Shown here one piece after another: positions 1 to 64,000 of a stretch of 64,000 nt of DNA. The notes under the pieces were generated by a model that saw only the letters and a list, made by a program, of their open reading frames with translations, searched no databases and was not told the origin of the DNA. This stretch comes from Arctopsyche grandis. Taxonomy: Eukaryota; Arthropoda; Insecta; Trichoptera; Hydropsychidae. The translations under genes were made by a program, and so were the position numbers. Each line of letters opens with the position of its first letter. The first letter of the stretch is position 1. The stretch spans positions 15,487,001 through 15,551,000 of the forward strand of contig NC_135364.1 of the NCBI RefSeq assembly GCF_051622035.1, given 5' to 3'.

Positions 1-312
1 AAGATCTTAAGTCGAAAGATAAAAAAAATGGTGCATGGTAAACGGTACATACTTACGTACATACTCACTTAATTTGCGCGAGCAGGATACAACAGGAACA
101 AGAGGAACATGCTTTTCCTCCCGTATTATGCACGCGCACATTAAAAGCCTGTTCCTCTTGTTCCTGTTGTATCCTGCTCGCGCAAATTAAGTGAGTATGT
201 ACGTGAGTATGTACCGTTTGCCATGCACCATTTTTTTTTGATCTTTCGACTTAAGATCTTTCGATTTTCGATCTTTGCCTTCCGATATTTGCGTTTTCTG
301 TCGTTTAACATT
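1..312. mobile_element. Foldback (long inverted repeat) element, copy 1, truncated by window edge
   Basis: The segment is a near-perfect palindrome. The left arm (from position 1, continuing off the window) pairs with the right arm around 145-312, with a spacer of a few tens of bases. The same sequence recurs at 44950-45316, where both ends are visible. The right end here reads ...TTTAACATT, against TTTCACATT in the other copy. No coding capacity is seen. It is a non-autonomous foldback or MITE of unknown superfamily. Confidence 0.8.
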
Positions 313-2374
313 ATTTCTCGTCACGGAGACCGATACAACACATATACTATTCACTCCAATTATTTTACAAAAAAAATACATTGTTCAGATATAAAAAATA
401 ATTTCAATCGGTTTTTATACCATTTAAAAATAAATATTATATACGTAAATGCCATTAGTATTAAGAAGAAGAAGAAGAATTATCTTTGGAAAGCATTAAA
501 AATGTAAAAACATTATATGAAAATGTACTGTCGAGTGATAATTGAATTTCCTTTGTATAAAATTTATTTATTTATTTTTATTTATTCAATCTAATAAACA
601 CAATCTACAGAGACATCTATGCAGAATTTATTTTCTCACCACAAAACGCTGAATAGCTTTTTTCAAGAGAGATACCAATTATACAGGAACCGTTTCAATG
701 AAAATCAGAAAAAATTGGCAAAACTCTGATAATAAACGATCGACCTGGAGTCAGAAACCAAGGTATGGCCAGCAGCCACTAGTAGGTCTAGAACTAGTGA
801 CTACTCTGCTCGAAAGCATAATATGCTAACCACAAGTCCACGCTGCTGGTTTTACATCCATTATGCTTATTTCCCACGTTTAAAATACGTGTGATATTTC
901 ATTTTTGAAGTAATATACATGTATGTTCTGTTTTCAGATACAAAATCTTGCCACAATCATTTATACATAAATTCAATGTTTACATTACGCCTTGAGCTCA
1001 CCCGAAAATTGTTCGATTTTTTCAGTCTCTTAAAAGCTTCCACATAATTTCGTAAATGTCATCGGCACCTGTAAAAATCGCAGACGATAAATCCACGTCC
1101 GTCTTAGACTAAGATTATATCTAAATCCAGTCATCTATCACCTGTTATCTCGTCCTATTTGCTTTTTTTCCACCGCCTCTCCTACTCCTCCCACGACGAG
1201 ATTGTAACGCGTATCCCTATACAAAATAGGCTTTATTACACAAACACAGACAGACACACGTGTACGCCTTTCCATTACACGAAATGTAACCCATAAACGT
1301 TCGACAACGTTGTAAATTATCCGCTAAACACGTTAAAAGCACACGTTTCATCGCAAATTTCGTACATTAAGAAGTTCACCTGCTCGGCGTCATGTTATAC
1401 AACATAAAAGCCCAATAAATTTCATTTACGATCGAATTTATGTATTAAAATCATTTTTCGTACATATATTTTCAGTTTTTTGAGTTATTTGAATTAAATA
1501 CTCCCTTAAGTTGTTCTTTGGTATCAGAATCACTTAATTAATGCACTTAAATTTTTACCCATACAATGTAATTACATATGTATAGTTGAGTAAATTGACA
1601 TCTTAAAAGATTTGATTATATGTTTGGAACATTATTTTGAACCATGGCTAAATCAGTGATAAATAAAAATTTTACATAGAATTAAGTACTAATATAAATT
1701 ATTAAAAATATTCTTGAAACAAACGATAACTTATTTTTACACAAAGTTTGCTGAAAAAAAATATTCATTTTATTTTGAAAAAGTTAATGCAAACCGCATG
1801 CGGTTCCGGAACCACTGGTTCCCTAACAGTAGTTTAGAAGCTTAAAAACTTTAATGCTTTAATTCTAAAATATGGTCTTCTTAATTTCCATTTCCGGATG
1901 TATTCCGTTCCATATAAGTGATGTATGGAAAATATCATATGTGGCTTAAATTTATGGTTCATATAAAATTATATTAGTACTGAGAATATAAAATTTTATG
2001 AAAAATAATACCAGATTTTATGGGTATTACGGGTGGGTTATTTTTTTATTTCATTTTCATTCTACATATGTATGTATGTATATACATATGTATTATATAT
2101 ATTTGAACTTTTTATTTTCGGTGGAGTTTTCTTAAATGATTAGTCGTTGTTTCTGACTATTTATCATATTCCATAGCAAATGCAAGTCCCCGGGGACCTT
2201 TCCATTTGTCGCAACGAATTAATATCTGACATTTTTCTTCGGCTCCTGCGGGATCCAACGGTCCGAATGAAACCGCACACGCGAAAAAAAATACGCAGAG
2301 AGCGGTATTAAATAATTTAATACATTAGAGACAATTATTTTGGCGCGAGTGTCGCGCTGTTTAGTATAGAGCCG
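313..2374. other. Non-coding stretch with one SINE copy
   Basis: No credible coding exon is seen. Apart from the SINE copy at about 608-850 the sequence is AT-rich and unremarkable. It may be intergenic or intronic. Confidence 0.5.
608..850 (-). mobile_element. tRNA-related SINE copy S1 (degenerate head)
   Basis: This shares the core of a SINE family seen six more times in the window: a 'GGAACCGTTTCA' block, a 'GATCGACCTGGAGTC' block and 'GGCCAGCAGC'. It ends in the tRNA-like head read from the minus strand (CTGCTGG). The A and B boxes are degenerate in this copy. Confidence 0.65.
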
Positions 2375-2648
2375 TCAGTGTGCGGGACAGGAATCGAATT
2401 TATTGCTCGGCTTCTGCGCCACTAGCCACGTAATGGCTTTCCCTGAAGCTTTTCCTTTTAGCCATGATCCTGGAATGCTTTACCGGGAAATAGTGGATCC
2501 TTTTTCGGCTAAACCTCCGGTGGAATTCACAGAAGTGCGTTTTCAGAAGATCCTGGAAACAGACCGAAGAAATATCACGCGGTACTTTCGTAATACGGTT
2601 AAGCGCACAGAACCAAGAAAAAGGCTCTTGTAATCTAATAGTGAACAG
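2375..2648 (+). other. Possible 5' exon or promoter-proximal segment
   Basis: The stretch from about 2160 to 2650 is richer in CpG than its surroundings. An Inr-like TCAGTG lies near 2375, and a reasonable 5' splice site (AACAG|GTACAT) lies at 2648/2649. It could be a first exon of a plus-strand gene such as the one ending at 27520. This is inference only; no transcript evidence is available. Confidence 0.25.
2433..2633 (+). CDS. Small ORF, 66 codons, unrecognised
   Basis: An ATG-started reading frame of 66 codons begins MAFPEAFPFSHDPG and ends KRTEPRKRLL, inside the CpG-richer segment at 2.2-2.65 kb. Composition is protein-like: acidic and Phe/Pro-rich at the start, basic at the end. I recognise no family. 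It could be a small protein, an upstream ORF in a 5' UTR exon, or chance. The overlapping minus-strand frame is also open, which weakens the case. Confidence 0.25.
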   Translation: MAFPEAFPFSHDPGMLYREIVDPFSAKPPVEFTEVRFQKILETDRRNITRYFRNTVKRTEPRKRLL

Positions 2649-4689
2649 GTACATACATATACCCCGTTGTATTTCGGTTTCAGTTACAGCTATGTGGACT
2701 ATCTATATACTTCTTCTGCCTTAAATCGAATTAAATTTCCAGTTGGAAAAGTGTGAACTATCGACTAGTGTAAATATGCAGCGTCTCGTTAGACATTCGG
2801 TGTGTCAGGAGCTCTCGAGATTTTGTCGACCGCAAGTCGCATTTAACATTCAAATTATCTGGTGAGCTACGTGCTTAATATGCTAAGCCTTAGAGGGTTA
2901 AAATTTTGTAGAATTAACACCCTTATAACGCGACGTTCATTATTATTTACTTTGCTCTTCGCTTTGACACTGTGATTTACATAAATTCTCACTAAAACTT
3001 CTCAATTCTACGTATGCACGTACATACATACATATGTTGAATCAAATCAAATATGTTTGGTTATCAAACACATTCATCAATGGACATTTCTCATAAATTT
3101 TATATGATAAATTAAATTCACAGTAAATATATATGTAATTGTTAACTCATACCAACTCTTGTCTTGAGATTTTAAATGTAACTTTAACATTGGCCATTCA
3201 TGTAGTGCTTTGTCTGCAGACAAATCTAGCCATTTTTCACAGACCAGCAACTTGCAATAGATAAAGCTCTTTTTTACAACAAAATACATACAATTGTTCG
3301 AGTGATACTAGTTTTTTTATTCACGTCATTGAAGAACTGACAATATTATTAAATAATGGACTGGATATTATTTATTTATTTTATAGCTTTTAAATATTAT
3401 ATAATGTATTAAACTACTGACAACTAATTTGTCCTTATTTCTAGTATAAAAACTATGTTTATCTCTATTCCTTATTCATATTTCATATTAATCATCAAAG
3501 TACTCAGGCAATAACTTATGAACTAACTTATAAACAAAAGACAATGTACTAATATTTAGACTAATTCTAATACTCATTCATCCCAATTCATCTAACATAC
3601 TTTTCCAATATTCTTAAATCTACTCACATTCAAAATACCTCTCATAGCTTTATTCTTTTTTTTTTGCATTATATGCATTTTATGTATGTATGTTATTTTT
3701 TATTTTTTATTTTCTTTAATTTTAACGCGATTCCATTACGGGTTTTATCCCTGAGCGACACCTATGGTATTATACTTGAACATATATATTTATACATTTT
3801 AGATTATATATTTGAAATCACATTCAAATAGTGGTGACAAATAGTTTGATTAAGAACCGTTTTAATAATGAAATCAGATAAATTTGCTAACTCTGATAGG
3901 AAACGATTGACTTGGAGTAACAAATATCCATCTGACCAGCAGCACTATAGAAATACTCGAATTAAATTCTCTTTAATCAAGGTCAATCCATGTCTTGAAC
4001 CCGGGAACCTCTCGGTGGTTAGCGTTAACGCAACCATCTAGCTATAATTTATTGCTGTACGTATTCCGAAATATTCTTAGGTATAAGTACGATTATACGA
4101 TATTTGATTTTTAATTTTATGTTGAGTGTAGACTCATTTTCGACTAATATTCGATACAACGTTTTCTTCTAAATTCAAAACCATCTAACATAAAATTTAA
4201 ACTATTATATTTTGGTACTACCGGTAGTGTATTTTGTGCCACCGGTAATACCGAAGGCCACTTTTTGACCAAAAACCAGTAGAACCGCTTTTGTTAAAGC
4301 CCACTATCATTCAAAGTAGAGTTTTTAAAAACTTAGTAAAATCGATTGAAGTTCATTTCATATATGTATGTAATGTTACAGATCTCCAAAGCTATTAATA
4401 ACAATTAACGCACATACGTATGTACATATATAGTAAAAGTGGCATACAGACTTGGACAACGTAGCTTAGACAACGTTGATAAAGATTAATATCCATTTCA
4501 AAATTTACATACATATACATACACATGTATATATGTTCCCATATACTTGTTTAAAATTGATAGATGTTTGAACAGTGCATTAAATAATTCATTTAGTCTA
4601 TACGCATACGGTTTTAGGTACATATTGCGTGTACAATATAATAGGTATGCACATAATATACGAAGAAGCTTTCAAAATTTCACCACCAA
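2649..4689. other. Non-coding stretch with one SINE copy
   Basis: AT-rich sequence. The only feature I can support is the degenerate SINE at about 3843-4055. Nothing else is recognisable. Confidence 0.5.
3843..4055 (-). mobile_element. tRNA-related SINE copy S2
   Basis: Minus-orientation copy with the shared blocks AAGAACCGTTTTAA and GGAAACGATTGACTTGGAGT, the CAGCAG block, and a B-box-like region (CTTGAACCCGGG read on plus). The A-box end (GTTAACGC...CTAGCT) is diverged. Confidence 0.65.
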
Positions 4690-4887
4690 TTTAATCATCG
4701 GGCCGCACTCGGCGAGCTTTCGCGCCGTTTTAACAACTCTCGTCCTCTCTTATCAAATTTTCAGATCGAAACAAAACATTTCTTCGTGTTCTTCAGGTGT
4801 GCGAATCAATAAGACTTGTTTGCTTTGGTCTCGTCGACACGTTATTACAACTTCCTACGCAACTTTACGGCTCTCAGGAGTCTTCTG
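4690..4887 (+). other. Possible non-coding 5' exon ending in a donor site
   Basis: A segment richer in GC and CpG than its neighbours (GGGCCGCACTCGGCGAGC near 4700) ends at a near-consensus 5' splice site, CTGCG|GTGAGT, at about 4890. No long reading frame with recognisable content is present. It is a candidate first exon for a plus-strand gene, possibly the gene whose last exons lie at 26.6-27.5 kb. Speculative. Confidence 0.25.
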
Positions 4888-5193
4888 CGGTGAGTAATCG
4901 CTTTCGCGAGCATAAATCTCTTGGAGTAGATACGCACTGAGGGCAGACATCCTGTCGACGCGATTGGTTGCTTGTTAAAATAAAATTAACCTAAAAAAAG
5001 AGTCATTCCTCATCCTGATCCGGTGTCTTTGTCTTTTGGGGGTAAATTTCGTGCTGTCGTCACTATAGAATGAGATGTTCGGTTCAATATTCGACCGAGA
5101 CCGGAAGTGTTTATTCAAAGAATATAATGACCCACTTTTGATCGTTTCGAAGCTTATCAAACTTATTCCATTGAGCTTTTTGATGTTCTATAA

Positions 5194-5241
5194 TAATACG
5201 ATATTGCTTTTCTTTAATAATACGATATTGCTTTTCTTTAA
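5194..5241. repeat. Two-copy 24-bp tandem repeat
   Basis: The 24-bp unit beginning TAATACGATATTGC occurs twice head to tail, at 5194-5217 and 5218-5241, with no differences. Confidence 0.85.
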
Positions 5242-6536
5242 TAATGAGAGAATATTCTTTTACATTTCAAAAATTAAATGATAAAAATATTTGATTTAAC
5301 TAAGCGTTTACATTTTAAACGAAAATTTAGGGTCGTGATTAACTTTTGAATTATTATTTTTCTATGGTGTGCGTTGCAATTAAACTTTTGATATGGTCAT
5401 GGTCATTTAGCCTTATCGCCAATCTTTGCTTTCAGTGTCTCCGCCTTTTTATTTCAGTTTCACAACCTCCTTCGTCCTATATCGTTGATCCGAGATAAAT
5501 TAACTCCATCCGTCCTCACGTATTGACCATGTCGATCCAAAATTGAATTGAATTTAAATTAAATTAATTAGAGATAATTATTTCTTCGCTACAGTCGTCA
5601 AGCTCAAGTCTTAATGGAACTCACATTTATATTAAACATTCTATTGTAATGCTAAAAGCAAAAACTTTCATATTGAACTATTGTTAACGCAAGAGCTTAT
5701 TTTAATAAAATGCACTACAACCTAGTTTGTAGTTGATTAGCATGAAATTTAATACACAATGATTCTCAACGAATGAAAACTTGAAAAAGCTACAAGAAAG
5801 TTTGAATATATTTAATTAAACAATTAAATTACACGTTTTAAGCTTCATTTATATTATCTAGCACTGTACATGAACAGCTCGGCACAGCACTGCACGGAAA
5901 ATACTGCTTCTATTCGTACTATACAGCACCGCTTGTTTTCGGCACGTTTATATGTACTTGTTTTGGACGAGTGAAAAGCAAAATTGGCTAACATATACGT
6001 TACAAAAGCGCGACGAAACGAGGAAATATTGCTCGTGTCAAATCGCTGAGTCTATATTATCACAATATGACGTTTTCGAAAATATTTATATGCACATGCA
6101 CATTAACAGCACTCTCTGTGCAGGTGCACTTGCCACTATGACGTCACATTGTGCGTGAATATTTCCACAATGGCCACAAAAAACCGATTCTGCTTAATGC
6201 GTTTCGGTGTCATGTACTGCTATATAATATGAATAGATTATGTTGGTTACTGCTGTTACGATACCCCACGTACACATTACGGAACATACGAATTTGTTCA
6301 TATAGAATTTATTAAAGATTATTTTTCGTACTGCTATTTACGAGCAGTTTCCGACTTGAGCTGTAATGGTGTAAACGAACTTTATTTATTATATTTAAGT
6401 ATGTACGTAAATACGTACATATGATTATGGTCTTTTGAGACTTGTTTTATATCAATATTTACATTATAAGTAAAATTGTAAGAGTTTGAATTATGATTTT
6501 GCTTTTTAAAAGGTTTTTATTGTATACTAGTAAGTG

Positions 6537-6739
6537 GTTTTACCTGGATTCGCTCGGTATTTGTAATATAAACCACATAAACATGGCTAATCTAATAGTA
6601 AACATTTTATTAAATTTATTTGAATAGTTTTATTTTATTTTTTTGTTTTTTTTTTATTAAATTTGACGTCACGGATTCTACCTCCCAAACCTTACATACA
6701 TTAAACCTTACATAAAAAGTCTCTTTCGAAATTATATGT
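6537..6739 (-). mobile_element. Helitron-like non-autonomous element H1 (5' end degenerate)
   Basis: Read on the minus strand, the element ends in a GCGAATCC...AAAACC block and CTAG followed by T. It begins near a TTTCGAAAGAGAC block that in other copies is preceded by A|TCTAATATATAA. Here the TC terminus is eroded. It shares the conserved block TTTGTAATATAAACC with H2-H6. Confidence 0.65.
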
Positions 6740-6759
6740 TTTTTTTATTTAATACGTAT

Positions 6760-6905
6760 CTTCTAATATGTACATAGCTCCTGATTTAGTGATTATTTTC
6801 TATTTCACAGATTTATTTTTTGTTATTAATATTTATAACGCTCTCTTATTTCAATGTTAGCGTTTAAGACATAATAGGAAAAAATCTGAAAACTTATTTA
6901 CAATT
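6760..6905 (+). repeat. Partial copy of interspersed repeat R1
   Basis: Diverged relative of the pair at 18355-18760 and 24184-24570. Shared blocks include ATAATAGGAAAAA and ACTTATTTACAATT. Class unknown. Confidence 0.45.
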
Positions 6906-9257
6906 ATTATGGTTTGAATCTTCTTAGTTTCAAGATAGACCATATGTTATACGTAACTACATACAATGTTTGTGGAGCAATTTCTTTGATAAGAAAATTT
7001 TGAATTAATAACTTTTATATTTCAAGTAAGCCAACAAATGAAAAGCATGTTTTTAATTCTCTAGTTTGTTCTGAAATATCTTGTATTACAACGTATCAAA
7101 AACATTCGGTAAAAAAACATGGTTTGTTAGAGACACGTGATCGATGTGTAGTGTTTGGTCGGTTGGAGTGACGAAAGTCCCTAGCAGGCGACACAGGCCC
7201 TTCTGACAAATTGCCGAGCCCTTCAGCAACATTTGCCCCGGACCCTTGTACCAAATTTGGTCGGAAATAGCCGTCTACTCGTATTTCTAGCGACGTTTCC
7301 GGTTTATCGACGCTGCTTACGTACGGACGCTGCGGGAGATTGAATCCTCCAATATTTCACACTGCGATCACACGCCGAGATTTTCCATCCGAAATCCCAC
7401 CCCAACCACTACCAACCCCCCAACTTCCTCACATGAGAGGAAAATGTGTGTAAGACACGATTTCGATACTCGTCAAACCATAAATTTACACAGCGATGAA
7501 GCGTACCAATCGAGCGCGTCGTATCAGATTTAATCTCGCACATATTGAAAGGTAATATTTCTATATTGCGAAAATATATAGGTATTAATGTGAATATGTT
7601 AATGATTGATTTTCGACAAAAGTCATACCTGTGCGATGTATATTATGTATGTAAGCTGAATTCATTTCGCATATCGTTAGCTCGTGTTTCAATGCGCGTA
7701 TACACATATTACGAAATGAAAGCTCAGGTATATTCCGTGAAATATCCATTTGCTCAACTTAAAAGGGGCTTTCATCATGTTTGATTCAATGAATATAACG
7801 TTAATAGCATTAAAGAAGCGAAAATTAGATTAAATTAATTGAAAATATAATGTCATCAATTTGGGTTTTAAATTTTGTATTTCCTATGCTCCGTATATTG
7901 TAGGTACAAATCTGTAAAAATAAGACTGTTAGACTTTTATCAAAAGAAGCATATGTATTTGTATAATGTATATATGTACATATATGTATCATATGGAACC
8001 TACCAAATTTACATAGCGTACATTTAATATTAGATTGAAGTATATTATTTCGTTTACTCACAATATAATAATTTATTCTCAATAGTACTTGTATGAACAT
8101 GAAATATTTGTCAAACTCAATCAATCGAAAGTCACAGTTTACCCTTTTATGTATGCAAACATACATACATATATGTAGGCTTTTTACGTACCTATACATT
8201 TGTGTATTTCATTTTTGTACATTGTTTCGGCACATTTCATTAAAATGATTATTCTTCAACGTATACTATGTATGTACATACGAATTCCATTTTTAATTTT
8301 CTTTACATGAAACCGTCCCATATTCAAATTGTTTTATTTCCTTTTCCATCGAATACTTTTGAAGTTTGTTTGAATACACATATGTAGAAGATATATAGCG
8401 AAAAATTTAAAAGCCTTCCAATCAACTTTTCCAGGCTAGTTCCATTAGTGATGAAAGCTTTTTCCAATTATTACTTGCTTAAAAATGTGTGTAGTTTGTA
8501 TAAGTCATATTAAAATAATTATTCGATCAATGCACGGAAAAACTACCAAAATAACAAAAAAAATGATAAACTCTTATATACATTTTTATATGCGCGTATG
8601 TGAAAATTGATGATGATGATCACAACACCCGCTCAAACACAACTGCGTGATGTTTTATCGCATCAATCAAATATCGATGAAAGTGTGTTAATTTTTTCGC
8701 ACACTTCAATCGCCGGTAATATGTCTCATGACCACCCCTAATACATAAGTATCTACCCCCCGTTGGATTTTATTTTTGAAAATAAATAACACGACTTTTC
8801 GTAAAATATGAACCGCATTCAAACACACTGACAGGTGATTTGTTATTTATTTCTCGCCAAAAAAATCCTCGTATTTATTTAGGTAGTCGGTTTCACTACA
8901 GAGAAACATATTTTGAAATTAAATTTCAGTGGCAGTTTTTTTTACGGGACGTCAAATAGTCATTCATGGAAAGCGAGGTCACCGACGATTTTCCGCTTAA
9001 TACGAAATAAATTAACGCAATGATTGATGTCGGAAAATTCCCGATATTCTGGCGCGCAAAAATTCCAGATTTCGAGGGGAAATTAAGTGTAAAAGAAAAT
9101 TACCTGTCAATATCAACACAAATTGAAATAACGCAACAGCCGGATTTTGAAATTTCAACCGTGCAACAAATGACAAACCAATTTGAAAATTCTGTTTGAT
9201 ATAAAAAAGGCAAACAATGTACAGAATCACTTTATGATTATTTTATTTTATAAATAA
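6906..9257. other. Non-coding stretch with a moderately GC-rich island
   Basis: No coding exon is recognised. At 7130-7560 the composition changes to a more CpG- and C-rich sequence that ends in AAAG|GTAATA, a weak donor-like site. The rest is AT-rich with TACATA-type simple sequence. Function unknown. Confidence 0.4.
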
Positions 9258-10144
9258 CTAGTGGTTTTACCCGGCTTCGCTCGGTATTTGTAATATAAAC
9301 CGCTTAAACATGACTAATCTAATACTAAACATTTTATTAAATTTATTTGAATAGTTTTATTTTAAATAAATTTATTTGAATACTCATTTGCTGTTTTTAT
9401 TAAATTGACTGACATGAACAAACAAACATATATACTAAGTATCTTTCGAAATTATATGTATACCAGAATCCGGGGGCCCTCCCCGGCGTGAAGGCACCTT
9501 CGCCCTCAGCGACTCTCGGGACTTCGCCCCCGGGGCTTTCGAATCCTTTGAATCGAAAAAAAATCAAATCGGCGCCTATGAATCGAAAAAAAATAAATCG
9601 AATGTGTTTTTTTTACAAATATACAGGAAGGCCTCACAGGTAAACCCCAATGCACCTTCCTGGCCAATTACAAACATTGCAGCATTTTTATTACACAAGT
9701 CAATGAATTACGATACACTGAAAACTCGTAATTAAGGAGACATCTATGAATTGTACATAAATGTTATTGTACATCATACTCGACCGTCCTACTTACTATG
9801 CCATAGTGGTGGCATAGTAAGTAGGACGGTTTTTAGCCAATTTAATCAGGAACCGTTTCATGAAATGAAATCAGAAAAATTGAAACTCTGACAGGAAACT
9901 ATCGACCTGGACTCACAAAACATCCAAGTCTTACCAGCAGCACTACAGATATACTCAAAAAAATTCTTTGCAATTGAGGTCAGCTCATGGGATCGAACCC
10001 GGCGCCTATCGGTGCTAGGCAGAAGCTTAACGACCGAGCTATGCTGCTGGCTGGCTATGTTGTTTAGGATACAATGAACGAAGGTTGCATATATGCATAT
10101 ATACATACATATATGCAAAGTCTCTTTTGAAATTATATATGAGA
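9258..10144 (-). mobile_element. Helitron-like element H2, with a SINE inside; possibly composite
   Basis: On the minus strand it starts A|TCTCATATATAATTTC (10144 downwards) and ends GAAGCCGGGTAAAACCACTAG|T at 9258, as expected for a Helitron inserted between A and T. It carries SINE S3 at 9622-10050. A second start-like block (CATATAATTTCGAAAGA) lies near 9440-9457, so this may be two overlapping copies. Confidence 0.65.
9622..10050 (-). mobile_element. tRNA-derived SINE copy S3 with a hairpin insertion
   Basis: A full-length minus-strand copy. The head has a B box (GGGTTCGATCCC read on minus) and an A box in AGCATAGCTCGGTCG. The tail end has the family's inverted CAGGAAGG/CCTTCCTGG block. 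At 9783-9830 it holds a perfect hairpin with 21-bp arms and a 6-nt loop that other copies lack. Confidence 0.85.
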
Positions 10145-11051
10145 TTATAAACTGAATTATTTTACGTATTAACGTCATAGCAAGCAAACGTCAAAACTGA
10201 GATACATATTTCCGAAGCGATTTCATCCAGATCTGGCCCACTTTTTCGCGGAATAACCCACGCAAAGTCGACCTGTATATATGTATTATATTATATATTA
10301 AATGCCAATACATACGTAATACACACGAACGAACAATAGGCAATGGGTGTGTATCGCTTTGCTTTAGAATTTCAATATCAAGAGAGAGTACAATGGTAAA
10401 TCAAAGTTCTGCCCCCCCCCCCCTACACACACACATCCAGTACAAACTACATGGAACTAAATTTTGGAAATTGATTTACACGCTGGATCTCCCATTAGCT
10501 TTCATACATTATACATAATCTATTTCTGAAATGAAAAGCATTGATTTTGCGAAACGTATCGAATTTCATATGAGTGACAATTATAGGGTAGAACAATTTT
10601 CAAATTAAATTTCCCCACGTATTTGTTAATATTGATGAACGTTCGTATATATTATACATTTCAGAGAACAATGAAAATTGTATTATTGGCTTTTATATTG
10701 AATTTATGTTATTTTTAGTTCCGATTTAAAAAAAATACACATACATAGGTGGATTTAAAATTGAAATGAAATGTGCTGCTTTTTTATCAAAAATAGATTT
10801 ACGAAGTTGACAAGTTGACAAGTTCGATATTTCTCATATATTATACATACATATATACATACAATGTTTTAAACATCGTACAATCCTTATATGTAAATGT
10901 GGTAAAATTAAAAACTGACGAAATAAATTCATAATATCACGGAATAAATGTGGGAATAAAAATATATTTTTGTTTATTATTATTATTAAGTATTTTAAAA
11001 CAATGAAAAAAATCACAATCTATAGTAAAACTTTTGAATATACTCACTTCG

Positions 11052-11300
11052 GGTACATCAATACTAGACCAATTCTAGATTGCGTTAATGCTAACCACCA
11101 AAAGATTCCCAGATTCATGCCCTAGGTTGACTTCGATTAAAAAATAATCTATTCGGAGTATTTGTGCAATGCTGCTGGTCCGACTTAAATATTTGTGATT
11201 CCAAGTCGATTGTTTCCAATCAGGTTTTACCAATTTATCTAACTTAATTGTTAAAACGGTTCCTCGTCGAATTGGCAAAAATCATCCTACTTACCATTTT
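11052..11300 (+). mobile_element. tRNA-related SINE copy S4
   Basis: Plus-orientation relative. It holds the CTGCTGGTCCGAC block, GATTCCAAGTCGATTGTTTCC, AAAACGGTTCC and CATCCTACTTACCATTTT. The head around 11085-11130 is diverged from a functional A/B-box promoter. Confidence 0.65.
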
Positions 11301-11539
11301 TTCACCAATATTTGAATATGATTGTAAATTTAAATATAATATGCACAAGTTTAACACCATACATATGCAGGTGTCGCTCAAGAGCATTTTTAAAATTCCA
11401 TTAAATTATGAAAATCATATCTCATAAACTAGAGCAAACCAATTAAAATCATTATCATATTCGAATTTAGTGAGTCAAATTTAGTAACGATTCTCCGCTC
11501 TGGTAGTTTTTTACATTATCTACATACATATGTACGTAG

Positions 11540-11640
11540 TAACATTAGATGAAGTTTTGTCATCATATGAAAATTCGAACTCCAAATTTTGACTGATTCG
11601 AACTCAGAATCGATCACTGATCACATTTTCATGCTCTAGT
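11540..11640 (+). repeat. Interspersed repeat R2, copy 1
   Basis: Matches 22876-23040 in inverse orientation. Shared blocks are GATGAAGTTTTGT, AAAATTCGAACTC, GACTGATTCGAACTCAGAAT and GATCAC...TTTTCATG. The TTCGAA motifs resemble a B box, but no A box is evident. Confidence 0.6.
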
Positions 11641-12020
11641 TTTTTTTTTTGTCGCTCAATGTATTTTATTCAAGATAAACTGGATCATAATTTAACATTT
11701 TAATTGTATGACTTAATATTAAAATGTAAGAAAAAATGTTGAATAATTAAATAACAAGCTGAAATTTTTAAAATACAGTTTAAAAGCCTACGATACGATA
11801 TGTCAAAATTGGAGAAAATTTTACCACATTTTTTACATATTTTTTATCTCAAAATGTTAAGTATGCCTTTTCATCATCATAATATTTTCGCTCGGCGTAA
11901 AATTTTTCATTCATTGTTTCACGCGAGTTCTAAATCACACACCTGTTCTTAGTATACTTTACGCTTTACAAAAGAAGAAGAAGTAAGTTTTTTTTTGGCA
12001 ATTTTACCATATATGTATAT

Positions 12021-12028
12021 GTATGTAC
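12021..12028. repeat. 8-bp target-site duplication of hAT element, left
   Basis: GTATGTAC immediately precedes the terminal repeat and is repeated exactly at 14936-14943. Confidence 0.9.
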
Positions 12029-14935
12029 CAGTGGCGTGCGGTGACTTTTCAAACAAGGGATGCTGTCTCTTGTTTGAAAAAAAAAACCGACCAATTTATT
12101 TTTTTAAATTTTATTTTATTCTTCGTTCCTTTTTACAAAATTCATCGATAACCGCATCATAGAATTTTTTATTATTTTTTAAATTTGACATTATTTTCTT
12201 TTCGATTGCAATTTTAGTAAGACCAGAGAGTCTTTCTTCACTTTGACTACTTCTGGTGAACGTTTTAATTCTTTTCATAGTCGAAAATGATCGTTCAGCC
12301 GATGCGCTCGTGGAAGGTATCGTACAAATTAATTGTATTAAACTAAATACTTGTTCCAAAACTTCTATTAGATCATCTTTCACAATTAATTCCTTTACGT
12401 CATTTATAGATTTCAAATGAAAATCTTGCGTTGAGTACATGTAAATTAATTCGCTTTTTAATTTCATCAAATCAAATTATTTTCCATAAGTTAGGTGGAG
12501 TGATTTAAATAGGATATCTGGAAAATTATTTTCATATTCTTTAAATTTTTTGACGTTAAAAAAAATTAAAAGAAATTTTAAATTTTCGATATCTCGAAAT
12601 CGATTGGTTGTATTTACTGAAAGAGTTTCTAAAATTTCAGAATAGTGAAGTTTATACGTTGTTTTCACATCTTCTTCACATTCAGCATATTTTCTTTTTC
12701 TATTAAAATTTTTAGTTATTACTTTGTTCCACAATGAATCAAAATCGTCTTTTTTGTTATCTAAATATTTTACAAATTTTTTAATTTCACTTACGCAATA
12801 CGATATGTCAAAGGTTTTTTTTTGTAAAATTTCAAATAAAAAATCTGCCGAATTAAATATTGCAGAAAATAAATGCAAATTGAAATTGAATTCAAACTCT
12901 TTTAAATAACGATGAAGGACTTCAGCATTTATGACAGCATCAGTATCCCATTCGTCTTCATCATTAATTATTTGATTAAATATTTCCATTAATTCTGTTT
13001 GATATTCTAATACCATATTTAAAATTTTGCTATTGTAGTTCCATCGTGTAGGGGCAGCAGTGGGAAATCGTTTTTTTATTTGACAATCGAGAAGGGAAAT
13101 TCTTCTTGAAGACTTACAAAAAAAAGTTGAAAATGACAACATACGGCTGAAAAAACGTTTGCATCCGGATATATGGTTAACAGATTGCGACAAAACTAAA
13201 TTCAATCTCTGAGCGTAACAATGGACAAATAAAGAATTAGGACAAATATCTCGAATTTTTCGTTGCACTCCATTATGCTCCCCGGACATTACAGCCGCTC
13301 CATCATACGTTTGTGCAATTAATTTGTCCAAACAACCAAATTCTTCCAAGGTCTCACGTATGTGCTGAAAAAGAGAATTAGCTGTTCTATTGGGACTAAC
13401 ATCGACAAATCCAACTAATCTCTCCTGAATTTCATTGTTTTCATCTACATATCTAAAAATAGTAGATAGCTGAGCTTTGCGACTGATATCTGTAGATTCG
13501 TCCACAATTATGGAAACAAATTTTGATGCACGTATTTCAGTTTTAATCTCATCTAGCAAGACTTTTGATATTGCGGATACCAAGTCATTTTGTATATGGT
13601 TCGATAATCCAGTAAACACCGTAGAGTTATCTAAATGAGTTTTCAATTTTATGTCTGATTCACTCAACAGATACAGCAATTCAATATAATTCCCTCTATT
13701 TTACGATTCCTGGTGTTCAAAATGTCCTCGTAAAGGTTGTTCTTGTTTTGCTAAAAAACAGATCGCGCTTATTAATTTCGACAAAATGTATCTATTTGCA
13801 GTAACTTCTTTGTTGTGCATTTCAATATTTGCTTTAAATTGAGCACTTAAAAAATTTTCTATACGAGGTCCCTTTCCAAATTTTTTAAATTGAGCAGCAG
13901 AACATATGTGAGCTTGAGAACATTCATGTCTCTTGCGCGATTTACTTAAATTGTTTAGGTCAGAAAATCCAAATTTACTCCAGACATTCACTTCTTGAGA
14001 AAATAAAATACATGGCCAACAGAATAATTTCGTTAAGTGAGCACATCCACAAATCCATGAAATTTTTTCGTATGTTTCTGTGTTAAAATACCTTTTAAAT
14101 GTTTTTGTTTTAGACTGAATATTTAATATTGGTGTGGGTTTGGGGCTCTTAACAATAATCTCCTTTTCATTAAATGGGAGAGAAGCAAATCTTCTTTTCA
14201 GCACATTTTCAATTAAACAATTGCAATTATTATTGATCTCGACGACAAGTCCACTCTCATTGTTATTTTCGATATCCATATTAAAGGCAATAATGAAAAC
14301 TCGTAAGTAGTGGAACAGTAAACTAAAAATAAAGTTAGACGAAACTAATTAAAATGAAAACTTAATTCAAAAGTAAAAAATAACCAACTTACAGTATAAA
14401 TGATTAACTTCGTCTAAAGAAATGAATCGGCTAGCTTTTTGATAAATAACTTGGGGCGTAGCGTGCGGAAATATCGATCAACAGCGGCTTCCAAGTGAAA
14501 CTCAATAGATAAGCAAACAGAGAAACCGAATCCACCGTAGAGGTTAAACAAGTGTCAACGCGTCCGCGCGAATAAGACAGCCTCATAGTGCGCATGCGCA
14601 AATGGGATCGGTATCGACTCCGAATCCATGACGCGGGCGCACTTCAGTCAGCGTCTACTCGCCAGCGTCACTCGCCTGTGGCCGGCCGGCCGCCCGCCCG
14701 CCTATGCGAATCCTTAATAAAAATTATCAAAAGATCCTATATAATGCATCATGTAACAAAAAACACGTGATATGTGAAATATATATGTATATATACTCAT
14801 AAACTACATCATAATCACGTACATCACTAAGAATACATCGAAGCGAAATTCAAATATTTATTAAAAATACTCTTGGCTTTTTAAAGTTATAGGGGATGCG
14901 CCGCATCCACCGCATCCATGGACCGCACGCCACTG
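12029..14935 (-). mobile_element. Complete hAT-superfamily DNA transposon, 2907 bp
   Basis: It is bounded by exact 14-bp terminal inverted repeats, CAGTGGCGTGCGGT at 12029-12042 and its complement at 14922-14935. It is flanked by a perfect 8-bp target duplication, GTATGTAC. Both traits are diagnostic of hAT elements. The transposase frame lies on the minus strand (14279 to 12111) and carries two in-frame stops, so the copy is not autonomous. The 656 bp upstream of the transposase start is CpG-rich around 14450-14700 and probably holds its promoter. Intact ends mean it could still be mobilised in trans. Confidence 0.95.
12111..14279 (-). pseudogene. hAT transposase (ZMYM1-like clade), interrupted by two in-frame stops
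   Basis: One continuous minus-strand frame of 723 codons starts at ATG 14279. It reads through a TAA at 13701-13703 (codon 193) and a TAA at 12477-12479 (codon 601), with no frameshift. In order it shows a TTF-type zinc finger (about residues 74-105, CGC...FCWPC), a DUF4371-like region and RNase H-fold acidic residues (VDESTD near 257, YDGAAVMSG near 324). The C-terminal hAT dimerisation motif (SASAERSFSTMKR) lies near 658. The family cuts and pastes the element. Because only nonsense changes separate the three open parts, decay is young. No full-length protein can be made without readthrough. Confidence 0.93.
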
Positions 14936-14943
14936 GTATGTAC
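14936..14943. repeat. 8-bp target-site duplication of hAT element, right
   Basis: GTATGTAC, identical to 12021-12028, directly follows the right terminal repeat. Confidence 0.9.
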
Positions 14944-14956
14944 ATATGTACGTACT

Positions 14957-15867
<911 letters not shown>

Positions 15868-17133
15868 CGTGAATTATTTTTGACAAGAAAGTTGCAACTG
15901 TATTCTTATATAATTCGTTATATTTTATTCAAATATGGTAGATTATATTTAGTATACAAAATCAAGCAACGCATTTATTAAAGCGGCACACCTGACCTAC
16001 ATCACCACTGAATGATCTGATCAAAATCAAATCGTAAAATCTAACCCAAGTTTCTATTGAAGAAATGGAGATTGAAGCAACGAATAGGATATTTTATTGG
16101 TACCCCAACTTAAGCGCGCGGTAAAAAACCACGCCGGCGTAAGAGCGCGGCGTCAAAACCGCACGAGACATAGCAGCGCGAGACAAAACCGCAACAGCAA
16201 CAGCAACAGCAAAACAGCAACAAAAGAGTGCGCCGACAAAAACGTGCAAAAGATAAGAATGCGGCGATAAAAGCGCGCCACGAATGTATGTATGAAAAAA
16301 TCAAACATCAACAGTAATGATGCGTTTTGAAATTTTAGTCGTAGAATTCAGGTTATTTCTTATTATGAAAAATAAACCATATTACAGTTTTAATATGAGT
16401 TTAAAATAACTATTGTCATTTTTTTGACATTCAGTAAATCGTGTATGTTAAATACCGACCATTGCTCTATCCAGGGCCATCTTTTCATCAGCGATCAAGA
16501 CTCTTTCAAAATCAAATAACGATCATCGTTTTATTTTTCATAATTATAAATAAATCAAATTTTAAATAGCGTCATTAATATTGATATTTTGATTTTTTCA
16601 TATGTTCATGGCGCGCTTTTGTCACCGCACCCGTTTTCCTCGCGTGGTTTTATTCGGCACGCTCTTTTATCGCTTCGCTGTTTTTTACCGCGCGCTTACA
16701 TTGTGGTACCAATAAAATATCCTACCCGATGTTTTAATCAAATCCCCTCTTCTTAAATAGGATCTGAGTTTAGATTTTGGCCAGGTGTGCTGCTTTAATA
16801 AATGTTTTGCTTGATTTTATAAATAAAATATAATTTACCATATTATATAAAATATTAAATCTAATATATAATTTCGAAAAAGACTTTATATGTAAGTATA
16901 TATGTATATATCTTTGATTGGGAATTTCGTTAACAAATCAAAATTTCTATGACGACGAGTCGATTTTTTTTTTCGATTCAAATAAATTTAATAAAAAAAC
17001 AAATAAATATTTACTATTAGATTCGCCATGTTAACGCTGTTTATATTACAAATACTGAGCGAAGCCGGGTAAAACAACTAGTATTGTATAAAAATACAGT
17101 TGCAACGTTCCTCTGTCAAAAATAATTCACATT
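15868..17133. mobile_element. Large foldback element with a Helitron inserted in its right arm
   Basis: An imperfect palindrome about 1.27 kb long. The outer arms share GTGAATTATTTTTGACA and GTTGCAACTGTAT. The middle parts share AAAATCAAGCAA and CATTTATTAAAGC. The inner parts share TAGGATATTTTATTGGTACC and TAAGCGCGCGGTAAAAAAC. The core at about 16120-16280 is rich in GCGC/AAAAC units and a CAACAG run. The right arm is interrupted by Helitron H3 (16860-17081). No coding capacity is seen. Confidence 0.8.
16860..17081 (+). mobile_element. Helitron-like element H3, 222 bp, intact ends
   Basis: It begins A|TCTAATATATAATTTCG and ends GCCGGGTAAAACAACTAG|T, so it has Helitron-type TC and CTAG ends and sits between A and T. 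It interrupts the right arm of the surrounding foldback, which shows it inserted later. Confidence 0.85.
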
Positions 17134-18354
17134 ATCTTTGCGCGGCTTTGACGCCGCGTTTATATGTCGACGCGGTATTGATTATTTTATATTGAAATGA
17201 ATTGAATTAAGTTTTTTGTAATAAAAATGCTTTAAGGGAAATAACATAATAATAGCTCATGAATTTTATATTTTATTTCAACAGTCTTTAGTCTCTGAAA
17301 AAGTGTTATATCATATCTGAAGAGCGGATTTAGGTTAAGTTACGCAGCGTATGCGTAATGAGCGTCCTTTTTTCTCGAAAGTACAAATCTTCTCGTGTTT
17401 TTACGCCACATTTTGTGACGCAATAGGACACGACCGAGACGCAGAAATATGAAAAATAAAAATTGAAACCATTTTTATGGTGTCTTCGCAGACGGAGAAC
17501 GCTTAAGTTGCCATTACGAGACATAAAAATTGCTTACGTGCTTCGAGTGTCATCCACAAGCATTTTTCCTCCTTGTCTTTCAAAAATGAAAATGTTTTTA
17601 CATGCAATTTTTCGTTTTGCAAATCGTTCCAAGCATTTTTTCCGATACATATTCATGTGTATAAAACGATAGTAGAGTAGCCACCATGTCGACAAGGACT
17701 GAAGTGTAAGGACGAGGCTTATCACGCTCTACTGGTGTCCTACCCAACCTGAAAGTGGAAAGCCAGATAATGGAAGGACCCTTCGTACCCTCGCCTTCTA
17801 ATATTTCAACTAGACCTACATTCCAAAGACGAGGCAAACCTTATCTGTCTAATCAATACGACAAATTTTCCCTGAACCACTGCTACCCATCAAAAGTATA
17901 TAATATTTAGTGTGTATGTTGTTTACCTACTCATTCGCTTTCCAAATATACATATGTATGTTACATATATACATACAGTATAACAATTGTTGGGGTAGAT
18001 TATCTAGCAGTTTTGAGGTCAACTGTTTATATGTATGTATAACAGTTTTAATCGACCTCAAAACTTTTCCGCAAACTAGTCCTATGTGACCATTTTCCAT
18101 TTTATCAAATGCTGTTTGCATTGTACACATATTATTACCTTACGTATGATACGTGCCAAAATTTCATACATAAGTGCTGGATAAAAGCGTAAAAGTGTAC
18201 TCTAGTGTTTATCTAATTCCTTTATGGCCTCATACATGTAAATAATGGCTTTGAACATTCAATATTCTGTTTAGATAAAAGACGAACGCTTTTAAATATT
18301 GCGGCTTATTGCAAAGTGCATGAATATTAAACTATACAATATATACGTACATAT
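17134..18354. other. Non-coding stretch, nothing recognised
   Basis: No exon, RNA gene or repeat is identified with confidence. Short open frames on both strands at 17.33-17.84 kb overlap each other and match no family known to me. Confidence 0.45.
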
Positions 18355-18760
18355 TTTTTGATTTTTAAATGTTTTTTATTATTACTAAATTATGTTCACA
18401 ATACATCTTATCTCTATTTTAATTGCTACTGATCTACTGATCATTTTCTATTTTACAATTTTAATTTAATTTTGTTAGTAATCATAGTAGTATATTATTC
18501 TATTGTTAATGCACAGCATAATAAGAAAAATAGCTCAAAAACCTATTTACAATTCTTAAAAATGCTCATAATACATCTAATACATAATATTAATTAAAGA
18601 CTTTCTAAAGTCGATAACCTAAAGCAGATTGTGTTTAGATAATCTGTGTTTATTCCTGAAGGGTACAGACATTTTGTTGTAATCACCGAGACTTCACAAG
18701 TGTGTTTGTATGGTTATTAGTGATGGTGTCATAGAATCTACTGGTTAGTTTGTTATTAAT
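18355..18760 (+). repeat. Interspersed repeat R1, copy 2
   Basis: About 400 bp similar to 24184-24570. Shared landmarks are ACCTATTTACAATTCTTA, CATAATACATCTAATACAT, GTTGTAATCACCGAGACT and GAATCTACTGGTTAGTTTG. It has no terminal inverted repeat or open frame. It may be the tail of a larger transposon or a satellite-like unit. Confidence 0.7.
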
Positions 18761-21338
18761 GTCTGTAACAAATGGAATATTATTTATGGCATGCAGTTTT
18801 TTTTAAGTTTGTATGTATGGGTGTATTATAAATTATTTTTAAGGATACGTACATATGAATGTGCACCAATAATCCAAATGTGAGCTATTGCTATATAGTG
18901 ATGTTTATTTACGTCAAATTTGCTAATAATTGAATGTCGTTATTCACGCGAATGTGCTTTGTGTACGTAATGACTACTTTGTTCTATACCCATGTCCATT
19001 TGACGGATCTGTCATAAACATTTACATTCAAAATTAGCTCACGTTCAACCTTAAACACGCGGTAATCCAATTCATCCCGCACGTTTTTGTAGACACCCTT
19101 ATCGAAAATATTCAAAAACTCACGAAAAATATAGATTTTGTGAATAGATGTCGTTGAAAAGAAACCAAAATTAATTTTAGCTTCATTTAAAGTGTAGTGA
19201 CGTGGTCGAGCGCGTGGCGATTTCGACCTAGCTCAAGCGCCCATCGTTGGGCGCACGGCTATGAACTGGTTGTCTAGATACATATGTAAATTTTATTTTA
19301 ATTTCAAAAAAATATATATACGTATACGAATGTATAGCAATTTTGAGCCGCACTACACCGGTGCTGTCTAAGTGTAATTCAGTTCAAAGTGTAATACAAG
19401 GTCTCAAGAATTCGCAAGAAACATGCAGAATGTGTTGTTGAAGCAACTTAAATTTGATATTATATAAATATATTAAACTCAAGTTATTGTACATTCGTTC
19501 ATATATATGTATGTATATTGAGGATAAACCGGTTAGAATAACAACAAACAAAGCGATTCAAATTAAAGTCACATGCGACCAGCTGACGGGAATCTCCATA
19601 TCCTTGCAAGAAATACCTGAAACTGTCTCTCTAAATTGAAATACAATAATGTTCCATTGCGTATATTCTATGTATGTTTTCAAAATGTTTCCCAACATTT
19701 CATTCACCCGCTATTTATATTGATTCAAACATAAGAATAAAAGTATTTGATGAAAATTTGTTATTTGTATGCTTTTTGGTTTACATACGTTATATTATTT
19801 TTAAAAATCTAATAATTTTAATCCCATCGTAAGCTGTTTTAACCTCGTAAATTTTCCGAACATTTTCTCAATTTTAAAGATTTTCCTTCGCAGCATCGAC
19901 GTAAATATATTTTTTGTAATCTTCTATCTAAGTAAATCACCTTGGTACAAAGTGAAATTTATAATGAAAAACAGATATTTCTAAAATTGTTTTGACGTAG
20001 AATCAATATTTTTTTTCGCTAACTTCGCAAAAAATATGTTTTACAAGGGCAACCGAATGACTAACACCCCGTTGAGACGTTGTTGAGTGACGGTCATAAT
20101 AACGAGCGTATTAAAAATATTGATTTATCAAGGAATTCATTAATCTCGGACTATTTTCAATGATTAATTAATGCTAATTTTATTCAATCTCGAAAAGGTG
20201 AATATGAATTGTTGAATATACGATCGAATTGAATTCTATAATGACTTTCGTGCGCGATCAATGACCCAAAATGGAGGGAGGGTGGGAAATTCATAATTTT
20301 CCACAATGAAAACATAATTTGAAAAAAAAATAATGAGACTTTTATTTCACCAGCCGTCGCTAAATTATTTGACCATTTCATTAAAACTCTCCCTCCGATA
20401 CTGTATACATAATATAAATCGCGCTTTATTACTTATACATATATTCAATTAAATTTCGAGCCGAATTCGAGATGAGCAACGAAAGCTTTTATCAACGCTC
20501 GAATTGAATTTGATCTTATTAAAATTTCAATCTTCTCATTCAACAATGGATTAATTATACTACATCAAATATTAATTATAGTATTTGAGTTACGGTAACA
20601 CTTCTATATCAAAATATACTGTCAATTTTATATATAATGTGCAAAATATGCAACACAATCTAACCAAAATGTGAAGCACCGAAAAACTATTTACTACTTA
20701 CATATTAGTGTTTTACTTACATAGTTTCAGTTAGTATTTTTATCGGTTTTTACAATAGAATCAAATTTTACAAACCAAACAAATTGTAAATACCAGAAAC
20801 CACTTGCTTCAAAAGAAAAGTCAACGTTTTCTGAATTTGTAAAAAAAAGCCTTTAGAATTCGTCAATTAATTACATAATCCCAAATTAAATATTTTCTTT
20901 CAACAATTATTCAAAATGTTCACGCTAAATAGATCACATTCAAAGTTTTGCATTCTAAGAATTTGTTAAAACACTTCGCACCTGAAAGTAACAATTTTCA
21001 CACGGCTTAATGAACTGGAAAGCCTTTCTATCGACCATTATTTTTTTAATTAAACTTTAAGGTTTTCAAACTTCTCTCAATAACTATATGTGAGATTTCC
21101 CAAATATGGATTTAATATGAGGTTTATAATAATAAAATTCATAAAGAGAATAAATTATCTAGTTTGATATAACATACATACCTACATATTTACACACAAT
21201 TCGAAGAATTGTGATATTAAGAAATCGTAGATATACTAAAAAATCTATTATACATATACATATGTATTTCTTGTGGGATATTGTATTATTTCTATGGAAA
21301 ATTATTTTGTTTAAAAGATATAGTGTGAAAAAAACTAT
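18761..21338. other. Non-coding stretch, nothing recognised
   Basis: AT-rich with scattered TACATA simple sequence. A short GC-rich patch at 19195-19270 contains CGCCCATCGTTGGGCG, a small perfect hairpin. No exon is supported. Confidence 0.45.
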
Positions 21339-21552
21339 TAAAGGTCTGTTCATACCTATCCAGTACGACCCGAATCCTGCAAGTACAGACAGTATTCTTT
21401 AGTACATTCTATATGGACGCGCATGAATGCGTAAATGCGCATGCGCGAATGGAGTATGAAATCGTCCATATAATGTACCAAAGAATACTATCCGCACTTG
21501 CAGGACACCTGCAGGATACGAGTCGTGCTGGATAGGTATGAACAGACCTTAA
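21339..21552. mobile_element. Harbinger-type MITE, 208 bp (21342-21549) with TAA target duplication
   Basis: Perfect outer terminal repeats (AGGTCTGTTCATACCTA against its complement) enclose 21342-21549. They are flanked by TAA at 21339-21341 and 21550-21552, the 3-bp TWA duplication typical of PIF/Harbinger. Almost the whole element is palindromic. It shares its outer ends with the Harbinger derivative at 33195-33965, which carries a transposase fragment. Confidence 0.85.
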
Positions 21553-24183
21553 ATTGTGTCGTTTAAACAATTGAAATCTGACAAAACGAGTGGGTTTCGG
21601 AATGTCAAATATATGAGGCTACTCGCCACTAAACGTCATCGTCTCCAAAATTTTTGCATTCTTAAACACGATTATTTGTCACCATCAATCTATCGGAAAC
21701 GTTTTAAAATTCTATCGGTGACCAAACCGCGCAAAATGGCAAAGTTTTAAACCAATCGGAAGAATGTATTATGAATATTTTTAATATTATCGACTAGGCG
21801 TATGAACTTCGCATGTTGATACGGACAAGATTGTCCGTAAGGTCATTTTAGATAATAATAATAATAAAAAAACATATGCTGGGCAATATTTGGGCAGTTT
21901 TCTCTACGGCAGTTTTTCTGTGCGACAAATTTTCGAGCACAGGAGAACCGCGCGCGTGATTTTCGTAGCGGCGGTTATGCTGGTAGCGATTCACATTTGG
22001 GATGTAACCCGTTTACCAAAAAAAAATATATATACATACATATATGTAGTATGTTTATTTATGTATCGATATATAATATATATTGCTAGGTATGTAATGA
22101 TAATATGTACATCTAATATACACATGTTCTATAATGCTATATTTCGATAAATCAATACATGTCATTTCTCGTAAAATTTAACGGTGGTTATGGCCGTCAA
22201 ATAGCCTCTTTGTTACCGGAAATATGTCTTCCGGAACGTTCGGATAGACTCGACCGATTAAGAAGACGGAAATACGTTTTGCGACGTCGATGACCGATAG
22301 CTATCCAAATCAATACACTTCGCACGAAAATTGTACATTATTTATTTGATTTTTTCGTTTCATGTATACGATAATAAATACATATGTATGCAGTATTGTA
22401 CTACTGCGATAGCTCTCTCGATAAAGTATTGAATTAATGGCCAGAAATTCTGGTTATTTTTTTATTAAATTACTCTTGAACGTTCCTATGACTACTTGAA
22501 AAAACATTATTAAATATGCATTATTAAATTCAGTCTTGGTAACCAGATGCAAAAAACTTTTAGCAAGGTACATAATATTGACCGTAACTTTTTAAGTATC
22601 CATTTAATTTATTAAGTTATTTATTTTATTATATGTATTATATTTCATTTCTATGACATTTTTAAATTTGCTTACATAATTATATTACTATGACATCCTT
22701 GAATTAAAAGCCTCATATTTCTTACTATTAAGTACAGACCAAATTTTTTTTTTTTTATCAAATTGTGTTTATTTTTAGAAAAAAAAACTTTTTAATATAA
22801 CATTATTTTTTTACACCTAACACATACATATAAGGTGTAAGAGAAAAATACAGACACACAAATATACATTTTTTTCTAGATCATGAAAACGTGATCGGTT
22901 ATCGATTCTGAGTTCGAATCAGTCAAAAAAGTCGATAGATTCTTGGCATCCTTAAAACAACATCTCTGTTACAAGATCAAGTTATTCTAAATAAATAAAT
23001 CTTGAGTTCGAATTTTCGCATGATCACAAAACTTCATCTATTTTTACTACGTCAAAGTAAAAATTCGGATGTGACCAACCCATGACTTCATCTACGTATT
23101 TGAGGAATATAAGGTCACAAAACAAAATTCGATAATTATACATACAAACACGTTCTCACATACCGGTTATGAGATCATTTTCGATACAAATTGAGCGCAA
23201 ATGTGGTGTCTTTTGTCTTATACAAGACAAAAGTTCTACTTCCGGCTGTCGGATTTCGTTTGAAATTTTTTTATTACTTAAAATCACTATGAAATATAAT
23301 GAAAATAAAAATAATTTAAAAGGTCAAAATAAAATAATGAAATATTGTTTTAAAAATAAATACTACTTCCGGTTAAGATAAAGTAAAAATATGTATGTAC
23401 ACAAGTTTATTAAGTTTTTGTTATGATAAAAGAAAATATGTTGAAATTAGTCTATGTACACATGTATAAAAGGCTGTCATTAGATCGAAAAATTTCATTT
23501 GGAAGCACAATAGCCTCAATATATTATACATAAGTGTGCTATACATTCGGACCAAAGGCTTGGGAAATGCTGATTCAGAGAAATCTTCCATTTGGGAAAT
23601 CCCAACGTGACGTCGAACGTCTATCCTTTTGGATATTATTCTATTTTTATTTAAGCTTTTCCGGCGTAACGTGGAAATGTACGCTTTCTATTGTTCGGTA
23701 GGCGAGGAAAGCGCGGTGTATAATTTAGGTTAACATACATACATACATATGTTATATCGTGCCGAGAACACACGAACTATACCATTTTCATGCATATAAA
23801 TTACCGAACCGGTGGCAGCTTACCCCTTTTATGTGTCGTTTTTTTTGTGTATATTAAAAAAAAATTGTATATGCGGTGGAAAACAATCGGAAAGTTTTTA
23901 ACCCGTTGCCCTGCGGTTAAATTGGGCCAATTTATCTGATGTCACTAGGCGTGGGTCATTACTCACAGTTCGCTTGTCCAATTACTAGAAAAAGGCAGGT
24001 CTTGATCGTTAGCCGAAAGTGAATTTCTTTTGATGTACATACATACATACTGTGTATTGTACGTTTGCATATTTATTTTTGTGTCAATTTGTAACCGATA
24101 TATATGCTACCAATTTGTAACAATGAAAAGTGTATATTTCTGGTATTGTCCCTAAATGTAGAAATATAGATTCAATTTATATA
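21553..24183. other. Non-coding stretch with repeat R2, copy 2
   Basis: No exon is recognised. A CpG-bearing segment lies at 22185-22320. One copy of repeat R2 lies at about 22876-23040. Confidence 0.45.
22876..23040 (-). repeat. Interspersed repeat R2, copy 2
   Basis: Inverse-orientation match to 11540-11640 (GATTCTGAGTTCGAATCAGT, AAAACTTCATCTA). See copy 1. Confidence 0.6.
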
Positions 24184-24570
24184 TTTGATTTTTTGATTTT
24201 TAAATGCTTTTCATTATTACGAAATTATGTTCACAATACATCTTATATATATTTTAATAGCTACTGATCTACTATTTTACAATTTTAATTTAATTTTGTT
24301 AGTAATCATAGTATTATATTATTATAATGTTAATGTACAGCATAATAGGAAAAATAGCTCAAAAACCTATTTACAATTCTTATAAATGCTCATAATACAT
24401 CTAATACATAATATTAATTAAAGTCGATGACCTAAAGCAGAATGTGTTTAGGTAATCTGTGTTTATACCTGAAGGGTATAGACATTTTGTTGTAATCACC
24501 GAGACTCTTCACTAGTGTGTTAGTATGGTTATTAGTGATTCTGTCATAGAATCTACTGGTTAGTTTGTTA
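24184..24570 (+). repeat. Interspersed repeat R1, copy 3
   Basis: About 390 bp, closely similar to 18355-18760. It ends about 50 bp before the long inverted repeat at 24618. Confidence 0.7.
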
Positions 24571-24617
24571 GTTTTATATATGTGTTGTAATTTATATGGG
24601 TTGCCGTAGTTTTACAT

Positions 24618-25270
24618 AATTTATTTTTACAGAATGTTAAATTACAGAAAAAGGCGTGGTCAGGGGCGGAGTCATGGGTGGAGTCAACGAATCCCCCCTC
24701 ATACCCCCCATACCTCCCAGTTCGAAAATTAATTAATTAATTAATTTGAAAAATATTTTCCATTCTCCTAGGAGTACACGTACAGGAAGGAGATGGATAC
24801 GATACGATAAAAATACTACGTGTAGTATTTAAACCATATGTTGTAGTATTTAAACATGCGTAATATTGTCGAAATTCGTTGTGTATGTATCCGGATAGCA
24901 GAATGGTAAGAGAGCTAGCCACATGCGTGCGAAGAGTATATCCGAGTATATGTGTGCGATAGAGCGAGAGATGCACCTAAACCTGACCTGCGCACTACAA
25001 CCATATTTTACAATTTCGACAATATTACGCATGTTTAAATACTACAACATATGGTTTAAATACTACACGTAGTATTTTTATCGTATCGTATCCATCTCCT
25101 TCCTGTACGTGTACTCCTAGGAGAATGGAAAATATTTTTAATTAATTAATTAATTAATTTTCGAACTGGGGGGGTATTGGGGGGTATGACGGGGGATTCG
25201 TTGACTCCACCCATGACTCCACCCCTGACCACGCCTTTTTCTGTAATTTAACATTCTGTAAAAATAAATT
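24618..25270. mobile_element. Long hairpin element: about 255-bp arms, 133-bp loop
   Basis: The left arm (24618-24876) and right arm (25010-25270) are inverted copies with only a few differences. Both start AATTTATTTTTACAGAATG. The loop holds TAGCAGAATGG, which fits a polymerase III A box, but no convincing B box follows. No coding capacity and no clear target duplication were found. A transcript across it would fold into a long, nearly perfect double strand. Confidence 0.88.
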
Positions 25271-25859
25271 CTGTCAAGACAGGTAGACCCAATTTATATA
25301 TGTATCCACGTGTACATTTCGTTCGTTCATGAACATACTAGTTTGTTCCAACGTGAACCCATCTGGCCAGTTATAGTGTACACAAAAGAACAAACTGACA
25401 AACGAATTAGTTTCTTCATGCACTATTAGGTATAAGTTTTAGTATTTTAAATGTTTATCCTATTCTCTCTGTATGATTGTATACTTACCCAGGATTTGAA
25501 TATTTTATTATAGCAGCATTGTAATGTGGTTTCCATAGGATTTCCCATTTAAATAATTGACGTTTTGACATCTCATAGTTTTTATTGCTAAAAGTTTCAA
25601 ACGATACACGTTGAGTCTATATGAAGATATGTATACATATGTTGAATGTTAGTACTAACTAAAACCAATATTTCATGTACGAACAAACAAGTGTGCTCAT
25701 GAACGAACCGGAATGAACAATTGGACTTTAACATGCATACATAGTTTATACTAATTTTTCTAATTAAAACAGAAAAATTGTCATTTATACTGATTTTCAG
25801 AAAGCAAACTTATTTACATAAATAAACATACAAATTAATAATTTTTGAAATATTTTATA

Positions 25860-26294
25860 CTAGTGGTTTTACCCGGCTTCGCACTCTATTGGTAATAAAT
25901 ACCACTTAAACATGGCTAATTTAATAGTAAACATTAATTTATTTTTTTATTCCGGAACTGAAACAGGAATCCGGATATTGAACTGAAAAAGGATTCCGGA
26001 TCATCCAGAACTGAAAAAGGAATTGGGATCTGAAACTGAAACAGTAATAGTGATCCAGAATTGAAAAAGGCATCCGGATCCGAAAATAAAAAATAGAATC
26101 CGGAACCGGAACTGAAAAAGTAATCCGGAAACGGAATTGAAATCGAAAGCGGAATCGATATCGTCGTCATAGAAAATTAGATTTTTTCGATAAAATCACG
26201 AATTCTACCACCCAAACCTTACATACATACATACATTAAACCTCACTTACACACATTAAACCTTACAAAGTCTCTTTCGAAATTATATATTAGA
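25860..26294 (-). mobile_element. Helitron-like element H4 with an internal minisatellite
   Basis: On the minus strand it starts A|TCTAATATATAATTTCG (26294 downwards) and ends CCGGGTAAAACCACTAG|T at 25860. About half of it (25950-26165) is a degenerate repeat of an ATCCGG...GAACTGAAAAAGG unit. Confidence 0.82.
25950..26165. repeat. Degenerate minisatellite inside Helitron H4
   Basis: Roughly 18-25 bp units built from AATCCGGA and GAACTGAAAAAG or GAAACTGAAACAG are repeated about ten times with variable spacing. The pattern is visible by eye, but the period is not exact. Confidence 0.75.
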
Positions 26295-26618
26295 TCAAAA
26301 TATATTTTGCACTCGAGTCGCAAGTGATCACAAATCAAGTATGTATATATTATTTTGTTTTTTGTAAATTCTAATATACCATTATTTATTGCTGATCATT
26401 TGCTATCATCATATACTCGTACATACATATGTACATATGTTTAATGAAATAAATATAAAAAAAGCAATTTAAAGAGTCTAATTAACTTTTTATCTACTCT
26501 GTAAACATATACATATACTCGCAAGTTAAAATACCAGTCCCCTACCTCACTGCTCTTGCAATTTTACAAAATGACTTATTCAAAGTTTACAACATGTATT
26601 TTTCTTTTTCGCTTTCAG

Positions 26619-27520
26619 TACAATTGCCGAAGGCATCCCTGTGGACAACCCTCACTTGGTGCTGCTCTTTTTCATGGCGCAATTGTTCCTCAGGGAGCTC
26701 GCCAAGTGCCACCGGCTGGTACAGCTAGTCCCTATGGACATGTCTGGCTATTATGGTAGGTAGATACATATATAGGTATATATACATATACCCGTATGGT
26801 GCGCTTGTGCTCATATATAATATTTTAAAACACATTTAATATACATGAATCGTTTTGTGCTCGTATTATATCCGTATCCAATAGCTTGTTTGAATTTATA
26901 CCAACTGATATGGGTTTAACATTTGATTGTTCAAAACTCTATTCATAATTGACACCCGAAATTTGCTTTGGATTAGCAACAGAACTGTGAATTGTTTCAC
27001 GGAGAATGATAATGGTTTGAAATATTCAAGGATATGAATATTATTATTTTATTTATGTGTTTACTCATTTATTGTTGATTTTCAATTTTTTTTCTAAATG
27101 ATCTAATCTTCAAATATTTACTCTTAAATTTTATTTTATTTCAGATAATAGAGCTGGTCCGTCAAATTTAGGTAATGTGATAAGTCAAATACTTCTATGC
27201 AAACAAATAACACCAGACTTCAACCAAGAGGAACTTTGTAGTATAACCAAAGATTCACAAGAAATAACGAGAATATTACAAGACTTGCAAGAATATATGC
27301 CACAGCAAGAAAACTACTTAGGTAAGCACGCAATAAACACATGTACATATATTATTTAGTATTCTGATTGCATTATATGACTAAAATTTTGTTTCTAGAA
27401 CGTAATGTGGCTTTGACCGGAGACGATGCCAATGCACAGTGGTCTGGCAAAGCACGACGGAGTTCGCTCTACAAGAATATGGGTCTGCTGTGTTGCATGT
27501 CGAGACCCAACTATCTCTGA
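26619..27520 (+). CDS. Last three coding exons of an unrecognised conserved-looking gene
   Basis: Exons are 26619-26755, 27145-27321 and 27399-27520 (stop TGA at 27518). Splice sites are clean: TTTCAG|, G|GTAGGT, TTTCAG|, G|GTAAGC, TTTCTAG|. Phases agree at both junctions. The 143-residue C-terminus begins TIAEGIPVDNPHLVLLFF, a helical hydrophobic stretch. A polar helix follows (EITRILQDLQEYMPQQENY), then a basic tail with adjacent cysteines (KARRSSLYKNMGLLCC). It ends SRPNYL. The basic/CC tail might be palmitoylated, which is inference. Upstream exons are not identified and probably lie far to the left. I do not recognise the family. The first exon is also open in another frame, but only this one stays in phase with the later exons. 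Confidence 0.7.
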
Positions 27521-27830
27521 GAGGAGCTGACGAGGAGTGCACGATTCACTCCCGCTGTTCGCTGCCTTGCAGTCAACTAACTAGTCAAATTAAACCACCG
27601 GAATTGTCGTCATCATTCACTTAAATAGTTTAATTTTACTATCGAATTAAATAGCATACATAAATAGTAGTCTTAAGCGTAGGATTCGTTTTGAGAACGC
27701 TCGCTAATCTAAAATAATAATTATAATATTAAAACAAAAAAACTAATTGTGTGGGATATCGTATACATATTTACTGACTGTGTGTTATTTATAAATTAAG
27801 TAATATAATAAAATACATAAACTGATTTTC
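27521..27830 (+). terminator. 3' UTR and polyadenylation signal of the gene ending at 27520
   Basis: AATAAA occurs at 27807-27812, about 290 bp after the stop codon, in AT-rich sequence. It is the best candidate for the mRNA end. Confidence 0.45.
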
Positions 27831-30017
27831 CATTTTATATCGTATGGATTGCACTATGAAGTTCTATTAATTAATATTCTTCATCTCATATTATGTCTAA
27901 CTCTAAATAAATTAATTTAAATGTCAATTTTCTCTTAACCGTTAACGTTAAAGGTTCCTTATAAAATTGTACTATTTCATGAAATTATTTAGTATATTAA
28001 TGTTTTATTTTAATAATTCTTAAATATCTATTTGCATTCATAAGACAAAATATCCAAAATATAATAATTGGTAATTAAAAATATTTTATTAAAACTTTAT
28101 ACCCAGTGGCGTGACAAGTGTTCCCAAAAGTCAGTACCTCGGGTCCAAAGAGGTCTTAATAGATCTCAAGTGCTAGTTTCAAGGAAAGCTTTTTTGACCA
28201 AATTATGTAAAAGTTTTCTTTTTATTACTTAGATCGTTCTACGTATAAACAGTAATTGAAAATAAGAAAAATGCTATATAAAAGTTGTAAAATCTATTGA
28301 TATATGCTTGAGAATAGGAATACATTTGCTTGTCCCGGACACATCAATGTCTTTAATTATGTATTTCTCAATTACTTATGGTTTATTAAAATTAAAACTA
28401 AACATACATAAATTAATTCTAAAATTTCAGAGGGAACCCTTGATAACATTTACTTATTGGTCATCGATTGGTTACGTCACTCTAAGTATTGGTGAAGTGG
28501 TATGATTAAATTTAAATGAAATGTATTTATTTCGAAAACATTTATAAATTTGGCTAAATTAGAAAAGATTTCTTGATATTTTAATAAATAAAATGGAATC
28601 GGGAACAAGTTGTACGTAGAGTTGTTGGTTTTATTCACGATCGAAATTCAATTATTAGAGACAATGTGATAGTTTGAATATGATATATTATTATATTAGG
28701 TAGATGAAATTATATTTTTATTATTTCGTTGACATTTTCATTTGAAAGTATTCATTATATGAATATTTATATTAAGCATATAAATCGTCCTGGGGAAGGA
28801 TGACGTTTTCTCATAAATAATATTATATTTATAATATTTTTCTCTAAATATCGTTATTTAGACTTATGTAGATCAATCTATAATCTATTATTGAACATAA
28901 ATAAATCCACACTACTTGTGGTAAATAAGAAATTTTAAATATGTATATATTTATTTGATCGTTTCATTATTAAATCAATAAAAATTACCATATCTTTACA
29001 ATTTTACTTATAAGTGTTACATAATTTATATGTTAAATTTTTCTCATAATTGATGTTGAATATTTTCGATACGTATGTATAATTTATCTATTATATTATG
29101 TATATTGTTTTATTGTACATATACCTATACATCCAAATGCTATCAATTTTGACTTACTTTTGATACTTAATTACCAAAAATATATAATATTTATATTGTT
29201 TCTACAGTTCCTGTTCTAATATGCATTATAATTAATGTCATGATACATTTTCTTATTTCAGAAGTGCAAAAATTTCAATTTACCAAAACCAATAATCACT
29301 TTCTCGGGTAGTTGCTGTTGCTATACAGTATAAATTCCATTTTAATATTTTCATGTGGATTTTATTTAATTTAAAAAATAAATGATTAGCTTATTTCAGG
29401 GAATAGAGAAGTTTTGATGATTCACATACGTATTCAGTTTTCAATAAAGCAGTATATTATATAAATAAACATATTTGATATTCAAATATTAGAATATTTA
29501 TATATGAAAAAAACATTTGGCTTTACTTTGTATAAATTGAAATGTGTATATAAATTATAAAAAGTATATGTATTAAAAAAATACCATTTCAAAGAGAGTC
29601 GGATTCTTATGTCTTGTGTAAAGTACACATAAACTTACTAAAAATTTTATTAAATATGTACACTAGTGTAGAAAAAAGTATATTCCAAAATAGTGCATAT
29701 TTATTATAAACCATTGAAAAACAGAAACCTTGATAAAAAAACTATTAATCCCTCAAAAAATTAAAATGCTTAATGATAGTGCTCTAGTAATTACTCTTTT
29801 TTTATTTTATCGTGTATTGCAGACTAAAATTAATGTGTATTATTTGTAAAGAGTAAAAATTTACTTTTATATGGTTGTGTCAATCAAAAATATAATAACT
29901 GAATTTTTTCCATGAAATTGTAAAATGATCATTTGTACTTTATGCGCATTGAGTATTTGAAAGCCTTTATTTTCAATTATCTGAGTTTCATGTTAGATAT
30001 ATGTACATACATATATG

Positions 30018-30093
<76 letters not shown>

Positions 30094-30638
30094 CATATAT
30101 ATACCTAAACATAATAAATAAATCAAAATACTAGAACTATCTCTAGTTCATTTCTATTTGATTTTATGGTAGGTTAGTTCAATTCATGTAATAGATAGAT
30201 TACATATTTTTAAAAATTCAACGTGACTTTCAGTGAAAACTTATATTTTACATTGCAAATTCATGCAAGGTTAGAATAATAGGAAACTGAATAATTACTT
30301 AGTTTTTTGTGATAAATTATATTTAAAACATAGTGAAAGTAAAATGTATTATATATTAATTATATTTAAATATTTATTTCCCCTAAGTTTCATTATATAC
30401 ATTTTTAAGAACCTATACAACTCTAAGGCGAGCTTTGATTTTTATATATTTTCTAATCATTTATCATATTCACAAAATAAATATAATTTAAAAATTTCTT
30501 CTAGTTTCTTTTTATATTTTTCCCACTAATATTTTAAAGGGATTGCTGAACTATGACCAATATAATAAATTACATTCATCTCATCCACAATTCTAGTCTA
30601 GTCCATACAATTTATTTCACAAGCACATAAATACATAT
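27831..30638. other. AT-rich intergenic stretch
   Basis: No exon is recognised. A (TA)n run lies at 30029-30090. CAGTGGCGTG at about 28106 matches the first ten bases of the hAT terminal repeat at 12029, but no partner end or target duplication was found. Confidence 0.5.
30029..30090. repeat. (TA)n microsatellite
   Basis: About 31 uninterrupted AT units. Confidence 0.95.
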
Positions 30639-31018
30639 TGTAACGCGACATTCTCCCCGTCGTCCCATAGGGCAACACTCGAAGACAGAGAGCGAGCCTC
30701 TCACCCGCCATCGACCGACGAAGAAAGATCTCTCCTGTGCACGTCTCCATGGGGAGACGGGGCCCAGAGCTCCACCATCATTGCTGAAGAACCGCTGTGA
30801 GGTCGAGTGTAGCATCACTCCCTCCCCTGAGTTCCAGCACAACGTCCCCTGTATTCCTCACGCCGTTTCCGGATAAACCTCAGTCGTGAGAGGACCGACC
30901 GACCAGAGGACCGCAGAGCCAGCTTCCCGACCACGAGGAAGCTGTTATCAACGATACGATTTGCAGTCAGGAACCCCACCGCGAGATCAGATAAGCACGC
31001 GTAAAACCGTTCGTTACA
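30639..31018. mobile_element. Solo LTR A, 380 bp
   Basis: It begins TGTAACG and ends CGTTACA (TG...CA, short inverted ends). It is flanked by ATAT at 30635-30638 and 31019-31022, a 4-bp duplication. Composition is far more GC-rich than the surroundings. No internal region or partner LTR is present, so it is a solo LTR left by recombination, most likely of a Ty3/gypsy-type element. Confidence 0.8.
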
Positions 31019-31321
31019 ATATGTATATACAAGAGAAAACTTGTGAAAATCGTTTAGTCCTAATTAATTCAATATTTTGACTGTCTCAAGTCTTTTGAAA
31101 TTATACATTGAGTAGTTTCAATAAAACTAATAGGATATATCACCAGAAAAAGTTTCTGAAGCAGATATTCAATGCAATTAAACTGTTCAAAAATTTGCTA
31201 CGAAAGACTGAATTCTTCTTCAATATACATAGATTCATTAAAACAAATTTATAGCGATCTTAATCCTTTATAAATTCAAAAAATATATTGAAGAAAAATT
31301 ATTTACAAAGTTACGTTTCAT

Positions 31322-31465
31322 AATACCGAGTTAACACGATACAGGTGCACTCATACCGAATACACTAATTTGGTCGCTCGGACGTTGCCACGTTACGAGT
31401 AACGTCCAAGTGACCAAATTAACGGAATCGGTCTAAGTGCACTCATATCGTATCAACCTGGTATT
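31322..31465. mobile_element. Small foldback element, about 144 bp
   Basis: Imperfect palindrome. AATACCGAGTTAACACGATAC and GGTGCACTCATA on the left pair with TAAGTGCACTCATATCGTAT and CCTGGTATTT on the right. The centre is GGACGTTGCC/ACGTCC. No coding capacity. Confidence 0.7.
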
Positions 31466-31475
31466 TGAAACATAT

Positions 31476-31859
31476 TGTTGCGTAGGGGTGGGTGGAGGAT
31501 CCAAGTAAAAGGCCAACAGTCGTTTCACAGCATTTATTGATGATTCAGGAGATACACGCAGTGTCACTGCTAAGTCCAGAATGAATTATATCGCCTACGT
31601 ACCGCCTTATAAAGGGTAGATCTCTCAGGATGCCTAATCTGTTTACCTGTTGTATAGTCACGTATTCGGATATGTATTTCCAAGACATTGGGTCTTCCCG
31701 TACCGATTCTGAGAAATAACTAATAACGGTCATTGTTTAGCCTAAATGCACTTAGAGTCCAGATATAATCTTTGGAAGTAAGTGCATGCATTTAGTTAAT
31801 CCGATAACAGATATCCGTTGGTCTAAGTGCAATTCGCTCAATCCGCGGCGTACGTAACA
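31476..31859. mobile_element. Solo LTR B, 384 bp
   Basis: It begins TGTTGCGTAG and ends TACGTAACA. It is flanked by ATAT at 31472-31475 and 31860-31863. TTTATT near the start suggests the element runs on the minus strand (AATAAA). It starts like LTR C (TGTTGCGT), but the bodies differ. Confidence 0.8.
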
Positions 31860-32310
31860 ATATCTTTGAAAATTTGTAATTCTAAGGAGCATTACATAAG
31901 TAATACCTACCATAAATATGCACAAATGTGTGCAACACACACAAGAATTGAAAGTCGAAAAAATTATATTCCTTAAAAAATACGATATATGCATTTAGGT
32001 TGTCTTGTATACTTGTGGATTGCTGTTGCAAGTTACAATTTGTAACGCACCCAAACTATAATTCGGGGAAATAACGGGATAGCAGGTATAGCTTTGGTCA
32101 ATCGGCCGATTTAAGTTTGCACACAGGCGGTCGAATTTTTAGGCGCGGCCCTGCAGCAATATATGTATATACGATACTTATGTATATATGTTACAGTGAA
32201 AGCATATTTCAAGTGAAAATATATTTTCACCGATTCAAGCAGTGAAAATGTATCAATGTATAAATTTAAACATAAAAAAAACCCCAATCTTAAATGAATT
32301 GGGCCAGCCC

Positions 32311-32340
32311 TTACTTAACCTAACCTATCCTAACCCTTAA
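32311..32340. repeat. Short degenerate CCTAA-type repeat
   Basis: AACCTAACCTATCCTAACCC reads as about four units of CCTAA, the complement of the common insect telomere unit TTAGG. It is short and imperfect, so this may be chance or part of the MITE. Confidence 0.4.
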
Positions 32341-32381
32341 ATAATACCAACCCAAACAATATAATCTTAAATGAATAAAAG

Positions 32382-32504
32382 TGTGGCGACCCCATAGAAG
32401 AGGGTGGCAACACCGGTCGCCATGGTTACGGCAGTGGAGCTGTCATTCGACCATTCGGCCCTAACTCGTGGGGGAGGAACTACCCTGTTCCCCCGAGACC
32501 CACA
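32382..32504 (+). repeat. 5' LTR of the TRIM
   Basis: 123 bp, TG...CA, identical base for base to 32766-32888 by eye. Confidence 0.93.
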
Positions 32505-32505
32505 G

Positions 32506-32523
32506 TGGTGACCCCGACGTGAT
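32506..32523 (+). other. Primer-binding site, complementary to tRNA-Trp 3' end
   Basis: An 18-base match starting with TGG, the complement of CCA, one base after the LTR. The assignment to tRNA-Trp comes from my knowledge of that tRNA's conserved acceptor and T-stem sequence. Confidence 0.8.
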
Positions 32524-32576
32524 AGACAGCGCGCACCCCCATCCCCCCTATTCTTCCCGACAATCTTGGAAACACG

Positions 32577-32765
32577 ATGTCCGACGGTGAAGCAGACAAC
32601 GGCGCCGCCGAAGCAGGCGGGGAGAACAAAATGCAGAACCACAGCAAGAAACTGGCCGACAAGCAACCACACGGACTGGCAGGAGAGTCCGGTGGCCAGC
32701 CCATCTGGACAGCTACATCCCGTAGTTGTCGCGACGGCTACGCAATGTCGCTGGGGAGGGAGTGA
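32577..32765 (+). CDS. Short ORF inside the TRIM, 62 codons
   Basis: It starts MSDGEADNGAAEAGGEN, is rich in Ala, Gly and Glu, and ends across the polypurine tract just before the right LTR. It may be the preserved start of a gag gene fused to 3' sequence, as seen in some miniature elements. It is too short for a functional capsid. Confidence 0.35.
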   Translation: MSDGEADNGAAEAGGENKMQNHSKKLADKQPHGLAGESGGQPIWTATSRSCRDGYAMSLGRE

Positions 32766-32888
32766 TGTGGCGACCCCATAGAAGAGGGTGGCAACACCGG
32801 TCGCCATGGTTACGGCAGTGGAGCTGTCATTCGACCATTCGGCCCTAACTCGTGGGGGAGGAACTACCCTGTTCCCCCGAGACCCACA
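32766..32888 (+). repeat. 3' LTR of the TRIM
   Basis: Identical to 32382-32504. It is preceded by a GGGGAGGGAG polypurine tract and followed by the AAAG target duplication. Confidence 0.93.
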
Positions 32889-33194
32889 AAAGCAACCCTA
32901 AAAATGTAACTGGTTATGATTTCACTGAAACGTCAGTGAAAATATATTTTAACTTGAAATATAATTTCACTGTGACATATACAATAAACATAGTGGTTAT
33001 GGTTGATAGTATGGGGGATGAACGAATGAGACGACTGGCATGTTAATGCACGTGTTTTATTTATGACAGCTGAAGGCAGAGTGAGGTAGCTAACTCCGAA
33101 CACAATCGAGTTGGTCCCCACTCACAGGAAGGTGACCAAACTCGACCATGTCGTATAGCGAGCCGCCACATCAGCTATTATTACTTCGCTATTA

Positions 33195-33965
33195 AGGTCT
33201 GTTCATACCTAGTCAGCACGTACCGACTTCAGCAGGTATCCGGCCGTACGAAAAGTATTCTTTGGTACATTATGTATGGGTATATTCATACCAACCGTCA
33301 CGTTTACGCCACGGCAGACTTACAGCAGTACCCGACATTTCCTGTTCATACCTTACAGCAACATCCGTAAACGTATCGTATCCGTTTTTTGGCCATAGTG
33401 GAAATATACACCCGAATTACGTGCCATGAGTCTGCCGCTTTGCTGTTTTGGACCAATGATCGATAGTGACAGTTGAGATCTGTTCAATCTTTCGACATGG
33501 TTTTGGCGCAAATATTAAAAAAAATTTTGTCCATCATCCACAAGCTCCTTATACAGTGTCCAAAACTCTCCTTCGGTTTTTCTATTTTTTAACATGGGAT
33601 GCACATCAAAACGCCTCCGTGCTTTTTTATTGCCTTCTTGAGCTTCTTCTTCCAACAACAGCGCGATTATACATAATTTTTCGTTCGATAAACGTCGAAA
33701 CATTTTTGCTGACTTGTATTCTGACGCGTAGCTACGAATGCACGTGTATGCGTTCATATTGCAAGTACTCGACAATACGACGTAAGCAATATTGCGCCGT
33801 ATCGTCATGGCCTCTAATGTATAAGTAAGTCGATTTTGCCTTGCACTCGGCCAAATTGCTGTAAACGTGACGTGACCGCGACGTGTAGGTAGATATGAAT
33901 ATAAATGTAATAAAATTACATATTTGAAACGGAGTCGTGCAGTGCTGTTAAGTATGAACAGACCT
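33195..33965. mobile_element. Harbinger-type element, 771 bp, with TTA target duplication
   Basis: The ends AGGTCTGTTCATACC and ...TATGAACAGACCT match the MITE at 21342-21549. The flanks are TTA (33192-33194 and 33966-33968). Inside, a second set of inverted ends (TATATTCATACC... near 33292 and ...TATGAATATA near 33905) suggests a second Harbinger element nested within the first. That inner part carries a transposase fragment. Confidence 0.8.
33515..33703 (-). pseudogene. Harbinger (HARBI1-like) transposase fragment
   Basis: The minus-strand frame contains LLLEEEAQEGNKKARRRF, VHPMLKNRKTEGEF and LYKELVDDGQNFF. This is the characteristic N-terminal region of PIF/Harbinger nucleases (RRRF.VHP...R...GEF.TLY.EL..D...FF). 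It stops at TAA right after FF, where family members continue into EYFRMS-like sequence. The catalytic DDE domain is absent. Confidence 0.75.
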
Positions 33966-34010
33966 TTAATAGGAAAATATTTTCCTGAATACAACTAAAG
34001 AAAACATTTG

Positions 34011-34231
34011 ATGGTTCGGTGATTACTAGTAAAATGAAGAAAACTGGTCACACCCGAAAATTGGTCACGAAAAAACTGGTCATACCCAAAAATGTGACCA
34101 TTTTTTAATTGTTGGGTGTGACCAGTTTTATTGCGACCAGTTTTAGTGTGACGGGTGACGACATGTGACCGATCTAGAGCGACCGGTTATCCTGTTACCG
34201 GTTCACATATGACTAGTAGTCCGTTTACCCA
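34011..34231. mobile_element. ACTAGT-type foldback family, copy A
   Basis: The inverted ends read ATGGTTCGGTGATTACTAGT on the left and ACTAGTAGTCCGTTTACCCAT on the right (imperfect). The inside is built of short inverted and direct units such as GTGACCAGTTTT and AAACTGGTCAC. Related copies lie at 38786-38875 and 40650-40857. This copy ends about 300 bp upstream of the Rip11 start codon. Confidence 0.75.
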
Positions 34232-34538
34232 TTTGAATCATAAAGAGTCGAATATTAATACTATTATAAAAGGAAAAGGCTAAAATTTTTTGGGCATAAT
34301 TTAATGTGATGGTTTTTTGCAATTTTTCCAAGTAATAAAAGACAGAAATAGTGCATAAAAGGTGGAATTTAATAAGTATATGCGGTCAGATGTTGTGTTG
34401 TTGACGTTGTCGCCATTGGTGTACACGTCAAAACATACAAAGCAAGTTGGCAGACGTGGGCGATGACACATTTCCCCGATCGCTGTCACTCCCTGTCACT
34501 GATCCGCCAAACAAACGATCGTCATCATCGTCGCCGTC

Positions 34539-35978
34539 ATGTGGAGCCCCACGCACGTCCAGGTCACCGTCCAGAGGGCGAAGCGCCTGCTCGTTAAGGG
34601 CAAAAACAACACCAACGACTGCTTCGTCACCATCGGACTCGGCAAAGATAAATTCCAAACCTCCGTTAAAGAAAAGAGCACGGACAACGCAGATTGGCGA
34701 GAAGAATGTGACCTGATCATACCCGCCCAAGGTAACAAAGCTGAAGTAATCCTCATAGTACTCCATCGTAACTTTGTAGCTGACCAATTCCTCGGACAAA
34801 TATCCATACCCTTATCGTCCTTCGACGTATACGAAACTCCAAGAAACAAATGGTACAAACTAGAGAACAAGCCCGGCAAAGACAACGCCAAAGACCGGGG
34901 AGAGATCGAGGTCAAAATAGGATTCACCGTCAAGGAAGGCAGTCTCAACGATCTAAGCAAGAAAGAAAAACATAAATCATCTATGGGACAGCTTTCTCAT
35001 GTTGCGCAAAGCGTCGGTGGGAGTCTTATGAGCATAGGCAGCTTAGAAAAGCGAAAAGGTATCAAAAAGTTTGCCAAGAATTTAGGCTCCAAAATGCATC
35101 TGAACAGAAAAGAAAAGAAAGAGAACACATCGCCAAGCGGTAGTATAAATAGCTTGAATACGAGTAAATCGATGACGAATAGCCCGTTCCGTTCTCACTC
35201 GAAGCAAACGATAGGTGAAGCTGATCCGGGTGTAATCAGTGAGGACGAAGACGAGTTCGCCTTCGATGATCTCTCTCATAAAAGTTCCGGTAGTTCGTTA
35301 AATGTCAACAACAACAGTACACTTCCACGGACCAATAAATATGTTCCGTCCCCGATGAACGCATCTCTCGAAAATCTAGGTGGTGGTGAATTACTAAGAC
35401 GCTCGACGAGCAGTGGAATCATCGCTCCGGAGAAGACTCCTCCCCCCAAACCGGTCCGTTTGGGACTAGACGATCTGACTCAAGCTCCTAAAGTGACGAA
35501 CATTCAACAGACCGACGAATGGTCGCAGAAGTTGTACAACAAAGGCAAAGTTCAAAGTCAGAACTTTTTAGACAAAGAGAAGAGCATGACCCAAAATAAA
35601 AGTATAGAAAACTTATCGAACAATCTCTCCAAAGAAAAGAGCGAAAGTCCCAAATATTTTAAAAAGTTTGGTTCGAGAGAAAAAGCTAAAAAAGCACTCG
35701 GCGAACGTATCATTATAGGAGAGGAAGGCATCATCGACGAAGTGAAAATGAATCCCGCATACAGTAAACTACCAAACAGTGTGATTAAGCAGTTCGAGAC
35801 TAAAACAAAGGAAGAACTTGTCGTTCAAGTGTATTCTCTACAAAATGAAATCGACAGTCAAAAGAAAAAAGTAAAGGATTTAGAAAACTATTTGGATCAA
35901 CTGCTTTTGAGAGTAATGGAAACAACCCCACGAATTCTTCAAAATCCGTACTCTACCAAAAATTCTTGCAAAATTTAA
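34539..35978 (+). CDS. Rip11: Rab11 family-interacting protein, class I (Rip11 type), 479 aa
   Basis: Class I FIPs bind GTP-loaded Rab11 on recycling endosomes and link them to motors and apical sorting. The N-terminus MWSPTHVQVTV opens a phospholipid-binding C2 domain (about residues 1-130), which fixes the start. A basic, lysine-rich stretch follows (about 168-193). The long middle is low in complexity and rich in Ser, Asn and Lys. The C-terminal coiled coil begins near 408 and carries the FIP Rab11-binding signature LENYLDQLLLRVMETTP..IL (about 448-467). The whole protein sits in one exon; no splice sites are needed. The convergent neighbour is KRTCAP2. 3' processing is probably at AATAAA 37314 or 37330. 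Confidence 0.95.
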   Translation: MWSPTHVQVTVQRAKRLLVKGKNNTNDCFVTIGLGKDKFQTSVKEKSTDNADWREECDLIIPAQGNKAEVILIVLHRNFVADQFLGQISIPLSSFDVYETPRNKWYKLENKPGKDNAKDRGEIEVKIGFTVKEGSLNDLSKKEKHKSSMGQLSHVAQSVGGSLMSIGSLEKRKGIKKFAKNLGSKMHLNRKEKKENTSPSGSINSLNTSKSMTNSPFRSHSKQTIGEADPGVISEDEDEFAFDDLSHKSSGSSLNVNNNSTLPRTNKYVPSPMNASLENLGGGELLRRSTSSGIIAPEKTPPPKPVRLGLDDLTQAPKVTNIQQTDEWSQKLYNKGKVQSQNFLDKEKSMTQNKSIENLSNNLSKEKSESPKYFKKFGSREKAKKALGERIIIGEEGIIDEVKMNPAYSKLPNSVIKQFETKTKEELVVQVYSLQNEIDSQKKKVKDLENYLDQLLLRVMETTPRILQNPYSTKNSCKI

Positions 35979-37340
35979 TTGCATATTTACTTTTCAGGCA
36001 TAAAAAGTGCTATTTTATATCGGTTTATTTATGAGTCTTTATGGGTGTGACGTATTTTAAAACATCAAAAATGTAAAACTCATTCAGGACTTATGAAATT
36101 AAAAATATCATGACCAATTTTTTAATTCATGCTAAACGATACCGTTAGTTGTTCGACTGTATGTTCTAAAAAAGTATGTCCAAAGTTCACAATATGTTCT
36201 CAATCTCATGACTAATCTCCATGCTCGATCTAACCTGAATGAGTTATGAAGCTCGGTTAGAACACAATGTAAATATTTCTCTGAGAGACTCGCCGTGTAA
36301 TTTTATTTGCAATTTTTTTATTATTACTCATATTTAATTCAAATCTTATCAAAATTATTCAATCGTATGTATGTATGTGTATGTATTAATTTATTATTAT
36401 TGTACAATGCCTTTGCGGCGTAAAATTAAATCGACTCATCGTCCATTCCGACTCACGGTTTAGATTTTATTATTTTATCAATTTATAATTAATGTATCAA
36501 TTTTGATTTTGACTCCATTAATTACGTGATAAATGTGTTTCGTTTTAAGTTGATTTATATCTTTTCTATTTAACAAAAAGCAATATAAATCTATTCATAA
36601 AATTAATTACTAAAATTATGTTAGTGCTTATTTTATTGTATTTAAATTAATTGCGTTTGGAACAATTTAGTTTATAGATATTTAATATTAATATGTAAAA
36701 TTATTATGAATTATTACTACTGAATTTCTTCCATCGAATCTCAGAACTACTTTTGATGTTACTTAATTTCTTTCGCTTAAAATCATTTGGAGCTTTATAT
36801 TGAAAAAAAAAAAAGAATTTTGAGTATTAAAACTTATTGATAAATTTTTGAACCCTTTCTGATGTGTAAATCATACAAACGGTTAATTATAGGGTTGAAG
36901 TTTATATTTTATAATGTAGTTTATAAATGAACAAAATATATTTTGTGTTAATTATGTTTAGTGTGAAGATTTTCATCTTATCTATGTACATTCATTCAAT
37001 GATAAAATTGTACCTGTAATGACAAATCACAATGGCAAGCACGAAAATCATTCACTGATACTGAGAAACAATCGTAATTTATTATAACACTTTGTTTGGA
37101 CTAAGATAAACGTCCAATTTCGTTGCCATTGAGGATTTCGCATTCAGACAAAAAATATATACATAATATTGTGATTTAACTATGAGCCATCCTTAAACGT
37201 GCCTAAAAATGATGTTTTATCAGTTTTACTTTGGAATTAATATAATAATAAAACGTTTAAATAACTTAATATTGTATAATTATGAAATTTTATGCCTTAA
37301 TGCTTTTAAAATTAATAAAAATCACTCGCAATAAAAATAA
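35979..37340 (+). terminator. Probable 3' UTR and polyadenylation signals of Rip11
   Basis: About 1.35 kb of AT-rich non-coding sequence follows the stop codon. AATAAA occurs at 37314-37319 and 37330-37335. Nothing else is seen here. Confidence 0.4.
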
Positions 37341-37739
37341 TAACAAAATAGAACTCATTGAACCCATATAGTGTTTTTATTTCACTCGATTGGTAAACGC
37401 TAATTTTATGTATCTTTTAAGCTGAAAATTAGTACACAGTCACACATTTAATAATACAAAGGTTTTTATATGTTATTTTATAGGAATATAATTATTTAAA
37501 CAAATTTACATGTGTTCTTGAAAATTTATTTTTTATAAAATTTTCAATATAAATTTGTGACAAATTTATATTATAGCAAAATAAAGTATATTTAGAACCA
37601 ACTGAATAGTTATATTTTTCGCCTTAATTAACAACAAAAAATTAATAATAATTTGTGACAATGGAATCTTTGTAAAATTTATAAAATAAAGAATAAAAAT
37701 TAATTGAGACACTTTTGTGATCGATTAATTAAAATTATT

Positions 37740-38520
37740 TCACTTGTGACCTTTTTTCTTGACGGGAGCATTTTGTTGTATAGGTGCTGCATGAATTTTC
37801 TGCGATATTCTGTTCACATAATACAATCCAATGAGGGAGAAAATGAAACTGAAAATATATTTACGAATTTTATATATATGTTCATAGATAAATACATATT
37901 TTATATATAAATCATGAACAAAATAAGGATTTTACCATGTCGTTACACACACTCGATGCACCATCCCTGAAGCAAACAATGAAGCGAATAAACACATCAG
38001 CACTTCAATGTATTTCAGTTGAGACGCTTTTCCAAAAACAATAGTTTCTAAATTGCCGACAGCCTTTAAAAATGATACAACTAGTTAAGGAAAATCTGTT
38101 ATAATAAATTAAACATATATGCATATTTATTTATATATAAATATAATTAATTAAAGGATACAGTTAATATCAAGATGAAAAGGATTGATCCGACGTATCC
38201 ACCGAATATTGTATGGAGTTGTGTAGATGCAAACCATGAACGGTACATTTGCATTCCAGAAAATACGAGAATTGCAAACACTACTGACAATACGAAAGAA
38301 GTGGGTGTCGCGACCGCTGAAATAATGAAAAATAATCATTTTTATTAAAAATTGTTTAATCGTATAGGAATCCCAATATTGTGAAGACTTAATTTTAAGG
38401 TTATTTATTGATCATCGTATATTTTGTACAATCATTATAAAATTATTAAATGTCGTAAAATATAATCAGCACTATGAACGAAAGTCATTTATTATGAAAA
38501 TATAGTGAAAATATACCCAT
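37740..38520 (-). CDS. KRTCAP2: KRTCAP2, subunit of the oligosaccharyltransferase complex, 131 aa
   Basis: Coding exons are 38520-38517 (ATGG only), 38316-38162, 38063-37936 and 37848-37740. Junctions are GT/AG with agreeing phases. The protein is a small multi-pass ER membrane protein that joins the STT3A-type OST in the translocon for N-glycosylation. The match to the vertebrate family is direct: FSGMQMY, the ASTQL..I.GG segment, [12 protein letters not shown] (conserved FNNLEN..FGK in vertebrates), [23 protein letters not shown] and a lysine-rich tail (PVKKKGHK). Length is close to the usual ~135 aa. The first coding exon supplies only the Met codon plus one base, so the start depends on splicing. 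Confidence 0.93.
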
Positions 38521-38640
38521 TTTTGTAATAAAAATTGAAAACGCCGGCTCGCACTTGACACGTCAAAAGTCAACCGTAGTAAGTTTTGGTCCTAGCAGTA
38601 AACTTATCGACCCATACTCATTCTATTTGATTCAATTTGA
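38521..38640 (-). promoter_or_regulatory. Probable 5' UTR and promoter of KRTCAP2
   Basis: The sequence just upstream of the minus-strand start (38540-38600) is richer in CpG than its surroundings (GCCGGCTCGCACTTG on plus), as expected of a housekeeping promoter. No TATA box is evident. Inference only. Confidence 0.35.
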
Positions 38641-38785
38641 AACTATAATCTAAATTAAATATGTAGATATATATCCACCAGCGTAGATAAATATGTATTT
38701 TACCTTAATTTTTATGTGCAAGAAAGATGTATTTAATATTTTTAATGAGATAGAGGCAAAGAATAAGGAATTATATAAGGATTTT

Positions 38786-38875
38786 AGGGTGTGACCAGTT
38801 TGAGTGTGACGGGTGATCACATGTGACCGTTTGTCCTGTGACTGGTTTACATATGACTAGTAGTCCGTTTGCCAT
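38786..38875. mobile_element. ACTAGT-type foldback family, copy B (half element)
   Basis: It matches the right half of copy A: GTGTGACCAGTTT, GTGTGACGGGTGA, ATATGACTAGTAGTCCGTTT. The left inverted half is missing. It lies about 270 bp upstream of the KRTCAP2 start. Confidence 0.7.
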
Positions 38876-39688
38876 TATTTCACACATTGCAATCGCGCAC
38901 ACCACAATCGTTACCACGGAAATTTCAAATATGGAATACATATTCGGAATACGAGTTTTCGTTAGTATAATAGTTCGCGTGTGTAGCTCTCAATGGATGG
39001 AATTTGCGATGCCAGATGTTCTGTGATCAAGATTTTATTGACGTTTGGAGATCGCGTTGTACGGAATAATCACAGAATCGAGGCATATATACATACATAT
39101 ATGTATGTAGAATAACAAAGATGGGGCCTGACACACGAAACATTGTCTGACTTTTGAAGAGCGCATACAAAAAAATGCATTCTCTTAGCAGCTGGCTGGT
39201 TTCTAAGTAAGAAGATCTCTAATTATTTACCTTCGTTCTTTTTTTTCATTCCTTCTCTCGCATATTTAGCCCCCCCCCACACTTCTCCCTTGTTTCGTCT
39301 GCTTTCTCCAGAAAAAAATGTTTGCAATGCTTTATCAATGTTATTCTATATCTATGGATAGAGGCCATCTTAAAGGGAAAAAAGAAAAAAAACCTATCTA
39401 TGGGTCAAGTTTTAGTTTTTGTAATAATAATAATTGTTAATATGTACATATGTAAATGAAGATGTTTTAAATTGTAAAATTTTTATCTTTATTTTTAAAC
39501 TCAATTTTAACATTGTACAATACATATTACACCTAATTCGAAGTTTTATTTGTAGTAATATTATTCATGTGGGTCCTTTTTTCAGTACATAACCAAAAAG
39601 AACTTAGCTTTCAATGGATAAATATGATATAAATAGGAACGAGTTAAGTGGCATTGAAATAATTAAATTAATAAACCAAAATATGCTT
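38876..39688. other. Intergenic stretch between KRTCAP2 and PHPT1
   Basis: No exon is recognised. A poly-C patch lies near 39270, and TTTATT at 39690-39699 (AATAAA on minus) probably marks the PHPT1 mRNA end. Confidence 0.45.
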
Positions 39689-39803
39689 ATTTATTTATTG
39701 TTTAATTTTTATGCAATTGAGTTTCACAATTTGAATACATACAAATATAATAAATATTATAAAATAGAATATAAAATAAATTTTTCATAATAGATTAAGA
39801 ACC

Positions 39804-40641
39804 TCAGTCATCATTATTAACCGTAATAAAGTAGCTTGGATACTTCTTCTTCAAGAGAGCCGCAGCAGCTTCGTGATCAGCTTTTCCATAAGCTTGAGAT
39901 ATTCCATAAACTTCCAATCGCTTGCCCTTCGAGTTGTGATCAATTTTTCCACCACCCAAGCACTTGCACTTCAAAGGTTTTAGTTTTTCACTAACCTACA
40001 AAAATAAAATTATATCATATATGTATGTACATTTATCACAGTAGTCCATATCAGATACACGAAATACAATTTAATAAATAATAAATGATGATATAAAAGA
40101 AAGTAATTGCAAAACAAACTATAAAAACAAATAGATCATGGATTATAAGACCTTGGTTGTATTTAAGGTCACGGGTCTCGAAACGAAGTTTCCAACAAAG
40201 TTGCTTGGTTGGAAGATCAGCCACGTAAAAATACATTTATTTAAATTTGTCTATTATTACTGATAGTGATGTTAATTTTAACGTTGCCAAAAAATTTAAA
40301 ATAGTAAAATGACAACGTGAACTGAACGAATTAAATTTAAATAATCAGCTTGCACCGTTCACGAACTGAGCATTTTTATTAAATGAAAAATTACGTATGT
40401 ATCAGAAAAAGTGTCGATGAAAACGAACCTCCTCGAATATATCAGCGTGCCAAGCTGCGTGGGCGTAGCCTCTCACGATGTTAGTGTCAGATCCCGAGGA
40501 ATCCTTCACTCGAATCAGGATGTATTTAAATACTCCATCATCAGATATATCCACCGGCTCTAATTGATCCATATTTATACTTGCAAGCCGGCGATCGCTT
40601 TTGACGCTTGAGTTTGAGGTTAGATTTGTTAGTATTGCCAT
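39804..40641 (-). CDS. PHPT1: 14-kDa phosphohistidine phosphatase (janus family), 134 aa
   Basis: Exon 1 is 40641-40429 and exon 2 is 39995-39804, joined in phase 0 (GAGGAG|GTTCGT and TTTGTAG|GTTAGT). The family removes phosphate from protein histidine and is related to insect janus-A. Conserved blocks are VDISDDGVFKYILIRV, IVRGY.....WHADIFEE (the His, residue 65, is the catalytic His in characterised homologues), CKCLGGGKI and YGISQAYG.ADH. A 23-residue N-terminal extension precedes an internal Met (codon 24, at 40572) that lies closer to the usual family start. Either could be used. A foldback element begins only 9 bp upstream of the first ATG. Confidence 0.95.
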
Positions 40642-40649
40642 ACATAAAA

Positions 40650-40857
40650 ATGGTTCGGTGATTACTAGTCAAATGTGAACCAGTCACAGGACAACCGGTC
40701 GCTCTAGATCGGTCACACGTGATCACCTGTCACACTAAAACTGGTCACGAGAAAACTGGTCACACCCTAAAATCGGTCAATCAGTTTTCTCGTGACCGAT
40801 TCTCCGACCGTGTGACAGTTTTCACTCGACCGACCGTGACAGTTTTCTTAAGACCGA
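40650..40857. mobile_element. ACTAGT-type foldback family, copy C, in the PHPT1 promoter
   Basis: It begins ATGGTTCGGTGATTACTAGT like copy A. It continues with CCGGTCGCTCTAGATCGGTC, GTGATCACCTGTCACACT and repeated AAAACTGGTCAC units. The right end is diverged. It abuts the PHPT1 start codon, so the 5' UTR or core promoter must lie in or beyond it. Confidence 0.75.
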
Positions 40858-41450
40858 GCGCATATTCATGGCACGCCCAGTACACACGGTCTCAAAATCA
40901 CCCCCTGGAGTGTTTTCGGTAAAATTGTATCCTTGTATTTATCCTTGCATGATAGTGATCAATAACGGTGTATCCCATATTTAAAGAAATGTAGGAGAAC
41001 TCCCACAGTGGGGAGCCAAGCACACGACGTGCCATTTTTACCTGTGTAATTTCGCCCTTAATGTAATCCTATCAGTCGCTATTGAACAAGAGCACTAATA
41101 AGGGCACAAATGGTAATAGTGATATTACAAAGATAATTTTTTATCTTAAAAATCTACGTGAACAATGTGACCCTTAATTTTTGAATATTTAACATATGTG
41201 TGTTTGGAATATTTAACGGAAGATTTTTATATTAAGTCAAAATATAATTTTATTTGATTTAAAAAAAGTTTTATCGCTATTTTCTATCCATAATTTTTTC
41301 CACCATCGATTTGGCACGGTTGCAAAATATTAGAATAGCAAGTAATAAAATTTATATGTAGCCCCTTAGATATTAAACACTGATATGTATGTATATGTAT
41401 TTTAATTTATTTAACGGAAATAGACAAGGATTGAACAAAACACAATTTAA
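40858..41450. other. Intergenic stretch upstream of PHPT1
   Basis: No coding exon is seen. A slightly GC-richer patch (40960-41110) may belong to the PHPT1 promoter or to an old repeat. Confidence 0.4.
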
Positions 41451-43450
41451 ATACATATTTTATATTTTATTGATAATAATTTTATTTACAATATATAAAT
41501 CAATTTCACTTCAATCACATTAAATACAGCATTTTAAAATTTAGCAGGGTGTTGTATTTTACTCTGTTCTTTATCCATATAATGCAAAAAATTTGACATT
41601 TATGAAAAATCCCTTAGTTAAGTTGGCCGGATTTAAAATTTTATACTAATGTTTCCAAATTACAAAATAAATATTACGAAAAGAATTAAGATCAAAAATT
41701 AATAGAATTTTACATCTATAGTTATTCACAAATTTTATTCACACGTTTAGATTTTTTTATGGATTACTCGAATTGCATTAATAAAAAAAAAAAACATGTA
41801 TATTTTTTCCAATAAAGTAGAATAAGTTTTGTCACGTATTCACATAAAATAATTGTTAAAATCTTGTATTTATAAATTATTTCTGTATTTAAAAATTAAA
41901 AACGCCGAAAAAAAAATTACTAATTCTCAAAAAACTACTGTAAATTTTCTTAAATTCTTTCTAAAATTGTCTTTATTTCATAAAATTTTTTTTTTAAAAT
42001 AACATGGGAAATAGTTTTCAACACTAACAGTTTACAATAAATTCATTAAAAAAATTCTATTTTAAATACACATTCACTTTCCTATGTACATTTATATAAG
42101 TAAGCCTCTTTTTATAGGAGATAAGTTTTATAGAAACTATGACTTTGATGTTGAATTAAAATAATTTAGTGTACATTAATTTAAATATATAATGGGAGCT
42201 GTGCTATTTACACATCATGACAAAAGTGGATATAATGCAATTTTTTAACTAATAATCGTAAATTAACATTAAGTACAATTAACAACAAAAGAAAAAGTTT
42301 CAATGTGATCATAAACTCGTTTTAGTATGAAAATATAATATGAGATTCAAATATTTTTTTCATATAATAAATATAGGCAATTTCACGATGTTGTAAATTT
42401 TCTTTCATTAAATCCACTTCGACCATTATATATCAAAATATTAACATAAATAGGCATTACAAAAACATACACATATATGTATATATATAATCATAATCAT
42501 ATTACATACATATGTATATTAGAAATGCATACATTTATAATTCATTCACTGAAACGCATTCTCTCATACGTACTTACATACATGCATTCTATTCACATAT
42601 TTGGACATAACATAGACAAATACTTAAAAAACAATCATGTATACATATCGATAAAATATATTCAGTAAAATATTCCCCAAGAAATGTTTGTATCTTATTG
42701 ACTACTCCAAAATTTTACTCAAAACAGACGAAAAAAATTTAATGGTAGATCACAGTACACAGTGCTTGGTATATATATTATAATATACATATATGTATGT
42801 ATATTTATATATAATTTAGTTTTGAATGGCATAATAATGAATATTATTCTACATTTAAAATTGAAATTTAATTTAATTAGAACTGAACTGTTCCATTTGG
42901 CTGTATGGTTTTAATTATCATATTTCCAATAAATTCCTAAAATACCAACCAAACCTCTTTTATTTAAAAAATTAATATTTAAACGAAAAATAATTAAACA
43001 ACGATTGAAATTATTACATGAAATGAATCAATATTTATACATGATGAATGAATCATATGAAAATAAAAGGAACATATCAAATTAATCACTGGATTAAAAT
43101 TAATATATTATAATATAAAATTCTCACTACTAACGTATGTACATACATACATACATACACACATACATACAAATATATATATGTAATAAACGTATTTTGG
43201 GAAAAACCCATTTTGGCAAACGTAAGACTCGCTTATCTTGCATATTCGAAACAAGTACATATGTACATATGTTTCGATGGAACACATCACATAAATTAAA
43301 ATCTTCACGTGTTACTTTTCTTATGCACAACAAATTGTCCCATCATTCAATGAAAACTATACATCAATTGAATTTCCACTCGTTTATTTACGTTGTCCAT
43401 GATTGAGCATTTAATTCATACACTAAATATTTTTGGAATTTGCCACTGCA
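41451..43450 (-). terminator. Probable long 3' UTR of LpR
   Basis: About 2 kb of AT-rich sequence follows the LpR stop codon (43451) with no recognisable exon. Several TTTATT sites (AATAAA on minus), for example near 41460-41490, could end the transcript. The exact end is unknown. Confidence 0.35.
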
Positions 43451-53577
<10,127 letters not shown>

Positions 53578-53986
53578 CTGAAACGATAAAAAATAAATCG
53601 ATTAAAACTGAGAACTATTAACCGTACGAATTATGTATGTTAACTAGATATGTAGATCGTATAATACCAAATTAATCAAAAACTGACGTATAATAAGAAC
53701 CTTATACATATATGTACATCAGTATTTCAAAATGCATAGGACTATTACCATATTCAGTTTATACATATTGTACTAAAGCTCCGATACCTCAAGCATCTAA
53801 TAAATTTATCATTTCATAATTCTCATACGCATCTCACAATCAATGCGTATTGATATTTTATAAAAATCTCAGGCATATTCATTAGTACATATTTGTATCG
53901 ATCTTTGTGTCCAAAAAAGCGTCTGTTTTGTAAAACGGAGTGAGATTAAAACTGCGCCAACTAACGAACGGAGATGGGTGTTCTAA

Positions 53987-54638
53987 TCTAATATATAATT
54001 TCGAAAGAGACTTTGTATGTATGTAGCCAGCAGCATAGCTCGGTCGTTAAGCTTCTGCTTAGCGTCGAAAGGCGCCGGGTTCGATCCCTGGGCCCGGGCC
54101 TCGAATGAAAATGAATTTTTCAGAGTATGCTGTTGGTCAGACCTGGATTTGTGACTCCAGGTTGATCGTTTCCTATCATAGTTTGCCAATTTTCTCTGAT
54201 TTCATCGTTGAAACGGTTCCCGGAAAAAAACTTGGCTAAAAATCCTTCCTACCTACTATTTGAAGTATGATTGATGTACAATAAAATTTATGTACAATTC
54301 ATAGATGTCTCGTTAATTTGCGAGTTTTTCAGTGTCTCGTAATTCAACGACTTGTAATAAAAATGCTGCATTTGTAATTGTAATTGTAATTTGTAATTGG
54401 CCAGGAAGGCGCATTGGGATTTACCTGTAGGCCCTTCCTGGTATATATGTAAAATATATACATATATATGTAAGTATTGTTGGTTGGGAACTGTTTATGG
54501 GGGTTTGGGGGACTTTCTATGACGACGATTCGATTCAAATAAATTCAATAAAAAAACAAATGAATATTTACTATTAGATTCGCTATGTTTAAGCTGTTTA
54601 TATTACAAATACTGAGCGAAGCCGGGTAAAACAACTAG
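53987..54638 (+). mobile_element. Helitron-like element H5 containing a SINE
   Basis: A|TCTAATATATAATTTCG at 53987 and GCCGGGTAAAACAACTAG|T at 54638. SINE S5 is inserted after the first 38 bases. Without it the element is about 235 bp, similar to H3. Confidence 0.85.
54025..54441 (+). mobile_element. tRNA-derived SINE copy S5, best-preserved head
   Basis: The head carries a polymerase III A box (TAGCTCGGTCG, 54036-54046) and B box (GGTTCGATCCC, 54078-54088). The family core follows (GTGACTCCAGGTTGATCG, GTTGAAACGGTTCC). The 3' part has TGTAAT repeats and the inverted pair CCAGGAAGG/CCTTCCTGG. No enzyme is encoded. Confidence 0.88.
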
Positions 54639-55162
54639 TCACATATAAAATGAAAGACAATGGTTAGGGTAACGTCGACACGTTTATCTGTCATGTTTCT
54701 TTTCGGCTGTAAAAAAGGTCGTTCTGCGATTCTTTCGAATTCGAACAGACGGGCTGACGTGACATTCGACGACAATGGCGTACACGCCATTTTATGCATC
54801 GTATCGTTAACGTAATGGCGGCCTATTTCGGTCGGATTAGGCGCGCGATGTTTCGCGATCGCGTCCGGCTGGTGGCGCTGGCGTCGCTCGCGCACGTAAT
54901 GGCCGCTCGTTTCTGCATAACGGCCTATCGGGAACGCGCGTAACGGTTCGTTACGAACGGATTGAGCGCGCGCAACTCATAATAACGGGCGAACGATAAA
55001 CGTAAAATCGAACGGTGACGATTAACGATGGCTTTACCGACTCTCCTTTTTTTTTCTTTCAAAATCGACGCTCTCAATTGACGACCCTTGTTTCCTACCT
55101 TCCCCTTCTCACACGCATCGCATTGAACCAGATCGTGGCTATGCAGATGTAATCTTGGGTTT
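54639..55162. promoter_or_regulatory. CpG-rich segment upstream of LpR exons
   Basis: From about 54750 to 54990 CpG is frequent (GGCGCGCGATG, CGCGATCGCG, GAGCGCGCGC), unlike the flanks. It could be a promoter or a GC-rich transposon. No signal-peptide exon could be read from it on the minus strand. Confidence 0.3.
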
Positions 55163-55523
55163 GGTGCAAACGATCGACAAGCGCCAGACAGACTGAACCA
55201 CAGATTAACTGGATGGTTGCTTTAAACGCAATTCTCGACTTCACGAATGATAGATTGCACATCAGATGACGAGTAACCTTTCGATGTGCACAGATGCAAT
55301 TATTAAAATGGTAATTATTAAAATTCAGTTGGATCTTTCTGGCGAGTTTAATAAGGCAAAATTCGGAACTAAAGTATCAGTAGTACAAAACGTATATAGG
55401 GTAGGTATGTCGGGACTTCGGGTAGATTTCGCTTAGTGTAAGTGCGAGCAGTGCGCACGCATAAGGTACACGTGTCGTTAATCTGTGGTTCAGTCTGTCT
55501 GGCGCTTGTCGATCGTTTGCACC
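55163..55523. mobile_element. Element bounded by perfect 47-bp inverted repeats
   Basis: 55163-55209 and 55477-55523 are exact inverted copies (GGTGCAAACGATCGACAAGC at the outer left end). The inside shares a block (TTGGATCTTTCTGGC.AGTTTAA) with 56270-56300, so the two loci belong to a related MITE group. No target duplication was recognised. Confidence 0.75.
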
Positions 55524-55592
55524 GCATCGGTAATCTTCTACGATTTTATTTATTTTTGTTGTGACAATATTGCTCATTTTTACGAAATGTAT

Positions 55593-55923
55593 TGTTGCGT
55601 GGACGTTAAGAGGGGGCTTCTAGAATCGCAGAAAAAGACGCAGGAGGGTTGTAGAAGGTGTTTATTCGTGTGCTCTCGTCGGCGCTCCAGGTCGGAATGG
55701 TCTCCAGGCTGAGAGCGCCCCATATTTACATATACCCGTTGGGCACAACACACATACATACATACACATGTAAACTATTGGTCGATGAGTGGGGCGATCC
55801 CATTGGCCGGTGCATACGGCTCAATCATACGGCGAAGACATTTTGCCGCGAACGAGAGATCAGGTGATTAGCGCTCGTAAGCCATCGGTCCACGAACGCC
55901 ACCCACCTAATCTCTACGTTACA
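55593..55923. mobile_element. Solo LTR C, 331 bp
   Basis: TGTTGCGTGG to CTACGTTACA, flanked by GTAT at 55589-55592 and 55924-55927. It is GC-rich relative to the surroundings. TTTATT near 55658 suggests minus orientation. Confidence 0.82.
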
Positions 55924-56074
55924 GTATGTTTTGATTTAAAATAAAATATGAATTAAGTATTCAAAACACTTTATTTTAAAACATAAGGAGAAGTATCTTG
56001 AGAAGGGCATATTGTTTAAATGATAATCGGGTTTGCTCCAAATTTTATTTTATTTTTATTTTTATTTAATTTAT

Positions 56075-56119
56075 ACCAGGAAGGCCTAACAGGTAAACCC
56101 AATGCACCTTTCTGGCCAA
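56075..56119 (-). mobile_element. SINE 3'-end fragment S7
   Basis: Only the tail block of the SINE family (ACCAGGAAGGCCTAACAGG ... TTTCTGGCCA) is present. Confidence 0.6.
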
Positions 56120-56127
56120 AGATTGCA

Positions 56128-56385
56128 AATGATTGCAAACCACCCGGCTGCATGCTCATTTCGGTTGAATTTTAACTGTTTGAATTACAGCATGTTCGAA
56201 AGACAAGATATTCATGGGGTTGCGTAGATGACATTTCGATGTAAATTAATGATTGGCAATTCTTAAAATTGAGTTGGATCTTTCTGGCAAGTTTAAAATG
56301 GCAAAAGCCGAGACAAAAATATGAAATGAGCATGCAGCGAAATAAGCATGCGCCCGCTTGGTTTGCAATCGTTTGTAGCGCAGGG
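56128..56385. mobile_element. MITE with imperfect inverted ends
   Basis: GATTGCAAACCACCCGGCTGC and GCATGCTCATTTCG near the left end are mirrored by AAATGAGCATGCAGCG and CGCTTGGTTTGCAATCG at the right. It shares an internal block with 55163-55523. Confidence 0.6.
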
Positions 56386-59300
56386 GATTAAGTGATAGAT
56401 GAATATTTCGACCTGCTTGATGTCATGTTAATGAACTGGTCAGTTTCATGAGATTCGACACGAGTCGATTTGAATTATATGAATGATTTTTTAATAATTT
56501 TTAACTGTTCTTTTTTAATTAATAATTTAACTTTAAGTTTAATAGTTTAACTGTAAGACTGCTGTGACGCATTACGGCAACATGTCAGGTCGCATTGGTC
56601 ATTAATTTTTATTGTTATTCTTTATTCATTTGTGTATTAATAATAATAATAAAAAATAAGAAGAAAAAAACAACGATTTGATGAATCATACTTCGTAATC
56701 TTTAATTTGCTTAGAACAATTGAAAGCAAGTAAAATTTAAATAATTGAAATTCAAATAAAATGAACATTTCAGTTTCATCAGGAATCTCAAATCTAGATT
56801 TTTCTTAAAATCAATCTTTTAAAGTCTTCTTTCTCTTATGTATGTATGTATTCATATACACACACACATACATAACTGCATACAAGAATATGTTAATCTT
56901 AGACTAAACGCTTTATTCTGATAATTGAATCGCTATGTATAAGAAGTTTAATCGTTTTTGGTTATATTTTTTAAAATAAAATTAAGATAGTAATAGAATT
57001 TTCTAAGAAATATTTTTGAAATAGTATAAAACTTGAAGACAGTATTCAATTGAACTTTCAGCTTTTGCAAAATTTAATATTAATACTTAAACATTTACAA
57101 TTTTGAGCATATTTTAGATGACAATTCTAACTTTTAAAGTTTGTTAGTTTGAATAGAACACGTGCTTTAAAGTTATAAAGTTTTAGATAAAACTTTTAAT
57201 TTGTGCTTTGTTTACAATCATGAATTATCCGTCGAATAGTTGAAGTCTAGACTCTGGAGTCTAGACGAAATTAGTTTTATTATTTATGATTTATAATTAA
57301 CAAAAATAAAACAAAGCAGGTTAAATCGTCGCCTATTTACACATACAAACAAAACTGCAATTATTTATGTACGTACATGCACAATGAAATCCGTCTATGT
57401 ACTTGATTAAGTGCAGTTAACCAGTCGAGTGTAAAACAACGTGGAATAATTTAGATCGTGCAATTTCAACTTACTATGTGCAGAAATTTCTGCAGTTTAT
57501 TACACTGAAAATATCTATAGAGAGAAAAGTAGACACCGACTTTACCAAATGGGATTTGATACATCCGATGAGATATGTACACTTTCAATGGAGCTTTCGA
57601 CCTGGCAACAGTTGTCGTTCAAAGCATACACGAATGCACTCCAACAAAGCCAGATAGCGCAACGGCGACTATGTTTTCGTCGCAGATAACTTCTGTCACC
57701 ACAGAGAAGGTTAACGGTATTTTTTACCTCGTCTTCGGATAATGGTTTATCAACGAGAGTTCAAGAAATGAACGATAAATTTGCACGTCACCCTGGAAAT
57801 ATGGCAACCGACAATAAAATACATTGACCGTGGGAGCTTACAATTTTGTGGTCCCATTGAAAAAATCCATACATTCTCGATAACTTCCACTGAAGGGGTT
57901 ATCAAATTGCAAATACAATTTAAATATTTTGTATATAATGTATAAATTGATTGAATAAAAACGCGAAAAAATAATACATTAATAAAGTTAATAATGGGAC
58001 AGAAATCATCCTCTGATTTGAAATATCTACAATTTTTTTATTCTAAAATCATTGATTATAAATATATTTGTAAAATATTATATTTTTAGGATTTCGTTTA
58101 ATCAATAATCACGACTTAAAATATACTTAAAATCCAACATATGGACGATACAAAAAGAATATTTTTTTAAGATAATCATGTGTTTAAGACATAATAGTTT
58201 AAAAGTGTTTGGATGAAAAGCAGATTGTATATATGTATGTATACTGATAATATGTATGCACATCAGTAAATAAAGTATTTAAATTTAAAAATTCAATATA
58301 TGAGGCGTTATATTTGAAAGTGGCGGTAGTCCAATTTGCAGTTCCAAAAAGACTATTTCTGTTTAACTTAATTCACAAATTATTATCACTTATTTTAATT
58401 CGATATTTCCAGAATCTCGGAAAAGCAGAATAAACGTATTACAGGTCATCAGTATTTTTAAATATTGTTAAACGCAAAGGATTATATTTAATGTTTTGCG
58501 AAATATTTCTCGAAATGAAGAAAAATGGCCACTTTCAATTAGTCAAATATATTCAACGAAATCTACATTAAGAATTTTGAATGGGTTCAATAAATTGAAC
58601 AATGTTGTAAGATGATAACAATTATTTCAACTATCTCAGGTCATAAGTGTAAAATACAACATATTAATTGCAATAAAAGTCATTTTCCGTGAAAGAACAA
58701 TTGCAGATAAATGTATTTATTATACGCGAAATATTTTCGATAACTACCCATATAAATAGATATGAAAAAGACGATTCATTCGTAAGAGCAAATCATAAAA
58801 TGAAAATCCACGTATTGCGAATCGACCCACGTGATGTTGCCGCAGCTCTTCTGATCTTCGCCCATAAAAGAAAATTGAGGATTTACGACGACTTTCTTCT
58901 TCGCGTGTGCACGTACATAAGATTATATTGGCAGAAAGAGCTGCTTCATCGTTCACTTTTATCCTTCATCCCTTTGATATACTCTCATTGCAGCGACGAC
59001 ACATTGCAAAAATTGAAGCACCGAATCCAAATTGGATCGGTATGCTAAACGGATTTAAAGTGGTCATCGATCATACATAATATACGTATTTATATACCCA
59101 CGTGTGTATTTTATCCAAAGTGCAAGTTAAATTATGCGTATACACATGTATGTATGTATTTAAGCGTTGTGGAGGAGAGGTGGGAAAAACAGTTTACCCA
59201 TTCAGTGTTTGTTGTCTTGATTTATACGTATTTGCGTGTGCAAACTGGGGCCATAATTCAGCACAGGCGGCCGCCTGAAAACATATGCTTCAGCATCGGG

Positions 59301-60020
59301 AAACTTGTAATACATACCACGATTACGAGAACCAGCTTGCATGCAACTAGAATGCATTTTCTGATTATGGTATGATATTTTGAAATCATATAATGCTTAA
59401 TATACAATGGAACGTTTCAATGATCTACTGAAATTAGAGAGGAAAACCATACCAGGAAATCCGTTCAAAGAAAGAGGCTCTGTATTTGCGCTTTAGGATT
59501 TGAAGCTATGGATTATGGATTTTTTAAATGTATATTAGAATAATTTGTTCTTTGAAGGATTTAATAAAAGTTGAAGATTGGATTGTAAATCAAGCTACAA
59601 CATTTTCTGCAATCGATTAAAAATAGGAGTACGTAAGCGTGTTGATATTAAGCGTCATTTGGAATCCATTACATGCTTGTATAGATGGGCTATTAAAAGT
59701 TTAAAGAGTGATTTACATATAATAAATATAGCAATATTTATATTAAAATTCAAATATGTGAAACGAAATGAGCTTTGTATGTACATATGTGTGTATGTGA
59801 AATTAGCCAACAGAATTTTCTGGAATTTAAAATATTCACAAACGAGTCTCAAATTCCAAATCATGCTAGCTTAATAGGTATTTCTATGGGGGGTTTTTTT
59901 TAGAGGTATAGAACTTTAAAATACTAAAATATTTAAAATTAAAAAAATACATAAAAATCGTGGTATTGGCTTAACTGGAGGATAATGTTATACCATTAGT
60001 ATTTAAAAATTATATCGCGC
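56386..60020. other. Non-coding stretch, little recognised
   Basis: AT-rich, probably a long 5' intron or upstream region of LpR. A perfect 22-bp palindrome lies at 57245-57266 (GTCTAGACTCTG...). A more complex segment is at 57530-57850. No exon is supported, and the short open frame at 58689-59048 matches nothing I know. Confidence 0.4.
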
Positions 60021-60029
60021 ATATGGACA

Positions 60030-60200
60030 CCGCGGCTGGTTCGAATAAAGCGTAATCTGAAAGTACAATTTTCGTATATCGGCAATAACGCGGCGAATGT
60101 TGTCTTCCAAGTCGTCCATCGTCTCTGGTTTATCGGCGTAGATTAAAGATTTCACATATCATCACAGAAAATAATCCAGAGTGTTAAATCGCACGGTAGT
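60030..60200 (-). pseudogene. Tc1/mariner-type transposase fragment (decayed)
   Basis: The minus-strand frame reads NTLDYFL, then two stops, then YVKSLIYADKPETMDDLEDN and IRRVIADI. This is the C-terminal part of the DDE domain in mariner-like transposases (TPLDFFLWG.LK..VY..KP.T...L...IRR.IA.I). The Trp and Gly after FL have become TGA TGA. Confidence 0.7.
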
Positions 60201-60313
60201 TTCGCGAATTGAACTAAGATTTTCGAAAAAAAATTGAACAATTTGCAAGCGTTATTCTGGCGTAGGTCAATTCATGATAAAATGACGAACCAAACTGAGC
60301 AAAAATCAGCTGT

Positions 60314-60440
60314 CAACTGTCAATTTGGCTGTCGTTTGAAAAAAGTGGTGCCAATCCGAAAAACAAACCCCCAAAAAAAAACAACTGTCAATTTGGCTGT
60401 CGTTTGAAAAAAGTGTTGCCAATTCGAAAAACAAAAACTT
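60314..60440. repeat. Tandem duplication, period 68 bp
   Basis: CAACTGTCAATTTGGCTGTC and the following 40 bases occur twice, at 60314 and 60382, with few differences. It lies just right of the mariner fragment and may be its terminal region. Confidence 0.8.
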
Positions 60441-61491
60441 TATGTCCATGTTAATATCTCAACACACACATGTATGTCTTTAATATTATATATAATACAT
60501 ATATTACTACAAATTGAAAAGTTAGTTTACTATAATATACTAGTTGTTGAATTTTTCGACTTGTTGCGAGAGTTGATCCACATGAGCTTTTATAAGATTA
60601 AAAAAATACTCGTACTTGCTATATATACATATATGCTTGTATGTAAACATAAACTGCCGAAAGATATGAAAACCGAACGACAAAAATGTGTCTTAAGAAA
60701 CAAAAAGGAGCAAAAAAGCATTGTATAAATATGTGGAAGCAATGTCGTTTAAAATTTCAGACCGTTTTATCATCGTTGCCGTCGTCGTCCGAGGGAAAAC
60801 TAGCTATGTCGTACCTATTTTTTTTTCATTGTTCAGCATTAGTGAAATTTCAGAAAAGGGTATTTCCGCTGGAGTCGGAACACGACTCGTATAAAATATT
60901 TTGCGGTCCTGTTCAGCATTGCCTCTGTCGTGTCTTCTATATGGTAAACAGACGTCACACTTTTATGAGGGGGAAGGAACTAACGTTTTCATAAAATACG
61001 GACGTGAATGCGCGCTCATACCGTACAATGTATTTTTGACATTTGAAAATTAACGACTTCATCACAATGGAGTCAAAGTGACTGGCTGGCTGGTCACCGC
61101 ATTCAATTTCCTCGTGATAATGCACCATCGTCGTATTCAACACGTCTCCAGCCTCCCATGGAGCACATTCCTCCCTATCCGCCCACCCACGTCTGCATCC
61201 AATGGTCCAACCCGCCCACCGTCTATTCTTGCGGTTTTATTTCGCCTTTGTCGACCGACAAGAACGTACGTGCTACAATGTGTTTCAGCGTCGACAGAGA
61301 ATAAATAATGGAAAATTCAGTGAATGGACCCGCGAATACAAGACAAAAAAACAGACGTATCATATCTCACAAAGGCCAGGCGAAGATATTATCAATAAAA
61401 TAAGAATAGAACATATCAAAGACGTTCACGCTTTTGAACAAACTTGAGAACAATTTCATATGACTTCTGTATTTATTTTATTTATTTATAA
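60441..61491. other. Non-coding stretch, unexplained complexity at 60.74-61.32 kb
   Basis: The segment 60740-61320 is higher in GC than its surroundings, and short frames are open on both strands. No family is recognised and no clear splice structure is seen. It may be an old transposon or a non-coding exon. Confidence 0.35.
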
Positions 61492-61737
61492 CTAGTTGTT
61501 TTATACCCGGCTTCGCTCAGTATTCGCAATATAAACAGCTTAAACATGGCGAATCTAATAGTGTTTTTATTTATTTTTACTAGTGTTTTTTTTTTCACTT
61601 GTGTTTTTACCCGGCTTCACTCGGTATTTGGAATATAAATCGCTTAAACATGGCCAATCTAATAGTTAACATTTTATTAAATTTATTTGAATATTCATTT
61701 GTTCGATGACGTCACGGATTTGCGAACCAACAATAGT

Positions 61738-61817
<80 letters not shown>

Positions 61818-61843
61818 AGTCTCTTTCGAAATTATATATAAGA
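61492..61843 (-). mobile_element. Composite Helitron-like element H6 with a (TA)n tract
   Basis: Minus strand: A|TCTTATATATAATTTCG at 61843 and CTAG|T at 61492. A second 3' end block (ACCCGGCTTCACTCGG on plus, after ACTAGTG near 61577) lies inside, so one copy seems to have landed in or beside another. A TA run occupies about 61745-61811. Confidence 0.75.
61745..61811. repeat. (TA)n microsatellite inside Helitron H6
   Basis: About 33 AT units, uninterrupted. Confidence 0.93.
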
Positions 61844-63609
61844 TTTATTGACGATATTTTTGTTTAACTATTTAATTTAATATTCACTTCAGGTGTTTGA
61901 TCTGTATATCTGTGACTTTTAGCATTACATAGGAATTATTCGGATTTGTTTCGTACAAACTTTCAGTATTCCTTTTCAGAAGAAGAATATCTCGCAATAA
62001 TTCAAAATTTGAAATAAAGTGTAGGCACACTTTCAGAAGTTTAATATGTATTCACGTTTAGGAATCAAGAAGTACTTACGTAAAGACAGTTCGCACGTGC
62101 AAACGCACGCAAGACTAATATATTACATCGTACGAATCGTCCATTATTCAAACTGTTCGAGAATTATTTCTCGTAATTTAGATGTTTCAGAGGCGTCTAA
62201 TGTCGAACGTTAATCAAAACTTTCGTATTTAATCCGAGACTTACGCTCCGAAAAAAACTCTCAAGTCTCAAGTGAACCTCTTCCGCCTCTTCCTCCCGGT
62301 AATAAGTTGGCGGAAAAGTCGGAAAATACAACTCGGCCATGACTCGGAAAGGGCAAGGGAGGGAGAGCTTTTGCAAGATGAAGAAGTGCACGAAGTTTCC
62401 TTTTCTTTATGATGAGAAGCAGAGCCGTTTTAATAGAGAAAAATATGGGGGAAGGGCTGCTCGAGAAAAGCGAAGAAATTTTCTCGGATGGAAAGCGTGT
62501 AGCTACTGCGTGTGAGTGAATCAAAGACTTCAAAAAGTGGCGTTCATTTGAATCGTCAAAGGGAGAGCTTTTGATCGGTCAAATGGGGTTTAGCCCACGA
62601 GCTTAATGGATCGGCGCCGGTTCGGATGAAAAGCTCGATTGGCGTTAGGAAAAAGTAAAATAAGTGGAAAACGAGCGAAGTGAAAAACGATGGAATTTTT
62701 TTTAACAATTCATGGAAGAAGATGAGCCAAAGTAAACAAATAACAAGCGTGCTAAATACGAAATTTAATTAAATGAGCAGTTTGTACATATCAATGAAAT
62801 GTATAATACAAAAATCCTATAAGAAGCACTGGATAGTTAAGAGAGTTGAAGAACGAATGAAGGAAATAAGTGACCGAATGGTATCCAAGTTGATATGATT
62901 TTACAAGTTGATATGATGCGTGCTTAAGTCCCGGTCAAACACCATGCTGGGAAATTCCTGTGGTCATTCAAATTTTTTTTCCTATTTTTCTAGCTGACTT
63001 GTTGTGACGGATTCAATAAATCGGTATCGTTCCCCTACGTTTCTTTCAAATTCGAGTTATTAGTATCTCGAATCTGTTGAATCTTATAAAATGCTACCTA
63101 CATTACGGATTTCTTGTAAATTTGCCGTGTATCAAAAACAGTATTCGTTTTCCATATTTGTCTCTATTGTACTCAATGTCCTGTTATGTTTGAAAAAATT
63201 TTAGTACGAATGTACATACAAAAATAACCGAAAAAATGTGTCGCTTTGAGGTAACTCCCGTCATGGCACATATGAAGTTTGTATTTTATTTTATTTAATC
63301 AATCAATCTATGTATGCACACGAGCGATCGTCATTACAGATCGCTCCAATGCGACGAGTGTACTATATAGATCAAGAAACACACCAAATTATATACATAA
63401 TTCGAAATTATACATGAAATCTATGGTCAAACATAGCAAAGTGCATTGAAAACATCGTATATAATACGATTAACAAACATTTATACAACAATATGATTTT
63501 TTTTATACAACAATCATCCATAGATATATCTATGGAGAGAAACCCGGCGAACCTTGAGATTTATAACATAATAACTCAAGATTTTGCGAGAGAAATGAGG
63601 AGGGAAAGC
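61844..63609. other. Non-coding stretch, nothing recognised
   Basis: No exon, RNA gene or repeat can be supported. Purine-rich sequence at 62260-62700 gives open frames on the minus strand that look like composition effects. Confidence 0.45.
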
Positions 63610-63776
63610 CAATTTTGCAAGAATCGTTTCAAAATCAGAAAAAATGGCATACACTGATAGAAAACGATTGACCTGGTCACAAAACCAAGATCTGGCCAGC
63701 AGCAACCAGTGTGACTCAAACTCATAACCACACTGACCATAGCAAGATATGCTAACTACTAGTACATGCTGCTGGT
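63610..63776 (-). mobile_element. tRNA-related SINE copy S6 (degenerate)
   Basis: Minus copy with GAATCGTTTCAAAATCAG, AAAACGATTGACCTGGTCAC, GGCCAGCAGC and a head ending CATGCTGCTGG. The promoter boxes are eroded. Confidence 0.65.
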
Positions 63777-64000
63777 TTGTATGTTTATAATAAAATACAT
63801 AAATAAAAATAAATAACACATAGGCAGGATAAGTAGAATAAACCTTGGCAGTTCATAAAACTTTTCGTAATATAATACAATTGATCCAAGTTGACAGGAA
63901 AATTAAATGGCTGAAGAGGTTTCATATACATACATACAATAGTAGTCGGTGGTGAAAGGCTTATGGTGTGGTTAGAATCTTTGACGTGGTTTGTATTTAA

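Follow-up and report, generated by a model that had tools for sequence, protein, structure and literature searches.

A 507-bp LTR element of Arctopsyche grandis whose two arms derive from the ends of a 4,335-bp Ty3-type retrotransposon

Closest described elements and the present locus

TRIMs are non-autonomous LTR elements; in their published description they stay below 1,000 bp and carry direct repeats of 100-250 bp at their termini (PMC6934838; this and the other papers are cited here from excerpts). Their origins are usually guessed from old families with many copies, and for most of them, according to the excerpts of two papers, no autonomous relative has been reported (PMC4717578, PMC3532108). 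A small rice TRIM of 408 bp has been interpreted as an 8.5-kb copia element reduced by internal deletion, and the authors of that work consider that TRIMs likely derive from internal deletions (PMC4717578).

The window analysed here is a stretch of 64,000 nucleotides from Arctopsyche grandis (Trichoptera; NC_135364.1, positions 15,487,001 to 15,551,000 of the forward strand). It holds an LTR element of 507 bp (window positions 32382..32888), for which one can read the parent element, the precise junction and the unoccupied site, and this in an animal Ty3 element. Taken alone, the short copy is an ordinary defective element; its usefulness lies in the fact that parent and junction can both be read. 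Like OsajRetroS10 of rice and its parent OsajLTRA10, it appears to combine an internal deletion with a long parent in the same genome; OsajRetroS10, however, carries a duplicated 25-bp sequence at the breakpoint where a 19-nt imperfect repeat is found here, and it is a mobile family of copia type, whereas the 507-bp element is one copy of Ty3 type (PMC4717578). PbTRIM from the red harvester ant is also a small animal LTR element (480-781 bp) that lacks a coding region and has 4-bp duplications; it is multi-copy, matches tRNA-Leu and, in the excerpt of its report, has no autonomous partner found, whereas here the partner was found and the short form is single (PMC3532108).

The parent resembles elements of the CsRn1 lineage, for which the marks given in the excerpts are a tRNA-Trp primer site, a CHCC Gag motif, a GPY motif in integrase and usually a duplication of 4 bp (PMC3630058, PMC2582038). 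CsRn1_Cv1 of Calliphora vicina is 4,294 bp long with frames of 267 and 1,036 amino acids, compared with 4,335 bp and frames of 293 and 1,031 amino acids in the parent, and both have the tRNA-Trp primer site and the GPY motif; the LTRs of CsRn1_Cv1 measure 179/180 bp against 123 bp here, and its CHCC motif was not found in the one copy of the parent tested (PMC3630058).

Structure of the 507-bp element and its insertion site

The element lies on the plus strand between two copies of the target-site duplication AAAG (32378..32381 and 32889..32892), which were read directly from the letters, the left one also by comparison with empty paralogues. Its 5' LTR (32382..32504) and 3' LTR (32766..32888) are each 123 bp long and identical at 123 of 123 positions. 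The 18-nt primer-binding site TGGTGACCCCGACGTGAT (32506..32523) begins one base past the 5' LTR and is complementary at 18 of 18 positions to the 3' end of a tRNA that we take to be tRNA-Trp, and the polypurine tract CTGGGGAGGGAGTGA (32751..32765) directly abuts the 3' LTR. The internal region comprises 261 bp. It starts with the gag start kept from the parent (32577..32629), after which the frame enters pol-end sequence in another frame; the last pol codons, with the pol stop at 32723-32725, follow at 32630..32725, out of frame with the gag start. No polymerase was found within the 507 bp, the sole frame being a 62-aa relic (32577..32765, stop at 32763-32765) made of the gag start and the out-of-frame pol end. 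The deletion junction lies in an imperfect repeat with 15 of 19 positions identical (32625..32643). A preliminary description, made from the letters, had placed the element at the same coordinates and listed the identical 123-bp LTRs, the AAAG duplication, the 18-base primer-binding site, the polypurine tract and 261 bp inside with no polymerase; all of these were borne out by direct reading, and its view of a structurally complete non-autonomous LTR element of recent insertion is supported. The first 35 nt of the LTR gave 76 matches in the genome with up to 3 mismatches, compared with 0 for a reversed control pattern; hence, the repetition of the LTR is not due to chance.

The 507-bp element entered an element-like host repeat (32185..32981) with 49-nt inverted arms (32185-32233 and 32933-32981), which is common in the genome (40 of 1,641 first-look candidates scored). 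Eleven of about 39 listed paralogues were fetched, and all 11 have continuous flanks at the insertion point, that is, they are empty. They read AAAC, AAAA or CAAC at this point and none reads AAAG, so that the duplicated base is the window's own variant; one paralogue (L079) has a small deletion just to the right of the insertion point. The paralogues support an insertion with a 4-bp duplication.

The preliminary description also called the element very young on account of its identical LTRs. The insect mutation rate is about 3e-9 per site and generation, at which zero differences between LTRs are common up to a few million generations, and hence identical 123-bp LTRs say little about age; such pairs were present in 16 of the 29 two-LTR copies fetched. 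The youth of the element finds better ground in its two arms, which match 7 of 26 long copies (L009, L010, L020, L023, L024, L027 and L032) without any difference outside the junction. Two long copies, L009 and L010, have different target duplications and are identical over 4,335 bp, which is a stronger sign of recent activity than identical LTRs.

About 120 bp from the 507-bp element, on the minus strand, lies an LTR (33010-33170) of a second, 1.09-kb family; it is about 89% identical to the LTR of L049, a 661-bp deletion derivative of this family, and no perfect target duplication was found around it. The family is repeated, with at least 83 matches from the 40 of 1,338 candidates scored. 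Five fetched copies (L085-L089) measure 1,082-1,101 bp, with LTRs of 162 bp, 97.5-98.5% alike, and three of them have perfect 4-bp duplications. Their longest frames range from 126 to 206 amino acids; the 206-aa frame gave no Pfam match, and polymerase was not detected in the five. The 1.09-kb family has in common with the 4.3-kb element the purine tract and the LTR start (23 bp, 95.7%, E 2.6e-5), and it is a real small LTR family beside the 507-bp element.

The parent family, its lineage and its primer

The genome of the window was searched (475.7 Mb, 189 contigs). The 76 matches to the LTR start, a pattern of 35 nt with at most 3 mismatches that misses older copies, form 32 same-strand pairs and 12 single LTRs; together with L018, which came only from the search with the 507-bp sequence, 33 two-LTR copies were detected. 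Fetched were 29 of these 33 copies and 11 of the 12 single LTRs, the other four two-LTR copies lying in an array on contigs C13 and C73. The pair spacings are 384 bp (the window), 703, 1,429 and 5,315 bp, while the other 28 fall between 4,067 and 4,213 bp. Perfect 4-bp duplications surround 25 of the 29 fetched copies and differ between copies, which the preliminary description had named as a supporting outcome. Some copies are duplicated among themselves (L016/L017 and L035/L036), so the independent insertions are fewer. L016 and L017 (C2:37190705 and 37471102) are of equal length, stand 280 kb apart and have the same flanking letters; this pair is a segmental or assembly duplication. Copies of the family also occur in the array mentioned above, with a period of about 21.46 kb (C13:27456647-27522714 and C73); the idea that this array is rDNA was rejected, as 22.5 kb of C73 searched gave no Rfam match. 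Several fragments of the 3' part of the element lie near the end of contig C2 (27427-121937, L048), and the one fragment fetched matches element positions 3851-4197 at 87% and has no LTR.

L009 (4,335 bp) served as the yardstick for comparing long copies and is one copy, not a consensus. In it, frames of 293 and 1,031 amino acids follow one another, and the Gag stop and the pol start overlap as TAATG at 1275-1279, which suggests that pol may be translated by stop-and-restart rather than by a frameshift. A piece of its Gag matches DUF7041, and pieces of pol match, in order, RVP (1.6e-5), RVT_1 (5.4e-36), RT_RNaseH_2 (1.1e-32), Integrase_H2C2 (8.5e-15) and rve (1.1e-10), which is the protease, reverse transcriptase, RNase H and integrase order of Ty3/gypsy. 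Of 26 long copies, 11 have both frames at full length (at least 286 and at least 1,028 amino acids), and the remaining 15 are broken. The active partner postulated earlier thus has a counterpart in this genome: a Ty3-type element whose ends match, which shares the primer site and whose reading frames are apparently full. L023 (5,438 bp) was considered as the true full-length form and rejected, its extra 1.1 kb interrupting pol between repeated bases.

With respect to the CsRn1 marks, the parent has the primer site (18/18 against the presumed tRNA-Trp), a single GPY at the integrase end, within the last piece of pol in L009, and the 4-bp target duplication in 25 of the 29 fetched copies. The published Gag motif CX2HX9CX3C (PMC2582038, excerpt) was absent, by strict and loose patterns, from the 293-aa Gag and the first 200 amino acids of pol of L009, the only copy tested, whose Gag holds two Cys. 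Because CHCC was not found in L009, the Ty3-type parent is termed only CsRn1-like here and is not filed as a member of CsRn1.

The primer of both the 507-bp element and its parent is presumably tRNA-Trp. No tRNA-Trp gene was found in the assembly: one search gave 0 matches, and a further one returned no more than two matches, both to the 3' half (E 2.2e-10 and 0.0013). A T-arm/acceptor pattern marked 15 places, of which 12 were fetched; ARAGORN recognised no tRNA in these 12, and those looked at were primer sites of other elements or tRNA-like repeats. Indirectly, the identity of the primer is supported by L049, in which 28 nt matching the 3' end of the presumed tRNA-Trp directly follow the LTR, and by another tRNA-like repeat with a 39-nt match to the 3' half. 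Only the first ~10 nt match in the five 1.09-kb copies, compared with the 28 nt in L049. At two places (L050, C13:29269489, and L083, C12:8477122), tandem-like repeats contain the tRNA-Trp 3' half with CCA, up to 39 nt and reaching to the anticodon, beside LTR-like sequence; these repeats are possibly reverse-transcribed primer tRNA.

Origin of the short form and its sister derivatives

When the 507-bp sequence was searched against the genome (40 of 106 candidates scored), the one full match was the window itself, and the remaining long matches were split, with positions 1-262 at one place and 244-507 about 4 kb away on the same strand. The same split was obtained with a query over the centre of the element (40 of 69 candidates scored), and a pattern for the junction, with up to 3 mismatches, matched once in 475.7 Mb, in the window. 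On L009, positions 1-248 are joined to 4075-4335, with 3,828 bp missing; the 5' side of the parent is identical through 32629 and its 3' side from 32628. The two arms of the 507-bp element derive from the two ends of the 4,335-bp Ty3-type element. When about 200,000 pairs of positions were drawn at random from the long element, leaving out pairs less than 300 bp apart, none reached the identity of 15 of 19 positions seen in the imperfect repeat; the 19-nt frame was chosen post hoc.

Two other derivatives of the family are short. L019 (826 bp, duplication ATTT) has an LTR joined to the pol end and has lost the primer site. L028 (C10:11802684-11804235, minus strand) is 1,552 bp long, with identical LTRs and the duplication AATC, and consists of element positions 1-142, 982 bp of foreign sequence and element positions 3908-4335. 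The foreign part matches contig C4 in blocks separated by gaps of 85, 74, 98 and 871 bp, each of which can be placed as a GT-AG intron on the minus strand. Read on the minus strand, it starts with 6 nt of an LTR end and 15 nt of the flank of the full-length copy L020, followed by a spliced frame of 198 amino acids; residues 6-198 of this frame align with 6-208 of the human U5 snRNP 40-kDa protein (E 6.5e-76, 257 bits), although some multi-repeat WD40 proteins outscore it in total through repeated matches. L028 has captured a spliced chimeric LTR-SNRNP40 (U5-40K) transcript originating downstream of L020, antisense to the element, and since the host exons were captured without the four GT-AG introns, it arose through RNA.

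Very probably, a recently active Ty3-type, CsRn1-like LTR retrotransposon of 4,335 bp gave rise to the 507-bp element, a single copy with an internal deletion, which was formed by a template switch in reverse transcription and then inserted into the host repeat with a 4-bp duplication. A long parental RNA would have been undergoing reverse transcription when the growing minus strand jumped from the pol end, as donor, to the gag start, as acceptor, at the imperfect 19-nt repeat; the short cDNA would have kept the LTRs, the primer site and the purine tract and would have been inserted by the integrase of the parent. Such a jump is expected to leave the 3' version of the repeat from the first mismatch, and since the 507-bp element carries the 3' (donor) version from this mismatch, element position 249, onward, it fits the template switch, which is further favoured because the short copy is no older than the youngest of the long ones and because the family demonstrably makes rearranged cDNAs, as in L028. 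A point against this account is that no tRNA-Trp gene was detected in the assembly, with no tRNA recognised by ARAGORN at 12 of the 15 pattern matches. It is unlikely, by comparison, that a full-length copy inserted and then lost 3,828 bp in the chromosome through slippage or recombination between the imperfect repeats. The 15-of-19 repeat could have served slippage or homeologous recombination, from a single genome a deletion that preceded insertion cannot be told from one that followed it, and L027 and L035/L036 have internal deletions with filler at the breakpoint, which would be compatible with chromosomal repair and with reverse transcription alike. Arms identical to 7 of 26 long copies, however, leave little time for a later loss of 3.8 kb, and the three short derivatives among the 32 pairs (spacing 384, 703 and 1,429 bp) all have perfect 4-bp duplications, one of them, L028, being demonstrably made through RNA.

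An established multi-copy TRIM family, which the preliminary description had proposed, has very little probability. The element agrees with the published TRIM description (PMC6934838, excerpt) in its 507 bp, its 123-bp repeats, the primer site and polypurine tract that border its internal domain and its lack of coding capacity for retrotransposition proteins, but a repeated family with a common short internal domain was not found: the junction has one match genome-wide (up to 3 mismatches), on which ground this family was rejected, and only one of the 32 LTR pairs found by pattern has its spacing. As the junction occurs once and the arms are the ends of the parent, the element is a single internal-deletion derivative and not part of such a family. 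The structural side of the earlier reading thus stands, and the family reading is largely refuted in the present assembly, while other individuals could hold more copies. The search proposed earlier with sequence next to the primer site returned long copies and not TRIM copies, and the absence of other copies, named in advance as the adverse result, is true of the 507-bp form and false of its LTR. A TRIM that has just arisen would be expected to look like this element, and there is no sign that the short form itself has multiplied. For an assembly artefact or a chance repeat no supporting evidence was found, and its probability is negligible in view of the target duplication, the empty state of all 11 fetched paralogues and the derivation of the arms from both ends of a known element; an artefactual repeat was rejected on the match of the arms and on the empty paralogues.

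The template switch preferred for the 507-bp element and the capture seen in L028 would mean that, within one family, a TRIM was born and a gene was captured by copying errors of the same kind. We tentatively suggest, with somewhat more doubt than confidence, that the 4.3-kb family is a readable record of reverse-transcription errors, comprising a newborn TRIM and, in L028, the capture of a host gene by mis-primed plus-strand strong-stop DNA. The 3' exon in L028 lies beside the primer site and the LTR end comes last, with a shared GTGAT at the primer-site end, and this order agrees with reverse transcription that began, via GTGAT, at the primer-site end of a plus-strand intermediate. Plus-strand strong-stop DNA (5' LTR and 18-nt primer site) would have mis-primed through these 5 nt on a spliced LTR-SNRNP40 readthrough mRNA, and copying would have run from the 3' exon of the mRNA to the LTR end, followed by a switch, a fold-back and the return to the element. 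If so, this would be a route of gene capture via a plus-strand intermediate and not via a minus-strand jump, and the LTR of L020 would have driven or joined the transcript of a splicing gene. LTR-mediated retrocopies have been reviewed, in the excerpt used, as arising when the template is switched between an LTR element and host mRNA, which also applies to L028; unlike these, L028 captured a spliced readthrough RNA from the LTR of another copy, in antisense and joined at the primer site (PMC5408686). Beyond the captured exons, L028 has an inverted piece, then a palindrome, then the two 3' exons a second time.
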